The position numbers and the translations under genes are program-made. 64,000 nt of DNA from Chelativorans sp. AA-79 (GTDB taxonomy: Bacteria > Pseudomonadota > Alphaproteobacteria > Rhizobiales > Rhizobiaceae), in assembly GCF_029457495.1 (NCBI RefSeq), contig NZ_CP120361.1, positions 2,186,001-2,250,000 on the forward strand, written 5' to 3'. Numbering within the stretch: position 1 is the stretch's first letter; each line of letters opens with the position of its first letter. The notes beneath the pieces are model-generated. The model did no database searches and was not told the origin of the DNA. It worked only from the letters and a program-made list of their open reading frames with translations. Shown here piece after piece: positions 1 to 64,000 of this stretch.

Positions 1-2871
1 GCGTTTCTCCCGGTCCACGGTGATCTTCACCTTGATCGCCTGGCCGGTGTCGGTGGGGTATTCGGAGGCTGATTCGTCCGGCAGGCGCTCCAGAACACGC
101 CGCACGGCTTCCGCCGCGTTGTCCTGCACATGGCCCATATAGGCCTCGACCACGTCGAGCCCGAAATCGGCCACCATCTTCCTGAGTTCCGCCACGCCCC
201 TTTCGTTGGCGGCGATCTGCGCCTTCAGGTCGGCGATGTTTTGGTGCGGGTTGCGGGCGGGGTAGGGGTGGTTGGTGAGAAGCTCCTGGAGCTCCTTCTC
301 GCGGAACCGGCCGCGCTCCACGAGACGGAAATTGTCGAACAGCACGCCTTCCTCGTCCACGGTGGTGGCGAGCGGCGTCATGGAGCCGGGTGCCGTTCCG
401 CCCACATCGGCATGGTGCCCGCGCGAGGCGGTGTAGAACAGGATGGTCTTGCCTTCATCGTCGAACACCGGGGTGACGACGGTGATGTCCGGCAGGTGCG
501 TGCCGCCGTTGTAGGGCGCGTTCAGCGCGAAGACGTCGCCCGGATGGATGTCGCCCTCGTTCAGCCGGATGACGGTCTCCACCGAACGGTCCATGGAGCC
601 GAGATGCACCGGCATGTGCGGGGCGTTCGCCACCAGCGCGCCGGTGCGGTCGAACACGGCGCAGGAGAAGTCGAGCCGCTCCTTGATGTTCACCGAATAG
701 GCGGTGTTCTGCAGCGTCACGCCCATCTGCTCGGCAATGGACATGAAGAGGTTGTTGAAGACCTCCAGCATCACCGGGTCCGCCTCGGTGCCGAGCGCTG
801 CCTGGCGCGGCTTCTTCTCCACCCGGCGCATCAGCACGTGGTCGCGCGCGGTGATCTCGGCCTGCCAGCCGGGCTCCACCACGATCGTCTGGTTGTCCTC
901 GATGATGAGGGCCGGCCCTGCGATGCGGTTGCCGGGCGAGAGCGTGGAGCGGAAAAACACGTCCGCATCCCGCCACTCGCCCTCGCAGAAGATTTGCCGC
1001 GCGACATGCGGCGAGGGCGCGTTGTCGTTTACGGGCAGGACGGGCTCTTCCGGTGCGGCGGACCGGGCGTCCACGCCCTCCACATTTACCGCCTCCACGA
1101 CCATGGGCTTGTCGTCATAGACGAAGCCGAACTGCGCCCTGTGCGCGGCCTCGAAGCGCGTCTTCGCCTCGTCCACCGAGCGGTCGTCGAAGGGGATGGA
1201 GAGCGTGGTGTCCGTGCCGTCGTAGCGGATTTCGAGCCGGAGGCGCCATTCCGTCGAGCCTGCTTCGATGCCCTGATCGCGAAGCTCCTTCGCCACCTCG
1301 TCCTTGAGTTGCGAGACCATAGCATCGATCTCGCCCAGGGCGCCCTGCGACAGCGGTTTGATCAGTGCCTTCTGGCGCGAGGCCGAGACGGTCGCAAGCC
1401 CAATGCCATAGGCCGACAGCAGGCCCGAGAAGGGATGGATCAGCACGGATTCCATACCGAGCGCGTCCGCCACCAGGCAGGCATGCTGCCCGCCCGCGCC
1501 GCCGAAACAATTGAGAAGATACCGCGTCACGTCATAGCCGCGCTGGACGGAAATCTTCTTCACCGCATTGGCCATATTCTCCACGGCTATGGTGATGAAG
1601 CCCTCCGCCACCGCTTCCGCGCTGCGGCCGCCGCCGATCCTCTCGGCGAGTTGGGCGAAGCGTTCCCGCACGATGCCGACGTCCAGGGCCTCGTTCTGCT
1701 CCGGGCCGAAGATCGCGGGGAAGAAGTCGGGCTGCAGCTTGCCCAGCATCACATTGGCGTCGGTCACGGCGAGCGGCCCGCCCCGGCGATAGCAGGCAGG
1801 GCCCGGATTGGCGCCGGCCGAATCCGGGCCCACCTTCAGCCGTCCGTCCTCATAATGGAGGATCGAGCCGCCGCCCGCCGCCACCGTGTGGATGCGCATC
1901 ATCGGCGCGCGGATGCGCACGCCGGCAACCTCCGTGTCGAAAGCGCGCTCATACGCGCCGTCGTAATGGGCGACGTCGGTCGACGTGCCGCCCATGTCGA
2001 AGCCGATCACTTTTTCGAAGCCGGCGATGCGCGCCGTTTCGACCATGCCCACCACGCCGCCGGCCGGACCCGACAGGATCGCGTCCTTGCCCTGGAACAT
2101 GTCGGCCGCTGTCAGCCCGCCCGAGGACATCATGAATTTGAGGCGGGGCAGGCCGGCGGCATCGGCGGATTCGATTCCGAGCTCCCCGGCCACCAGCTGC
2201 ACGTAGCGCGCCAGGATCGGCGAGAGATAGGCGTCCACCACGGTGGTGTCGCCGCGCCCGACGAGCTTGATCAGCGGCGAGATCTCGTGGCTGGTCGAAA
2301 TCTGCGTGAAGCCGATCGCGCGGGCGAGTTCGGCCGCCTTTCGCTCGTGCGCGGGATGTTTCCAGGCATGCATGAAGACGATGGCCGCCGCATCGATGCC
2401 GTCATGCCGTGCGGCCTCCATCTGGTGCCGCACGCCCTCCAGGTCGAGTTCCGTCTCCACTTCGCCGTCGACCCGCACCCGCTCCGGCACCTCGATGACG
2501 CGCTCGTAGAGCTGCTCGGGCAGGATGATCTCCTTGGCGAAGATGTCCGGTCGCGCCTGATAGGCGATCTTCAGCGCGTCACGGAAACCCTTCGTGATGA
2601 GAAGCAGCACCCGGTCGCCCTTACGCTCCAGAAGCGCGTTGGTGGCCACCGTCGTGCCCATCTTCACCTCGCCGATCATCTCCGAGGGAATGCGCTCGTG
2701 CGGGGTTACGCCCAGAAGGTCGCGGATGCCCTGGATGCCGGCGTCGCGATAGGCTTCCGGATTCTCCGACAGGAGCTTGCGCTGGTGCAGCCCGCCTTCC
2801 GGGTCGCGGCCGATCACGTCCGTGAAGGTGCCGCCGCGATCGATCCAGAAATCCCATTTGCCGCAAGTCAT
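1..2871 (-). CDS. 5-oxoprolinase / N-methylhydantoinase (HyuA-HyuB fusion), partial
   Basis: This gene is cut by the left window edge; 957 codons are visible of the roughly 1,200 usual for the family. The start is the ATG at 2871 ([19 protein letters not shown]), because the actin-fold phosphate loop RGGTFTDV falls at residues 12-19, as expected for the hydantoinase A N-domain. A second nucleotide-binding motif, FDMGGTSTD, lies near residue 290. The sequence then runs into the HyuB-type half. Members of the family cleave 5-oxoproline or hydantoins with ATP in the cytosol (glutathione or purine/pyrimidine salvage). Which substrate is used cannot be decided here. The gene reads away from all neighbours shown and appears to be a single unit. 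Confidence 0.88.
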
Positions 2872-3124
2872 GCATCCTCTCCACACCGATGAAGCAGAGT
2901 AGCAGCAACCACGTCACGGTGAAGACGTCAATAATTTATCGACATATTATCAGCATGTCCTATTTGGCCGGTGAATGCCGGTGGTGTCGCGCGGCCCTGC
3001 TCCGGCCGCGCGAAACGTCCGCAAACCATGACAGTCTGTCATCCAATGTGAGGAAACCGCCGCCGTTTCAATGCATTTCCGATGCGGCTGCCCAACTGGG
3101 CTCCATAGGCAAAGGGAGAACTCG

Positions 3125-3331
3125 ATGAACAAGCTTCTGATTGGTCTCGTATCCGGCGCTGCCCTTCTGGGGCTGGCCGCCTGTGGCGATACCGACGACA
3201 CCACCACGCAGAGCGTGGAACCCGATGCGACGCAGACGGCGCCGGAGACCGCGCCGGCCACACCTCCGGCCGCAACGCCGCCGGCCGATACGGGTGCTGG
3301 CGGCGGGGCCGACACCGGCACCGCTCAGTAG
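3125..3331 (+). CDS. small lipoprotein, hypothetical
   Basis: This encodes a 68-residue protein with a lipoprotein signal: MNKLLIGLVSGAALLGL followed by the lipobox LAAC, with Cys at about residue 20. The remainder is a low-complexity Thr/Pro/Ala/Gly/Asp tail with no recognisable domain. The ATG at 3125 is preceded by the purine-rich AAAGGGAGAA; an in-frame upstream ATG at 3071 would bury the signal peptide. A strong terminator follows at 3417. It is probably a membrane-anchored periplasmic protein of unknown role. Confidence 0.75.
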   Translation: MNKLLIGLVSGAALLGLAACGDTDDTTTQSVEPDATQTAPETAPATPPAATPPADTGAGGGADTGTAQ

Positions 3332-3416
3332 ACACGTGAAAGTGCCACGAAGCTCCGCCGGGCTCACAGCCGGCGGAACGATCATCGAGCAAGACTCGGA
3401 TCGGGCTTCGGGAAGC

Positions 3417-3449
3417 AGAAAGGCCGGGAGTGCCCGGCCTTTCTCTTTT
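3417..3449 (+). terminator. rho-independent terminator after the small lipoprotein gene
   Basis: A 12-bp perfect stem (AGAAAGGCCGGG, 3417-3428, with its complement at 3433-3444) and a 4-base loop AGTG are followed by CTTTT. It separates the lipoprotein gene from the TerB-DnaJ gene. Confidence 0.85.
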
Positions 3450-3563
3450 GCGCATGCGGCATCCCGTCCGCCGCGGAATGGGTCGGGAATTTCTCGATCT
3501 CCGCCCTGCGACGAAAAAGCTATCTCGAAATCGGGTCCAAATCGGTTTAGAGATGCGGGTCAA

Positions 3564-4274
3564 ATGTCGATCTTTCTCCGCATCTCCGAACTCCTCGCCC
3601 GCACCTCCTGCAGTGCGCTCTCCACGCTCGTGGAGGCGGTGCGAACGGCTTTCCAGGGCGACCCGCAGTTGCGAAAGCGCGTCGCCTTCTCCATCGCCAT
3701 CATCGCGCTTTCCGCCAAGATGGCCAAGGCCGACGGCATCGTCACAGCCAACGAAATTCGAGCCTTCCACGAGATCTTCTCCGTCCCGCCGGGCGAGATG
3801 CGCAATGTGATGCGCCTCTATGACCTGGCCAAGAAGGACGTGGCGGGCTTCGAGGCCTATGCCGGCCAGATGGCGGGACTGTGCGGCTCGGGACACGCGA
3901 ATTGCCCGATGCTCGAGGACATCCTCGACGGGCTCTTTCACATCGCCAAGGCCGATGGGGTGCTTCACGAGCGGGAGGACACGTTCCTGGCGCGCGTGGC
4001 CGAGATCTTCTCCGTCAGCGAAAGCCGCTTCGCCACCATCAGGGCGCGCCATGCAGCCGGCGGCAAGGCGGACCCTTACATCCTTCTCGGCGTCGATCCC
4101 GAAATGCCTTTCCCGGAGATCAAGCGGCGCTATCGCCAGCTCGTGATGGAAAGCCACCCCGACCGGCTGCTCGCGCGTGGCGTGCCCGCGGAGTTCCTCG
4201 CGCTCGCCAATGCCAGGCTTGCGGCCATCAATGCCGCCTTCGAGCAGATCGAGAAGGGCTGGCTTCCCGCATGA
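3564..4274 (+). CDS. DnaJ-domain protein with TerB region (DjlA-like co-chaperone)
   Basis: This is a 236-residue protein. Residues about 25-150 form an all-helical TerB-like region (AKMAKADGIVTANE, AKADGVLHEREDTFL). Residues about 170-232 form a C-terminal J domain (DPYILLGV...) with the essential HPD tripeptide in ESHPDRL at about 198-200. J proteins stimulate DnaK ATPase. Unlike E. coli DjlA there is no obvious N-terminal transmembrane anchor, so it is probably cytosolic. The start was chosen at MSIFLRISEL; the frame is open further upstream through a terminator. Its stop overlaps the start of the amidase gene by ATGA, so the two are co-translated. Confidence 0.83.
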   Translation: MSIFLRISELLARTSCSALSTLVEAVRTAFQGDPQLRKRVAFSIAIIALSAKMAKADGIVTANEIRAFHEIFSVPPGEMRNVMRLYDLAKKDVAGFEAYAGQMAGLCGSGHANCPMLEDILDGLFHIAKADGVLHEREDTFLARVAEIFSVSESRFATIRARHAAGGKADPYILLGVDPEMPFPEIKRRYRQLVMESHPDRLLARGVPAEFLALANARLAAINAAFEQIEKGWLPA

Positions 4275-5035
4275 CGGGCTTTTCGCCCGATTTTTCTGGG
4301 GCGGTCGTCCGCCCGTCGCCGAATTTCGGCGAAAGGCGGGGAGGACGAAGACCGGATGCACTGATCCTGCATTATACCGGCATGAGCAGCGGTGCGGCCG
4401 CGGAGGAATGGCTCTGCAATCCCGTCAGCGAGGTCTCCTCGCACTATCTCGTCCATGAGGATGGGCGCATCGTGCAGATGGTGCCGGAGGCCGCCCGCGC
4501 CTGGCATGCGGGGAGCGGGTCCTGGCAAGGCGAAAGCGACGTCAACTCCTTCTCGATCGGCATCGAGATCGTCAATCCGGGTCACCAGTACGGCTACCGG
4601 GATTTTCCGCAGGTGCAGGTGGAGGGGGTCATCGCGCTCTGCCGTGACATCTGCCGCCGCCACGCGGTCTTGCCGCAAAGAGTGCTCGCGCATTCCGATA
4701 CGGCACCCGGGCGCAAGGTGGATCCGGGCGAAAAGTTTCCCTGGAAAGTGCTGGCCGATAACGGCGTCGGCCATTATGTCGCGCCCGAACCCATCGCGGA
4801 GGGGGAGGCGCTTGCGGTGGGCAACCGGGGCGAAGCCGTCGCGGCATTGCAACGCCGCTTGGCCGCCTATGGCTACGGCGTTGAAATCACCGGGATCTAT
4901 GACGCTCGAACGGAGACGGTGGTTGCCGCTTTCCAGCGCCACTTCCGCCCCGCGCGCATTGATGGCGCGGCTGATTCCTCCACGCGCCAGACGCTGGAAA
5001 CGCTGATCGCAAGCCTGCCGCAAACGCGGGTTTGA
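4271..5035 (+). CDS. ampD: N-acetylmuramoyl-L-alanine amidase (AmpD-like, amidase_2) with peptidoglycan-binding domain
   Basis: This is a 254-residue protein. The amidase_2 zinc site is visible: His34 in LILHYTG, a second His in VLAHSDTAPGRKVDPG near residue 140, and the following Asp near 151. A PG_binding_1 module occupies about residues 178-250 (GNRGEAVAALQRRLAAYGY). It cleaves the MurNAc-L-Ala bond, probably of recycled anhydro-muropeptides. No signal peptide is evident, which fits cytosolic AmpD, although a C-terminal wall-binding domain is more usual in exported amidases. It is translationally coupled to the preceding J-domain gene. Confidence 0.88.
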   Translation: MTGFSPDFSGAVVRPSPNFGERRGGRRPDALILHYTGMSSGAAAEEWLCNPVSEVSSHYLVHEDGRIVQMVPEAARAWHAGSGSWQGESDVNSFSIGIEIVNPGHQYGYRDFPQVQVEGVIALCRDICRRHAVLPQRVLAHSDTAPGRKVDPGEKFPWKVLADNGVGHYVAPEPIAEGEALAVGNRGEAVAALQRRLAAYGYGVEITGIYDARTETVVAAFQRHFRPARIDGAADSSTRQTLETLIASLPQTRV

Positions 5036-5212
5036 GGCGATTTTTCTTTAAATGTTACGGCCGGTCATGTTTTTTTATCGGCTCGGCCCTTTTTGGTTCA
5101 TCTTCGATTGCGAAACGCCTTTCCATCGAGGGCGGGTGGTTCAACCGAACCCCGCGAAGTGCAACCATGAACCGCCGAAAGTCCAAACGGCGGCAATAAC
5201 AAACGGGTAATT

Positions 5213-5872
5213 ATGAAAATCAGTGTGTTTATTGCGGCAGCCGTTGCTGCCGGAGCGATGACTATTGCCTCGCATGCAGACGATGCTTCTTCCCGGGAAA
5301 AATTGGCGACGGCAAATGCTGAAGCGACGCCGAGCACTTTGGGCGACGCGTTGAAGCGGGCGCTGCGGGCCGGGGAGGCGGACGGAACGGAAGTGGCGAG
5401 CCTGGGGCCCGGCGCGGCGAGCGCCGATCTCGACAAGATGGGCGTGGACAAGATGGTGACGGGCGCCACGAAGGCGCCGGGCAAGAAGGGCGGCACCGAA
5501 CGTCCTTACCATTCCATCATCTCCCGCTATGCCTCGGAAAACGGCGTGCCGGTTGTGCTCGCCCACGCGGTGATCTCGGTGGAGAGCAACTACCGTCCCT
5601 CGGCACGCGGCAGCGCCGGGGAGATCGGCCTGATGCAGATAAAGCCCGCCACGGCCCGCATGATGGGCTACAGCGGATCGGCCAAGGGACTGTACGAGCC
5701 CGAGACCAATATCAAATACGGCATGAAGTATCTCGGCAAGGCGTTCAAGCTCGGCGGCGGCAACACGTGCTCGGCCATCCTCAAATACAATGCCGGTCAT
5801 GCCGCCAAGCGCATGAATCCGATCTCTTCCGCCTACTGCAAGAAGGTGAAGCGCCTGATCGGGGGGAAATGA
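5213..5872 (+). CDS. lytic transglycosylase, SLT domain (secreted)
   Basis: This is a 219-residue protein with an N-terminal Sec signal peptide (hydrophobic residues 3-20, MKISVFIAAAVAAGAMTIAS). The C-terminal SLT/goose-lysozyme-like domain runs from about residue 100. The catalytic Glu sits in SVESNYRP at about residue 124, followed by the family motifs GEIGLMQIKPATA, NIKYGMKYL and YNAGH. It cleaves glycan strands to 1,6-anhydro-muropeptides in the periplasm. The upstream region (5036-5212) is relatively AT-rich and probably contains its promoter. Confidence 0.87.
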   Translation: MKISVFIAAAVAAGAMTIASHADDASSREKLATANAEATPSTLGDALKRALRAGEADGTEVASLGPGAASADLDKMGVDKMVTGATKAPGKKGGTERPYHSIISRYASENGVPVVLAHAVISVESNYRPSARGSAGEIGLMQIKPATARMMGYSGSAKGLYEPETNIKYGMKYLGKAFKLGGGNTCSAILKYNAGHAAKRMNPISSAYCKKVKRLIGGK

Positions 5873-5919
5873 CCGGGCCCCATTGCCTTTTCCCTCGGGA
5901 ATGCCTTTATACGGGGCAC

Positions 5920-6359
5920 CAGCCGGTCGGACGGCCGCACGCGCAAGCGCCGAAAGGCCGCGCGTGAGGAAAGTCCGGGCTCCACGGAAATACGGTGCCG
6001 GGTAACGCCCGGCGGGGGTGACCCCAGGGAAAGTGCCACAGAAAGCAGACCGCCCCGCCGGCATTTCGGCTCGGCTTGCCGCAATCCGGCAAACGGAACC
6101 GAAATACCGGCGGGGTAAGGGTGAAAGGGTGGGGTAAGGGCCCACCGCGCTTCTGGCAACAGAAGCGGCACGGTAAACCCCACCGGGAGCAAGACCGAAT
6201 AGGAACGGCGCGAAGGGCAACCTTCAGGGCATTTTCCGGCCCAGCCGTTCGGGTAGGTTGCACGAGGCCGATGGCGACATCGGTCGCAGAGGAATGGCCG
6301 TCACGTCGCGCCGCTTCGGCGGCGCGGCCATACAGAACCCGGCTTACAGACCGGCTGGT
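5920..6359 (+). ncRNA. rnpB: RNase P RNA (type A)
   Basis: This is the catalytic RNA that matures tRNA 5' ends. The conserved CR-I/P4 sequence GAGGAAAGTCCGGGCTCC occurs at 5966-5983, and the distal P4 partner with ACAGAA is near 6332. The terminal P1 helix is formed by AGCCGGT (5921-5927) and ACCGGCT (6350-6356). Conserved blocks GGGTGACCCCAGGGAAAGTGCCACAGAAA and AGGAACGG-type elements fit an alphaproteobacterial type A RNA of about 440 nt. Exact ends are estimated from P1. Any protein reading of this interval is spurious. Confidence 0.93.
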
Positions 6360-6435
6360 ATTTCCATCTTTTCAGTTGCTTGTGGGCGTTCGCTCGCGAG
6401 GGGATTCATATTCCTCATACCTCGCTGGTGGAACC

Positions 6436-6474
6436 GTTCAGGCATGGATCCTCGGGCTTGGCCCGAGGACGAAG
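6436..6474 (+). repeat. palindromic repeat, copy 1
   Basis: GTTCAGGCATGGATCCTCGG begins at 6436 and folds on the complementary CCCGAGGA at 6462. It is one copy of the dispersed element whose perfect form is at 30448-30494. The right arm is truncated and replaced by ACGAAG. Confidence 0.75.
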
Positions 6475-6561
6475 TGGTGAGGTCTCCGCAGATCCCGAAC
6501 GCGACTGGCGGAAAAGCCCATGCCGTTCCCCCACACCCTGATGTGTCTTGCTGGTGGAGCT

Positions 6562-6602
6562 GTTCAGGCATGGATCCTCCGAGCCCGAGGATGACGAACG
6601 CG
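6562..6602 (+). repeat. palindromic repeat, copy 2
   Basis: The same left arm (GTTCAGGCATGGATCCTC, 6562-6579) is followed by GAGCCCGAGGATGACGAA. The preceding bases (CTGGTGGA) also match those before copy 1, so the repeated unit extends beyond the palindrome. Confidence 0.7.
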
Positions 6603-6656
6603 TGAGGCGTTTTCGCCAATCGCCAGCGTTGAGATTTGCGGAGAACCTCTCCTCCT

Positions 6657-6695
6657 CGTCATCCTCGGACTCGACCCGAGGATCCATGCCTGAAC
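6657..6695 (-). repeat. palindromic repeat, copy 3 (inverted)
   Basis: CGTCATCCTCGGACTCGACC is followed by CGAGGATCCATGCCTGAAC, the same element as copies 1 and 2 in opposite orientation. The three copies fill the interval between rnpB and the mraZ regulatory region. Confidence 0.75.
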
Positions 6696-6868
6696 GTCGA
6701 CGTCCCGCCGGCGACCGGAATAAGGCCCCGGTTGCCGCCGGAGGGCGGCGAGCCCTCCGCGGGACGCCAGCGCAGTTCTCAACCCTTTGTTAGCGTTAAC
6801 GGCGCATAACCGTGGATGGCCCGAAGAAGCCCGGGAGGGAGCTTGCCTAGGCCCGTTGTGGACCTTAT

Positions 6869-6903
6869 TCCCGTTGACGCCCATATTGTCCCATGGTATC
6901 CCA
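6869..6903 (-). promoter_or_regulatory. MraZ-box array upstream of mraZ (four repeats, 10-bp period)
   Basis: Four boxes occur at exactly 10-bp spacing: TCCCG (6869), GCCCA (6879), TCCCA (6889) and TCCCA (6899). On the minus strand these read TGGGA, TGGGA, TGGGC and CGGGA. This matches the TGGGN direct repeats with 5-base spacers bound by E. coli MraZ upstream of its own operon. They lie about 170 bases before the mraZ start and are the likely autoregulatory operator of the dcw cluster. Confidence 0.75.
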
Positions 6904-7075
6904 TTGAACAGATCAGTTCTCGTTTCAGTCAGGCTTTTGAGGGTGTCGTCGCCCGTGGTTCGGGCGGGGTGCAGGGACGTGTTTGCGCGCGGGGGCGGGC
7001 AAGCCATCAAGGAGCCGCGGTTTTCTGCGGTCGGAGCAATGCAGAGGGGCAGGGCACTAGCGGCCGTCGCAGATC

Positions 7076-7543
7076 ATGGATCGGTTCTTATCCAGCGCGA
7101 TCAACAGGATCGACACGAAGGGGCGGGTGTCGGTGCCGGCCCATTTCCGGTCTGTCGTCCAGAAGCGCGGCTTCACGGACCTTTATGCGCTGCGCGCGCT
7201 GGACGTGCCGGCCATGGATGTGGGTGGTCCGGACCTGCTCGACCGCTACGAGCAGCGCATCGCGCTGGAGGACCCCTTCCTGCAGACGGCCGACGACATG
7301 TCCTTCTTCGTGCATGGGGACGGCAGCTTTTTGAAGCTCGACCAGGACGGGCGGATCACGATCACGGATTTCGTTCGCGAGCATACGGGGATCACGGCGG
7401 AGGTCGCCTTCGTCGGGCGGGGGCTCTTCTTCCAGATGTGGGAGCCGCAGCGGCTCGAGGCCCATGGGGCGGACGTGCGCGCAAGGCTCCTCAAACTGCG
7501 GCAGCAGGCCTCGGAGGCTCGGGCCGCGGCGAGCGCGGAATGA
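7076..7543 (+). CDS. mraZ: transcriptional regulator MraZ
   Basis: This 155-residue protein has two tandem SpoVT/AbrB-like swapped-hairpin domains, about residues 5-50 ([17 protein letters not shown]) and 77-125 ([17 protein letters not shown]). MraZ binds clustered TGGGN repeats and represses the dcw operon. A matching box array lies at 6869-6903. It is the first gene of the cluster, and its stop overlaps the rsmH start by ATGA. The leader between boxes and start is long (about 170 nt). Confidence 0.93.
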
Positions 7544-8562
7544 TGGCGGGTCACGGCACGGGAGATGCCGGTGGCGGACCGGCCCGTCACATTCCGGTTC
7601 TTCTGGCCGAGGTGCTCGACGTCCTCCGGCCGGCCGAGGGCAGGCTGATCCTGGACGGCACGTTCGGGGCGGGGGGCTACACGCGGGCGCTCATCGAGCA
7701 CGGCGCGAGCGTGATCGCCATCGACCAGGATCCCGACGCGATCGAGGGCGGACGGCCGCTCGCCGAGGCCTTCGCCGGCAGGCTGCGGCTGGAGCGCGGC
7801 CGCTTTTCCGATATGGAGGCCATTGCCGGCGAGATGCTCGACGGCGTGGTGCTCGATGTCGGCGTCTCCTCCATGCAGCTCGATCAGGCCGAGCGCGGCT
7901 TCTCCTTCCGCAGGGAAGGGCCGCTCGACATGCGCATGGGCCGGGAGGGCCCGAGTGCGGCAGATGTCGTCAACCGCTTCAAGACGGGGGACCTCGCCCG
8001 CATCTTCGGCCTGCTCGGCGAGGAGCGCCACGCCGGCCGCATCGCCCGTGCCATCGAGAAGCGGCGGGCGGAGAAGCCGTTCCGGACGACCGGCGATCTG
8101 GCGGAACTGGTCGAACGCGTCGTCGGCCACAGGCCGACCGACAAGATCCATCCGGCCACCCGCGTCTTCCAGGGATTGCGCATCTTCGTCAACGACGAGC
8201 TGGGCGAGCTCGCCCGCGCGCTCTTTGCCGCCGAGCGTGTCCTGAAGCCTGGTGGCGTGCTTGCCGTCGTCACCTTCCATTCGCTCGAGGACCGCATCGT
8301 GAAGCGCTTCCTCGTGGCCCGCTCCGGCCCGCAGGCCCGCTCGCGGCATCTGCCGGAAGCCGCGGCCCCGCGCCCGGCTTTCGACAAGCCGATGAGGCCC
8401 GTCTCGCCAGGGGAGGCTGAGACGGCACAGAACCCGCGCGCCCGCTCGGCGCATCTCAGAGCCGCACGGCGGACGGCCCATCCGGCCGGTCCGGAAGATT
8501 TCAAGATGCTCGGTGTTCCCGCGCTGTTCGTGACCGAGCAGCTCGGCGAGAAGACAAGGTAG
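7540..8562 (+). CDS. rsmH: 16S rRNA (cytosine1402-N4)-methyltransferase RsmH
   Basis: This protein has 340 residues from the ATG at 7540; an adjacent in-frame ATG at 7543 is an equal choice. It begins its family match at [15 protein letters not shown]. The SAM-binding glycine motif is [12 protein letters not shown], followed by AIDQDPDA. Later motifs include [14 protein letters not shown] [20 protein letters not shown] and the C-terminal [12 protein letters not shown]. RsmH methylates C1402 of 16S rRNA in the P site. The position after mraZ is canonical. Confidence 0.94.
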
Positions 8563-8565
8563 GCC

Positions 8566-8946
8566 ATGTTTCGGACCAGCGACGTCATCCTGATTGCGGT
8601 CATGCTCTCGGCAGCCGCCTTCACCTACAAGACCAAGCATGATGCGGAGGCCATGATGGACCGCATCGGCGAGTTGGAAACCAAGGTCCAGCTCGAGAAG
8701 GACACGATCGACGTGCTCAAGGCCGACTGGAGCCTGCTCACCCAGCCCGGCCGGATGCAGACGCTCGCCCGGTCCTACGAATCCGAACTCGGCCTCGGCA
8801 TCCTGCAGCCGCAGCAGATCGTCGGCTACGACGCGCTGCGCAGCATCCCGTTCCCCGAAGACAATGTGGGCGACCTGATCGCCGAGATCGGCGGTCTGCA
8901 GCCCGACCCCAAGACCGATCCCACTGTTACCGGAGGTGTGCGGTGA
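8566..8946 (+). CDS. ftsL: cell division protein FtsL
   Basis: This is a 126-residue bitopic membrane protein. It has a single transmembrane helix at about residues 6-21 (DVILIAVMLSAAAFTY) and a periplasmic leucine-zipper-like coiled coil at about 25-56 (MMDRIGELETKVQLEKDTIDV), then the conserved LTQPGRMQTLAR segment. It acts with FtsB and FtsQ to activate the FtsWI septal synthase. It starts 3 bases after rsmH and its stop shares a base with the ftsI start. Confidence 0.88.
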   Translation: MFRTSDVILIAVMLSAAAFTYKTKHDAEAMMDRIGELETKVQLEKDTIDVLKADWSLLTQPGRMQTLARSYESELGLGILQPQQIVGYDALRSIPFPEDNVGDLIAEIGGLQPDPKTDPTVTGGVR

Positions 8947-10676
8947 TGAGGCTCGGAACCCGTTGGAAATCAAGGCCTGCGTCGGCACCGGAGGCTGAGT
9001 CGTCCGCGATCGTGGTCGAGGGCCGGCGCAAGGCGACCGGCGGCCGCGCGCAAAGCCGCATCGTCATGGCCATGGCGGTGCTCTTCGGCATCTATGGTGC
9101 GATCGGCGCGCGCCTCGTGCATCTCGGCCTTGCCGACGAGCCGCAGGTGAACCTGCCGCAAAGCCGCCCCACCGCCTCGCGGCCGGACCTTCTGGACCGC
9201 AACGGCGAGGTGCTCGCCACCGACATCAAGACCGCCTCCCTCTTCGCCGAGCCGCGCCACATCATCGATATCGACGAGGCGATCGAGAAGCTGCAGACGG
9301 TCCTGCCCGATCTCGATTACGAGCAGACCTATCGCAAGCTCGACAGCGATGCAGGTTTCGTCTGGCTGCGCCGGCAGCTCTCCCCGGGCCAGCAGAGCGA
9401 TATTCTGGCGCTCGGCGTTCCCGGTCTCGGCTTCCGCACGGAGAAGACGCGCTTCTATCCGGGCGGGGCGACGGCCTCGCACATCCTGGGCCTCGTCAAC
9501 ATCGACAACAAGGGCATCGCCGGCATGGAGAAATATGTCGACGACCAGGGCCTCGCGGATCTCCAGGCGCTGGGCCTTGCCGGGCCGGACACGCTCAAGC
9601 CCGTGCGCCTCTCCATCGATCTGCGAGCCCAGTACATCCTGCATGACGAGCTCTCGCAATCGATGGAGCGCTACCATGCCATAGCGGCCGGCGGGGTCAT
9701 CCTCAACGCACGCACCGGCGAAGTGGTCGCCATGGTCTCGCTGCCGGACTACGATCCCAACAATCCCTACAACGCGCTCGAGAAGGACCGGCTCAACCGC
9801 ATGTCGGCCGGCGTGTTCGAGATGGGCTCCACCTTCAAGCTCTTCACGACCGCCATGGCGCTCGATTCCGGCAAGGTCGATCTCGACGACACGTTCGACG
9901 CCACCCGGCCGATCCGCATCGGCGGCTTCACCATTCACGATTTCCATGGCAAGCGCCGGGTGCTTTCGGTGCCGGAGATCTTCATCTACTCCTCCAATAT
10001 CGGCACGGCGAAGATGGCCGACGTGGTGGGCCTGGAAGGCCATCGGGCCTTCCTGAAGAAGATCGGGCTCCTCGACAGGATGCAGACCGAGCTTCCGGAA
10101 GTCGCCCAGCCCACCGAGCCCAAGGAGTGGAAGAAGATCAACTCGGTCACGATCTCTTTCGGGCACGGCATGGCGACCACCCCGTTGCAGACCGCCGCCG
10201 CCGCCGTCGCCATGATCAACGGCGGCAAGCTCATCCCGCCCACCTTCCTGCCGCGCACGCAGGAGGAGGCGGATGCGGTCGCGACCCAGGTGATCTCCCC
10301 CGACACGAGCTCGAAGATCCGCTATCTTTTCCGCCTGAACGTGCAGAAGGGCACCGGCGGATCCGGCTCGCGCGCCGACGTGCCCGGCTATTATGTGGGC
10401 GGCAAGACGGGCACGGCCGAGAAGGTGGTCAACGGACGGTATTCCAACGACAAGCGGTTCAATGCCTTCCTGGCCGCCTATCCCATCAACGATCCCCAAT
10501 ATGTGGTGGCGGTGGTGCTGGACGAGCCCAAGGGGGAAAAGCCCGGCATGTCCGCCACTTCGGGCCTCAACACCGCGCCGACCGTCAGCAACATAATCCG
10601 CCGTACCGCACCGTTACTTGGCGTGGAGCCGGATTTCGGTCATGAAAGTGACGCTTTGCTGGTCTCCTACCGGTGA
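8946..10676 (+). CDS. ftsI: peptidoglycan D,D-transpeptidase FtsI (PBP3)
   Basis: This is a 576-residue class B penicillin-binding protein. A cytoplasmic tail is followed by one membrane helix near residues 38-58. The periplasmic PBP dimer domain follows ([15 protein letters not shown]). The transpeptidase has the acyl-enzyme SxxK in GSTFKLFT (Ser at about 295), SxN in YSSNIGTA and KTGT at about 487. It crosslinks septal peptidoglycan with FtsW. ATG 8946 is used; an immediately preceding in-frame GTG at 8943 is an alternative. Confidence 0.94.
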
Positions 10677-10722
10677 TTCCCGCAAACGAGGCGGAATGGA
10701 CCGCAGAGAATACTGGGATGCG

Positions 10723-12174
10723 ATGAAGCTGGGCGAATTTGCCGATATCCTGCCGCAAGGCGGACCCGTGGACACCAACGTGAAAATCTCCGGTCTCGCA
10801 TCGGATTCCCGGCGGGTTGCTGCCGGGAACGTCTTTTTCGCGCTGCAAGGCTCCAAGGCGGACGGCGCGACCTACGCCGCGGAGGCTGTGCGGCGCGGTG
10901 CGGTGGCGGTCGTCGCCCGGCCCGGCACGATGGCCGAGATCGGCGTTCCCGTCATTGCCGTCGACGATCCGCGGCGTGCTCTGGCGCTCGCTGCCGCCCG
11001 TTTGCATGGTGCCCAGCCCGCCACCATGGCGGCCGTCACCGGCACCAGCGGCAAGACCTCCGTCGCCTCCTTCACGCGGCAGATCTGGGAACAGGCGGGC
11101 CTCGCCGCCGCCTCGATCGGCACCACGGGCGTCGTGGCTCCCGGCCGTGACGAATATGGCGAGCTCACCACGCCGGACCCCCTCTCGCTGCACCATCTCC
11201 TCAAGGAACTGGCGGATGCGGGCGTCACCCACGCCGCCATGGAGGCGTCGAGCCACGGGCTCGACCAGCGCCGGCTCGACGGCGTGAGGCTCGCCGCCGG
11301 CGGCTTCACCAATCTCGGCCGCGACCACATGGATTATCACCCCACGGTCGAGCACTATCACCGGTCCAAGATGCGGCTTTTCGACACGCTGCTCCCCAGG
11401 GGCGCGCCGGCGGTCATCTTCGCCGACGATCCCTGGTCCGAGCCCACGGAAAGTGCGGCCCGCAAGGCAGGGCTCGATCTGCGCACCGTCGGCCGCAAGG
11501 GCGCCTTCCTCACCTTGAAGCGCGTCGAGCACGAGCGCCACCGCCAGCGTGCCGAGATCGAGCACGAAGGCAAGATCCACGAGATCGTGCTGCCGCTTGC
11601 CGGCGATTTTCAGGTTTCCAATGCGCTCGTGGCGGCGGGGCTCGCCATCGCCACGGGCCTTGCGGCGGACGATGCGCTCGCCGCGCTCGAGCATCTGAAG
11701 GGCGCCTCGGGCCGCCTGGAGCTTACCGGCGCGACGGAGGACGGCGCGCAGGTCTATGTCGACTACGCGCACAAGCCCGACGCGCTGAAGAACGTGCTTG
11801 AGGCTGTTCGGCCCTTCACCACCGGCCGCGTGATCGTGGTCTTCGGCTGCGGCGGAGACCGTGACCCGGGCAAGCGGTCCATCATGGGCGACATCGCGCG
11901 GCAGCTTGCCGACGTGGTGATCGTCACGGACGACAATCCGCGTTCGGAGGATCCCGCCGCGATCCGCCGGGCGATCCTCGAAGCGGTGCCCGAGGCGACG
12001 GAGATCGGCGACCGCCGCGAGGCGATCCGCGCCGCCGTCGCTATGCTCAGGTCGGGCGACACGCTGATCGTCGCGGGCAAGGGGCATGAGATCGGCCAGG
12101 AGATCGCCGGCCGGAAATTCCCGTTCTCCGACCACGCGGAAGTGCGGCAGGCGCTGAGGGAGAAGGGCGCGTGA
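10723..12174 (+). CDS. murE: UDP-MurNAc-tripeptide synthetase MurE (meso-DAP-adding)
   Basis: This 483-residue ligase begins with [11 protein letters not shown], which aligns to the family start. An in-frame ATG at 10696 with a closer GAGG could add 9 residues. The ATP loop is [14 protein letters not shown] near residue 103. The DNPR motif ([10 protein letters not shown]) marks meso-diaminopimelate rather than lysine specificity, as expected in a Gram-negative. It adds the third stem residue to UDP-MurNAc-L-Ala-D-Glu. The stop overlaps the GTG start of murF. Confidence 0.93.
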
Positions 12175-13604
12175 CGCTTCTATGGACTTCCAGTGACCTG
12201 GTGGCCGCGCTCGGCGGCCGCCATTTCGGGACGCTGCCCGAAGGCGTCACCGGCATTTCCATCGATACGAGGACGCTCAAGCGCGGCGAGGCCTTCTTCG
12301 CCATCAAGGGCGACCGCTTCGACGGGCATGATTTCGCCACCGCCGCCATGGCGGCGGGCGCGGGGCTGCTCGTCATCTCGGAGGACAAGCTCCCCGCGCT
12401 CGGCCGCCTCACCGTGCCCAAGGTCGTGGTGCCGGATGTGCTGGAGGCGCTCGGAAGCCTTGCCGCGGCCGCGCGCGCACGCAGCGGCGCCAAGGTTATC
12501 GCTGTCACCGGCTCCGCCGGCAAGACCACGACCAAGGAGATGCTGCGCCACGCGCTCTCAAGCGTCGGGCGCGTGCATGCGGCCGACCGCTCCTTCAACA
12601 ATCACTGGGGCGTGCCGCTCTCGCTCGCCCGCCTGCCGGCCGACGCGGATTACGCGGTCTTCGAGATCGGCATGAACCACCCCGGCGAGATCGAGCCGCT
12701 GACGCAGATCGTGAAGCCGCATGTCGCGATCGTCACGATGATCGCCGCCGCCCATCTCGGCGCCTTCAAGAGCCTCGACGAGATTGCCGAGGCCAAGGGC
12801 GAGATCTTCGCGGGCGTGGTGCGTGGCGGGCATGCGATCATCAATCGCGACGACCAGCGCTTCAAGCTTCTCTCGAACATGGCGACGGAGGCCGGCGTCA
12901 AGAATATCTGGGGCTTCGGAGAGAATGTGCGCGCGCATTTCCGCCTCGCCCAGTACGAGCCGCAGGACGATCACTCGGCCGTGACGATCAAGATTGCGGG
13001 CCAGGAACTGGTTGGGCGGATCGGTGCGCCCGGCCGGCACATGGTGCAGAACGCGCTCGCCGTCATCGGCGCAGGTTATCTGGCCGGCGCGGACGTTTCG
13101 AAGCTGCTTCTGGCGCTGGGCGACTTCTCGGTGGAGGCGGGACGGGGCAAACGCCACCGCCTCGGCGTCGGCGGGGGAAGCTTCACGTTCATCGACGAGA
13201 GTTACAATGCCAATCCCGCCTCCATGAAGGCTGCCCTGCAGCTTCTGGATTCAAGCCCTGTCACGGGCGAGGGCCGGCGTATCGCCGTCTTGGGCGACAT
13301 GCTGGAACTGGGCGTCCATTCCGCGAAGCTGCACGAGGCCCTGGCCGACATCGTCGCGGCGACCAAGACCGATCTGCTTTTCCTTGCGGGCGCGGAAATG
13401 AAGGCGCTGGCGGACAACCCGCCGGCGGAGCTTCCGGTCGAGTACCGGGAAAGCGTCGGGGAGTTGCAGCCTCTCCTTCTCGATGCGGTGAGGCCGGGAG
13501 ACACGATCATGATCAAAGCATCCAAGGGCATCGGCTTCTCGAAGCTCGTCGATGCTTTTCTGCAGACATTTCCGGCGGCGGCGGACCAGCCGACGCAGGC
13601 TTGA
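12171..13604 (+). CDS. murF: UDP-MurNAc-tripeptide-D-alanyl-D-alanine ligase MurF
   Basis: This is a 477-residue protein with a GTG start inside GTGA shared with the murE stop. Domains are an N-terminal Mur ligase domain, a central ATP domain with [15 protein letters not shown] near residue 112 and [14 protein letters not shown], and a C-terminal domain with [15 protein letters not shown]. It adds D-Ala-D-Ala to complete the cytosolic pentapeptide precursor. Confidence 0.94.
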
Positions 13605-13637
13605 GGTAGGCATGAGCCTGCGCGGGGACCATTTCTG

Positions 13638-14720
13638 ATGCTGATGCTGCTGGTAGAACTCGCCGACGAATTCTCGGCGCTCAATGTTTTTCGCTATATC
13701 ACCTTCCGCACCGGCGGCGCGCTGATCACGGCGGCATTCATCGTCTTCCTCTTCGGGCCGACGATCATCAACTCCCTGCGCGTACGCCAGGGGCGCGGCC
13801 AGCCGATCCGCGCCGATGGGCCGCAGACCCATTTCAAGAAGGCCGGCACGCCGACGATGGGCGGGCTGATGATCCTTTCGGGCATTCTCGGCTCGGCCAT
13901 TCTGTGGGCGAACCTCTCCAGCGTCTATGTTTGGGTGGTGCTCATGGTCACCGTCGGCTTCGGGGCGATCGGCTTCTATGACGATTACCTCAAGGTCACC
14001 AAGCAGTCGCATCTGGGCTTCTCCGGCAAGTTCCGTCTCGTGCTGGAATTCCTGATCGCAGGGCTTGCCGCCTGGGTGATCATGCGCACCGGGCAAGCGC
14101 CGTTCTCCTCTTCGCTCACCTTTCCCTTCTTCAAGGAGCTGCTGCTCAATCTCGGCATCTTCTTCATACCTTTCGCCGCCTTCGTGATCGTGGGCGCGGG
14201 CAATTCGGTGAACCTTACCGACGGCCTCGACGGGCTCGCCACGGTGCCGGTGATGGTGGCGGCCGCCTCCTTCGGCGTCATCGCCTATCTCTCCGGCAAC
14301 GCCATCTTCGCCGACTACCTGCAGATCCATTTCGTGCCCGGCACCGGCGAGCTTTCCGTCATCCTCGGGGCCGTCATCGGCGCGGGGCTCGGCTTCCTCT
14401 GGTTCAACGCGCCGCCCGCCGCCATCTTCATGGGCGACACCGGGTCGCTGGCGCTCGGCGGCCTTATCGGCACCGTGGCGGTGGCGACCAAGCACGAGAT
14501 CGTGCTCGCCATCATCGGCGGCCTCTTCGTGATCGAGATATTCTCCGTCATCATCCAGGTCGCCGTCTTCAAGATGACGGGCAAGCGCGTCTTCCTCATG
14601 GCGCCCATCCACCATCACTTCGAGAAGCTGGGCTGGACCGAGAGCCAGGTCGTCATCCGCTTCTGGATCATCGCCGTCGTGCTCGCGCTGATCGGCCTGT
14701 CGACGCTGAAGCTGCGGTGA
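13638..14720 (+). CDS. mraY: phospho-MurNAc-pentapeptide transferase MraY
   Basis: This is a 360-residue polytopic membrane enzyme with about 10 hydrophobic helices. Catalytic motifs are FYDDYLKV (Asp pair), [11 protein letters not shown] and [12 protein letters not shown], and the conserved triple-His loop is [12 protein letters not shown]. It transfers phospho-MurNAc-pentapeptide to undecaprenyl phosphate, making lipid I. The start [20 protein letters not shown] matches the family N-terminus. It is followed by the largest gap within the mur genes (202 bp). Confidence 0.95.
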
Positions 14721-14747
14721 GGATTCCTGGAATGTCGTGGCTTCCTC

Positions 14748-14903
14748 ACCCCCTCTGTCTTGCCGGGCATCTCCCCTCAGAGGGGAGATTGTCTATCACG
14801 AAAGCTTTCGCCAATCGCCTGCGTCGCAGGATGGGTGGCAACATTGCGGCAGGCATAATCTCTCCCCTTGAGGGGGAGATGGGCGGCAGCCCAGAGGGGG
14901 GTG
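14748..14903. repeat. inverted-repeat element between mraY and murD
   Basis: This is a roughly 156-bp element. Its ends are imperfect inverted repeats of about 32 bp: CACCCCCTCTG...CATCTCCCC on the left and, reading the other strand, CACCCCCCTCTG...CATCTCCCCC on the right. A 12-bp palindrome, CGAAAGCTTTCG, lies inside. The segment TTTCGCCAATCGCC also occurs in the repeat-rich region before mraZ. No coding capacity is seen. It looks like a small non-autonomous intergenic repeat. Confidence 0.7.
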
Positions 14904-14922
14904 TTCACGTGGGGCTTCCCCA

Positions 14923-16326
14923 ATGATCCCCGCCACCACCTTCAACGGGAAAAAGGTCGCGCTTTTCGGCCTCGGTGGCTCGGGACTGGCCACGGCTCAT
15001 GCGCTCGTGGCGGGCGGAGCGCAGGTCCTCGCCTGGGACGACAATCCCGACAGCGTTGCGAAGGCGAAGGCGGACGGCATCGCGACAGGCGATCTGCGCG
15101 ACGCCGACTGGAGCACTGTCGGAACGCTGCTTCTCTCGCCCGGCGTCCCGCTCACCCATCCACGCCCGCACTGGAGCGCGCAGCTTGCACGGGCGGCGGG
15201 GGCCGAGATCATCGGCGACGTCGAGCTTTTCGTGCGTGAGCGGCGTGCGCATGCGCCGCGGGCGCCGTTCGTCGCCATCACCGGCACCAATGGCAAGTCG
15301 ACCACCACGGCGCTCATCGCCCATGTGCTTGCAGCCGCCGGGCGTGACACGCAGATGGGCGGCAATATCGGACGTGCCGTGATGACGCTCGATCCGCCGT
15401 CGCCGGACCGCCACTACGTGGTCGAATGCTCCTCCTACCAGATCGATCTCGCGCCTTCCCTCGATCCTTCCGCCGGCGTGCTTCTCAACCTGACCCCCGA
15501 CCATCTCGACCGGCACGGCACGATGGAGAACTACGCCGCCATCAAGGAGCGGCTGGTCGCCGGCAGCGAAACCGCCATCATCGGCGTGGACGACGATCAT
15601 TGCCGCGCGATCGCGGATCGGCTGGAGAGGGCTGGCCGCAAGGTGGAGCGGATCTCCGTGACCGGAAGGCTCGAGCAGGGCTTCTTCGCGGAAGGCGCGC
15701 AGTTGATGCGCGCTGAAAGAGGCCGGGCGGAACCGCTCCTTTCGCTCGAAGGCATCGGCTCGCTGCGCGGGCGGCACAACGCGCAGAACGCGCTTGCCGC
15801 GGCGGCTGCCTGCCTCGCCTGCGGCCTTTCGCAGGCGGAGATCCAGGCAGGCTTTGCGAGCTTCCCCGGTCTCGCGCACCGCATGGAGCAGGTGGGCAGG
15901 CGCGGCCGCGTGCTCTTCGTCAACGATTCCAAGGCCACGAATGCCGATGCCGCAGCACCTGCGCTCTCCTCCTTCCCGCGGATCTACTGGATCGCGGGCG
16001 GGCTGCCCAAGGCGGGCGGCATCGAGAGCCTCAAGCCCTTCTTCCCGCGCATCGCCAAGGCCTATCTCGTGGGCGAGGCCGCGCCCGTCTTCGCCGCCAC
16101 CATCGGGGAGGCGACAGCCTACGAGATTTCGGGTACCATCGCTGCCGCCGTCGAGCACGCAGCGCGGGATGCGGCTGACGATCCCGCGGGCGAAGTGGTG
16201 GTCCTGTTGTCGCCGGCCTGTGCGAGTTTCGATCAGTTTAGGAATTTCGAGGTAAGGGGAGAGGCGTTCCGCGAAGCGGTGCGCGCCCTGCCGGGCATCG
16301 AACGCATTGGGGAGACGAGGGGATGA
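14923..16326 (+). CDS. murD: UDP-MurNAc-L-alanine:D-glutamate ligase MurD
   Basis: This is a 467-residue ligase. The N-terminal Rossmann-like domain starts at [17 protein letters not shown], the ATP loop is [19 protein letters not shown] near residue 120, and the C-terminal domain contains [15 protein letters not shown] and [12 protein letters not shown]. It adds D-Glu to UDP-MurNAc-L-Ala. The stop overlaps the ftsW start by ATGA. Confidence 0.94.
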
Positions 16327-17477
16327 TCAGCCGTACCGACCGCAGCATGGTTGCGAACTGGTGGTGGACCGTCGACCGATGGTTCCTCGCCGCCTTCCTT
16401 CTCCTCATGGGACTCGGCATCGTGCTCTCCTTCGCGGCAAGCCCGGCGGTGGCCGAGCGCATCGGGCTCGAAAGCTTCCATTTCGTCACCCGCCAGATCA
16501 TCTTCATGATCCCGGCCGTCGCGGTGCTCATCGGCGTCTCCTTCCTCGATCCCCGTCAGGTGCGGCGGATGGCGCTGGCCATGCTCTGCCTGGCGCTCGT
16601 CCTCATGGTCGCCACGCTCTTCATCGGCATGGAGGTGAAGGGCTCGCGGCGCTGGCTCCATCTGTTCGGCCTGTCGATCCAGCCGTCGGAATATCTGAAG
16701 CCTGCTTTCGTGGTCATCTGCGCCTGGCTCTTCGCCGAGCATGCGCGGCAGCCGGAGATCCCCGGCAACCTCTTCGCCATGCTGCTCCTCGGTCTGGTCG
16801 TGGCGCTGCTCGTCGCCCAGCCGGATCTCGGCCAGACCATGCTGGTGCTGGGCACCTGGGGCGCCATGTTCTTCATCGCAGGCATGCCGTGGCTGTGGAT
16901 CGCCGTGCTCGGCGCGCTCGGCGTCGGCGGGGCGGTGGCCGCCTATTCGGCCTTCCCGCACGTGGCCGAGCGCATCGACCGCTTCGTCACCGGCGAGGGC
17001 GACACCTATCAGGTGGATATGAGCCTTGAGGCGCTCACGCGCGGCGGCTGGCTCGGCCAGGGGCCGGGCGAGGGCTCGGTGAAGCGCATCCTGCCCGACA
17101 GCCACACGGATTTCGTCTTCGCCGTTGCCGGCGAGGAGTTCGGCCTCGTCATGTGCCTGCTGATCCTTTCGCTCTTCGCCTTCGTCGTGCTCAGGGGCCT
17201 CGTGATCGCCCGCCGGCAGGAGGACGATTTCACCCGCTATGCACTCTCGGGCCTCGTCGTGCTCTTCGGCTTCCAGTCGATCATCAACATGGCGGTGAAT
17301 GTGCGCATGATGCCCGCCAAGGGCATGACGCTGCCCTTCATTTCCTACGGCGGCTCCTCGCTCGTCGCCATGGCCATCTCCATGGGCTTCGTGCTGGCGC
17401 TGGCGCGCCGCCGGCCGGAGAAGCGGCGTCCCGTGAGCTTCTCCGCCATTTCCGGCCGGGCGGCGGCAACCGGCTGA
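16323..17477 (+). CDS. ftsW: septal peptidoglycan glycosyltransferase FtsW (SEDS)
   Basis: This 384-residue protein has about ten transmembrane helices. SEDS signatures include [21 protein letters not shown], the catalytic-loop region following it, and the C-terminal [19 protein letters not shown]. It polymerises lipid II at the septum together with FtsI. Tight coupling to murD (4-base overlap) and murG (1 base apart) places it in the same transcript. Confidence 0.95.
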
Positions 17478-17478
17478 G

Positions 17479-18606
17479 ATGGCGGGAAAGGCGATCCTCC
17501 TGAGCGCGGGCGGCACCGGCGGACACCTTTTTCCAGCCGAAGCCCTCGCGCATGAATTGCGGGCGCGCGGCTGGTCGGTGCATCTCGCCACGGACGAGAG
17601 GGCCTCGCGCTTCGCCGGCAGCTTTCCCGCCGACGGGATCCATGCGGTCTCGTCGGCCACCTTCGGTTCCCGCAATCCGCTCGCCCTCGCGAGGAGCGGC
17701 TTTGCGATCTGGCGCGGCTTCAAGCAATCGAGCGTGCTGATCAACCGCATGAAGCCGGCCGTCGTCGTCGGCTTCGGCGGCTATCCCACCGTGCCGCCGC
17801 TCTATGCCGCCGCACGGCGCGGCGTGCCCACGCTGATCCACGAGCAGAACGCGGTGATGGGCCGCGCCAACAAGGCGCTCGCAGCCCGCGTAACGGCGAT
17901 CGCCGGCGGCTTCCTGCCAAACGGCGAAGGTCCCTTCGCCTCAAAGACGGTGGTGACCGGCAATCCGGTGCGCCCGGCGGTCATCGAGGCGGCGGCCACA
18001 CCCTACGCATCGCCGGCACCGGGACAGAGCTTCCGCCTGCTCGTCTTCGGCGGCAGCCAGGGCGCCCAGTATTTTTCCCAGGCGGTCCCCGAAGCGGTCC
18101 GCCTCCTGCCGGAAGCGGCGCGTTCCCGCCTCGCGATCGTGCAGCAGGCGCGCCCGGAGGACGAGGCGGCGGTGCGCGCGGCCTATGCCGAACTCGGCAT
18201 CGACGCGGAGGTCTCGCCCTTCTTCACCGACATGGCCCGCCGCATCGCGGATGCCCATCTCATCATCTCCCGCTCCGGCGCGTCCACGGTCTCGGAGATC
18301 GCGGTCATCGGCCGGCCGGCCTTCCTCGTGCCCTATCCCTATGCGCTCGATCACGACCAGGCGGCCAACGCCGCCGCCCTCGAGCGGATGGGCGGCGCGG
18401 AGATCGTGGCGCAGGAAAAGCTCTCGCCCGAGCGGTTGCGTGGGCTTCTCGACGTCGCCATGAACGCGCCGGAAAAGCTTTCCGCGATGGCTGCCGCCGC
18501 AAAAAGCGTCGGGCGGCCGGACGCGGCGCGATTGCTTGCCGATCTCGCGGAGGCTATTGCCTCCGGAACGACGCCCGGCGAAATCGAACGGAGAAGAAGC
18601 GCATGA
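17479..18606 (+). CDS. murG: UDP-GlcNAc:lipid I GlcNAc transferase MurG
   Basis: This is a 375-residue GT-B glycosyltransferase. The N-terminal glycine loop is [15 protein letters not shown], the lipid-side loop is [14 protein letters not shown] followed by [11 protein letters not shown], and the UDP-GlcNAc domain has [10 protein letters not shown] and [12 protein letters not shown]. It makes lipid II on the inner face of the membrane. The stop overlaps the murC start. Confidence 0.95.
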
Positions 18607-20000
18607 AAATGCCGCAGACAATCGGAGTGGTGCATTTCATCGGCATCGGCGGCATCGGCATGAGCGGCATCGCCGAGGCGCTGCACACGCTGGGATACAA
18701 GGTGCAGGGCTCCGATCAGGCCGAGAACGCCAATGTCGCGCGCCTGCGCGAAAAGGGGATCAAGGCCTTCATCGGCCATGCCGCGGAGAATCTGGGCGAT
18801 GCCGAGGTGGTCGTGATCTCCAGCGCCATCAAGCGCGACAATCCCGAATATGTGGCCGCGCGCGAAAAGCTGCTGCCCATCGTGCGCCGCGCCGAGATGC
18901 TGGCCGAGCTGATGCGCTTCCGCCAGGCGGTCGCCATCGGCGGCACGCATGGCAAGACCACGACCACCTCCATGGTCGCGGCCCTGCTCGAGGCCGGCGG
19001 ACTCGACCCCACCGTCATCAATGGCGGCATCATCAACGCCTATGGCACCAACGCCCGCATGGGCAAGGGCGACTGGATGGTGGTGGAGGCCGACGAGAGC
19101 GACGGCACGTTCCTGAAGCTGCCCGCCGAGATCGCCGTCGTCACCAATATCGACCCCGAGCATCTCGACCATTACGGCTCCTTCGACCGCGTGCGCGAGG
19201 CCTTCCGCCAGTATGTGGAGAATGTGCCGTTCTACGGTTTCGGCGTCATGTGCATCGACCACCCGGAGGTGCAGGCGCTCGTCTCCCGCATCGAGGACCG
19301 CCGCGTCGTCACCTATGGCGAGAACCTGCAGGCCGACGTGCGCTTCGAGAACCACCGCATGGATGGCGCCGTCTCGGTCTTCGACATCGTCCTGCGGGCG
19401 CGCAAGAGCGACGCCGCGAGGGTGATCAAGGGCCTGCGGCTGCCCATGCCGGGCCGGCACAACGTCTCCAACGCCACCGCGGCGATCGCGGTCGCCAACG
19501 AACTCGGCATCGGCGAGGAGGCGATCCGCCGGGGGCTTTCGGCTTTCGGCGGCGTCAAGCGGCGCTTCACGCTCACGGGCACCTGGAACGGCGTCAGCAT
19601 CTTCGACGATTACGGCCACCACCCGGTGGAGATCCGTGCCGTTCTCCGCGCCGCGCGCGAGGCCAGCGCGGGACGCATCATCGCCATTGCCCAGCCGCAC
19701 CGCTATACGCGCCTGCGCGACCTCTTCGACGACTTCTCCTCCTGCTTCAACGATGCCGACACGGTGATGGTGGCGCCGGTCTATGCGGCGGGCGAGGCGC
19801 CCATAGAGGGTTTTTCGTCCGAGACTCTGGTGGCCGGGCTGCGGGCGGCCGGCCATCGTGACGCGCGCTATATCGAAGGGCCGGAGGCCGTCGCGCCCAT
19901 CGTGCGCGCGACCGCCAGGGAGGGTGATTTCGTCGTCTTTCTCGGCGCCGGCAACATCACCCAGTGGGCCTATGCGCTGCCAAAGGAGCTCGCTTCGTGA
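18603..20000 (+). CDS. murC: UDP-N-acetylmuramate:L-alanine ligase MurC
   Basis: This 465-residue ligase begins its family match at [17 protein letters not shown]. The ATP loop is [16 protein letters not shown] near residue 115, followed by [14 protein letters not shown], and the C-terminal segment has [11 protein letters not shown] and QPHRYTR. It attaches the first stem residue, L-Ala. Its stop overlaps the GTG start of murB. Confidence 0.95.
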
Positions 20001-20962
20001 CCCGCGGTGCCGCACTTCTCGAAAGGCTCGGCGATCGCCTTGCCGGCCTGCGCGGGCGACTGACGCCTGATGCCGGGATGGACAAGATCACCTGGTTCCG
20101 CGCCGGCGGCGAGGCGGATGCGTTCTTCCAGCCGCAGGACGAGGAGGATCTTGCAGCCTTCCTGAAGGCGGTGCCGGAGGAGATTCCCGTCACCATCGTC
20201 GGCATCGGCTCCAACCTCCTGGTGCGCGAGGGGGGTATCCGTGGCTTCGTGGTTCGCCTGTCGGCGAAGGGCTTCGGCAATGCGGAAGTCGTTTCGCCAA
20301 CGCGCATCAGGGCAGGGGCGGCCATTCCCGACAAGCGGCTCTCGGCGGCAGCGCTCGAAGCGGGTATCGGCGGCTTCCATTTCTATCACGGCATTCCGGG
20401 CGGGCTCGGCGGCGCGCTGCGGATGAATGCCGGCGCCAACGGGGTGGAGACGCGCGAGCGCGTGGTGGAGGTACGCGCGCTCGACCGCAAGGGCGAGCTG
20501 CACGTGCTCTCCAATGCCGATATGGGCTACTCCTATCGCAAATCGAAAGCTCCGGCCGATCTCGTGTTCACTTCTGCCGTCCTCGAAGGCTATCCGGAGG
20601 ACCGCGAGGCGATCCGCGCCGCGATGGATGCCGTCCAGCACCACCGCGAGACGGTGCAGCCCATCCGGGAGAAGACCGGCGGTTCGACCTTCAAGAACCC
20701 GGAAGGCACGTCTGCCTGGAAGGAGATCGACAAGGCGGGCTGCCGCGGGCTTGTGATCGGGGGCGCGCAGATGTCGCCCATGCACTGCAATTTCATGATC
20801 AACACGGGCACGGCCACCGGCTACGACCTGGAATATCTCGGCGAGACGGTGCGCGCGCGGGTGCTGGAGAATTCCGGCATCAAGCTCGAATGGGAGATCA
20901 AGCGCCTGGGCGATTTCAAGCTGGGCCATGCGATCGATCCCTTCCTGGGACAGTTGCTTTAG
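19997..20962 (+). CDS. murB: UDP-N-acetylenolpyruvoylglucosamine reductase MurB
   Basis: This is a 321-residue FAD enzyme. The start is the GTG at 19997 in GTGA overlapping the murC stop; the frame is open further upstream, but only inside murC. FAD-binding signatures are [14 protein letters not shown] and [12 protein letters not shown]. The catalytic Ser lies in [10 protein letters not shown], and the C-terminal Glu in [14 protein letters not shown]. It reduces the enolpyruvyl ether to UDP-MurNAc with NADPH. It is followed by a 288-bp gap. Confidence 0.93.
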
Positions 20963-21060
20963 GTCCTTCGGAAAATACCGGCAGGCCTTATCGGTCCGTT
21001 GCCCTAAACCGGCCTGGGCATGTTTGCCGCGTTCGGGAGAGGTCCTGCTTCCGATCACTT

Positions 21061-21161
21061 TTGACGAAATTTCGCAAAATTTGAATCCTACGGAATCTCA
21101 AGGCCTTGCCACGGAATCAACTCTCTGATTCTTTAGGGGGAAGCGTTTCTTGATTTGAGTC
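21061..21161 (+). promoter_or_regulatory. GANTC (CcrM-site) cluster and probable promoter before ddlB-ftsQAZ
   Basis: Five GANTC sites occur at 21083, 21093, 21113, 21127 and 21157, within 79 bases. A TTGACG that could serve as a -35 lies at 21061. GANTC is the target of the cell-cycle methyltransferase CcrM, and in Caulobacter such sites mediate GcrA/CcrM control of division genes. The region separates the mur genes from ddlB-ftsQ-ftsA-ftsZ. Promoter assignment is inference; no good -10 was identified. Confidence 0.5.
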
Positions 21162-21250
21162 GGCGCGTTTACAGCCGGGGGCGTTTATCCAAGTGGCGGG
21201 TTTGAACTTTGCGGATGCTGCGCGTGTCGCGGCAGGAGAAGGGCGTCGTA

Positions 21251-22177
21251 ATGACGAAGAAGCACGTGGCTGTGCTCCTGGGCGGGTTTTCGTCCGAAAG
21301 GCCGGTTTCGCTGTCCTCGGGCAATTCCTGTGCCGATGCACTTGAAGCGGAGGGATATCGCGTCACGCGTGTCGACGTCTCGCGCGATATCGGTCGCGTG
21401 CTCTCCGAATTGAAGCCCGATGTCGCCTTCAACGCCCTGCATGGGCCTTATGGCGAGGATGGTACGGTCCAGGGCGTGCTGGAATTTCTCGGAATCCCCT
21501 ATACGCATTCGGGTGTCCTCGCCTCCGCGCTTGCAATGGACAAGGAGCTCGCCAAGATCGTCGCGCGATCGGCCGGCATCCCCGTTGCGCCTTCGCTCGT
21601 GATCAATCGCTTCGAGATCGGAAACGACCATCCGATGGAGCCGCCTTACGTGGTGAAGCCCGTCGCCGAGGGGTCCAGCTTCGGGGTGGTGATCGTGCGC
21701 GAAGGGCAGGCGAACCCGCCGCAGATCCTCGGGGCCGCCGAATGGGCCTATGGCGAGCGGGTGATGGTGGAGCGCTACATGCACGGGCGCGAGCTTACCT
21801 GCGCGGTGATGGGCGATCGGTCGCTCGGGATCTGCGAGATCGTGCCCGTGGGGCACAACTTCTATGATTACGATTCGAAATACGTCCCGGGCGGGTCAAA
21901 ACACGTTTGTCCGGCAGAACTTTCACCGAATATTTACCAAAAAATAGAAACACTGGCGCTTAAGGCACATCAAGTGATTGGCTGCCGGGGTGTGAGCCGT
22001 TCGGACTTCCGCTTCGACGACCGACTTCCAGGGGAAGAAGGGATCGTCTGGCTTGAGATCAACACGCAACCCGGCATGACGCCGACCTCCTTGGTGCCGG
22101 ATATCGCCGCGCAGGCGGGGATCGAATTTGGGGCACTGTTGAGTTGGATGGTGGAGGACGCGTCTTGTTCGCGTTGA
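21251..22177 (+). CDS. ddlB: D-alanine:D-alanine ligase
   Basis: This is a 308-residue ATP-grasp ligase. The start at 21251 ([20 protein letters not shown]) places the conserved GGxSxER near the N-terminus; an open frame upstream to 21209 is not needed. Further motifs are [27 protein letters not shown] and the metal/phosphate site [14 protein letters not shown]. It makes the dipeptide used by MurF. Its 3' end overlaps the ftsQ start region. Confidence 0.93.
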
Positions 22178-23064
22178 ACGCGGTGGAGAAGTGGCGTTCC
22201 GGCGAAGCCGGCATCATATTGCCGCGCTGGCTGCGCAAGCCGGCGCGCATGGTCCAGCGCATGCGGCTGGGCGAAGCCGAACCGCCGCGCTTTGCCACGA
22301 GCGGCGCAACGGCGGTTCTCTTCGCGCTCGCAGGCGTTTATGGCGTGATCGAAGGGGGGCATTCGGAAGACGTGCTCCAGGCCATGACCTCCCGCGTCGG
22401 CTTCGCCATCAACAATGTGGAGATCTCCGGCAATCGTGAGACCTCCGAGATCGACGTGCTGCAGCAGGTCGGGCTCGACGGCTGGACCTCGATGGTGGGC
22501 TTCGATGTGCGCGAGGCGCGCGAGCGCATCGTCGAGCTTCCCTGGGTCGAGAGCACGACGGTGCGCAAGGTCTATCCCGCGACGCTCGCCATCGACATGG
22601 TCGAAAAGAGGCCTTTTGCGCTGTGGCAGCAGGGCAGCGCGGTCGTCATCATCGAAGAAAACGGCGACATTATCGCGCCTTTCGACGGGGGGCGCCATGC
22701 GTTGCTGCCGCTGGTCATCGGCATGGGTGCCGACAAGGCCGGGCCGGAGCTCATCGCCTCCGTGGAAAAAGTGCGCGGACTTAAGGGGCGCGTGCGGGCC
22801 TATATCCGTATTGCCGATCGGCGCTGGGATCTCAGATTGAACAATGGCGTGACGATCAAGCTGCCGGAGAAGGGCGTGGAGGAAGCATTGGCCGAAGCGT
22901 CCCGCCTCGACGCCGAGTATTCGCTGTTCTCCCGTGACATCACGGCGATCGACCTGCGTCTTTCCGACAGGTTGACGGTGGCGCTCGCTCCGGCGGCCGC
23001 GGAGGCGCACCAGAAAGCGTTCGAGGAGATGGAGAAGCGTCGCAGGAAAGGGGCCAGGATATGA
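22165..23064 (+). CDS. ftsQ: cell division protein FtsQ
   Basis: This protein has 299 residues from a TTG start. TTG 22165 is preferred because GGAGG (22153-22157) lies 7 bases upstream and the product starts [13 protein letters not shown] 22144 is an alternative. It has a cytoplasmic N-terminus, a membrane segment near residues 48-64 ([17 protein letters not shown]), then the periplasmic POTRA domain ([18 protein letters not shown]) and FtsQ beta domain. It recruits FtsB/FtsL. The start lies inside ddlB and the stop overlaps ftsA, so the three are coupled. Confidence 0.9.
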
Positions 23065-24374
23065 GCTGGTTCCTGGGTAATCGTGGCGCGGCGCAGCGTT
23101 CGGGCATCATCACCGTTCTCGACGTCGGCTCGAGCAAGGTGTGCTGCATCATCGCCAGGCTATTGCCGGACGAGAACATGCGCGCGCTGCCGCACAGGAC
23201 CCATCGGATCAAGGTGGTCGGTATCGGCCATCAGAAGTCGCAGGGCCTGAAATCGGGCGTGGTGATCGATCTCGACCGGGCGGAGCAGGCCATCCGGCTC
23301 GCCGTGGACGCGGCGGAGCGTATGGCGGGGCTCACCGTCGATTCGCTCATCGTCAATGTCTCGGCCGGGCGCATCCGCAGCGAGGGGGCGTCCGCGACCA
23401 TCAATCTCGGCGGGCACGAGGTTGCCAATGCCGACATCGCGCGGGTGCTGCTTGCCGGTGCGCGCCAGGCGCTGCGCGCCGAGCGCGAGGTGGTGCATTC
23501 GCTGGCCGTGGGCTTCACGCTCGATCTGGAGCGCGGCATCCGCGACCCGCGGGGCATGATGGGAGACACGCTCGGCGTCGACATGCATGTGGTGACGGCC
23601 GATGCCGTCCCGCTCCGGAATCTGGAGCTTTGCATCAACCGCGCGCATCTTTCGGTGGAGCGCATGGTGGCCACGCCCTATGCGAGCGGGCTTGCTGCAC
23701 TCGTCGACGACGAGGCGGAGATGGGGGCGGCCTGCATCGACATGGGCGGCGGCACCACCACCATGTCCGTGTTCGTGGAGGGGAAGTTCGTTCATGCCGA
23801 CGGCCTGCCCATCGGCGGCAATCACGTGACGATGGACCTCGCGCGCGGGCTGTCCATCCGGCTCGACGATGCGGAGCGGCTCAAGGTGATGCACGGCTCG
23901 GCGCTGCCGGCGAGTGCCGCCGACGACCGCGACATGGTGTCGATCCAGCCGATCGGCGGCGAGGACGTGGACCAGCCGCTGCAGGTGCCCCGCTCGGTGA
24001 TGACGCGCATCGTTCGGGCACGCATCGAAGAGATCCTGGAACTGGTGCGTGACAGGCTCAATCGTTCTGGATACGGCGCCCTGGTCGGTCGCCGTGTCGT
24101 GCTCACGGGCGGCGCAAGCCAGCTCACGGGTTTGCCGGAAGCCGCACGCCGGCTTCTGGGGCGGAATGTCCGCCTCGGTCGGCCGCTTGGCGTGGCGGGC
24201 CTGCCTGAGGCGGCGAAGGGGGCGGCCTTTGCGGCCCCGATCGGTCTCTTGATCTATCCGCAGGTGGCGGAGTTCGAGAGCCGGGCGGCGGCCAAGGGCG
24301 GCATTTTCATGCGCTCCACGGGGACAGGAGGCAGGTTGCATCGTGTCGGCCAGTGGTTGCGAGACAGTTTTTGA
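23061..24374 (+). CDS. ftsA: cell division protein FtsA
   Basis: This is a 437-residue actin-like ATPase. Phosphate-1 motif is TVLDVGSSKVCCIIA, then an SHS2/1C subdomain, phosphate-2 AACIDMGGGTTTMSVF, and the adenosine motif VVLTGGASQLTGL near residue 350. The last residues (GRLHRVGQWLRDSF) form an amphipathic helix, the membrane-targeting sequence. It anchors FtsZ to the membrane by binding the FtsZ C-terminal peptide, which matters because the ftsZ frame is disrupted just before that peptide. Confidence 0.94.
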   Translation: MSWFLGNRGAAQRSGIITVLDVGSSKVCCIIARLLPDENMRALPHRTHRIKVVGIGHQKSQGLKSGVVIDLDRAEQAIRLAVDAAERMAGLTVDSLIVNVSAGRIRSEGASATINLGGHEVANADIARVLLAGARQALRAEREVVHSLAVGFTLDLERGIRDPRGMMGDTLGVDMHVVTADAVPLRNLELCINRAHLSVERMVATPYASGLAALVDDEAEMGAACIDMGGGTTTMSVFVEGKFVHADGLPIGGNHVTMDLARGLSIRLDDAERLKVMHGSALPASAADDRDMVSIQPIGGEDVDQPLQVPRSVMTRIVRARIEEILELVRDRLNRSGYGALVGRRVVLTGGASQLTGLPEAARRLLGRNVRLGRPLGVAGLPEAAKGAAFAAPIGLLIYPQVAEFESRAAAKGGIFMRSTGTGGRLHRVGQWLRDSF

Positions 24375-24443
24375 CGGGGGAAGGGCCCCACTGACAGTCA
24401 CCGCGGCGGCGCGGGGGCGGGAAAGGCGGAAAGGACGAGGACT

Positions 24444-26089
24444 ATGACCATCAATCTCAAGAAGCCGGATATTACCGAGCTGAAGCCGAGGATCACCGTC
24501 TTCGGCGTCGGTGGCGGAGGCGGAAACGCAGTCAACAACATGATCACGGCCGGGCTTCGCGGCGTCGAGTTCGTCGTGGCGAACACCGATGCCCAGGCGC
24601 TGACCATGGCGAAGGCCGAACGGCTGATCCAGCTCGGCGCCGCCGTGACGGAGGGCCTCGGCGCCGGCTCGCAGCCCGAGGTCGGCCAGGCCGCCGCCGA
24701 GGAGTGCATCGACGAGATCCTCGATCATCTGTCGAACACGCATATGTGCTTCGTCACCGCCGGCATGGGCGGCGGCACGGGCACGGGTGCGGCCCCGGTC
24801 GTGGCGCGCGCGGCGCGCGAAAAGGGCATCCTCACCGTCGGCGTGGTCACCAAGCCGTTCCACTTCGAAGGCCAGCGGCGCATGAAGATCGCCGATCAGG
24901 GCATCGAGGAGCTGCAGAAATGCGTCGATACGCTCATCGTCATCCCGAACCAGAACCTCTTCCGCATCGCCAATGACAAGACCACCTTCGCCGACGCCTT
25001 CGCGATGGCCGACCAGGTGCTCTATTCGGGCGTCGCCTGCATCACCGATCTGATGGTCAAGGAAGGCCTCATCAATCTCGACTTCGCCGACGTGCGCTCG
25101 GTGATGCGCGAGATGGGCAAGGCCATGATGGGCACGGGCGAGGCGTCCGGCGAGGGCAGGGCGATGGCGGCGGCCGAAGCCGCGATTGCCAACCCGCTCC
25201 TCGACGAGACCTCCATGAAGGGCGCGCGGGGCCTCCTCATCTCCATCACCGGCGGCCGCGACCTCACCCTCTTCGAGGTGGACGAGGCGGCGACCCGCAT
25301 CCGCGAGGAGGTCGACCCGGAAGCCAACATCATCCTCGGCGCCACCTTCGACGAGGAACTGGAAGGCGTGATCCGCGTCTCGGTGGTCGCCACCGGCATC
25401 GACAAGTCGGCGCATGAGATCTCCTCGCCGCCCTCGGCGATCCGCCAGCCGCCGCGTCCGGCCGCCCCGGTCCAGCCGAAGCCCTCGGCGGGGCTCGAGA
25501 CGCGCGCTCCGGCCCCGCAGCCTGCGCCCGCGGAGACGATGGTCCAGGACGAGCAGGTGGACGCCCATCATGATGCGGTGGCCGACGCGATCCGCGCGGC
25601 GGGCCATGGCGGCGCGGCCGCTCCGTCAGCAGGCTTCCAGCCGCAGAGCAAGCTCTTCAAGCCCGCCGCTCCCGCGCCGGAGCCGGTTCTCCGGCAGCCC
25701 GCGCCGCAGCCGCAGCCGCAGCCTGCCAGGGTGGAGCCCGCGCCTGCGCCGCGCATGCCGCGCGTGGAGGATTTCCCGCCGGTGGTGCAGGCCGAGATCC
25801 AGGCCAGCGCCCCCGGGAGGTCGCCCCGGAGCAGGAGGAGCGCGGGCCGATGGGGCTCCTGAAGCGCCTTACGACGGGTCTCTCGCGCCGCGAGGAGGAC
25901 ACGCATGCCGCCCAGCCGCCGGAGCCGCGCTTGCGCCAGCCCGATCCGCGCCGCGCCGCGCCCGACGACAACATCTATGCGCCGCGGCGCGGCCAGCTCG
26001 ACGACCACGGCCGGGTCGTGCAGCAGCGGCCGTCGCAGGAGGACGACCAGCTCGAGATTCCCGCCTTCCTGCGGCGCCAGGCGAACTGA
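24444..26089 (+). CDS. ftsZ: cell division GTPase FtsZ, with 1-base frameshift in the C-terminal linker
   Basis: The GTPase core is intact: [14 protein letters not shown], the tubulin signature [13 protein letters not shown], and the T7 loop [12 protein letters not shown] long Pro/Ala-rich linker follows, typical of Hyphomicrobiales. The reading frame that starts at 24444 ends at 25862 with a spurious tail. The continuation, [17 protein letters not shown] through the conserved C-terminal peptide [12 protein letters not shown], is in another frame ending at 26089. Adding one C to the CCCCC run at 25810-25814 joins the frames into a 548-residue protein. The peptide binds FtsA, so the disruption is probably a sequencing error or a recent mutation. 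Confidence 0.92.
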
Positions 26090-26170
26090 AGCATCCTGCA
26101 GCCGGAATCACCCGGTACTGCACGAATGCGGCAGAGACAAAGAGATGGAACTGCTTTGAAGGATGGTCGG

Positions 26171-26202
26171 GGAACGGGCGCGGCAGCGCCCGTTCCTGTT
26201 TT
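26171..26202 (+). terminator. rho-independent terminator after ftsZ
   Basis: An 11-bp perfect stem (GGAACGGGCGC, 26171-26181, with its complement at 26186-26196) and a GGCA loop are followed by TGTTTTC. It closes the dcw cluster before lpxC. Confidence 0.85.
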
Positions 26203-26370
26203 CGAAAAAGCTTTGGAAACAAGGGATTGGAGCTGGGAATCAGGCCGACTGTTCGGTAACACGGGGTAAGAAAGCGTGATTTGGCGCTGGCCTGCCGGAT
26301 CACTATCTTCCCTGCGGATTTGAGCAGGGTGCCTCGGCAGGCCTGCTGCTGCAAGAGCCGGGCCGCGAGA

Positions 26371-27354
26371 ATGGAAAACAAGCGAAAGCCGTTGGCCGGA
26401 CCGCTGGGGGTACAATTGCTCGAATATCAAACGACTCTCAAGTCGCGTTTCACGCTGTCGGGCGTCGGCGTCCATACCGGCAAGGCCGTTTCCATCCATT
26501 TCAACCCCGCCGAGCCCGATACGGGCATCGTGTTCCAGCGCATCGACGAAGGCGCCTCCGGCAAGGTCATCCGCGCGCTCGCGTCGGATGTGGGCGCGAC
26601 GGACCTTTGCACCGGCCTCGGCGATCCGGCGGGTGACCATGTGGCCACCGTCGAGCATCTCATGGCCGCGCTGATCGGCATGGGCATCGACAATGTGGCG
26701 ATCGAGATCGACGGCCCGGAAGTTCCCATCATGGACGGCAGCGCATCGGTCTTCGTCGAGGCCTTCGCGCAGGCGGGCATCGTCCAGCTTTTGGAGAAGC
26801 GGCGCTATATCCGGGTCGTCAAGCCCGTCCGCTTTGAATCGGGTAGCTCGTGGGCCGAGTTCCAGCCTTACGACGGCACGCGATTCGAGGTCGAGATCGA
26901 TTTCGAGACGCCGGCCATCGGCCGCCAGTCCTTCGCCACCGATTTTTCGTCCGGAACCTTCGCGAAGGAGATCGCGCGGGCACGCACCTTCGGCTTCATC
27001 AAGGATGTGGAGCGGCTGTGGGCGGCGGGCTACGCGCTCGGCTCCTCACTCGAGAACTCGGTCGTGATCGGCGAGGATCATCGCGTCATCAATATGGAAG
27101 GCCTGCGCTACCCGGACGAGTTCGTGCGCCACAAGATGCTCGATGCCGTGGGCGACCTTGCGCTCGCCGGCGCGCGCTTCATCGGCTGCTTCCGCTCCTA
27201 TCGCGGCGGCCACCGCATCAATGCGGCCGCACTTCGCAACCTGCTCACCGACCGTTCGGCCTTCGAGATCGTCGAGGCCGCACGGCGCGGCGGCGGGCGC
27301 GGCGCTGAGATGATCGCGGTCAACGCGCCGCTCTATGCCCCCTGGGTGATCTGA
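26371..27354 (+). CDS. lpxC: UDP-3-O-acyl-N-acetylglucosamine deacetylase LpxC
   Basis: This protein has 327 residues from ATG 26371 ([20 protein letters not shown]); the frame is open upstream to 26281 but that part has no family match. The conserved start [18 protein letters not shown] is followed by zinc ligands in VEHLMAAL and [12 protein letters not shown] and the catalytic-base region [14 protein letters not shown]. It performs the committed step of lipid A synthesis. It is separated from ftsZ by a terminator, so it probably has its own promoter. Confidence 0.94.
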
Positions 27355-27538
27355 GATCCGGCATCCGGCTCATCCGTGGTGCCTGGCTCCCGAGCGGCGA
27401 TCCACAGCCCGGCTGGCGCTGCTGTCTCTTCGCCACAAAAATGTGCCAATGAGGCCGGATAGCGTTGCCGCGTCTTTGCTTTATGCCTATGACTGCGTGC
27501 ACATCTTGGTTCCGCCATTCCAGAGGAACGGACTGCGA

Positions 27539-28405
27539 ATGTTTGTGAATAGTCCCGCCAGCAGTGCCCGCCGGCCACGGCTTCATACGCTGGCTTTCGC
27601 GGCGCTCGCCGCCCCCCTTTTTCTGGCTGGCTGCAACGCCGAAAAGGATGTGGACCTGTCCGCCTTTGTCGAGCAGACCGAGCCGGCCGACGTCCTCTAC
27701 AATCAGGGACTGGCGAATCTCAACGCCGGCCGCTGGAGAGAGGCGGTGGCGAAGTTCGAGGCCGTCGACCGCCAGCATCCCTATTCGGAGTTCGCCCGCA
27801 AGGCGCTTATCATGAACACCTTCGCCAACTACCGGCAGGGCAAGTACACGGACGCCATCAGCGCGGGCAAGCGCTATGTCACGCTCTATCCCACGAGCGA
27901 GGATGCCGCCTACGCCCAGTATCTGATCGGCATGAGCTATTTCCGCCAGATCAAGGACGTCACGCAGGACCAGCGCGAATCCCGCCTTACCATCGAGGCC
28001 ATGCAGCAGGTGGTCGACCGCTGGCCCGATTCGGAATATGTGGCTGACGCGCAGACCAAGATCCGCTTCGCCCGCGACCAGCTCGCCGGCAAGGAGATGC
28101 AGGTCGGCCGCTACTATCTGGAGCGGCGCGAATACATCGCCGCCATCAGGCGCTTCCGCGGCGTGGTCGAGAACTATGCCAACACCCGCCATGTGGAAGA
28201 GGCGCTGGCGCGCCTGGTCGAGGCCTATCTCGCCATGGGCATCTCCTCTGAGGCGCAGACGGCCGCCGCGGTGCTCGGCCACAACTTCCCCGAAAGCCAG
28301 TGGTACAAGGATTCCTACAGGCTGCTGCAGTCGGGCGGGCTCGAGCCGCGCGAGGACAGGGGCTCCTGGATCTCCAGGGCCGCCTCCGCCATCGTAGGGA
28401 GCTAG
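27539..28405 (+). CDS. bamD: outer membrane protein assembly factor BamD (ComL)
   Basis: This is a 288-residue lipoprotein. The signal peptide runs to the lipobox LFLAGC, with the lipidated Cys at about residue 30. TPR repeats follow ([44 protein letters not shown]). BamD is the essential lipoprotein of the BAM complex. ATG 27539 was chosen because it gives a clean signal peptide and follows AGAGGAACGG; the open frame to 27443 would not. Confidence 0.92.
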
Positions 28406-28420
28406 CCGCCGGGCGCGCCG

Positions 28421-30094
28421 ATGCTGTCGCACCTTTCGATCCGCGATATCGTCCTGATCGAACGGCTCGACATCGACTTCTCGGCCGGGCTCTCGGTGCT
28501 GACCGGCGAGACCGGCGCCGGCAAGTCCATCCTGCTCGATTCGCTTTCGCTCGCCCTCGGCTCGCGGGGCGACGCCTCGCTCGTGCGCCACGGCGCCGAA
28601 CAGGGGCATGTGACGGCCGTCTTCGACGTGCCGACGGCGCATCCGGCGCGCGAGATCCTGCGCGACAACGCGATCGACGACCAGGGCGATGTCATCCTGC
28701 GCCGCATGCAGACGGCGGATGGCCGCACGCGCGTCTTCATCAACGACCAGCCGGCGAGCGTGGCGCTCATGCGCCAGATCGGCCGGACACTGGTGGAAAT
28801 CCACGGCCAGCACGACGAGCGCGCGCTTGTCGACACCACCGCGCACCGGGCGTTGCTCGATGCCTTCGGCGGGCTCGGCTCCCGGGCCGCGGCGGTGCGC
28901 ACTGCCTGGCGGGACTGGCGCCAGGCCGAGCAGGACCTGGCCCGCCACCGCGCCAGGGTCGACGCGGCTGCACGCGAGGCCGATTTCCTGCGTGCTTCGG
29001 TCGATGAACTGTCGAAGCTCGATCCGCAACCGGGCGAGGAGACGGAGCTGGCGGAAGAGCGCGCGCGCATGATGCGCGCCGAAAAGATCGCCGCCGATAT
29101 CTCCGATGCGCAGGAGGTGCTGTCCGGCAACAGTTCGCCGGTCCCCGCGCTCGCCGGCCTGCTGCGCCGGCTCCAGCGCAAGGCGCAGGAGGCGCCGGGC
29201 CTGCTCGAGGAGATCGTCACCTCGCTCGACGAGGCGCTTCTGTCGCTCAACGCCGCTCAGGATGCCGTGGATGCCGCCATGCGGGCCAGCGAGTTCGATC
29301 CGGACCGGCTGGAGAAGGCCGAGGAGCGGCTCTTCGCGCTGCGTGCCGCCGCGCGCAAGCACAATGTGATGGTGGATGATCTCGCCGCGCTGCGCGACCG
29401 TATGGATGCGGATCTGGCCGATCTGGACGCCGGCGAGGAGAGGCTCGGCCGCCTCGAAAAGGAGGCGAAGGCACGCCGTGCCGCCTATGACGAGGTCGCC
29501 GCACTGCTTTCCGAAGAGCGGCGGCGGACCGCCGAGGTGCTGGCCGATGCGGTCATGGCCGAGTTGCCTGCGCTGAAGCTGGAGCGCGCGCGCTTCATCG
29601 TCGAAATCCAGAGCGAGCCGGACGACCGCGCGGAGGAAGGCATCGACCGGGTGGAATTCTGGGTGCAGACCAATCCCGGTACGCGGCCCGGTCCGATCAT
29701 GAAAGTGGCGTCGGGCGGCGAGCTTTCGCGCTTCCTGCTCGCCCTCAAGGTGGCGCTCGCCGACCGCGGCTCCGCGCCCACCCTCGTCTTCGACGAGATC
29801 GATACCGGCGTTGGCGGGGCGGTGGCGGATGCGATCGGCCAGCGGCTTGCACGGCTCGCGCAGCGCATCCAGGTTCTCTCCGTCACCCACGCGCCGCAGG
29901 TCGCCGCCCGCGCCAACACGCATTACCTCATCGCCAAATCCGGTGGCCACGACCGCGTCACCACCGGGATTGCCGTCATGGATACGGCCCAACGGCAGGA
30001 GGAGATCGCGCGCATGCTCGCCGGCGCCACCGTGACGGACGAAGCCCGCGCCGCCGCCGAACGCCTCCTGCGCGAAAACGCGGCTCTTGCGTAG
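28421..30094 (+). CDS. recN: DNA repair protein RecN
   Basis: This is a 557-residue SMC-like ATPase. Walker A is TGETGAGKSILLDSL at residues about 28-42, followed by a Q-loop region and a central coiled coil (about residues 160-370). The ABC signature is VASGGELSRFLLAL, and Walker B is TLVFDEIDTGVGG. It acts in RecA-dependent double-strand break repair. It starts 15 bases after bamD. Confidence 0.95.
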   Translation: MLSHLSIRDIVLIERLDIDFSAGLSVLTGETGAGKSILLDSLSLALGSRGDASLVRHGAEQGHVTAVFDVPTAHPAREILRDNAIDDQGDVILRRMQTADGRTRVFINDQPASVALMRQIGRTLVEIHGQHDERALVDTTAHRALLDAFGGLGSRAAAVRTAWRDWRQAEQDLARHRARVDAAAREADFLRASVDELSKLDPQPGEETELAEERARMMRAEKIAADISDAQEVLSGNSSPVPALAGLLRRLQRKAQEAPGLLEEIVTSLDEALLSLNAAQDAVDAAMRASEFDPDRLEKAEERLFALRAAARKHNVMVDDLAALRDRMDADLADLDAGEERLGRLEKEAKARRAAYDEVAALLSEERRRTAEVLADAVMAELPALKLERARFIVEIQSEPDDRAEEGIDRVEFWVQTNPGTRPGPIMKVASGGELSRFLLALKVALADRGSAPTLVFDEIDTGVGGAVADAIGQRLARLAQRIQVLSVTHAPQVAARANTHYLIAKSGGHDRVTTGIAVMDTAQRQEEIARMLAGATVTDEARAAAERLLRENAALA

Positions 30095-30122
30095 CGGCGG
30101 CTCTTGCGGCTGGCCATGCCGC

Positions 30123-30384
30123 ATGACCGTCAGCCAGAAGCGCGGCCCGATCCACACGGAGGTCACAAACGACTTCAGCCGGCGTGTTTTCGAGCACAAG
30201 TCTGGCGAAGGCTCCGGTTTCACATGGCGTCCAGCACCTCGTCTGTTATGTGGAGCATTTCGATATCCGCGATGCGATCCAGCGGGAAAAGTCCCTCAAG
30301 CGCTGGCCGCGCCAATGGAAGGTCGGACTGATCGAGAGCGCTAATCCCGAATGGCACGAGCCGATGCGCGGGATCGGGTGGTGA
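30123..30384 (+). pseudogene. GIY-YIG endonuclease-like gene, decayed
   Basis: Two reading frames together resemble a small GIY-YIG protein of the YhbQ/UPF0213 type. The first (from 30123) contains EVTNDFSRRVFEHKSGEGSG followed by FT. The second (to the stop at 30384) contains HGVQHLVCYVEHFDIRDAI, REKSLKRWPRQWKVGLIE and NPEWHE. The frame changes near 30220. The start segment carrying the first GIY strand is missing, and the expected YIGVTND is IHTEVTND, so the catalytic motif is lost. No function is expected. Confidence 0.7.
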
Positions 30385-30447
30385 TTTTGTTGGGCGTTGC
30401 GACTGGCCTCCGGAGTGGGCCGGGAGCGCCGGCGACCATGATTACTG

Positions 30448-32885
<2,438 letters not shown>

Positions 32886-32937
32886 TCGCCGAACCATCAG
32901 CCACTTTCATCCTTCCCTCAAGGAAATTGATGTGACG

Positions 32938-32954
32938 GGTCAGCGCTGCTGACC
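32938..32954 (+). promoter_or_regulatory. inverted repeat before azlC
   Basis: GGTCAGC-GCT-GCTGACC is a perfect 7-bp inverted repeat, 24 bases before the azlC start. A near-identical sequence lies before the DUF1127-like gene at 35991. It is a candidate operator; the binding protein is unknown. Confidence 0.55.
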
Positions 32955-32978
32955 TATGTATCCGCACTGGAGGCTTCC

Positions 32979-33704
32979 ATGACCGCAGAAAGCTTTGCCG
33001 AGCCGCGACCGTCGGACGATTTCCTCGCCGGTGCGCGGGCAAGCGTTCCCGTCGTGCTGGCGGTCGTGCCGTTCGGGCTTCTTTTCGGCGCGCTGGCGCT
33101 GGAGCATGGGCTTTCCACCTTCGAGGCCGTGCTGATGAGCGCGGCCATCTATGCCGGCGCCAGCCAGATGGTGGGCATCGATCTCTTCGGCACGAAGATT
33201 GCTCCGTGGGTGATTGTGCTCTCCATCGTCGCCGTCAATTTCCGCCACGTGCTCTATTCGGCCACCATCGGCCGGCATCTCGCACACTGGACGCCGCTGC
33301 AGCGTCTGGTCGGCTTCTTTTTCCTCGTCGATCCGCAGTTCGCCGAGGCGGAGCAGCGTGTCGAGCGTCGTCAGCCGGTCAGCTTCGCCTGGTATATGGG
33401 GCTCGCGCTTCCGGTTTATCTCTGCTGGGTCACCGAATCCTGGCTCGGCGCGCTTTTCGGGCGCTTCATCCCCGATGCGCGCACGTTCGGCCTCGATTTC
33501 ATCCTGCCGATCTACTTTCTCGCCATGGTGATGAGCTTCCGCAAACGCCCCTTGTGGCTACCGGTGGTGGGCATCAGCGCCGTGGTCTCCATCATCGCCT
33601 ATCGGACGGTGGGCTCGCCCTGGCACGTTTCCATAGGCGCGCTTGCCGGCGTCCTCCTCGGTGCGCTGCTCGCGCCTTCGACGTCCAAGGAGGAGAAGCC
33701 GTGA
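32979..33704 (+). CDS. azlC: branched-chain amino acid exporter, large subunit (AzlC family)
   Basis: This 241-residue membrane protein has about 6-7 hydrophobic helices. Family features are FLAGARASVPVVLAVVPFGL, the small-residue motif SAAIYAGASQM, and NFRHVLYSATI. With AzlD it exports branched-chain or related amino acids. Its stop overlaps the azlD GTG start. An inverted repeat sits just upstream. Confidence 0.9.
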   Translation: MTAESFAEPRPSDDFLAGARASVPVVLAVVPFGLLFGALALEHGLSTFEAVLMSAAIYAGASQMVGIDLFGTKIAPWVIVLSIVAVNFRHVLYSATIGRHLAHWTPLQRLVGFFFLVDPQFAEAEQRVERRQPVSFAWYMGLALPVYLCWVTESWLGALFGRFIPDARTFGLDFILPIYFLAMVMSFRKRPLWLPVVGISAVVSIIAYRTVGSPWHVSIGALAGVLLGALLAPSTSKEEKP

Positions 33705-34006
33705 GCGCCACCACGACGTTCTGGATCATCATCGCCGGCGCTGTCCTCACCTATCTCACGCGGGCAGGCGGCCACCTCGTGCTCTCCCGTTTCGAGCGCA
33801 TCCACCCGCGCGTGGAAGCCGGGCTCAACGCCGTGCCCGCAGCGGTGCTGACGACACTCGTGGCGCCCGCCGCTATGGAAGGCGGGCCGGCGGAGATCGC
33901 GGCCCTCGTCACCGGTGCCGCCATCTCGCTCCTCGGCGGCGGCATGATGACGATCTTCTTCTCCTCCGCCGCGGTGCTGATCGCGCTAAGGCACGTCTTG
34001 GGCTAG
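33701..34006 (+). CDS. azlD: branched-chain amino acid exporter, small subunit (AzlD family)
   Basis: This 101-residue protein has 3-4 transmembrane helices (TFWIIIAGAVLTYLTRAGGH, NAVPAAVLTTLVAP). The GTG start lies in GTGA shared with the azlC stop. Its TAG stop and the stop of the convergent peptidase gene overlap in the tetranucleotide CTAG (34003-34006). Confidence 0.88.
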   Translation: MSATTTFWIIIAGAVLTYLTRAGGHLVLSRFERIHPRVEAGLNAVPAAVLTTLVAPAAMEGGPAEIAALVTGAAISLLGGGMMTIFFSSAAVLIALRHVLG

Positions 34007-35826
34007 AGCGGCGCAGTTGCCTTCTCCAGCCACGCCGAGGTCGGCCCATCGACCAGCGGACCGATCGCTTCGAAGACCCGCTTGTGGTAGGCGTTGAGCC
34101 AGTCCCGTTCCTGGGGTGAGAGCAGGGCCGGGTCGATCAGCCGCCGGTCGATCGGCACGAGCGTCAGCGTTTCGAAACCGTGCATGTCGATCTCGCCGCC
34201 GGGAATCGGCTCCGGGGGGGAGACGACGATCAGGTTCTCGATGCGGATGCCGTAATGCCCCTGGCGGTAATAACCCGGCTCGTTGGAGAGGATCATGCCC
34301 GTCAGCAGCTTCTCTTTGCCGCTCTTGGCGATGCGCTGCGGCCCCTCGTGCACCCCGAGATAGGAGCCGACGCCGTGGCCGGTGCCATGGCCGTAGTCCA
34401 GGCCGGCCTGCCAGAGGTTGACGCGGGCAAGCGCGTCGATGTCCATGCCGCGCGTGCCCGGCGGGAAACGCAGCATCGAGAGCGCGATCACGCCCTTCAG
34501 GACCAGCGTGAACCGGTTGCGCATCTCGTCCGTCGGTTCGCCCAGCGCCACCGTGCGGGTGACATCCGTCGTCCCGTCCTCGAACTGGGCGCCGGAATCG
34601 ATCAGCAGAAGCTCTCCGGCGGAAAGCCGGCGGTTGCTCTTCTCGGTCACCCGGTAATGCACGATCGCCCCGTTCGGACCGGATCCGGAGATGGTGTCGA
34701 AGGAGATGTCGCGCAGCGGCATCTGCGCTTCCTCGCCCACCCGGCGGCGGAACGCCTCGAGCCGCTCCACCACCGTGATCTCGTCCAGGCTTTCGGGCGT
34801 CTGCTCGTCCACCCAGGCGAGGAAGTGGGCAAGAGCCGCGCCGTCGCGCAGATGGGCGGCGCGTGCGCCCTTCAGCTCGGTCTCGTTCTTGGTGGCGCGG
34901 GGCAGGGCGGCGGGATCCGGGAACTCCACCGCCGAACCGCCGCTCTCTTCCACCAGCAGGCGCAGGCGCTCGGGCGCAAGGCCGTGATCGAGCCCGAGCT
35001 TGCTGCCTTCGGCAAGAGACGCGAGCGCCGGCTCCAATGCCTCCGGCGCGTGGAGGTCAGCAAGTCCGGCGAGATGGGTCCTGGCTTCACCCGCGAGTTT
35101 CCTCGGGTCCAGGAACAGTTTCGGGCGGCCGGACGCCGACAGAATGGCAAAGCCGAGGGCGAGCGGCGTATGCGCCACGTCGCCGCCGCGGATGTTGAAG
35201 GCCCAGGCCAGCGATGCCGCGTTGGTCAGCACCGTGTGGTCGATGCCTTCATCCGCCAGCTTGCCGGAAATGCGCTTCAGCTTTTCCTCCGCCGGATCGC
35301 CCGCGAATTTCAGGGGGTGGATGCGGACGGGCTCGGCAGGAGGCGCGGGCCGGTCCTCCCATATGGCATCCACGAGGTTGCGGTCGAGCGGCACGAGCTC
35401 GATGCCGAACTTCTCCACGGCCTTGCGCAGTCCGCGCACCTCTTCGATTGTGTGCAGCCACGGATCGAAACCGATGCGCGCACCCCTGGAGGCGTTCGCT
35501 TTCAGCCATTCGGGCGGCGGGTTCTCGATCAGGCTGTCGATCTCGAACAGGGCGGGATCCGTCTGCTCGCGTGCCTGGAGCGTATAGCGCCCGTCCACGA
35601 ACAGGACGGCCCTTTCCCGCAGGATGACGGCGGCGCCCGCCGAGCCGGTAAAGCCGGTGAGCCATGAAAGGCGTTCCGCGCTCGGGGGAAGATATTCGCT
35701 CTGATACTCGTCGCTGTGGGGGACGAGAAGGATATCGATGCCCACCGCGGCCATCTGCGCGCGCAGGCGCTCGATCCTCGGTTTCGCCTGGGCGGGATCG
35801 GACTTGCTGTCGAAGGACTGAAACAT
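34003..35826 (-). CDS. aminopeptidase P family protein (M24B Xaa-Pro peptidase)
   Basis: This is a 607-residue protein, the long XPNPEP-like form with two creatinase N-terminal domains before the pita-bread catalytic domain. Metal ligands are visible: Asp in LLIDSGAQFEDGTTDVTRT, His in GHGTGHGVGSYLGVHEGP, Glu in SNEPGYYRQGHYG and Glu in HGFETLTLVP. It removes N-terminal residues preceding proline. The start was taken at MFQSFDSKSD; 20 further codons are open upstream. It converges with azlD. Confidence 0.92.
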   Translation of the reverse strand: MFQSFDSKSDPAQAKPRIERLRAQMAAVGIDILLVPHSDEYQSEYLPPSAERLSWLTGFTGSAGAAVILRERAVLFVDGRYTLQAREQTDPALFEIDSLIENPPPEWLKANASRGARIGFDPWLHTIEEVRGLRKAVEKFGIELVPLDRNLVDAIWEDRPAPPAEPVRIHPLKFAGDPAEEKLKRISGKLADEGIDHTVLTNAASLAWAFNIRGGDVAHTPLALGFAILSASGRPKLFLDPRKLAGEARTHLAGLADLHAPEALEPALASLAEGSKLGLDHGLAPERLRLLVEESGGSAVEFPDPAALPRATKNETELKGARAAHLRDGAALAHFLAWVDEQTPESLDEITVVERLEAFRRRVGEEAQMPLRDISFDTISGSGPNGAIVHYRVTEKSNRRLSAGELLLIDSGAQFEDGTTDVTRTVALGEPTDEMRNRFTLVLKGVIALSMLRFPPGTRGMDIDALARVNLWQAGLDYGHGTGHGVGSYLGVHEGPQRIAKSGKEKLLTGMILSNEPGYYRQGHYGIRIENLIVVSPPEPIPGGEIDMHGFETLTLVPIDRRLIDPALLSPQERDWLNAYHKRVFEAIGPLVDGPTSAWLEKATAPL

Positions 35827-35990
35827 TGCTTGCGCCTCGTCGCAGGAAGATGGCGGGACCCTAGACGGCCTTGGCGGCGCAGGCAACGGATCGGGCGTCG
35901 CATTCAGATCAGGGCATTGTGCATCGCATCATTCCCTTTCGCATCTGCAAAAATGAATGGCAGTTATGCGCAAAGGGCGCTGGTCGAACG

Positions 35991-36007
35991 GGTCAGCACT
36001 GCTTACC
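35991..36007 (+). promoter_or_regulatory. inverted repeat before the DUF1127-like gene
   Basis: GGTCAGC-ACT-GCTTACC is a 7-bp inverted repeat with one mismatch, 49 bases before the start of the small gene at 36057. The 19-base context ACGGGTCAGCRCTGCTKAC is shared with the site before azlC (32938). It is a candidate operator. Confidence 0.5.
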
Positions 36008-36056
36008 TTTCTTGTCGTGGAGGACAGATTGCCAATGGGTGCAAAGGAGACTTCAC

Positions 36057-36239
36057 ATGGCACAAGTTCAACGGCGCGGGTATTTCCGGAGTGCGGTGGA
36101 CGCGCTGATCGCTGCACGGCAGCGGCAGGCCGCCCGTTACGTCAACGGCGCGCTCCTGATGCTCGACGACGAGACGCTCAAGACATACGGCTATAACCGT
36201 GACGAGTTGCAGCGCAAGGGCGCTGCCTACACGTACTGA
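36057..36239 (+). CDS. DUF1127-like small protein
   Basis: This is a 60-residue protein starting MAQVQRRGYFRSAVDALIAA, with Arg-rich helix then ALLMLDDETLKTYGYNRDEL, resembling the DUF1127/YjiS helix-turn (LdDetLaayGlnRdel). The start follows AAAGGAGA at good spacing; in-frame upstream codons back to 35871 have no family match. It is monocistronic, bounded by a terminator. DUF1127 proteins are frequently stress- or phosphate-linked RNA-associated small proteins, but this one's role is unknown. Confidence 0.8.
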   Translation: MAQVQRRGYFRSAVDALIAARQRQAARYVNGALLMLDDETLKTYGYNRDELQRKGAAYTY

Positions 36240-36259
36240 GTTTCACCTGCGGGGGTGAG

Positions 36260-36285
36260 AAGGCGGCCACCCGGCCGCCTTTTTT
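36260..36285 (+). terminator. rho-independent terminator between the DUF1127-like gene and prmA
   Basis: The stem AAGGCGGCC (36260-36268) pairs with GGCCGCCTT (36273-36281) across an ACCC loop, followed by TTTTG. It serves the plus-strand small gene and lies just past the end of convergent prmA. Confidence 0.85.
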
Positions 36286-36289
36286 GTGC

Positions 36290-37162
36290 TCAGCGCTTCA
36301 TATGGATCGTCACCCACTCCTCGCGGTGGAGGGTGCTGACATGGCGGAAACCCTGGCCGGCATAGGCGGCGATCACCGGCCAGCGCTGGCGCGCGAGGAT
36401 GCCCGATAGAATCAGCGAGCCGCCCGGCGCAAGGTGGGCCGCCATGGCCGGTGCCAGCGACATCAGAGGGCGGGCAAGAATGTTCGCCACGATCAGGTCG
36501 AACGGTTTCCTCTTTGCGAAAGCCGGATGATGGAAACCCGGCGCGGCAACCGTCTCCACCCATTCCGAGGCCCTGTTGAGACGCACATTCCCGCGCGCGA
36601 CGCGCACGGCCACGGGATCGATATCGGTGGCAAGCACAGGAATATGCGCCAGCCGTGCGATGGCGATGGCAAGCACGGCGCTGCCGGTACCGAGATCGAG
36701 CGCGTTGTGCGGACGCTCGCGCGGGACAAGGCGGCTGATCATTTCGAGGCAGCCCGAGGTGGTGCCGTGATGGCCGGTGCCGAAGGCCAGGCTCGCCTCG
36801 ATCTCGATCGGGATTTCGCCGGCGTGCTCCTCGCCCCGTTCGTGGGAGCCGTGCACGAAGAAGCGGCCGGCGCGAACGGCCTTCAAGCCGGCCAGCGCGT
36901 GCGCAACCCAATCGATGTCCGGCAACACTTCCGATTCGATTTCCGCCGATACCGGGAACGGGGAAAGCAGGTCCCGCATGCGCGTGGCGACCGGTTCCGG
37001 CTCGTCGGGAGCGTAAACGGAAATCTCGTGCAGGTCCTCAGCCTCGTCGATCTCCATAATCGAAAGCGGGAGGCCTTCATCATCGAAGGCGTTTTCCAGC
37101 AGCGAATAGGCGTGTTTCGCGCGCGGGCCGCTCAGGCGGAAAAAGAGACGTGTCTGGGGCAT
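36290..37162 (-). CDS. prmA: ribosomal protein L11 methyltransferase PrmA
   Basis: This is a 290-residue protein. The N-terminal substrate-recognition domain (about 1-100) is followed by the class I methyltransferase fold: [15 protein letters not shown], motif [19 protein letters not shown] and motif [18 protein letters not shown]. It trimethylates L11. The gene is 17 bases downstream of the SCO1 gene on the same strand and may be co-transcribed with it. Confidence 0.93.
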
Positions 37163-37179
37163 CAGAGCCGAACCGAGGG

Positions 37180-37758
37180 TCAGCCTTCGTTTATCAGCCG
37201 ACGCAGCTTCGCGACAGCCGTTTCGGCGTTCTCCTCATAGGAAATCGTACCGAAGAAATCGCCGTTCCGGTCGAGCAGCATCACCGAAGCGGTGTGGTCC
37301 ATGGTGTAGTCTCCGTCCTCGAGCTCGACCTTGCGGGAATAGATGCGGAAGGCCTTGGCCATCGCGGCGACCTTCTCGGGATCGCCGGTGATGCCGGTCA
37401 CCCGGTCGGAAAAGTTGCCGAGATAGGTCTTCATCACCTCCGGCGTGTCGCGCTCGGGGTCGACGGTGATGAAGAAGGCCTGCAGGTCCTCGCCTTCCTC
37501 ACCCAGTTCATCCAGCCAGCCTTCCATTTCGAAAAGGGTTGTGGGGCAGACGTCAGGGCAATGGGTGAAGCCGAAGAACAGGGCGGTTGGACGGCCTTGG
37601 AATGCTTTCTCCGTGATCGGCTGGCCACTGTCGTCGACGAGTTCGAAGGGAGCGCCGAAAGCGACGGCCTGGTTCTGGCCGCGATACCATTCGAAGGAGA
37701 GCAAGCCGACGGCGAGAACCATCAAGGCAAGAATGCCGACCAGGATATAGCGCATCAT
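37180..37758 (-). CDS. SCO1/SenC family copper chaperone
   Basis: This is a 192-residue membrane-anchored thioredoxin-fold protein: N-terminal helix residues 4-22, then the copper site CPDVCPTTL with both Cys residues and the ligand His in [10 protein letters not shown]. It delivers copper to the CuA centre of cytochrome c oxidase or acts as a redox chaperone in the periplasm. A 52-residue membrane protein is encoded directly upstream. Confidence 0.92.
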
Positions 37759-37791
37759 GGGTTCACCAGGCGTAGGAACTCGGGGGCGGGG

Positions 37792-37950
37792 CTAAAAGCA
37801 CCAGGCAAGGCCGGTTTCGGCGAGGGAAAGAAAGAGCGCTGCCCCATTTTCCACCCACATGGCAACGCCAAGGCCGCCGATCCCCGCCAGCAACATTCCT
37901 GCGGCGGCAAACTTGAACAGAACCGGATAATTCACGGGCGCCGATCTCAT
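37792..37950 (-). CDS. small membrane protein upstream of the SCO1 gene
   Basis: This 52-residue protein starts MRSAPVNYPVLFKFAAAGML. One or two hydrophobic stretches (about 10-30 and 35-50) suggest a short membrane protein. It lies 33 bases before the SCO1 gene on the same strand, which suggests one transcript and a possible link to copper or oxidase assembly. I do not recognise a family. Confidence 0.55.
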   Translation of the reverse strand: MRSAPVNYPVLFKFAAAGMLLAGIGGLGVAMWVENGAALFLSLAETGLAWCF

Positions 37951-38053
37951 GGACAGAGAATAGTCCTCGTGGGCGGCCAAGCAAAGATGCAAACTGTCGC
38001 AAGCGTTGGGCCTGCATCTTGCCCGGGCCGGGGCTGGGGAATACAGGAACGCA

Positions 38054-38698
38054 ATGGACGATCTGCGCTTCACCGATTCCGAGCCTCGCATCCATCCCAC
38101 GGCGGAACTGAAGTCCTGCCGGCTGGGCCGCTATACAGCCATCGCAGAGCGTGTGATCCTGCGTGAGGTCACGGTGGGCGACTTCAGCTATTTCGAGCGA
38201 CATGCCGAGAGCATCTATACGCATATCGGCAAGTTCTGCTCCATTGCGGCAAACACGCGGCTGAACGCGCTGGAGCATCCGATGGAGCGCGTGACAACGC
38301 ATAAGGTGAGCTATCGCCCGAACGAGTATTTCCGCTACCGCGGCCTCGATTCGGCCTTTCTGGAGGGCAGGCGCGCGAAGCATGTCGCCATCGGCAACGA
38401 TGTCTGGATCGGCCATGGAGCGGTGGTCCTGCCCGGCGTCAGCATCGGCGACGGGGCGGTGGTCGGAGCGAATGCGGTCGTCAGCCGTGACGTGGAGCCC
38501 TATACCGTCGTGGCCGGCGTTCCGGCGCGGGTCATCCGAAGGCGCTTTGAACCCGAGATCGCCGCCAAGCTCCAGGCACTGCGGTGGTGGGACTGGCCGC
38601 TCGACCAGCTCTTCGAGGCCGTGCCCGACATGCAGGCGTTGTCCATCGAGGACTTCCTGCGGAGATGGGCGGACGGTCGACTCCCGGGAACTCCCTGA
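38054..38698 (+). CDS. hexapeptide-repeat acetyltransferase (phosphonate-associated type)
   Basis: This 214-residue left-handed beta-helix protein has [39 protein letters not shown] in two runs, and the acyltransferase C-terminus [20 protein letters not shown] and [14 protein letters not shown]. It is closest in layout to the transferases found in phosphonate-metabolism loci, though no phn genes are present here. It acetylates an unknown acceptor with acetyl-CoA. ATG 38054 was chosen over the open frame to 38006. Confidence 0.87.
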
Positions 38699-38751
38699 CC
38701 TTCAGGCCGTTGGGTTGGCTGGAAGATTGCAGGAAAGCCGAGGAGCGAGTC

Positions 38752-39210
38752 ATGAAACGCATTCTTGCATTGACCGTGCCTCTCATCGCTTCCGTCGCTA
38801 TCGCCGGCACCACGCTGGCGGAGGACATGGGGGCGGGAGGCAGCGCCGATACCGGCATGCAGGGCGGCGCCGCAGCCGACGAAAGCGTGACGGATGTCAT
38901 CGGCGGCAAGACCAATTTCGGCACCGTCGTCTCGGCCATCCAGACGAGCGGCGAAATGGCCGACGAGATAGAGGGCCTGACCGATGCGTCCCGGGTGGAG
39001 ATCATCCGGGTGAGCGACATCACCGAGGGCGGGAGTGCCGGCGCGTTGGAAAACGCGCTTGCGAGGAATCGCAGCGAGGTCGATGCGCTCCGATCTGCCG
39101 TCAAAGCCAATGAAGCCCTTTCAGAAAAGCTCCGGCAGCAGCAGGTTCGCGATGACGACGTCGTCGCTGCCGCCGAGATCGACGGCCAATTGGTCGTTTA
39201 TGTGCGCTAG
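38752..39210 (+). CDS. putative periplasmic protein, hypothetical
   Basis: This 152-residue protein has a Sec signal peptide (MKRILALTVPLIASVAIAG, cleavage after TTLAE region). The mature part has a Gly-rich linker (about 25-45) followed by VIGGKTNFGTVVSAIQTSG and a helical segment ending DGQLVVYVR. It follows GGAGCGAG. No family was recognised; its form suggests a soluble periplasmic protein. Confidence 0.75.
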   Translation: MKRILALTVPLIASVAIAGTTLAEDMGAGGSADTGMQGGAAADESVTDVIGGKTNFGTVVSAIQTSGEMADEIEGLTDASRVEIIRVSDITEGGSAGALENALARNRSEVDALRSAVKANEALSEKLRQQQVRDDDVVAAAEIDGQLVVYVR

Positions 39211-39285
39211 TACGGCGAGCACCGCTATCCGGGCCGATTCCGGACCGGATACGTGAACAGTGTGTTTACTCATTGAGACCCCCGT

Positions 39286-39310
39286 AATATAGCGTATTTC
39301 ACGCTATATT
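39286..39310 (+). promoter_or_regulatory. AT-rich inverted repeat at the promoter of the winged-helix-like gene
   Basis: AATATAGCGT (39286-39295) and ACGCTATATT (39301-39310) form a perfect 10-bp inverted repeat with spacer ATTTC. It is followed by TTGACT (39309) and an AT-rich stretch to 39355. The local base composition differs sharply from the GC-rich surroundings. It is a likely operator and promoter for the gene at 39384. Confidence 0.65.
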
Positions 39311-39383
39311 GACTTTCATATGCTATTTATTCGGTTAGAATAATAGTTTAGCTTAAGCGGCTAAGCCGCAGCGGGGCGAGGTC

Positions 39384-39854
39384 ATGCAGAAACAGTTTCA
39401 GGAGCTTAAAAGGCAACTGGCCGAGTTGTCGGAAACGATCAACAAGTTCGAATCCGAAGCCGTGCAGTTGCGGATCGTCGAACTGCTCTTCGATCAGGCC
39501 AGAGGGGGCGTGAATTTCTTCGAGCCGGAGGGCGAGGCTTATGAGCCGGGGCCCAGCCGCGCGCGGCGCGGCAACGGCGCGGCGAGGACCAGGACCACAT
39601 CTTCCACGAGCGAATCCCGGCCCGATGCCGGCGGGGCGACGGCAAGCGGTGCGGTGGCAGCGCTTTCTCAACTCGTCGAGGGCAACTATTTCAAGGAAAA
39701 GCGCACGATCGGCGACATCGTCAAGCAGTGTCAGGACAAGTTCGGCGCGCATTACAGGTCGAATGCATTCTCCGGACCGCTTTCACGCCTTGCCAAGAAG
39801 GGCGTACTCAAGCGCGAGAAGAACGAGGAAGGAAACTACGTCTACCACAAGTAG
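39384..39854 (+). CDS. coiled-coil and winged-helix-like protein, hypothetical
   Basis: This 156-residue protein has an N-terminal coiled coil (about 1-35, FQELKRQLAELSETINKFES), a basic low-complexity linker (about 55-90) and a C-terminal domain (about 93-156, LSQLVEGNYFKEKRTIGDIV ... SGPLSRLAKKGVLKREKNEE) that looks like a winged helix. A DNA-binding role is inference from this layout. The inverted repeat immediately upstream may be an autoregulatory site. Confidence 0.7.
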   Translation: MQKQFQELKRQLAELSETINKFESEAVQLRIVELLFDQARGGVNFFEPEGEAYEPGPSRARRGNGAARTRTTSSTSESRPDAGGATASGAVAALSQLVEGNYFKEKRTIGDIVKQCQDKFGAHYRSNAFSGPLSRLAKKGVLKREKNEEGNYVYHK

Positions 39855-39905
39855 GCATTGCCGGCCGGCTGTGCCGACAGCCTGTGCCTGGATTTGCTGA
39901 GCGTT

Positions 39906-39927
39906 GGCATGGATCCCCGGGCTCGAG
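39906..39927 (+). repeat. degenerate half-copy of the palindromic repeat
   Basis: GGCATGGATCCCCGGGCTCG differs by about 2 bases from the left arm of the palindrome at 30448. It lies in the convergent gap between the winged-helix-like gene and uvrD. Confidence 0.5.
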
Positions 39928-39972
39928 CTGCTGCCTTGTTTTCGTCGCACGGCATCGCGTGACGCGGCGGGT

Positions 39973-42570
39973 CTAAACCCGCTCGACGAAACCGTCGAGA
40001 ACGCGCTTCTGGCCCGCCTTGTCGAAATCGATGGTGAGCTTATTCCCGTCTATGGCGGCGATGTTGCCGTTGCCGAATTTCATGTGGAAGACGCGGTCGC
40101 CCACTTTGAAGGCCGAGGGGCTGTCGGAGACGGATTTGGCAACCAGCTCGCCTTCGATGACGCGGCCTTTGACCGAACCGCGTCCCGCGCCGTAGCCCGA
40201 ATCCGGCTCGCCATAGCCGACCCGCTCCACCTGATGGCCGGAGCGCGTGCCCCAGTTCTTCGCCGTGGCCTCGGTGCGGTTCTTCTGCGCGCGCTGCCAG
40301 CCGGGCGTGGCGTAGCTGTTTGTAAACACCTCGCCCACCGTATCGAACCGCGAGGCCCCGTAGGGATTGGGCCGGCCCGCCTGCCGGTCGCCCAGCGGTC
40401 GGCCATAGCCGCCATAGGCGCTGCCGTCCTCCACCACCTCCACATGCGCTTCCGGCAGTTCGTCCAGGAAGCGCGAAGGGATGGTCGACTGCCACAGCCC
40501 GTGGATACGCCGGTTCGACGTAAACCAGAGATGCAGGTTCTTTTTCGCGCGTGTGAGGCCGACATAGGCGAGCCGCCGCTCCTCCTCCAGCCCCGAGCGT
40601 CCGCCTTCGTCCAGCGACCGCTGGTGCGGGAAAAGGCCTTCCTCCCAGCCGGGCAGGAAGACGGTGTCGAACTCCAGCCCTTTGGCGGAATGCAGCGTCA
40701 TCAGGCTGACGGCGTCGTGCTCTTCGTCGCGCTCCGCATCCATGACCAGGGCGACGTGTTCGAGAAAGGCGCGCAGGCTCTCGTATTCCTCCATGGAGCG
40801 GATCAGCTCCTTGAGGTTTTCGAGCCGGCCCGGCGCCTCGGCCGAACGATCGTTCTTCCACATGTCGGTATAGCCCGACTCTTCGAGGATCTGCTCGGCA
40901 AGCTCCGTATGCTTGGTGCGGTCGAGAAGGCCCTGCCAGCGCTCGAAGCTCTCCACAAGGTTGCGAAGCGAGGCACGCGGCTTGGGCTTCAGTTCCTCCG
41001 TTCCCGCGAGATCACGCGCTGCCTGGAGGAGGGGCGTATTGCGCATGCGCGCCACGTCGTGGATCTGCCGCACGGCAGCCTCGCCCAGGCCGCGTTTCGG
41101 TACGTTGACGATGCGCTCGAAGGCGAGATCGTCCGCTCCTTGCGCCACCACGCGGAAATAGGCCAGCGCGTCGCGGATCTCCTGCCGCTCGTAGAAGCGG
41201 GGACCGCCGATAACGCGGTAGTTCAAGCCGAGGGTGACGAAGCGATCCTCGAACTCGCGCATCTGGAAGGAAGCGCGAACGAGGATCGCCATATTGTTGA
41301 GCGCATGGCCCTTGGCCTGCAGCGCCTCGATCTCCTCGCCCACGGCGCGCGCTTCTTCCTCCGAATCCCAGGCCGCATGCACCTTCACCTTCGGCGCGTC
41401 CGGGTCGGCGTGTTCGGTGAACAGCGTCTTGCCGAGGCGGCCTTCATTGTGGGCGATCAGATGGGAGGCGGCACCCAGGATATGTGCGGTCGAGCGATAA
41501 TTGCGCTCCAGCCGGATCACCGTCGCGCCGGGGAAATCCTTCTCGAAGCGCAGGATGTTGTCCACCTCCGCCCCGCGCCAGCCATAGATCGACTGGTCGT
41601 CGTCGCCGACGCAGCAGATGTTGACCCTGTCTGCGCTTACGGCCGAGTGAGAGCTTCGCTCGCCGGCCTCCGCGGGGGCGGGCGAAACGTCGCCCGGCGC
41701 GCGGTCGCGCGCGCGGCCTTCGGCCGGAGTCTTTGGCCTTTGCGCGAGCAGCCGAAGCCACATATATTGCGCGGTGTTGGTGTCCTGATACTCGTCCACC
41801 AGGATATAGCGGAACCTGCGGTGGTATTCGGCAAGCACGTCCGGGTGCTCGCGGAAGATGCGGATCGGGTGCAGGAGCAGGTCGCCGAAGTCGGTGGCGT
41901 TCAGCGTCTTCAGCCGCTCCTGGTAGGCCGCATAGAGCGCGCGGCCCTTGCCGTTCGCGAAGGCGCGGGCGTCGCCCTCGGGGATGTCGGCGGGGCCGAG
42001 CCCCTTGTTCTTCCAGCCGTCGATCATCATGGCGAACTGGCGCGCCGGCCAGCGCTTGTCGTCGAGCCCCTCGGCCTGGATGATCTGCTTGATGAGGCGG
42101 ATCTGATCGTCCGTGTCGAGGATGGTGAAGGAGGAGGTGAGGCCGGCAAGTTCCGCGTGGCGGCGCAGGATCTTCACGCCGATCGAATGGAAGGTGCCGA
42201 GCCAGGGCATCCCCTCGACCGCTCCGCCGACCAGAACGCCGATGCGCATCTTCATCTCGCGGGCGGCCTTGTTGGTGAAGGTGACGGCGAGGATCTGGGA
42301 GGGATAGGCGCGGCCGGTGGCGAGGATATGCGCGATCCGCGTGGTGAGCACACGGGTCTTGCCGGTGCCGGCGCCCGCAAGCACGAGGACCGGCCCTTCG
42401 GTGGTCTCCACCGCGAGGCGCTGCTCCGGATTCAGCGCATCCAGATAACGCGGTGCCTGCGTCTGCCGCGCGGCCATGGCGCGCGCGGCGATCCCGCCCT
42501 CGCGCGGCTGGGCGGGGCGGGGTGCTTCATCGTCGCCGAAGAACGGCAGATCGTCCGGGGAACCTGGCAT
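39973..42570 (-). CDS. uvrD: ATP-dependent DNA helicase UvrD/PcrA
   Basis: This is an 865-residue SF1A helicase starting MPGSPDDLPFFGDDEAP. The motifs are in order: LAGAGTGKTRVLTTRI (I), VDEYQDTN (II), GDDDQSIYGWRGA (III), LERNYRST (IV), LMTLHSAKGLEFDTVFL (V) and RRLAYVGLTRAKKNL (VI). The C-terminus ends with a Tudor-like KVGDRVFHMKFGNGNI domain typical of PcrA. It functions in excision and mismatch repair. An unusual insertion of about 35 residues lies between motifs II and III (around 41635-41735). Longer upstream reading to 42822 has no family match. Confidence 0.93.
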   Translation of the reverse strand: MPGSPDDLPFFGDDEAPRPAQPREGGIAARAMAARQTQAPRYLDALNPEQRLAVETTEGPVLVLAGAGTGKTRVLTTRIAHILATGRAYPSQILAVTFTNKAAREMKMRIGVLVGGAVEGMPWLGTFHSIGVKILRRHAELAGLTSSFTILDTDDQIRLIKQIIQAEGLDDKRWPARQFAMMIDGWKNKGLGPADIPEGDARAFANGKGRALYAAYQERLKTLNATDFGDLLLHPIRIFREHPDVLAEYHRRFRYILVDEYQDTNTAQYMWLRLLAQRPKTPAEGRARDRAPGDVSPAPAEAGERSSHSAVSADRVNICCVGDDDQSIYGWRGAEVDNILRFEKDFPGATVIRLERNYRSTAHILGAASHLIAHNEGRLGKTLFTEHADPDAPKVKVHAAWDSEEEARAVGEEIEALQAKGHALNNMAILVRASFQMREFEDRFVTLGLNYRVIGGPRFYERQEIRDALAYFRVVAQGADDLAFERIVNVPKRGLGEAAVRQIHDVARMRNTPLLQAARDLAGTEELKPKPRASLRNLVESFERWQGLLDRTKHTELAEQILEESGYTDMWKNDRSAEAPGRLENLKELIRSMEEYESLRAFLEHVALVMDAERDEEHDAVSLMTLHSAKGLEFDTVFLPGWEEGLFPHQRSLDEGGRSGLEEERRLAYVGLTRAKKNLHLWFTSNRRIHGLWQSTIPSRFLDELPEAHVEVVEDGSAYGGYGRPLGDRQAGRPNPYGASRFDTVGEVFTNSYATPGWQRAQKNRTEATAKNWGTRSGHQVERVGYGEPDSGYGAGRGSVKGRVIEGELVAKSVSDSPSAFKVGDRVFHMKFGNGNIAAIDGNKLTIDFDKAGQKRVLDGFVERV

Positions 42571-42669
42571 TGCCTTCGCATATGGTGATTCGCGGCCTTG
42601 GGCCCAAGCGTTTTCTGTTTGTACCGGTTTGCGGCTCGTGGGCCAAGGGCCAGCCTGTGGGGAAACAGC

Positions 42670-42930
42670 GTGTTGACCTTTTCGTCCCATCGGCTGCGCA
42701 TCTTCGATGTCGAGAAGGCCCGCGAGTTCTATCTGGGCTTTCTCGGCTTCACGATCGACTGGGAGCGTCGCTTCGGGGACAACTTCCCCCTCTATTTCCA
42801 GGTTTCGCGCGCCGGCCTGCAACGATCGGCCGCCTTGTTTTCACGGCGGCTTGATTGGACCGGGGCCGGCGTCTCCGTCATGCTTCCCATGGGGAAGGGG
42901 GTCGCCGAAATCAAACTTGGGAGCGAGCCT
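42670..42930 (+). pseudogene. glyoxalase/VOC-family gene remnant
   Basis: The segment VLTFSSHRLRIFDVEKAREF continuing YLGFLGFTIDWERRFGDNFP matches the start of VOC (glyoxalase/bleomycin-resistance-like) proteins. After QVSRAGL the expected metal-binding second half is absent. A short unrelated stretch runs in the same frame, without a stop, into the dienelactone hydrolase start at 42931. It is most likely a truncated relic whose remainder was lost; translation of a fused product cannot be excluded. Confidence 0.6.
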
Positions 42931-43806
42931 ATGTCACGACCGCAGATCACCCAGGCGATGATCGACGCCTATGACGAATACACCCACCTCACCCTCGACC
43001 GCCGCGGCTTCATGGAGAAGCTGACAAAGCTTGCCGGCACCAGCGCCGCGGCCGCCGCCATCGCACCGCTGCTTGCTGCAAACAGCGCCCGGGCGGCGAT
43101 CGTGCCGGAGGACGACACCCGGCTTCACACCGAAGACATCACCTATCCCGGCGAGAATGCGGAGATGAAGGGCTATCTCGCGCGCCCCGCCGACGCCCAG
43201 GGACCGCTCGGTGCGGTCATCGTCATCCACGAAAACCGCGGGCTCAACGCGCATATCCGCGATGTGGCGCGCCGCATGGCGCTCGAAGGCTTCGTGGCGC
43301 TCGCGCCCGACTTCCTTTCGCCGCTGGGCGGCACGCCGGAAGACGAGGACCAGGCGCGGCAGATGTTCCGTCAGCTCGACAGGGACCAGACAGTGGCGAA
43401 CGGCGTGGCCACGGTCGCATTCCTCGAGGATCATGACGGCACGAACGGCAGGGTGGGCGCGGTCGGCTTCTGCTGGGGCGGCGGCATGGTCAACCAGTTG
43501 GCCGTCAACGCGCCCGCACTCGATGCGGCGGTGGCCTATTACGGCGCGCAGCCCGATGCGGAGGAGGTGGACCAGATCAGCGCGCCGCTGCTTCTGCACT
43601 ATGCAGGGCTCGACGAGCGCATCAATGCGGGCATCGAGGACTATCGCGACGCGCTCGATGCTGCCGGAAAGGAATACACCATCCACGTCTACGAAGGCGT
43701 CAATCACGCCTTCAACAACGATACCTCGGAAGCGCGCTACGACAAGGAGGCGGCCGATCTCGCGTGGCAGCGGACGGTGGACTTCCTCAAGGAGAATCTT
43801 GCCTGA
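42931..43806 (+). CDS. dienelactone hydrolase family protein, Tat-exported
   Basis: This 291-residue protein has a twin-arginine signal near residues 28-60 (LDRRGFMEKLTKLAGTSAAA, ending SARA). The alpha/beta hydrolase domain follows, with GFCWGGG carrying the nucleophile Cys, an Asp near HYAGLDERI, and the catalytic His in GVNHAFNND. It probably hydrolyses an ester or lactone in the periplasm; the substrate is unknown. ATG 42931 was chosen because the upstream same-frame sequence is a VOC-family relic. Confidence 0.88.
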   Translation: MSRPQITQAMIDAYDEYTHLTLDRRGFMEKLTKLAGTSAAAAAIAPLLAANSARAAIVPEDDTRLHTEDITYPGENAEMKGYLARPADAQGPLGAVIVIHENRGLNAHIRDVARRMALEGFVALAPDFLSPLGGTPEDEDQARQMFRQLDRDQTVANGVATVAFLEDHDGTNGRVGAVGFCWGGGMVNQLAVNAPALDAAVAYYGAQPDAEEVDQISAPLLLHYAGLDERINAGIEDYRDALDAAGKEYTIHVYEGVNHAFNNDTSEARYDKEAADLAWQRTVDFLKENLA

Positions 43807-43827
43807 GGCGGGATCAAGGGGGCGGCG

Positions 43828-44001
43828 TCACCGCTCCCGCTCCTGTTGCGCGCGCCGCAGGATGGCGCGCGCGAAGACGAGATCGATGGGAATGGGGTCG
43901 TCCGAACTCCTGATGCGGAAGAGCTCATCGTCCACCGACTTCAATGCGCGCCAGAAGTCGTAGTCGCTGATGCCCGGGTCCCGGGCCAGCCTTTCGGACA
44001 T
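43828..44001 (-). CDS. small hypothetical protein
   Basis: This 57-residue protein starts [20 protein letters not shown] and is acidic to mixed-charge, with helical character and a basic C-terminus (RRAQQERER). No membrane segment or known motif is evident. It converges with the dienelactone hydrolase gene with 21 bases between stops. A TTG at 44022 would add 7 residues. Confidence 0.45.
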
Positions 44002-44259
44002 CTGCTTCACGTCGACCCTCAACCGGGCCTCCCTGCGGTGACGTCGGCCCCTGGCCGACGAATCATCATCGGAGTCGGGGAAATTCTGAAGCTCCTCCCG
44101 GAAGCTTCAAGGAAGAGGGGATGGGTAAACTGTGCAAAGACCCTTATGGTAAACCAAAGGTTAAGCGCGCTCGGCCACTGGACAAGGCGGCGAATTGCTG
44201 AACATTGGGGCTGAGGGGACGCTTCGGTCCCCTTGAGGAGCGCTTTCCGGAGGAGAGAG

Positions 44260-45672
44260 ATGAATATTGCCGCAGCGGCGCAGCGCAACGAAGCCGGGAT
44301 CGTGGCCGTGCTGGAAAGGCTCGGCGCGCGGTTTGGCGAACGATTGCAGACGGGCAGGGCGCTTCGCGAGCAGCACGGCCATACCACGACCTACATCCGC
44401 AATCAGGCGCCCGACGGCGTTTTCTATCCCGAAGCGCTGCAAGAGGTGCAGGAGGCCGTGCGGCTTTGCGCCGAATTTGGCGTGCCCGTCATCCCCTTCG
44501 GCACGGGCTCGTCCCTCGAGGGCCATGTAAACGCGCCTGCGGGGGGCATTTCTTTCGACATGTCGCGGATGAAGCGGGTCATCGCCGTAAACCAGGAGGA
44601 CCTCGACTGCACCGTCGAGGCCGGTCTCACGCGGGAGGAACTGAACCAGTATCTGCGCGACACGGGGTTGTTCTTCCCGATCGATCCCGGCGCAAATGCG
44701 AGTCTCGGCGGCATGGCGGCCACGCGCGCCTCCGGCACCAATGCGGTCCGCTACGGCACGATGCGCGAGAACGTGCTTTCGCTGACGGCGGTGCTTGCCG
44801 ACGGACGAGCCATCACGACGGCGCGGCGGGCGCGCAAATCCTCCGCCGGCTACGACCTCACACGGCTTCTTGTCGGTTCGGAAGGCACGCTCGGCGTGAT
44901 CACCTCGCTGACGCTGAAGCTGCATGGCATCCCGCCCGCGATCTCCGGCGGCGTCTGCCCATTCCCGACCGTCGAGGCCGCCTGCAATGCCGTCATCATG
45001 ACCATCCAGATGGGCATTCCGGTGGCGCGCATCGAGCTCGTGAACACGCTGGGCATGCGCGCCATCAACACCTATTCCAAGCTCGATTATCCCGAAAGCC
45101 CGTGCCTTTTCCTCGAATTCCACGGCAGCGAGGCGGGCGTGGCCGAGCAGGCGGAGATGTTCGGCGAGATCGCGGCGGAGTTCTCCGGCGGCCCCTTCGT
45201 CTGGACGGCGGCCGGCGAGGAGCGACAGAAGCTGTGGAAGGCGCGGCACGATTTCTATTGGGCAAGCTTCGTCCTCCGTCCGGGTTCCAAGGCCTTGTCG
45301 ACGGATGTGTGCGTGCCCATCTCGCGCTTGGCCGAATGTATCATGGAGACCGAAGCCGACATCGAGGAAAGCGGTCTCGTCGCTCCTATCGTCGGCCATG
45401 TGGGCGACGGCAATTTCCACGTGGCGGTGATGATGGACACCGGAAACCCGGCCGAAATCGCGCGGGCGGAAGCTTTCGTTTCCCGGCTCAATGGACGGGC
45501 CCTGGCCATGGAAGGCACCTGCACGGGCGAGCACGGCATCGGCCAGGGGAAGATGCGCTATCTGGAACAGGAGCATGGCGCAGGGGTTGACGTCATGCGC
45601 ACCATCAAGCAGGCGCTCGATCCACAGGGGATCATGAATCCTGGGAAAATCCTTGTTCCGGCTGATACATAG
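44260..45672 (+). CDS. FAD-linked oxidase, D-lactate dehydrogenase/GlcD type
   Basis: This is a 470-residue protein starting MNIAAAAQRNEAG, directly after GGAGGAG. The PCMH-type FAD-binding domain has VIPFGTGSSLEGHVNAPAGG, DPGANASLGGMAATRASGTN and VGSEGTLGVITSLTL. The C-terminal FAD-oxidase domain has HVGDGNFHVAVM and EGTCTGEHGIGQGKMRYLE. It oxidises a D-2-hydroxyacid such as D-lactate, or glycolate, passing electrons to the respiratory chain. The glcE/glcF subunits are absent, which favours a stand-alone D-lactate dehydrogenase. Confidence 0.88.
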   Translation: MNIAAAAQRNEAGIVAVLERLGARFGERLQTGRALREQHGHTTTYIRNQAPDGVFYPEALQEVQEAVRLCAEFGVPVIPFGTGSSLEGHVNAPAGGISFDMSRMKRVIAVNQEDLDCTVEAGLTREELNQYLRDTGLFFPIDPGANASLGGMAATRASGTNAVRYGTMRENVLSLTAVLADGRAITTARRARKSSAGYDLTRLLVGSEGTLGVITSLTLKLHGIPPAISGGVCPFPTVEAACNAVIMTIQMGIPVARIELVNTLGMRAINTYSKLDYPESPCLFLEFHGSEAGVAEQAEMFGEIAAEFSGGPFVWTAAGEERQKLWKARHDFYWASFVLRPGSKALSTDVCVPISRLAECIMETEADIEESGLVAPIVGHVGDGNFHVAVMMDTGNPAEIARAEAFVSRLNGRALAMEGTCTGEHGIGQGKMRYLEQEHGAGVDVMRTIKQALDPQGIMNPGKILVPADT

Positions 45673-45741
45673 CGTGCGGACCATGGATCATAGGGATAGT
45701 GAGGCTCCTTTGCCGGAGCATTCGATGCGCAAAAGGAGGTA

Positions 45742-48700
45742 ATGCTGGCGCGACTCTTCGTCATCGTCGGGGGACTTGTGGTTCTGGTGCTGACGGCGGC
45801 ACTGGTGGCGCCCTATTTCATCGACTGGACGTCCTACCGCTCCTCCTTCGAGCGGGAGGCGGGACGCGTTCTCGGCCGTGACGTGCAGGTGCAGGGCACG
45901 GCGCGTGCCCGGCTTCTCCCTTTCCCATCGGTCACCTTCACGGATGTCGTGGTGGCCGGTGCGGACCCGGGCCAGCCCGCCATGACGGTTGACGAATTCT
46001 CCATGGATGCGGAGCTTGCGCCCTTCTTGAGCGGAGAACTGCTCATCTTCGACATGCGTCTCGTGCGGCCGAGCATGCAGATCGAGATCGGCCCGTCGGG
46101 CCGGATCGATTGGGCCGTGCGGCCGTCCTCCCCATTCGATCCGCGCCAGGTGACGCTTGAGAAAATGACGATTTCCGACGGCGCGATCACGATCCACCAG
46201 CAGGCGAGCGGCCGCACGATCACGCTTGACGATATCGATACCGATATATCGGCCCGCAGCCTGGCCGGTCCGTGGCGCGTGGCGGGATCGCTCGATATCG
46301 ACGGCATCCCGATAGATCTCACCGCTGCCACGGGTGCCGTGGCCGACGGGGCGATGCGCGTGCGGATATCCGCCCGGCCGCGCGATTATCCCCTCGTGAT
46401 CGAAACGGACGGCAGTGCCCGCCTGGAGGATGAAGAAGGCATATATACGGGAACGTTCCGTTTCGCGGCCGTCGAGCCCACGGCAGATGGCGAGGCGGAG
46501 CCGGCGGCGGCGAAGCCGGAGAATCCGGGCAATCGGGTGGCCGGACATTTCACGCTCAACCATGAGCGGCTCGCTATCGACGAATTCCGGTTCGAGACCG
46601 GGCCGGAGCGGGACCCCTACAGGGCGGACGGGAGCGCGGTGATCGAACTCGGTGCCGATCCCTCCTTCTCCATCACCGCCGACGGCGCGCAGATCCGGCT
46701 CGACGACGAGGCAGATGGCGGCGCGATATCGGGCCTTTCGGCGGACAAACGGCTGGCGGCGCTGACGGCGTTCATCACCGAACTGCCCAAACCCTCCATT
46801 CCCGGCACGATCGCCGTGAACCTGCCCGCCATCATCGTGGGTGACACGACGATCCGCGACATCCATGTCGAGGCGCAGCCGGCGGAGGAGGGCTGGAACG
46901 TCGCCTCCATCGCCGCGACTTTGCCCGGCCGCACCCGTTTCGAGGGCGGGGGTATGCTCGCCACCGGCGACGCCCTTTCCTTCGACGGGAAGATACTCCT
47001 CGCGGTGAGCCAGCCTTCGGGCTTCGCGGCCTGGCTCGCGCGGGACGTGGACGAGGCGATCCGCAGGCTCCCCGCGGCCGGCTTCAGCGCCGACGTGGCG
47101 CTGTCGGAGGAGCGGCAGCGCTTCGATAATCTGGAACTCGTCCTGGGTGACGCTCGCTTCCGCGGCGCGATCGACCGGCGCAGCCCCGCCGGCGCACGGC
47201 CCTCGCTGATGCTGAGCTTGAACGGCGACCGGCTCGACCTCGACGGGATGAGGGCATTTGCCTCGCTGTTCGTCAACGACGCGGGACGCAACAGATTCGC
47301 CGGCCATGACGTGGACCTGGACGTCACCGCCGGTCCTGTCTCGGCGGAAGGGTTGACGGCGGAGGGCCTGGACACCGCCATGCGCCTGCGCGAGGGCACG
47401 CTGGAAATCGACCGGCTGACGGTGACTGGGCTTGCCGATGCCAATGTCAGCGCCACGGGCACGATCAGCGATATCGGCGGGGAGCCGTCCGGAAGCCTCG
47501 ATGCCTCGGTGGTGGCCGTCGATCTGGCTCCGCTGGTGCATCTTCTCGCCGAGCGCTTTCCGGATGTCGCGCCGTTGACGGCGCTCGACCGGAACGCTGC
47601 CGCCTATCCGGGCCTCCTCGCCGACAGCGCGTTCGACGTCGTGGCCAGCAGCCAGGGCGGTCTGTCCGCCAGTCTCGGCGGTACGGCGGGCGGTACGGCG
47701 TTGAATCTTTCCATTTCGGGCGAGGGATCTTTCGCCGATCTTGCCGAGGCCCGGCTCAACACCACGTTTTCCGCCCACAACGAAGATGCGTCCGCGCTCT
47801 ATGCCCTGTTCGGCCTCCCTGCGTTGCCACTGGGTCTTACCGGGACGGCCGATGCCGAGCTTTCCGCGGAAGGATCCCTCGCGCAGGGCATGAACACGCA
47901 TTTCCGCTTCTTCGGGGAGGGGCTTGCCTCCACCTTCGACGGGCAACTCGTGCGCGCGGGGGAGACCTTCACGCTCAAGGGAAATGCGTGGCTCGAGAGC
48001 GATGACCTGGAACCCTGGCTCGCCACCGCCGGCATCTCGCTGCCCGGCTTCGGCTACGGCCTGCCGGCAAGGCTTTCGGCGGCGGTCGATGCGGGCGGCG
48101 GTCCTGTTGTCGTCAGCAATCTGGAGGGGACTGTCGCAGGCAGCGATGTGCGCGGCGATCTCAACGCAGAGCTTCGCGACGGGTTACCGCATTTCACCGG
48201 TTCACTCGCCCTCAGCGGTCTCGATCCGGCACTGGCGGCGGAGATGGTGGCGGGAAGTGAGGCGTTCGAGGCGGCTGAAGCAGGCGCCTGGCCGCGAGCG
48301 CCGTTCCGCGAGAGCGCCGCCGCCCCCTTTTCCGCCGATGTGGAACTCAGCGCGGACCGCCTGTGGCTCGGAAACGCCGCCACTGTCGAGGACGCCCGCC
48401 TGAGGCTGAAGCTCGATGCGCGCGGTCTTGCCATTTCCGAGCTCGCCGGGCGGATCTATGGCGGTACTGTCGAGGGCCTGGCTGAGTTTCGCAACGACGA
48501 CGGCACGGGGCTGTTCTCGGCGCAGCTTTCATTGCGCGATGCACCGCTCCAGTCGCTGCTGCCGGAAAGCGGCCTTTCCGGCCGGTCCGATGTCAGCGCC
48601 GGCGTGACGGCGAGCGGTAAGTCGATGAACGCCATGGTGGCCGCACTTGCAGGTTCCGGATCAGCCTCCGTGCAAGGGCTGGAGATCGCGGGCATCAGCC

Positions 48701-49665
48701 CGTCCGCCATCACCCCCATCATTGCTGCGGCCGACGAGTTCGGAGTGGACATCGACGCGCAGAAGGTGGCCTCCTTCGCGCCCGGTCTCGTGCGCGACGG
48801 GCGCTTTCATGCCGGCGATGTCGACTTCGCCTTCACGGTGGCGAACGGCGTGGCGCGGATGCCACCCGTGCAACTCGAAAGCCGGGCCGCCCGGATGAGC
48901 GTGGAGGCGGCAGCCGACCTCGAGGACCGCACCGTCTCCGCCACCGGAGGCATCACCTATGATGCGGGGCGGGAGGCGGTGACGGGATCGGAGCCTGTGG
49001 TGCGTTTCGCCTATCGCGGCGGTCTGGGGCGGGAGGCGCTGACACTCGACACCGACCCGCTGGCGCAGTTCCTCACACAGAGGGCGCTCGAACGCGAGCA
49101 GGCGCGCGTGGAGCATATGCAGGCCCTGCTGCTCGAACGTCAGCGGCTGCGCCGGGAGACGAATTACTTCGAGGCGAAAGCGCAGGAACGAGCCGCGGCG
49201 GAAGCGGAGCGCGTCCGGCTCGAGGCCGAAGCCGAACGCCAGCGCCAAGCGGAGGAGGAGCGCCGCAGGCAGGAGGCGGAGGCCAGACGGCAGGCCGCGG
49301 AAGAGGCGGCGCGCCAGGCTGCAGAAGAGGCGGCGCGGCGTCGGGCCGAGGAAGAAGCGCTTGGGCAGGAGGCGGGAAGACCGCCGGAAGAGACGGCTCC
49401 TTCGGACGTGCGGCCGGGCGAGACCGCTCCGGCGGAGTCTCCCGCGGACCGGCCGGCGGCGGAGGAGGAGGGGGCGGGCTCGCCCATCGAACGCCGGTCC
49501 CTGCCGCCGCCGCCCGCGCAGGGAATGGAGCCTGCCACGCCCACGGCACCCAGGACGCAGGGAGATCTGCCTGATCCTCCCGGGCTCGACCTGCAACCGG
49601 TCCTGCAGCCCCATGAACTGACGGTCGAAAGACTGCTCGAGATGCTCGATCGGTCCGAGCAGTAG
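45742..49665 (+). CDS. asmA: AsmA family protein (large, envelope)
   Basis: This 1,307-residue protein has an N-terminal transmembrane anchor (about residues 3-25) followed by WTSYRSSFEREAGRVLGRDV, the typical AsmA start. A long beta-rich periplasmic body follows with the AsmA C-terminal repeats. From about residue 1,110 it carries an extended Glu/Arg/Ala-rich coiled coil and then a Pro-rich tail. AsmA-like proteins form bridge-like lipid conduits between membranes. The start follows AAAAGGAGGT. It converges with the RHH gene with 2 bases between the stops. Confidence 0.9.
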   Translation: MLARLFVIVGGLVVLVLTAALVAPYFIDWTSYRSSFEREAGRVLGRDVQVQGTARARLLPFPSVTFTDVVVAGADPGQPAMTVDEFSMDAELAPFLSGELLIFDMRLVRPSMQIEIGPSGRIDWAVRPSSPFDPRQVTLEKMTISDGAITIHQQASGRTITLDDIDTDISARSLAGPWRVAGSLDIDGIPIDLTAATGAVADGAMRVRISARPRDYPLVIETDGSARLEDEEGIYTGTFRFAAVEPTADGEAEPAAAKPENPGNRVAGHFTLNHERLAIDEFRFETGPERDPYRADGSAVIELGADPSFSITADGAQIRLDDEADGGAISGLSADKRLAALTAFITELPKPSIPGTIAVNLPAIIVGDTTIRDIHVEAQPAEEGWNVASIAATLPGRTRFEGGGMLATGDALSFDGKILLAVSQPSGFAAWLARDVDEAIRRLPAAGFSADVALSEERQRFDNLELVLGDARFRGAIDRRSPAGARPSLMLSLNGDRLDLDGMRAFASLFVNDAGRNRFAGHDVDLDVTAGPVSAEGLTAEGLDTAMRLREGTLEIDRLTVTGLADANVSATGTISDIGGEPSGSLDASVVAVDLAPLVHLLAERFPDVAPLTALDRNAAAYPGLLADSAFDVVASSQGGLSASLGGTAGGTALNLSISGEGSFADLAEARLNTTFSAHNEDASALYALFGLPALPLGLTGTADAELSAEGSLAQGMNTHFRFFGEGLASTFDGQLVRAGETFTLKGNAWLESDDLEPWLATAGISLPGFGYGLPARLSAAVDAGGGPVVVSNLEGTVAGSDVRGDLNAELRDGLPHFTGSLALSGLDPALAAEMVAGSEAFEAAEAGAWPRAPFRESAAAPFSADVELSADRLWLGNAATVEDARLRLKLDARGLAISELAGRIYGGTVEGLAEFRNDDGTGLFSAQLSLRDAPLQSLLPESGLSGRSDVSAGVTASGKSMNAMVAALAGSGSASVQGLEIAGISPSAITPIIAAADEFGVDIDAQKVASFAPGLVRDGRFHAGDVDFAFTVANGVARMPPVQLESRAARMSVEAAADLEDRTVSATGGITYDAGREAVTGSEPVVRFAYRGGLGREALTLDTDPLAQFLTQRALEREQARVEHMQALLLERQRLRRETNYFEAKAQERAAAEAERVRLEAEAERQRQAEEERRRQEAEARRQAAEEAARQAAEEAARRRAEEEALGQEAGRPPEETAPSDVRPGETAPAESPADRPAAEEEGAGSPIERRSLPPPPAQGMEPATPTAPRTQGDLPDPPGLDLQPVLQPHELTVERLLEMLDRSEQ

Positions 49666-49667
49666 GC

Positions 49668-49907
49668 TCAGTTCCCGGTGCGCGACCCGGCCCTCAGCCG
49701 TTTCAGCTCTTCCAACACATAAAGGCGGAGAGCGGAAGAGAGGTTGGTTTCCGGCGGGCGGGAGGCATCGATTTCAGCGATCAGGGCCGCGACCGGCTTT
49801 CCCCGTGCTGCCGCCATGCTTTCCAGCTCCGCGTAGAAAGCGTCTTCGAGGGAAAAGCTCGTTCGGTGGCCGCGGATGGTGACGGAGCGCTTCTTCGGCG
49901 CGCTCAT
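49668..49907 (-). CDS. ribbon-helix-helix domain protein (RHH_4 type)
   Basis: This 79-residue protein has KRSVTIRGHRTSFSLEDAFY as the beta strand and first helix, then MAAARGKPVAALIAEIDASR and LSSALRLYVLEELKRL, a ribbon-helix-helix arrangement. A DNA-binding role is likely but targets are unknown. Its start overlaps the DUF4169 stop by 4 bases, so it is the last gene of an sspB-DUF4169-RHH operon. Confidence 0.82.
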   Translation of the reverse strand: MSAPKKRSVTIRGHRTSFSLEDAFYAELESMAAARGKPVAALIAEIDASRPPETNLSSALRLYVLEELKRLRAGSRTGN

Positions 49908-50092
49908 CCTTCGTCCTTGTCGGCCCGGCGATGTGCCTCCAGCCGGGCGGTACCGAAAGCCTTGTTCAGACGCTCCGCCTCGCGGTCGGCGCGCGTGCGG
50001 CCGTGGCGGGCACGGTTCTCTTCCGCAAGCCGCTCCTTGTCGGCCCGCACCTTGCGCTTGCGCATGAGGCGCAGATTGACGACCTCGCCCAT
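49904..50092 (-). CDS. DUF4169 family protein
   Basis: This 62-residue, strongly basic and charged protein begins MGEVVNLRLMRKRKVRADKE, the signature opening of DUF4169, and continues as helix (NRARHGRTRADREAERL). Its function is unknown. It sits 21 bases after sspB and overlaps the RHH gene. Confidence 0.8.
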   Translation of the reverse strand: MGEVVNLRLMRKRKVRADKERLAEENRARHGRTRADREAERLNKAFGTARLEAHRRADKDEG

Positions 50093-50113
50093 CGCTACTT
50101 CTTGCGGCCCACG

Positions 50114-50644
50114 TTATTTCTTTCGGAAAGCGTCGAGCGAGACCACCTCGGCGCCCTTGCCATCGGCTTTCTCTTCCGCGTCTTCCTCGTCCGCGGCCTT
50201 GCTTTTGCCCGCCGGCTTGCGCTTGGCTGCCGCGGGGGCGCTCTCCTCCTTCAAAGGCGTCGGCTCGGCCGGCTCCGCCTGGACATCGGCCTTCACCTCG
50301 AATTCCACCTCGAAGCTCGCCGAGGGGTCGTAGAAGCCGCGAATCGCGGAGAAGGGGATTTCCAGCTTCTCGGGAATGTCGGAGAAGGACAGGACGACCT
50401 CGAAACCCTTCTCGCTCACCTTCAGATCCCAGTACTGGTACTGGATGACGATCGTCATCTCCTCCGGATAACGCTCCTTCAGGCGGCTCGAAATCCTGAC
50501 GCCCGGGGCATTTGTCAGAAAGCGGATGAAGAAATGGTGGTTGCCGGGCAGCCCGGCCTGGGCGACCTCCTGAAGCACCTTGCGCACGACACCGCGCAGG
50601 GCTTCCTGGACGAGAATGTCGTAGCGAATGCGGTCCTCGGGCAT
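50114..50644 (-). CDS. sspB: SspB-like ClpXP adaptor protein (alphaproteobacterial)
   Basis: This 176-residue protein has an N-terminal SspB fold (about 1-125: IRYDILVQEALRGVVRKVL, GLPGNHHFFIRFLT, EMTIVIQYQYWDLKV, GFYDPSASFEVEF). A disordered acidic and Lys-rich linker follows, and the tail GAEVVSLDAFRKK is the ClpX-docking peptide. SspB binds ssrA-tagged proteins and delivers them to ClpXP. The tmRNA gene itself is about 3 kb away. Confidence 0.88.
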   Translation of the reverse strand: MPEDRIRYDILVQEALRGVVRKVLQEVAQAGLPGNHHFFIRFLTNAPGVRISSRLKERYPEEMTIVIQYQYWDLKVSEKGFEVVLSFSDIPEKLEIPFSAIRGFYDPSASFEVEFEVKADVQAEPAEPTPLKEESAPAAAKRKPAGKSKAADEEDAEEKADGKGAEVVSLDAFRKK

Positions 50645-50780
50645 GGGTATTGCAAAATCCTGAATCGACGGCAGTCCTGTGCCTAGCTCTAATGAAGCTT
50701 GGCGCCGTCGTAAATCAGTTAAAGACAGAGCGGCGCAAAAAGGCGGCCATTCGCGGCGTCAGGAGAAGGTCAGGCCCGCT

Positions 50781-51464
50781 CTAGGCTTCCTGCACCGCTT
50801 GGGCGCGGTCTGCGCGGGGAGTCCGGCGGCCGAAGGCGCGCAGGAAAGTGCGGACCGCGCGGCGCGCCGCGGTCAACAGTTCGTCGTCCGACAGCGACCT
50901 TCCGAACATGGAGGGCATGTTGATTTCGGCGTTGTTGAGCGCCATGAACTGGCGTGCCGCGATGTCCGGGTCGTCGATATCGAGGTAGCCGGCATGCGCC
51001 AGCCGCGCCAGGCGGGAGGCGAGGGCGGACTCGATCTTCCCCGGCCCTTCGCGGCGCCAGACTTCATAGAGCTCCGGATACCGCTCGCCTTCGGCCATAA
51101 GCATCTTGCGCAGGACCGTTCCTTCGCGGCCCCAGATGCAGTTCTTGTTGAAGCGCAGCGCGAAAGCCACCAAATCCGCTTCCAGATCGTCCGGCTGGTC
51201 CGGGAAGGTGTCGAGGATGGCGAAGGCGCGCTCGTTCGTCCGCTCGGTGATCTCGCGCAGCACCGTGGCGAAAAGCTTGTCCTTGTCGCCGTGATGGTTG
51301 TAGATCGTCTGGCGGGAAACGCCGGCTTCCGCCGCGATGATGTCGATGTTGGCGCCTGCAAATCCTTCGCGGCAGAACACGGCCGCAGCCGCGTCGATAA
51401 TCGACCGGCGTTTGGCGGCGTGGCCGCGTGGCGGGAGAATGTCAGGACAGTTACGGTGTCTCAT
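50781..51464 (-). CDS. TetR/AcrR family transcriptional regulator
   Basis: This 227-residue protein has an N-terminal helix-turn-helix (about 18-65: KRRSIIDAAAAVFCREGFAG, AGVSRQTIYNHHGDKDKLF) and a helical ligand-binding domain (TetR_C type). It is divergent from a Bcr/CflA-type efflux gene. A near-perfect inverted repeat (51493-51510) lies between them, so it probably represses the pump and itself. Confidence 0.88.
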   Translation of the reverse strand: MRHRNCPDILPPRGHAAKRRSIIDAAAAVFCREGFAGANIDIIAAEAGVSRQTIYNHHGDKDKLFATVLREITERTNERAFAILDTFPDQPDDLEADLVAFALRFNKNCIWGREGTVLRKMLMAEGERYPELYEVWRREGPGKIESALASRLARLAHAGYLDIDDPDIAARQFMALNNAEINMPSMFGRSLSDDELLTAARRAVRTFLRAFGRRTPRADRAQAVQEA

Positions 51465-51492
51465 CGACTCCTATATAAAACTGATTGACGAA

Positions 51493-51510
51493 TTAGACAA
51501 GGTTGTCAAA
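51493..51510. promoter_or_regulatory. putative TetR operator between regulator and efflux gene
   Basis: TTAGACAA (51493-51500) and TTGTCAAA (51503-51510) form an 8-bp inverted repeat with a single mismatch and spacer GG, in the AT-rich divergent intergenic region. Confidence 0.6.
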
Positions 51511-51618
51511 AATAGTGGCCGGGGAATCCGATTGGAGGAGTGTCGGATTCCTTTCGGATGAAACGTCGTTCAGACGGTCGCCGTTCCGGCGTCCTCCATT
51601 TTTTCGAAAGAACAACTG

Positions 51619-52827
51619 ATGTCAGCTGCTTTTTTCCGCACCGCGGTCGTGCTCGGACTTCTGTCGGCCATAGGTCCCTTCGCCATTGACATGTATCTGC
51701 CGGCGCTGCCCACCATCGGCGCCGACCTGAACGCGGGAACCACTGCCGTTCAACTGAGCCTTCTGGTCTTCTTCCTTTCGATGGGCTTTGCTCAGCTCGC
51801 AGTCGGACCGATCTCGGACATGGTGGGACGCAAGGCGCCTCTCTATTTCGGGCTCCTGCTCTTCATCGCGGGCAGCATCGGCTCGGCGCTGGCGCCGAGC
51901 GTGGAATGGCTCATCGCTTTCCGCGTCATGCAAGGGCTCGGCGCCTCGGCGGGGATGGTCGTGCCGCGCGCGGTGGTGCGTGATCTGCACACCGGAAACG
52001 AGGCCGCACGGCTCATGTCCCTGCTGATGCTCGTCTTTTCCATCTCGCCGATCCTGGCGCCACTCACCGGGAGCATCGTCATCGCGGCATTCGGATGGCG
52101 TGCCGTCTTCTGGGCCGTGACGGTCGCGGCCCTGGTCGGGCTGGTGCTCATCTCCACCTCGCTCTCGGAGACGCGGCCGGCCGAGCAGCGCGTGGGCAGT
52201 TCCTTCCGCACCGCGCTCGCCGGTTACCGCTATCTCCTGGGCGACGGGAAATTCCTGGGCCTCACCTTCATCGGCGGGTTCGGGATATCGAGCTTCTTCG
52301 TCTATCTGATGAACTCGCCGTTCGTGCTGATCGACCATTACGGCCTGTCGCCATCGCTCTACAGTGTGTTCTTCTCCATCAACGCGGTGGCCTTCTTCGC
52401 GATGTCGCAGCTTACGGGTACGCTGGTGGAGCAGTACGGGTTGAGGCGCGTGGTGCGCGTGGCCGTTTTCGGCTTCACCACCGCCATGATCGCCCTGCTC
52501 GGTGTCATGGCCTCCGGGTTCCAGCCGCTATGGGTGCTGGCCGTGCTGCTTCTGGTCGGCTACGGCTTCCTGGGGCTGGTGATCCCCACGACATCGGTGC
52601 TCGCCATGGACGATCACGGCGAGATCGCCGGAACCGCATCGGCGCTGATGGGCACCCTCCATTTCGCCGCCGGTGCCGGGGCCATGGCGGTGGCGGGGCT
52701 GTTTTTCGACGGCAAGCCGCTCTCGATGGTCACCGCGATCGCGGCGTGCGCCGTCATCGCCTTCGGGCTGACGCAGCTCACGCTTGGGCGCGGCCGTGAA
52801 CTGGCTTCGCGGGCTGCGGCGGAGTAG
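51619..52827 (+). CDS. MFS drug-resistance transporter, Bcr/CflA type
   Basis: This 402-residue transporter has 12 predicted transmembrane helices. The family start is GLLSAIGPFAIDMYLPALPT, with loop motif A-like GPISDMVGRKAPLYFG and motif C-like region FSISPILAPLTGSIVI. It is a probable proton-driven multidrug exporter of the inner membrane, divergent from a TetR regulator. A terminator lies directly downstream. Confidence 0.9.
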   Translation: MSAAFFRTAVVLGLLSAIGPFAIDMYLPALPTIGADLNAGTTAVQLSLLVFFLSMGFAQLAVGPISDMVGRKAPLYFGLLLFIAGSIGSALAPSVEWLIAFRVMQGLGASAGMVVPRAVVRDLHTGNEAARLMSLLMLVFSISPILAPLTGSIVIAAFGWRAVFWAVTVAALVGLVLISTSLSETRPAEQRVGSSFRTALAGYRYLLGDGKFLGLTFIGGFGISSFFVYLMNSPFVLIDHYGLSPSLYSVFFSINAVAFFAMSQLTGTLVEQYGLRRVVRVAVFGFTTAMIALLGVMASGFQPLWVLAVLLLVGYGFLGLVIPTTSVLAMDDHGEIAGTASALMGTLHFAAGAGAMAVAGLFFDGKPLSMVTAIAACAVIAFGLTQLTLGRGRELASRAAAE

Positions 52828-52849
52828 CGGTAGCAGCCCAAGAATGGCC

Positions 52850-52878
52850 GAGGGCGCGGCATGGCCGCGCCCTCTTTT
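52850..52878. terminator. bidirectional terminator between MFS and AAA ATPase genes
   Basis: An 11-bp perfect stem (GAGGGCGCGGC, 52850-52860; complement 52864-52874) with loop ATG is followed by TTTT on the plus strand. It lies between two convergent genes. Confidence 0.85.
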
Positions 52879-53438
52879 CATGCGCGGTCGATCGCTTTCA
52901 GCACCCAGTCGCGGCGCGCCTCCACCGAAAGGCGTGGGACCGGAAGCAAGGTGTAGCCGAGTTCCCGGTAGACCGCCCGGATCGCCTCGAATGTTCGCTC
53001 AGCCTCTTCGAGCGTCTGGCTGCGTTCGGCGTCTCCGGTAAAGATATCCGGCCAGGGCGGGAGGATAAAGGCCGTATCCGCATAGCGGAACGTCTCAGCC
53101 GCCTTCTGCATGTGAGCGGGAACGGGCCGGCCGATGAGCCGGAGATAACCGACCGTGTCGGGAATGCCGCGATCGAAGAAGGTGGTCCTGGACGGCTCCG
53201 CCGCATGGTAGGAGCGCAGATCCCAGCAAAGCATCAACTCGGCGTAAAGCGCCGCATCGCGGTCGGGCACGGCAGCGCCGCCGATCGCGCGCTGGGTGCG
53301 GATGATGGCGCGCCCCGCTTCCGGCGCGATTGCCGCCCCCGTTTCCTCAAGGCTTTCGAGAAGCGTCGTCTTGCCGGCACCGGGACCTCCGGTGACGACG
53401 AACAGGCGGCAAGGGGATTTCGGCCGTTCAGGCAGCAT
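52878..53438 (-). CDS. AAA family ATPase/kinase-like protein
   Basis: This 186-residue P-loop protein has Walker A FVVTGGPGAGKTTLLESL at about residues 12-29, then EAGRAIIRTQRAIGG and FFDRGIPDTVGYL, as in small AAA_28 NTPases/predicted kinases. Its substrate is unknown. The start MLPERPKSPC was chosen because it places the P-loop near the N-terminus; the upstream frame runs into the tmRNA gene. Confidence 0.82.
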   Translation of the reverse strand: MLPERPKSPCRLFVVTGGPGAGKTTLLESLEETGAAIAPEAGRAIIRTQRAIGGAAVPDRDAALYAELMLCWDLRSYHAAEPSRTTFFDRGIPDTVGYLRLIGRPVPAHMQKAAETFRYADTAFILPPWPDIFTGDAERSQTLEEAERTFEAIRAVYRELGYTLLPVPRLSVEARRDWVLKAIDRA

Positions 53439-53599
53439 GAAAGAGCTCCATGTAAACGTCGCCCGCGGGCAATGCGCCGCGTCGGCGGCATGCATTGCGC
53501 CACATGGTCGAGATGTTGAGAGAATTGGGAAATTGGGGGGAGAAGTGGAGGCTTCTGTTGCCAGGTGCCTCCGAACCCCGCTCAGACCTGCGACGGCCT

Positions 53600-53886
53600 G
53601 AGGCTTTAATTGAAGCTGTCGCACCGCTTACGCGGCGAGACGTGCTTCCGCATAGTTGTCGTTGGCAACTATAAGATTAGCCCGATAACGGTGGTACCAT
53701 GCCGAGCGAAAGTCCGATCTTTACACCCTCGTCGATCCTGTTTCGCCCCCATCAGAAGCCGCCCTTCGTGTCGCCCTCCCAATCGAGGGCTGGCCGGCGG
53801 TTTCTGGTGGAGGCGCCGGGTACCGCCCCCGGGTCCGAATGGCTTATTGCATCGGCCGTTTATCGCCATAGTCGGCCGAAACCGAC
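53600..53886 (-). ncRNA. ssrA: transfer-messenger RNA, circularly permuted two-piece type
   Basis: The tag reading frame is at 53666-53628 (minus) and encodes ANDNYAEARLAA followed by TAA. The mature coding piece begins GGGGGCG at 53750. The acceptor piece is transcribed first and ends CGCCTCCACCA with the encoded CCA at 53805. GGGGGCG and CGCCTCC form a 7-bp acceptor stem with a G3:U wobble, the alanine-tRNA identity element. The internal loop 53751-53804 is removed. It rescues stalled ribosomes and tags nascent chains for ClpXP. A TATATT -10 lies at 53893-53898 (minus). The 5' end is inferred from it and the 3' end (about 53600) is approximate. Confidence 0.92.
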
Positions 53887-53892
53887 GCGCTC

Positions 53893-53898
53893 AATATA
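53893..53898 (-). promoter_or_regulatory. putative -10 of the ssrA promoter
   Basis: On the minus strand TATATT lies about 6 bases before the predicted transcript start, with a weak -35 (TTTCAT/CTTTCA) about 17-18 bases further upstream. Confidence 0.5.
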
Positions 53899-54047
53899 GG
53901 GGCGACGGTTTCGCAATGAAAGGGGATGGAGCGAACTTCGCGGCATTTTTCGTTGACTTGCCGCGGCCTTGCGCCGAAGTTCGAGCGGGGCTCCGTAGCG
54001 CTCGGCTATGGTGCTGACGGGCATGCAGCAAGGAGAGGAAGGAACAG

Positions 54048-54359
54048 ATGACCGACTATCTCGCAGACGTGCAGAAATACGATGCGACAGCCGACGCGGC
54101 TGCGGTGGACAAGATCGTCAAGCATTTGGGCATCGCGCTGCGCAGCCGCGATGCGTCGCTGGTATCCTGCAGCGACCCGGAAGAACTCGAGCGCGTGCGC
54201 GAGAAGTGGTGCATGAAGAAGCTCGGCGAGACCGACGCGGCGCGTTGCGATTCGGTCATCGAAAAGGTTTGCGAGACCATGTCCGCGGACAACACCAAGG
54301 CCCGGGTGACCTTCTACTATCTGGTCGCCAAGCATCTCGGAAAAGTCGCGGCTCTCTGA
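54048..54359 (+). CDS. DUF2853 family protein
   Basis: This 103-residue helical protein starts [20 protein letters not shown] and contains [20 protein letters not shown] and [15 protein letters not shown], the DUF2853 pattern. AGGAGAGGAAGGAAC precedes the start. Its function is unknown. A hairpin at 54367-54400 separates it from thyA. Confidence 0.85.
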
Positions 54360-54366
54360 GAGCCAA

Positions 54367-54400
54367 CGCACCGGTGGGCATTTTGCCGCCCGCCGGTGCG
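54367..54400 (+). terminator. GC hairpin after the DUF2853 gene, possible terminator or attenuator
   Basis: CGCACCGG (54367-54374) pairs with CCGGTGCG (54393-54400) around an inner TTTT-containing loop. It lacks a downstream U tract, so termination is uncertain. Confidence 0.35.
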
Positions 54401-54439
54401 ATCTGTCCCGGCCACAAGAAGTTCCGATTCGGCCTGCCC

Positions 54440-55234
54440 ATGCGCCAATATCTCGACCTCCTTGCCCATGTCCTCGAAAACGGCGTCGATCGCGACGACC
54501 GTACCGGCACGGGCACGCGTGGCGTCTTCGGCTATCAGATGCGGTTCGATCTGGGTGCCGGCTTTCCGGTGCTGACCACGAAGAAGCTGCATCTGAAGTC
54601 GATCATCCATGAGCTCCTCTGGTTCCTCAAGGGCGACACCAATATCCGCTATCTCAGGGAGAACGGTGTCACTATCTGGGACGAATGGGCCGATGAAAAC
54701 GGCGATCTGGGGCCTGTCTACGGTGCGCAGTGGCGCTCCTGGCCCGCGCCGGACGGACGGCACATCGATCAGATCGCGAATCTTCTCAAGGGGCTGAAGG
54801 AAAACCCTAATTCGCGACGTCACATCGTGACGGCGTGGAATCCGGCCGAGATCGATGAAATGGCGTTGCCGCCCTGCCACTGCCTCTTCCAGTTCTTTGT
54901 GGCCGAGGGGCGGCTTTCCTGCCAGCTTTACCAGCGCTCGGCGGATATCTTCCTGGGCGTCCCCTTCAATATTGCCTCCTACGCGCTGCTCACCATGATG
55001 GTTGCGCAGGTGACCGGGCTCAGGCCCGGCGATTTCGTCCACACGCTGGGTGACGCGCATCTATACAGGAACCACTTCGAGCAGGCGCGCGAGCAACTCA
55101 CCCGGACGCCGAAGCCGCTGCCCACGATGTGGATCAATCCGGATGTGCGCGATCTCTTCGCCTTCCGCTACGACGATTTCCGGCTGGAAGGCTATGCTGC
55201 CGATCCCACGATCCGCGCGCCTATCGCGGTTTGA
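54440..55234 (+). CDS. thyA: thymidylate synthase
   Basis: This protein has 264 residues, the same as the E. coli enzyme. The start [15 protein letters not shown] aligns with the family. The catalytic nucleophile in [11 protein letters not shown] falls exactly at Cys146. Folate and dUMP motifs include [32 protein letters not shown] and [12 protein letters not shown]. It converts dUMP to dTMP and produces dihydrofolate, recycled by the DHFR encoded next. Confidence 0.95.
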
Positions 55235-55263
55235 GACCCTTCCAGAGAGCCGAGGAGCGTGAC

Positions 55264-55767
55264 ATGGAACTCTCCCTCGTCGTCGCCATGGCGAAGAATG
55301 GGGTCATCGGCCGCGCGGGCGGCTTGCCGTGGCGTTTGTCGACGGACATGAAACGCTTCAAGGCCATAACGATGGGAAAGCCCGTGGTTATGGGCCGGAA
55401 AACCTGGGAAAGCATCGGCAAGCCCCTGCCCGGGCGGTTCAACATCGTGATTTCCCGCGATCCGGCCTATCCGGCGGAAGGTGCGGCGGTGGCCGGCAGC
55501 CTCGACGAGGCGATAAGGACTGCCCAGGGGCAAGGCGCGGGTGACGAGATCTGCGTCATCGGGGGCGGTGAGGTTTACCGCCAGGCGCTGCCGCGAGCGA
55601 CCCGCCTCCATGTCACCCATGTCGAGGCCGAAATCGAGGGGGATACCTATTTCCCCGAAATCGATGACGATGCCTGGAAGGTTGTCACCAGGGAAAGCGT
55701 TCCTGCCGGCGAAAAGGATGTTTATCCCACGCAGTATCTCATTTACGAACGGCGGCAGTCGGGCTGA
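55264..55767 (+). CDS. folA: dihydrofolate reductase
   Basis: This 167-residue protein starts MELSLVVAMAKNGVIGRAGG with LPWRLSTDMKRFK, GKPVVMGRKTWESIGKPLPG and VIGGGEVYRQALP, all canonical DHFR motifs. It regenerates tetrahydrofolate after ThyA. It starts 29 bases after thyA; the spacer contains GAGGAGCG, so the two are an operon. Confidence 0.94.
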   Translation: MELSLVVAMAKNGVIGRAGGLPWRLSTDMKRFKAITMGKPVVMGRKTWESIGKPLPGRFNIVISRDPAYPAEGAAVAGSLDEAIRTAQGQGAGDEICVIGGGEVYRQALPRATRLHVTHVEAEIEGDTYFPEIDDDAWKVVTRESVPAGEKDVYPTQYLIYERRQSG

Positions 55768-55913
55768 GTGGGCGGCGAGCGACGCAGGCGTTTGACGGGT
55801 GCGGCGGCAAGTTCGCACGGCTTCGCGTTGAAAGCGCGCTTCCCGACACCTATAACAGGCCGTAAGGCAATGTCGGCGGCCGGTCGGTTGGCGGCTCAGG
55901 AAAAGGAACAATA

Positions 55914-57038
55914 ATGCCCTGGAACAATCAAGGTGGCGGTGGCCCTTGGGGCGGAGGAAACAGTGGGGGGCCTTGGGACCAGGGTCCACGTGGTCCGAAC
56001 GGGCCGCAATCCTCGCCCCCCGATCTGGAGGAGATCATCCGGCGCGGCCAGGACAGGCTGCGGCGTGCTCTGCCCGGCGGTGGTGGCGGAAATCCCGCGA
56101 TCATCGCCATCATCATCGTCGCTCTGGTGGGGTTCTGGCTCTTCAAGTCCATCTATACGGTGCAGCCCGACCAGATCGCCGTGGAACTGCGCTTCGGCGA
56201 GCCGAAGCAGGAGCTTTCCGAGCCCGGGCTTCACTTCCATTGGTGGCCGATCGAGACCGTGGACACCGTGTCCATCGCGGAAAGGCTCGTGGATATCGGC
56301 GAGATACGCGGCGGCAGTTCGTCCGGTCTGATGTTGTCCGGTGACCAGAACATCGTCGATGTGAAGTTTTCGGTGGCCTATCAGGTCGCCGAGCCGGCGC
56401 CCTATCTCTTCAATGTGGAGGATCCGGACGGAATGGTGCGTCAGGTGGCCGAGAGTGCCATGCGCGAGGTGGTCGGCCGGCGCCCCGCCCAGGACATCTT
56501 CCGCGACGACCGCCAGGGCATCGCGCAGGACGTGCAGAGCATCATCCAGGATACGCTTGACGAGTACGGCGCGGGAATGCGCATCAACGCGCTTTCGATC
56601 GAGGATGCGGCGCCGCCGCGGGAGGTCGCCGACGCGTTTGACGAAGTGCAGCGGGCCGAACAGGACGAAGACCGCTTCGTCGAGGAATCCAACCAGTATT
56701 CGAACCAGCAGCTCGGCCAGGCGCGCGGCGAGGCTGCGCAGATCCGTGAGGAGGCGGCCGCCTACAAGAACCGCGTCGTGCAGGAGGCCGAAGGTGAGGC
56801 GCAACGCTTCATCTCCGTCTACGAGGAATATGCCAAGGCGCCCGAGGTGACCCGCAAGCGTCTCTTCCTGGAAACGATGGAAAACGTGTTGCGCGGCTCC
56901 AACAAGGTGATCCTGGAGCAGGGCGCGGGACAAGACGTGCTGCCTTATCTGCCCCTCCCGGAACTGCGGCGCAACGCGCCCGCCGGTACCCAGAACCCGA
57001 ACCAGCTCGGCGCGCAGACGCAAGGGGGAAATAACTGA
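55914..57038 (+). CDS. hflK: FtsH protease modulator HflK
   Basis: This is a 374-residue SPFH/Band-7 protein. A Gly/Pro-rich cytoplasmic N-terminus (MPWNNQGGGGPWGGGNSGGP) is followed by one membrane helix (about residues 62-80, IIAIIIVALVGFWLFKSIYT) and the periplasmic Band 7 domain, then a helical C-terminus. With HflC it forms a cage around FtsH. Its stop shares a base with the hflC start (TGATG). Confidence 0.95.
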   Translation: MPWNNQGGGGPWGGGNSGGPWDQGPRGPNGPQSSPPDLEEIIRRGQDRLRRALPGGGGGNPAIIAIIIVALVGFWLFKSIYTVQPDQIAVELRFGEPKQELSEPGLHFHWWPIETVDTVSIAERLVDIGEIRGGSSSGLMLSGDQNIVDVKFSVAYQVAEPAPYLFNVEDPDGMVRQVAESAMREVVGRRPAQDIFRDDRQGIAQDVQSIIQDTLDEYGAGMRINALSIEDAAPPREVADAFDEVQRAEQDEDRFVEESNQYSNQQLGQARGEAAQIREEAAAYKNRVVQEAEGEAQRFISVYEEYAKAPEVTRKRLFLETMENVLRGSNKVILEQGAGQDVLPYLPLPELRRNAPAGTQNPNQLGAQTQGGNN

Positions 57039-58024
57039 TGTCGAACCGTCTTCCCTTTTTCGTTATTCTCGCCGCTATCGTTCTCTTCCTCCTCTACTCG
57101 TCCGTCTTCGTGGTGAACGAGCGGCAGCAGGCGATCGTGTTGCGGTTCGGCGAGATCGTCCGTGTCGAACGGGATCCGGGGTTGTATTTCAAGCTGCCCT
57201 TCGCCTTCGTGGAGGCGGACAACGTACAGATCATCGAGGACCGTATCCTGCGCTTCGATCTCGACGACATCCGCGTGCAGGTCTCCGGCGGCAAATTCTA
57301 CGAGGTGGATGCTTTCGTCGCCTACTCGATCAGTGATCCGAGCCGCTTCCGCCAGGCCGTTTCCGGCAGCATTCCGCTCGCCGAACAGCGTCTGCGCACG
57401 CGCCTCGACGCCGCCCTGCGCCGCGTCTACGGTCTGCGCGGCTTCGAGGCCGCATTGTCTGAAGAGCGGGGATCGATGATGCGCGAAGTGGCCGAGCAGT
57501 TGCGTCCCGATGCCGCCTCGCTCGGAATCGAGATCAGGGATGTGCGCATCCGGCGCACGGACCTGACGGCAGAGGTCTCGCAGCAGACCTATGACCGCAT
57601 GAAGGCCGAGCGCCTTGCCGAGGCCGAGCGCCTGCGTGCCCGCGGACGCGAGGCCGCGGCCCGCATCCGGGCCCGCGCGGATCGCGAGGTGGTCGAGATT
57701 CTCGCCGCCGCCCAGCGTGAGGCGGAGATCCTGCGCGGTGAAGGCGAGGCGGAGCGCAACGCAATCTTCGCCGACGCCTTCCAGCGGGACGAGGACTTCT
57801 TCGAGTTCTACCGCTCGATGGCCGCTTATCGTCAGGCGCTGGATCCTTCGGGCACGACCATGCTCCTGACGCCCAACTCGGAGTTCTTCCGCTTCTTCAA
57901 CGATGCTGGAGGAACGACGCGCGGCAATGGCGGCGGCGAGTCCGGGCCGCTGACCGGGGCGGTCACCCCTGAGCAGGAGAGCCAGCCGGGGCCGCGCGTG
58001 ACTGCGCCGGAACCGGCGCAGTAG
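57038..58024 (+). CDS. hflC: FtsH protease modulator HflC
   Basis: This 328-residue SPFH protein has an N-terminal membrane helix (about 5-23, FFVILAAIVLFLLYSSVFVV) followed by NERQQAIVLRFGEIVRVERD and the Band 7 domain, a long helix (QTYDRMKAERLAEAERLRAR) and a low-complexity tail. It partners HflK. Confidence 0.95.
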   Translation: MSNRLPFFVILAAIVLFLLYSSVFVVNERQQAIVLRFGEIVRVERDPGLYFKLPFAFVEADNVQIIEDRILRFDLDDIRVQVSGGKFYEVDAFVAYSISDPSRFRQAVSGSIPLAEQRLRTRLDAALRRVYGLRGFEAALSEERGSMMREVAEQLRPDAASLGIEIRDVRIRRTDLTAEVSQQTYDRMKAERLAEAERLRARGREAAARIRARADREVVEILAAAQREAEILRGEGEAERNAIFADAFQRDEDFFEFYRSMAAYRQALDPSGTTMLLTPNSEFFRFFNDAGGTTRGNGGGESGPLTGAVTPEQESQPGPRVTAPEPAQ

Positions 58025-58078
58025 GCTGGGGATCGTCGCGCTTCATGCATCGCTTTCCTCCAAGGGGCGCCGGTCGCG

Positions 58079-58264
58079 GTGAGTGATTTTCTCGCCGCGC
58101 TCGGCCTCGTTCTCGTCTTCGAAGGCCTCCTCTATGGCGGCCTGCCGCGGCTTGCCAAGAGAATGGCGGCCGATGTGATCGAGATGCCCGAGGGCCTGAT
58201 GCGGGCCGTCGGGCTCGCGGTCATGGCCGTCGGCGTGTTCATCGTGTGGCTCGTGCGGAGCTGA
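58079..58264 (+). CDS. DUF2065 family small membrane protein
   Basis: This 61-residue protein uses a GTG start and has two hydrophobic helices (FLAALGLVLVFEGLLYGGLP and VGLAVMAVGVFIVWLV). DUF2065 proteins regularly follow hflC. Their role is unknown, and placement suggests a link to the HflKC-FtsH complex. Confidence 0.82.
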   Translation: MSDFLAALGLVLVFEGLLYGGLPRLAKRMAADVIEMPEGLMRAVGLAVMAVGVFIVWLVRS

Positions 58265-58372
58265 TCTTCTTGGGCTGGCGCGATGGCTGCGCCAGGCTAT
58301 ATAACTGGCCGCAAACGTGCCTCATTCGCGCCCGATCATGCGTGCCAGCATCTGGCCACCGGAGACATTGCC

Positions 58373-60073
58373 ATGCCCCTCGACCTCCCTCGCGCCACCT
58401 GCCGAATCCTGATGGCCGTGGCCCTGCCGGTTGCCATCGCGGCGATGCCCGCGACCGGATGGGCGCAATCGGACGGCGATACGGTCATCGAGCCGGGCCA
58501 GCAGCAATCGCCCGCTCCGCAGGAACCGCTGCCCGTGCCCGAACAGCCCGCGCAGCCGGATACCGGCCAGGGCGGACCGGAGGCAGAGCCCGGGCAGCCA
58601 GCGGAGCCGGGACCGGAGACGGAGCTTCTGCCTGTCCCCGACTTGGGGACCCAGGGAATGCGCGCGCCGCGGAGGGGCATCCAGCCGCAGCGCGGCCCGG
58701 AATCGGTCGCGGACATGGCGGAGAACCTGCTCGATGCCGTGGTCAATATTTCCACTTCCCAGAATGGCGAAGCCGGGACCGGCGGGCGCGTGCCGATGCC
58801 GCAACTGCCCGAAGGCTCTCCGTTCGAGGAGTATTTCGGCGAGTTCTTTAACGAGGATGAGCGCCAGCCGCGCATGCCGGGTCCGGGCTCTTCGCTCGGC
58901 TCCGGTTTCGTGATCGATGGCGAGGAAGGCATCATCGTCACCAACAACCACGTCATCACGGATGCGGACGAGATCACGGCCAATTTCGCCGACGGAACCG
59001 CGCGCAAGGCCGAACTCATCGGCGTCGACACCAAGACGGACCTCGCCGTCCTCAAGGTGGACCCCGAGGGCGAGACATTGCCGGAGGTTCATTTCGGCGA
59101 TTCCGATGCCATGCGAATCGGCGACTGGGTGATGGCCATCGGCAATCCCTTCGGCTTCGGCGGGTCTCTCACGGTCGGCATCGTTTCGGCGCGCAACCGG
59201 CAGATCGGCTCCGGGCCCTATGACGACTACATCCAGACGGATGCCGCCATCAACAGGGGCAATTCCGGCGGGCCGCTGTTCAACATGGCTGGTGAGGTCA
59301 TCGGCATCAACACCGCCATCATCTCTCCCTCCGGCGGCTCGATCGGTATCGGCTTCGCCATCCCCTCCAACCTTGCGCTCAACGTGGTGGGCCAGTTGCG
59401 CGAGTTCGGCGAGACGCGCCGCGGCTGGCTCGGCGTCCGCATCCAGCCGGTCACCGACCAGATCGCAGAGAGTCTCGGCCTGGACGAGACCGCCGGCGTG
59501 CTGGTGAGCGGTATCGAGAAGGGCGGGCCGGCAGACAACGGCCGTCTGCAGGCCGGCGATATCATCGTCGGTTTCGACGGGACCAGGATCACCGACGACC
59601 GCCAGCTTCGCCGCATCGTCGCCGAAAGCGGCGTCGGCAAGGAGGTCGAGCTCGAGATCCTGCGCAAGGGCGATCGCGAAACGGTAAGGGTGACGCTCGG
59701 GCGCCTTGAGGAAGGGGAGAGCACGGCCGCTTCCGGAGATGCGACCGGGGAAGACGAGCAGGCGCCGGTGGCGAGCGCGCAGGTGCTCGGCATGACCATC
59801 GAGGAGCTCGACGAGGAAAGCCGCAGCCAGTTCGAAATCCCGGAGGATGTGAACGGCGTTCTGGTCACCGAAGTCGAGGCGAATTCCGTGGCGGCGGAGC
59901 AGGGTGTCCAACCGGGTGACGTCATCGTGGAGATCGCGCTGAAGTCGGTCTCCACACCGCAGGATGTGCTCGACCAGGTGGGGCAGCTCAAGGAGCAGGG
60001 GCGCAAGAACGCTCTCCTCATGCTCGCCTCCAAATCGGGGGAATTGCGGTTCGTGACGCTGAGGATGAGCTAG
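58373..60073 (+). CDS. degP: periplasmic serine protease DegP/HtrA (Do family)
   Basis: This protein has 566 residues from ATG 58373. It has a signal peptide (about 1-32, ending GWAQ), a Pro/Glu-rich linker, then the trypsin-like domain with catalytic His193 (TNNHVIT), Asp223 (KTDLAV) and Ser298 (RGNSGGP). Two PDZ domains follow, about 335-430 and 470-560. It degrades and chaperones misfolded envelope proteins. It follows hflKC and DUF2065, making a proteostasis cluster. The open frame to 58283 is not needed. Confidence 0.94.
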   Translation: MPLDLPRATCRILMAVALPVAIAAMPATGWAQSDGDTVIEPGQQQSPAPQEPLPVPEQPAQPDTGQGGPEAEPGQPAEPGPETELLPVPDLGTQGMRAPRRGIQPQRGPESVADMAENLLDAVVNISTSQNGEAGTGGRVPMPQLPEGSPFEEYFGEFFNEDERQPRMPGPGSSLGSGFVIDGEEGIIVTNNHVITDADEITANFADGTARKAELIGVDTKTDLAVLKVDPEGETLPEVHFGDSDAMRIGDWVMAIGNPFGFGGSLTVGIVSARNRQIGSGPYDDYIQTDAAINRGNSGGPLFNMAGEVIGINTAIISPSGGSIGIGFAIPSNLALNVVGQLREFGETRRGWLGVRIQPVTDQIAESLGLDETAGVLVSGIEKGGPADNGRLQAGDIIVGFDGTRITDDRQLRRIVAESGVGKEVELEILRKGDRETVRVTLGRLEEGESTAASGDATGEDEQAPVASAQVLGMTIEELDEESRSQFEIPEDVNGVLVTEVEANSVAAEQGVQPGDVIVEIALKSVSTPQDVLDQVGQLKEQGRKNALLMLASKSGELRFVTLRMS

Positions 60074-60171
60074 GGAATCGGGACTGGGTTCAGGTTCCCC
60101 CTGCCGCCTTGTTGTCTATTTGTCTAGACGATCGACAGGCCCCATCGGCTTCTTGCTGTTGCCCTGCGACC

Positions 60172-61059
60172 CTAAACAGCAAACTCCTCGCGTCGATAGC
60201 CCTGCACATAAAGCAGCGCCGTGAGGTCGCCGTGGTCGATGCGGATGCGGGCCTGGGCGGCAACGGAAGGCTTGGCGTGGATCGCCACGCCGGCGCCCGC
60301 GAGGTTCAGCATGCCGAGATCGTTCGCCCCGTCGCCTACCGCCATGACCTCGCTCGGGTCGAGCTTCAGCCGCGCCGCGATCTCCAGAAGCGCGTCTGCC
60401 TTCGCCTGACGGCCCAGGATGGGCTCCACCACCGTACCGGCGAGTTTGCCTTGCTTTTCGATCAGGCGGTTCGCGCGATGCTCGTGGAAACCGAGCTCCG
60501 CGGCGATGCGGCCGGTGAAGAGATCGAAGCCGCCCGACACCAGCGCCGTATAGGCGCCAGCGTTGCGCATGGTCGCGATGAGCTCGCGCCCGCCGGCGGC
60601 AAGGGTGATGCGGCCGGTGATCACCCGCTCGATCACCGCCAGTTCCAGCCCTTCGAGGAGCGCGACGCGCTCGCGCAACGCCGGTTCGAAGGCGATTTCG
60701 CCATTCATCGCCCGGGCGGTGATGTCGGCGACATGCTCCTTGACGCCGATCTCGTCCGCCAGCTCGTCGATGCACTCCTGGTCGATCATGGTCGAATCCA
60801 TGTCGGCGATCAGCATCTTCTTGCGCCGGCCTTCGGCCGGCTGGATCGCGACATCGACGGGAGCATCGGCCACTGCCGCACGCAAAGCTTTTTCGGCCTC
60901 ATCCTGCGCAATCCCGTCGGCGAGCGCCAGATCGCATGCGATCCCTTCGGCCAGCCATGCGGTCCCGCTTGCGCCGACGGCGCGGCTCGCCATATTCGCA
61001 ATGGACGGGCTCAGCGCGGGTGACCGCGGATCGGAGATGAGCGTTGCAACGAGGGCCAT
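60172..61059 (-). CDS. serB: phosphoserine phosphatase SerB
   Basis: This is a 295-residue HAD phosphatase. The N-terminal regulatory segment is about residues 1-75, motif I is IADMDSTMIDQECID, motif II VSGGFDLFTGRIA and motif III/IV AVGDGANDLGML. It makes L-serine from phosphoserine. The start MALVATLISD was chosen; its gene is divergent from miaA with only 27 bases between starts, so the promoters must overlap. Confidence 0.94.
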   Translation of the reverse strand: MALVATLISDPRSPALSPSIANMASRAVGASGTAWLAEGIACDLALADGIAQDEAEKALRAAVADAPVDVAIQPAEGRRKKMLIADMDSTMIDQECIDELADEIGVKEHVADITARAMNGEIAFEPALRERVALLEGLELAVIERVITGRITLAAGGRELIATMRNAGAYTALVSGGFDLFTGRIAAELGFHEHRANRLIEKQGKLAGTVVEPILGRQAKADALLEIAARLKLDPSEVMAVGDGANDLGMLNLAGAGVAIHAKPSVAAQARIRIDHGDLTALLYVQGYRREEFAV

Positions 61060-61086
61060 GGAACATCCGCTGGAGGTGAAGGACCA

Positions 61087-61965
61087 ATGCTGAAGGGCGC
61101 CACTCTGATAGCGGGGCCGACCGCCAGCGGCAAGTCGGCTCTGGCGCTCGATCTCGCGCGAAGGAGCGGCGCCGTCATCGTCAACGCGGATTCCATGCAG
61201 GTCTACGAGGTGCTCTCGCTTTTGACCGCGCGGCCCGGCCCGGCGGAACTCGCGGCTGCCCCGCATCGCCTTTACGGATATGTGCCACCGGACGAAGCCT
61301 ATTCCACCGGGCGATGGCTGCAGGATGTGGAGCATCTGATCCAGGCGAAGGAGATGGAGGGGAAGCCGGTGATCTTCGTCGGCGGGACCGGGCTGTATTT
61401 CCGGGCGCTGACCGAGGGGCTCGCGCCCATGCCCGACATTCCCGGTCCGGTGCGCGCGCATTGGCGCGGCCGCCTCGCGGAGGAGGGGGCGGTGGCGCTG
61501 CATGAACGTCTCGCGAAGCTCGATCCGATCTCGGCCGCCCGCATCCGCCGGTCCGACGGGCAGCGCATCGTGCGGGCGCTCGAAGTGATTGACGCCTCCG
61601 GCGCACCGATCAGCGCATGGCAAGCGGAAGCGTCACGCCCCCTGGTTGATATCGCTTCCACGCGCAAGATGGTGCTGACGCCGGAGCGGGCAACGCTCGT
61701 TCGCCGGATCGAGGAGCGGTTCGATCGCATGATCGCGCTTGGCGCCGTCGAGGAGGTGAGGGCCTTGCTAAAGCTCGACCTCGCCCCTTCCATGCCTGCC
61801 ATGAAGGCCATCGGCGTGCGCGAACTGGCGGCGGCGATCGCCGGCGAGATCGGCATGGAAGACGCGGTTTTGCGCGCCAAGGCGGCCACGCGCCAATATG
61901 CGAAGAGGCAGATGACCTGGTTCCGTCATCAATTGGGCCCGGATTGGGAACACAAGACATCGTGA
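61087..61965 (+). CDS. miaA: tRNA dimethylallyltransferase MiaA
   Basis: This 292-residue protein has a P-loop AGPTASGKSALALDLARR at about residues 9-26, NADSMQVYEVL, the substrate motif FVGGTGLYFRAL, and RKMVLTPERATLVRRIEERF. It prenylates A37 of tRNAs reading UNN codons. It is divergent from serB. Confidence 0.94.
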   Translation: MLKGATLIAGPTASGKSALALDLARRSGAVIVNADSMQVYEVLSLLTARPGPAELAAAPHRLYGYVPPDEAYSTGRWLQDVEHLIQAKEMEGKPVIFVGGTGLYFRALTEGLAPMPDIPGPVRAHWRGRLAEEGAVALHERLAKLDPISAARIRRSDGQRIVRALEVIDASGAPISAWQAEASRPLVDIASTRKMVLTPERATLVRRIEERFDRMIALGAVEEVRALLKLDLAPSMPAMKAIGVRELAAAIAGEIGMEDAVLRAKAATRQYAKRQMTWFRHQLGPDWEHKTS

Positions 61966-62089
61966 TTGCGAGGCCGGGCGGATTCAGTCCTGTGGAATTG
62001 TGCAGGACGCGGGCAATCTTCCGCTTTCGATTAACCTCCTGTAAGGAGCCTATGGAACAACTAGCGGATGTAAATTGCGTGGTGGGGGC

Positions 62090-62869
62090 ATGCGTTTTCA
62101 TAAAGCGGAATCCGCTTTCTTCGTCTTTATTGCAATGGTTTTCGGGGCGGGGGTGACACTCCTTGCATCCTATGGCGTCATGCGCAGGAACACGCATCTC
62201 CTGCATTCCGGCGGGTTCGATGAATTCACCCTGCTCCTGTTCGTAACCGGTGTCCTGCTCGCCACCGCCATCACGTTCGGGATGTTCTTCATCTACCCGC
62301 TCATTCGCACGCAGGTCGAGGAGGAGGGGAAGCTCAGGGCGATGACGGAATCGCTCAGCGCACGGTCGGAAACGCTGGAATATGCCGCCTATACGGACAG
62401 CCTGACCGGCACGCATAATCGCCGCTATTTCGATGATGCACTCGAGGAGTATCTGCGCGAGTTCGGCCGCATCCAAAGGCCGGTGGGGCTGATCGTGCTC
62501 GACCTCGACCATTTCAAGCAAATCAATGACGGATATGGCCACGATGTGGGCGACGAGGTGTTGCGCCAGGTGGCCGCTTGCCTGCAGGAGCTGATGCGTC
62601 ATCACGATGTGGTCGCGCGGCTGGGCGGAGAGGAATTCGCCATCATCGCGCCAAACATGACGGAGCACGGGCTCGCATTCTTGGGCGAGCGCGTCCGGGC
62701 TGCCGTTTCCGCGCTTGTCCTCGATATCGGCGATCTGCGGGTCGGCGTCTCCACGAGCGTGGGGGTTGCCATATGGGACGGCGAAGAAAACGCGGAGGCA
62801 TTCTACCGCCGTGCCGACCGCATGTTGTACCGGGCGAAGCGGATGGGGCGGAACCGCGTTTGTGCCTAG
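62090..62869 (+). CDS. diguanylate cyclase (GGDEF domain, membrane)
   Basis: This protein has 259 residues from ATG 62090. Two N-terminal transmembrane helices are at about 8-28 and 45-67. A short linker leads into the GGDEF domain: YTDSLTGTHNRRYFDDAL, LDLDHFKQINDGYGHDVGD and active-site loop GGEEF at about 179-183. The inhibitory I-site RHHD lies exactly five residues before GGEEF, so product feedback inhibition is expected. It makes cyclic di-GMP. No sensor domain other than the membrane part is seen. Confidence 0.9.
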   Translation: MRFHKAESAFFVFIAMVFGAGVTLLASYGVMRRNTHLLHSGGFDEFTLLLFVTGVLLATAITFGMFFIYPLIRTQVEEEGKLRAMTESLSARSETLEYAAYTDSLTGTHNRRYFDDALEEYLREFGRIQRPVGLIVLDLDHFKQINDGYGHDVGDEVLRQVAACLQELMRHHDVVARLGGEEFAIIAPNMTEHGLAFLGERVRAAVSALVLDIGDLRVGVSTSVGVAIWDGEENAEAFYRRADRMLYRAKRMGRNRVCA

Positions 62870-62955
62870 GCCGGCAGAACCGGTTTGCATTCGCCCTTGA
62901 GACATCCCGTCGGATGCGATAGCGGGGCCGGAAGCATCATGGACGGATGGGAGTG

Positions 62956-63309
62956 ATGGCGGTCACGATCTACGGCATCAAGAACTGCGATACGATGAAG
63001 AAGGCCCGCGCCTGGCTGGACACGCAGGGGGTCGCCTACGCGTTCCATGACTACAAGGCGGAGGGCATCGATCGCACCCGGCTGGAAGGCTGGGCGCGCA
63101 AAGTCGGCTGGGAGGTCCTGCTGAACCGGGCGGGCACGACCTTCCGCAAGCTTCCGGAGGGCGAGAAGGACGGCCTCACGGAAAGCAGGGTGATCGCCTT
63201 GATGCTCGCACACCCGACCGCGATCAAACGGCCCGTGCTCGAAGCGGAAGGCATCCTTCTCGTCGGCTTCAAGCCGGCCGAATACGAGGCCCGGCTGGGC
63301 GCGCACTGA
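62956..63309 (+). CDS. ArsC/Spx family protein (YffB-like)
   Basis: This 117-residue thioredoxin-fold protein starts MAVTIYGIKNCDTMKKARAW, with a single CDT Cys, and LLNRAGTTFRKLPEGEK and IKRPVLEAEG, the YffB/Spx pattern. The single N-terminal Cys and absence of the arsenate-reductase pattern argue against a true ArsC. A GSH-linked reductase role is possible. ATG 62947 is an alternative start. Confidence 0.88.
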   Translation: MAVTIYGIKNCDTMKKARAWLDTQGVAYAFHDYKAEGIDRTRLEGWARKVGWEVLLNRAGTTFRKLPEGEKDGLTESRVIALMLAHPTAIKRPVLEAEGILLVGFKPAEYEARLGAH

Positions 63310-63325
63310 GCCGCGGCGGGTTCGC

Positions 63326-64000
63326 TCAGCGGAAAAGGCGGCTGGCGGGCGTGGCCGAGGAGGTATCGCTCTCCCGTATGGGGCTGAGCGCCTCGCCCGG
63401 TATGCTGCTTGCCGTACCGAACAGGGAGGATGCCCGGCCGCGGCGGCCGGTATCCCGCATGCGATCCACGACCGAGGCAAGATCGACGTCGCCGGCGGAA
63501 GCCCCGGCATCGCCGCCCCAGCCGGCGTCCTCCTTGAGGCCTGGAAGAAGCTCGCTCGGCAATTGCTCGAATTTCATGCGCATGGTGGTGGCGACGCCGT
63601 CGCCGAAGGCGATCGCCTCGCGCTGGCCGATGGCCGAGAGGAAATTGAGGATGGAAGCGGAGGAATCGGGGATGGCCGAGCGGATGATTGCCTGATCCTG
63701 CTCGTTGGCAAGCCGCATGGCGAAGACGGTCGAACACTGTGACAGCACGGTCGGGTCGAGGTCGCCCGGGCGCTGCGTGACCACGCCGAGATAGCAGCCA
63801 TATTTGCGGCCTTCCTTGGCGATGCGTGAAAGGGCGTGACGGGTCGGTGCGAAGCCCAGCCGGGGATCGGCCGGCATGTAGCGGTGCGCCTCCTCGCAGA
63901 GGAGGAGCAGCTTGAGCTTTCCCTCGCTCCACAGCGCCAGGTCGAAGGCAAGGCGGGCGAGAACGGAGCAGACGGAATTGACCACTTCCGAAGGCAGTCC
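63326..64000 (-). CDS. HerA-like ATPase (ATP-binding protein), C-terminal part
   Basis: This gene is truncated by the right window edge, with 224 residues visible. Walker B is LLLLCEEAHRYMP, followed by GVVTQRPGDLDPTVLSQCST, FAMRLANEQDQAIIRSAIPD and the Arg-finger region. These match the HerA/FtsK-like bacterial ATPases (DUF87/DUF853). The tail (about the last 70 visible residues) is Gly/Ser-rich and probably disordered. The P-loop lies outside the window. Confidence 0.82.
   Translation of the reverse strand, partial: GLPSEVVNSVCSVLARLAFDLALWSEGKLKLLLLCEEAHRYMPADPRLGFAPTRHALSRIAKEGRKYGCYLGVVTQRPGDLDPTVLSQCSTVFAMRLANEQDQAIIRSAIPDSSASILNFLSAIGQREAIAFGDGVATTMRMKFEQLPSELLPGLKEDAGWGGDAGASAGDVDLASVVDRMRDTGRRGRASSLFGTASSIPGEALSPIRESDTSSATPASRLFR

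Follow-up and report, generated by a model that had tools for sequence, protein, structure and literature searches.

FtsA is described as binding the C-terminal peptide of FtsZ directly (PMC5832921), and among the FtsZ homologs of A. tumefaciens essentiality is, according to PMC13170164, confined to the one that carries both the linker and this peptide. The other A. tumefaciens homologs resemble the gene considered here in being FtsZ proteins without a C-terminal peptide; however, the same paper presents them as extra, non-essential copies, whereas here the truncated form would be the sole FtsZ. A second kind of precedent comes from long-read assemblies, in which indel errors fragment genes. 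The Kastor paper (PMC12007338) counts 25 frameshifted pseudogenes for a short-read assembly and, before correction, 83 for a hybrid one, and by these counts an isolated break in an assembly is ordinary. The present case shares with those described there the single break, the otherwise selected gene, the short C run nearby and the unbroken relatives, but differs in that an excess of such breaks is not established in this assembly. In this report, we consider a frame break in ftsZ within the window, that is, the whole stretch of 64,000 nucleotides from Chelativorans sp. AA-79 that was analysed, and argue that its best explanation is quite probably a single, isolated error of assembly or base calling. 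Among full-length FtsZ proteins of the Rhizobiaceae, the nearest is a Chelativorans protein of 552 aa (P0002), which is 88% identical over 98% of the 472 aa encoded in the window. Proteins of this type and the window have the same linker-end motif, but the C-terminal peptide lies in frame in P0002 and in another frame in the window.

The assembled ftsZ starts just downstream of ftsA, and the features of the region are collected in Table 1. Its first frame stops at 25860–25862, while the end of the linker and the FtsA-binding peptide are encoded in another frame, which is open up to its own stop at 26087–26089. A break of this kind with an intact tail behind it had been reported in the preliminary description, which also pointed to a CCCCC run where one extra C would restore a protein of 548 residues; the run is present and adjoins the break, and the residue count is arithmetically right. 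The core of the 472-aa product is complete according to Pfam, with the tubulin/FtsZ GTPase domain (PF00091) at residues 16–177 (E 1.5e-48) and the FtsZ_C domain (PF12327) at residues 225–320 (E 2.7e-38), and the conserved C-terminal peptide, although encoded in the DNA, is out of frame as assembled. When compared with the ftsZ of relatives, the last 20 residues reach their best scores in shifted frames (57 and 47, against 32 in frame), and the 40 residues preceding them match in frame with a score of 155. In agreement with this, a scan of codon statistics places the switch of the coding signal at about 25817. Scanning for promoters and terminators across 25700–26400 gave nothing. The AGGAGG, its 11-nt spacing and an ATG at 25850 overlapping the stop of the first frame together form a well-placed re-initiation site for the displaced tail, which is probably accidental. 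Two long antisense open reading frames, one opposite ftsA–ftsZ (23160–25607, minus strand, 815 aa) and one farther along (27320–30223, minus strand, 967 aa), are probably shadow reading frames of a GC-rich genome.

Table 1. Features around the frame break in ftsZ (window coordinates)
Feature	Position	Strand	Basis
ftsA, 437 aa, no break seen	23061..24374	+	ORF; FtsA and SHS2_FTSA domains (Pfam)
Assembled ftsZ frame (472 aa), with both core domains (GTPase and FtsZ_C), the greater part of the linker and roughly 15 residues out of frame	24444..25862	+	ORF and Pfam
Interval judged to hold the frame change; exact base not placeable from sequence	25805..25830	+	Codon-statistics scan (25817) and alignment with 14 same-genus ftsZ
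CCCCC run named in the preliminary description; its 8-mer CCCCCGGG not found in relatives	25810..25814	+	Sequence; 0/109 other loci
AGGAGG, Shine-Dalgarno-like, 11 nt before ATG 25850; most likely merely conserved codons	25833..25838	+	Sequence; similar codon block in relatives
Displaced end of ftsZ, read in the second frame: linker end and C-terminal peptide; 79 aa from ATG 25850	25850..26089	+	Peptide, pN/pS, sole genome match

Comparison with relatives, which had been proposed as a check, was made on 110 translated ftsZ loci, comprising the window's own, 80 kept loci and 29 from 60 relatives, with some genomes counted twice. The C-terminal peptide is in frame in 103 complete loci, six further loci run off their contigs, and the window's alone is complete without the peptide. 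The gene is thus unbroken in every complete locus other than the window's (103/103), as looked for in the case of an indel in the assembly. An ancestral truncation was considered as well and is refuted for the relatives compared, as the truncated frame is shared by none of these 103. In a protein search, the nearest named relatives of this ftsZ belong mostly to Chelativorans, then to Nitratireductor, Aquibium, Mesorhizobium and others; no ftsZ of the same species was found among them, the best protein match being 88% identical. Among named genomes, the best locus is that of Mesorhizobium sp. IRAMC:0171, with 95% over residues 1–328, where its contig ends. At the DNA level, 14 genomes of the genus were aligned with the window, a further one (G003) being left out since its gene is cut by the contig end. 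The break lies where the linker is variable and these relatives differ both in length and in letters. A search for the 8-mer CCCCCGGG beyond nt 1100 of ftsZ gave no match at the 109 other loci, a number that includes the six contig-cut ones, some of them cut before that point. Given this absence and the variability of the linker, there is no sign of an inherited five-C run that merely grew or shrank, and the lost base has no exact position in the sequence that we can assign.

Peptide-less FtsZ proteins also occur sporadically in the database, where 7 of the 120 listed (the best 120 of 8000 scored) have no C-terminal peptide. One of them, P0102, is clearly frameshifted, losing the frame at about residue 495, with its last 40 residues scoring 99 shifted against 40 in frame; P0106 is probably out of frame from about residue 450, on weaker scores, and P0076 has one out-of-frame window within the linker. 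P0031 is labelled partial by its source, and P0048, P0051 and P0107 end early, their last 40 residues being best matched in frame. These cases fit sporadic assembly errors, although some may be real mutations of single strains.

The displaced tail has kept the character of coding sequence. In the frame that is proper to it, comparison with five of the 14 relatives from the genus gives pN/pS values of 0.15, 0.25, 0.30, 0.32 and 0.26, and a pair of relatives compared with each other over the same tail gives 0.15, while the first 960 nt of ftsZ are more constrained, at 0.04–0.09 (all from uncorrected counts). No further stop interrupts this reading. The tail is therefore still evolving as coding sequence under purifying selection, and selection is seen on both sides of the break, which is a further mark of an assembly indel. 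A tail that is still coding-like in this way implies that the organism either does not have the break at all or acquired it very recently.

There appears to be no other gene in the genome to take the place of this one. In the 5.76 Mb three-contig genome, no second ftsZ, no second FtsZ_C domain and no second ftsZ tail were found (E <= 0.001), the displaced tail being the only match of its kind; the possibility of a second intact copy, raised in the preliminary description, is answered by a single match each for the gene, the FtsZ_C domain and the tail. A viable cell with the 472-aa FtsZ alone would be surprising by analogy with the homologs described above. Second ftsZ-like genes were noticed in two same-genus genomes, at G005:C3:37921-38901 and at G013:C8:101433-102482, the latter with three in-frame stops.

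If the isolated error is the right reading, the organism would carry an ordinary full-length ftsZ, the assembly would be one base short in the GC-rich, repetitive linker, and the cell would make a normal FtsZ with its GTPase core, disordered linker and FtsA-binding C-terminal peptide. Ranking error first, as the preliminary description did, is supported by the unbroken relatives, the intact tail and the single gene copy, with the adjoining ftsA frame, in which no break is seen, counting on the same side. We therefore infer that the break which is present in the assembly is not present in the cell. A lone assembly error is preferred because it needs the least, while a true mutation would strike a single-copy, presumably essential gene. 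Such a mutation, very recent and confined to the sequenced stock, would leave the sole FtsZ without a C-terminal peptide and without its tether to FtsA, so that survival would depend on impaired division, suppressors or a mixed culture. We regard it as unlikely. Polymerisation could persist with the core domains intact, and a general excess of frameshifts in the assembly is not established; however, the gene is single-copy, the tail shows no decay (pN/pS 0.15–0.32), the tail is kept in all 103 other complete loci, and the peptide that would be lost is the direct binder of FtsA according to PMC5832921. The stronger proposition, namely a living Chelativorans-like bacterium whose sole FtsZ has no FtsA-binding tail, either lost or supplied as a separate 79-aa peptide, and whose Z-ring is stably tethered by other means, is very unlikely. 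If true, division by a sole FtsZ without its FtsA-tethering tail would be a direct test of how far the tether is dispensable in an alphaproteobacterium. If the break is an error, the matter is one of annotation only: the gene would be listed as truncated or as a pseudogene, and the protein set of the genome would lack an essential member.

Two further explanations would make the break functional. A short and a full-length FtsZ would both be made if ribosomes underwent a programmed -1 shift, or if transcription slipped, at the C run; each frame is open on its own side, and a CCC codon within CCCCC could, as read from the sequence, re-pair one base back. This mechanism, which had been floated in the preliminary description, finds no conserved slippery site (CCCCCGGG in 0/109 other loci), the 14 aligned same-genus genes are read without any shift, and the 120 nt after the run (25815–25934) are less stably folded than every one of 200 shuffled versions (z +3.1), leaving no downstream structure. 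The lack of a conserved site at the break and of structure after it makes programmed frameshifting unlikely, and a search of the literature on programmed frameshifting in ftsZ yielded two papers, each with a single mention of FtsZ; we consider it extremely improbable. The gene might instead be split, with the 472-aa FtsZ accompanied by a separate 79-aa tail peptide initiated at ATG 25850 behind AGGAGG (25833–25838) through coupled re-initiation at the overlapping stop (25860–25862). The arrangement of these elements and the purifying selection on the tail are compatible with this, but in several of the 14 aligned relatives, whose gene is unbroken, a similar AGGAGG-and-ATG block serves simply as codons and hence needs no such role, and a free tail would presumably not tether the polymer. 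The split gene seems to us exceedingly unlikely.

Returning to the isolated error, the C run itself does not stand out as its cause. A miscounted run had been named as the simplest explanation, but no copy of CCCCCGGG turned up at any of the 109 other loci. In the conserved genes scanned below, 288 in number, there are 233 C/G runs of five (perhaps including that of ftsZ) and 40 of six or more, 273 in all, without another convincing frameshift at about 77% sensitivity. The CCCCC run is thus no more than a candidate for the site of the frame change, and five bases is short for a homopolymer miscall.

Evidence on the quality of the assembly is mixed and weak, and a clear excess of frameshifts is not established. 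A homology scan with queries from genome G009 covered 288 genes (295.5 kb) and revealed no convincing frameshift; it recovered 77 of 100 simulated single deletions but failed to pick up ftsZ itself. With queries from G002, 124 genes were covered, and the ftsZ break was detected together with one weak short open reading frame (173 aa). For zero events in 288 genes at 77% sensitivity, the upper 95% limit is about 4 per 295 kb, and tens of errors genome-wide would therefore still be compatible with this result. Three signals besides ftsZ arose in the window's genome (G000) in these two scans; the one at G000b 322110 overlaps a perfectly conserved block which, by reading of its sequence, resembles a tRNA gene, for the one at G000a 51180-51799 the relatives show a similar signal, and the third is the short frame of 173 aa just mentioned. 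For the most part, the homology scans flagged what appear to be over-extended starts of open reading frames. A strict codon scan gave 11 raw calls in 1.2 Mb of the window's genome (2, 2 and 7 per 400-kb stretch), and two relatives together gave 3 in 0.8 Mb (3 and 0); the filter found 21–23 of 60 simulated deletions and lost ftsZ itself, and two of the 11 calls are copies of one insertion-sequence-like element. This result hints at an excess of frameshifts and slightly favours the error reading. With a looser filter, which found 42–48 of 80 simulated deletions, the raw calls per 400 kb were 8, 18 and 14 in the window's genome against 13 and 11 in the relatives, that is, without excess, and at a still lower threshold they were 17, 25 and 26 against 21 and 23. 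A one-strand codon scan, also tried for estimating the frameshift rate, was discarded as far too noisy. A separate observation concerns a pair of open reading frames in two frames, between which the frame changes at an AAAAAA run, at L124:10402-11426 (minus strand), G000 C1 near 2281010, with a second copy near G000 C1 228404; the pair resembles an insertion-sequence transposase, perhaps IS630-like, with a putative programmed shift site.
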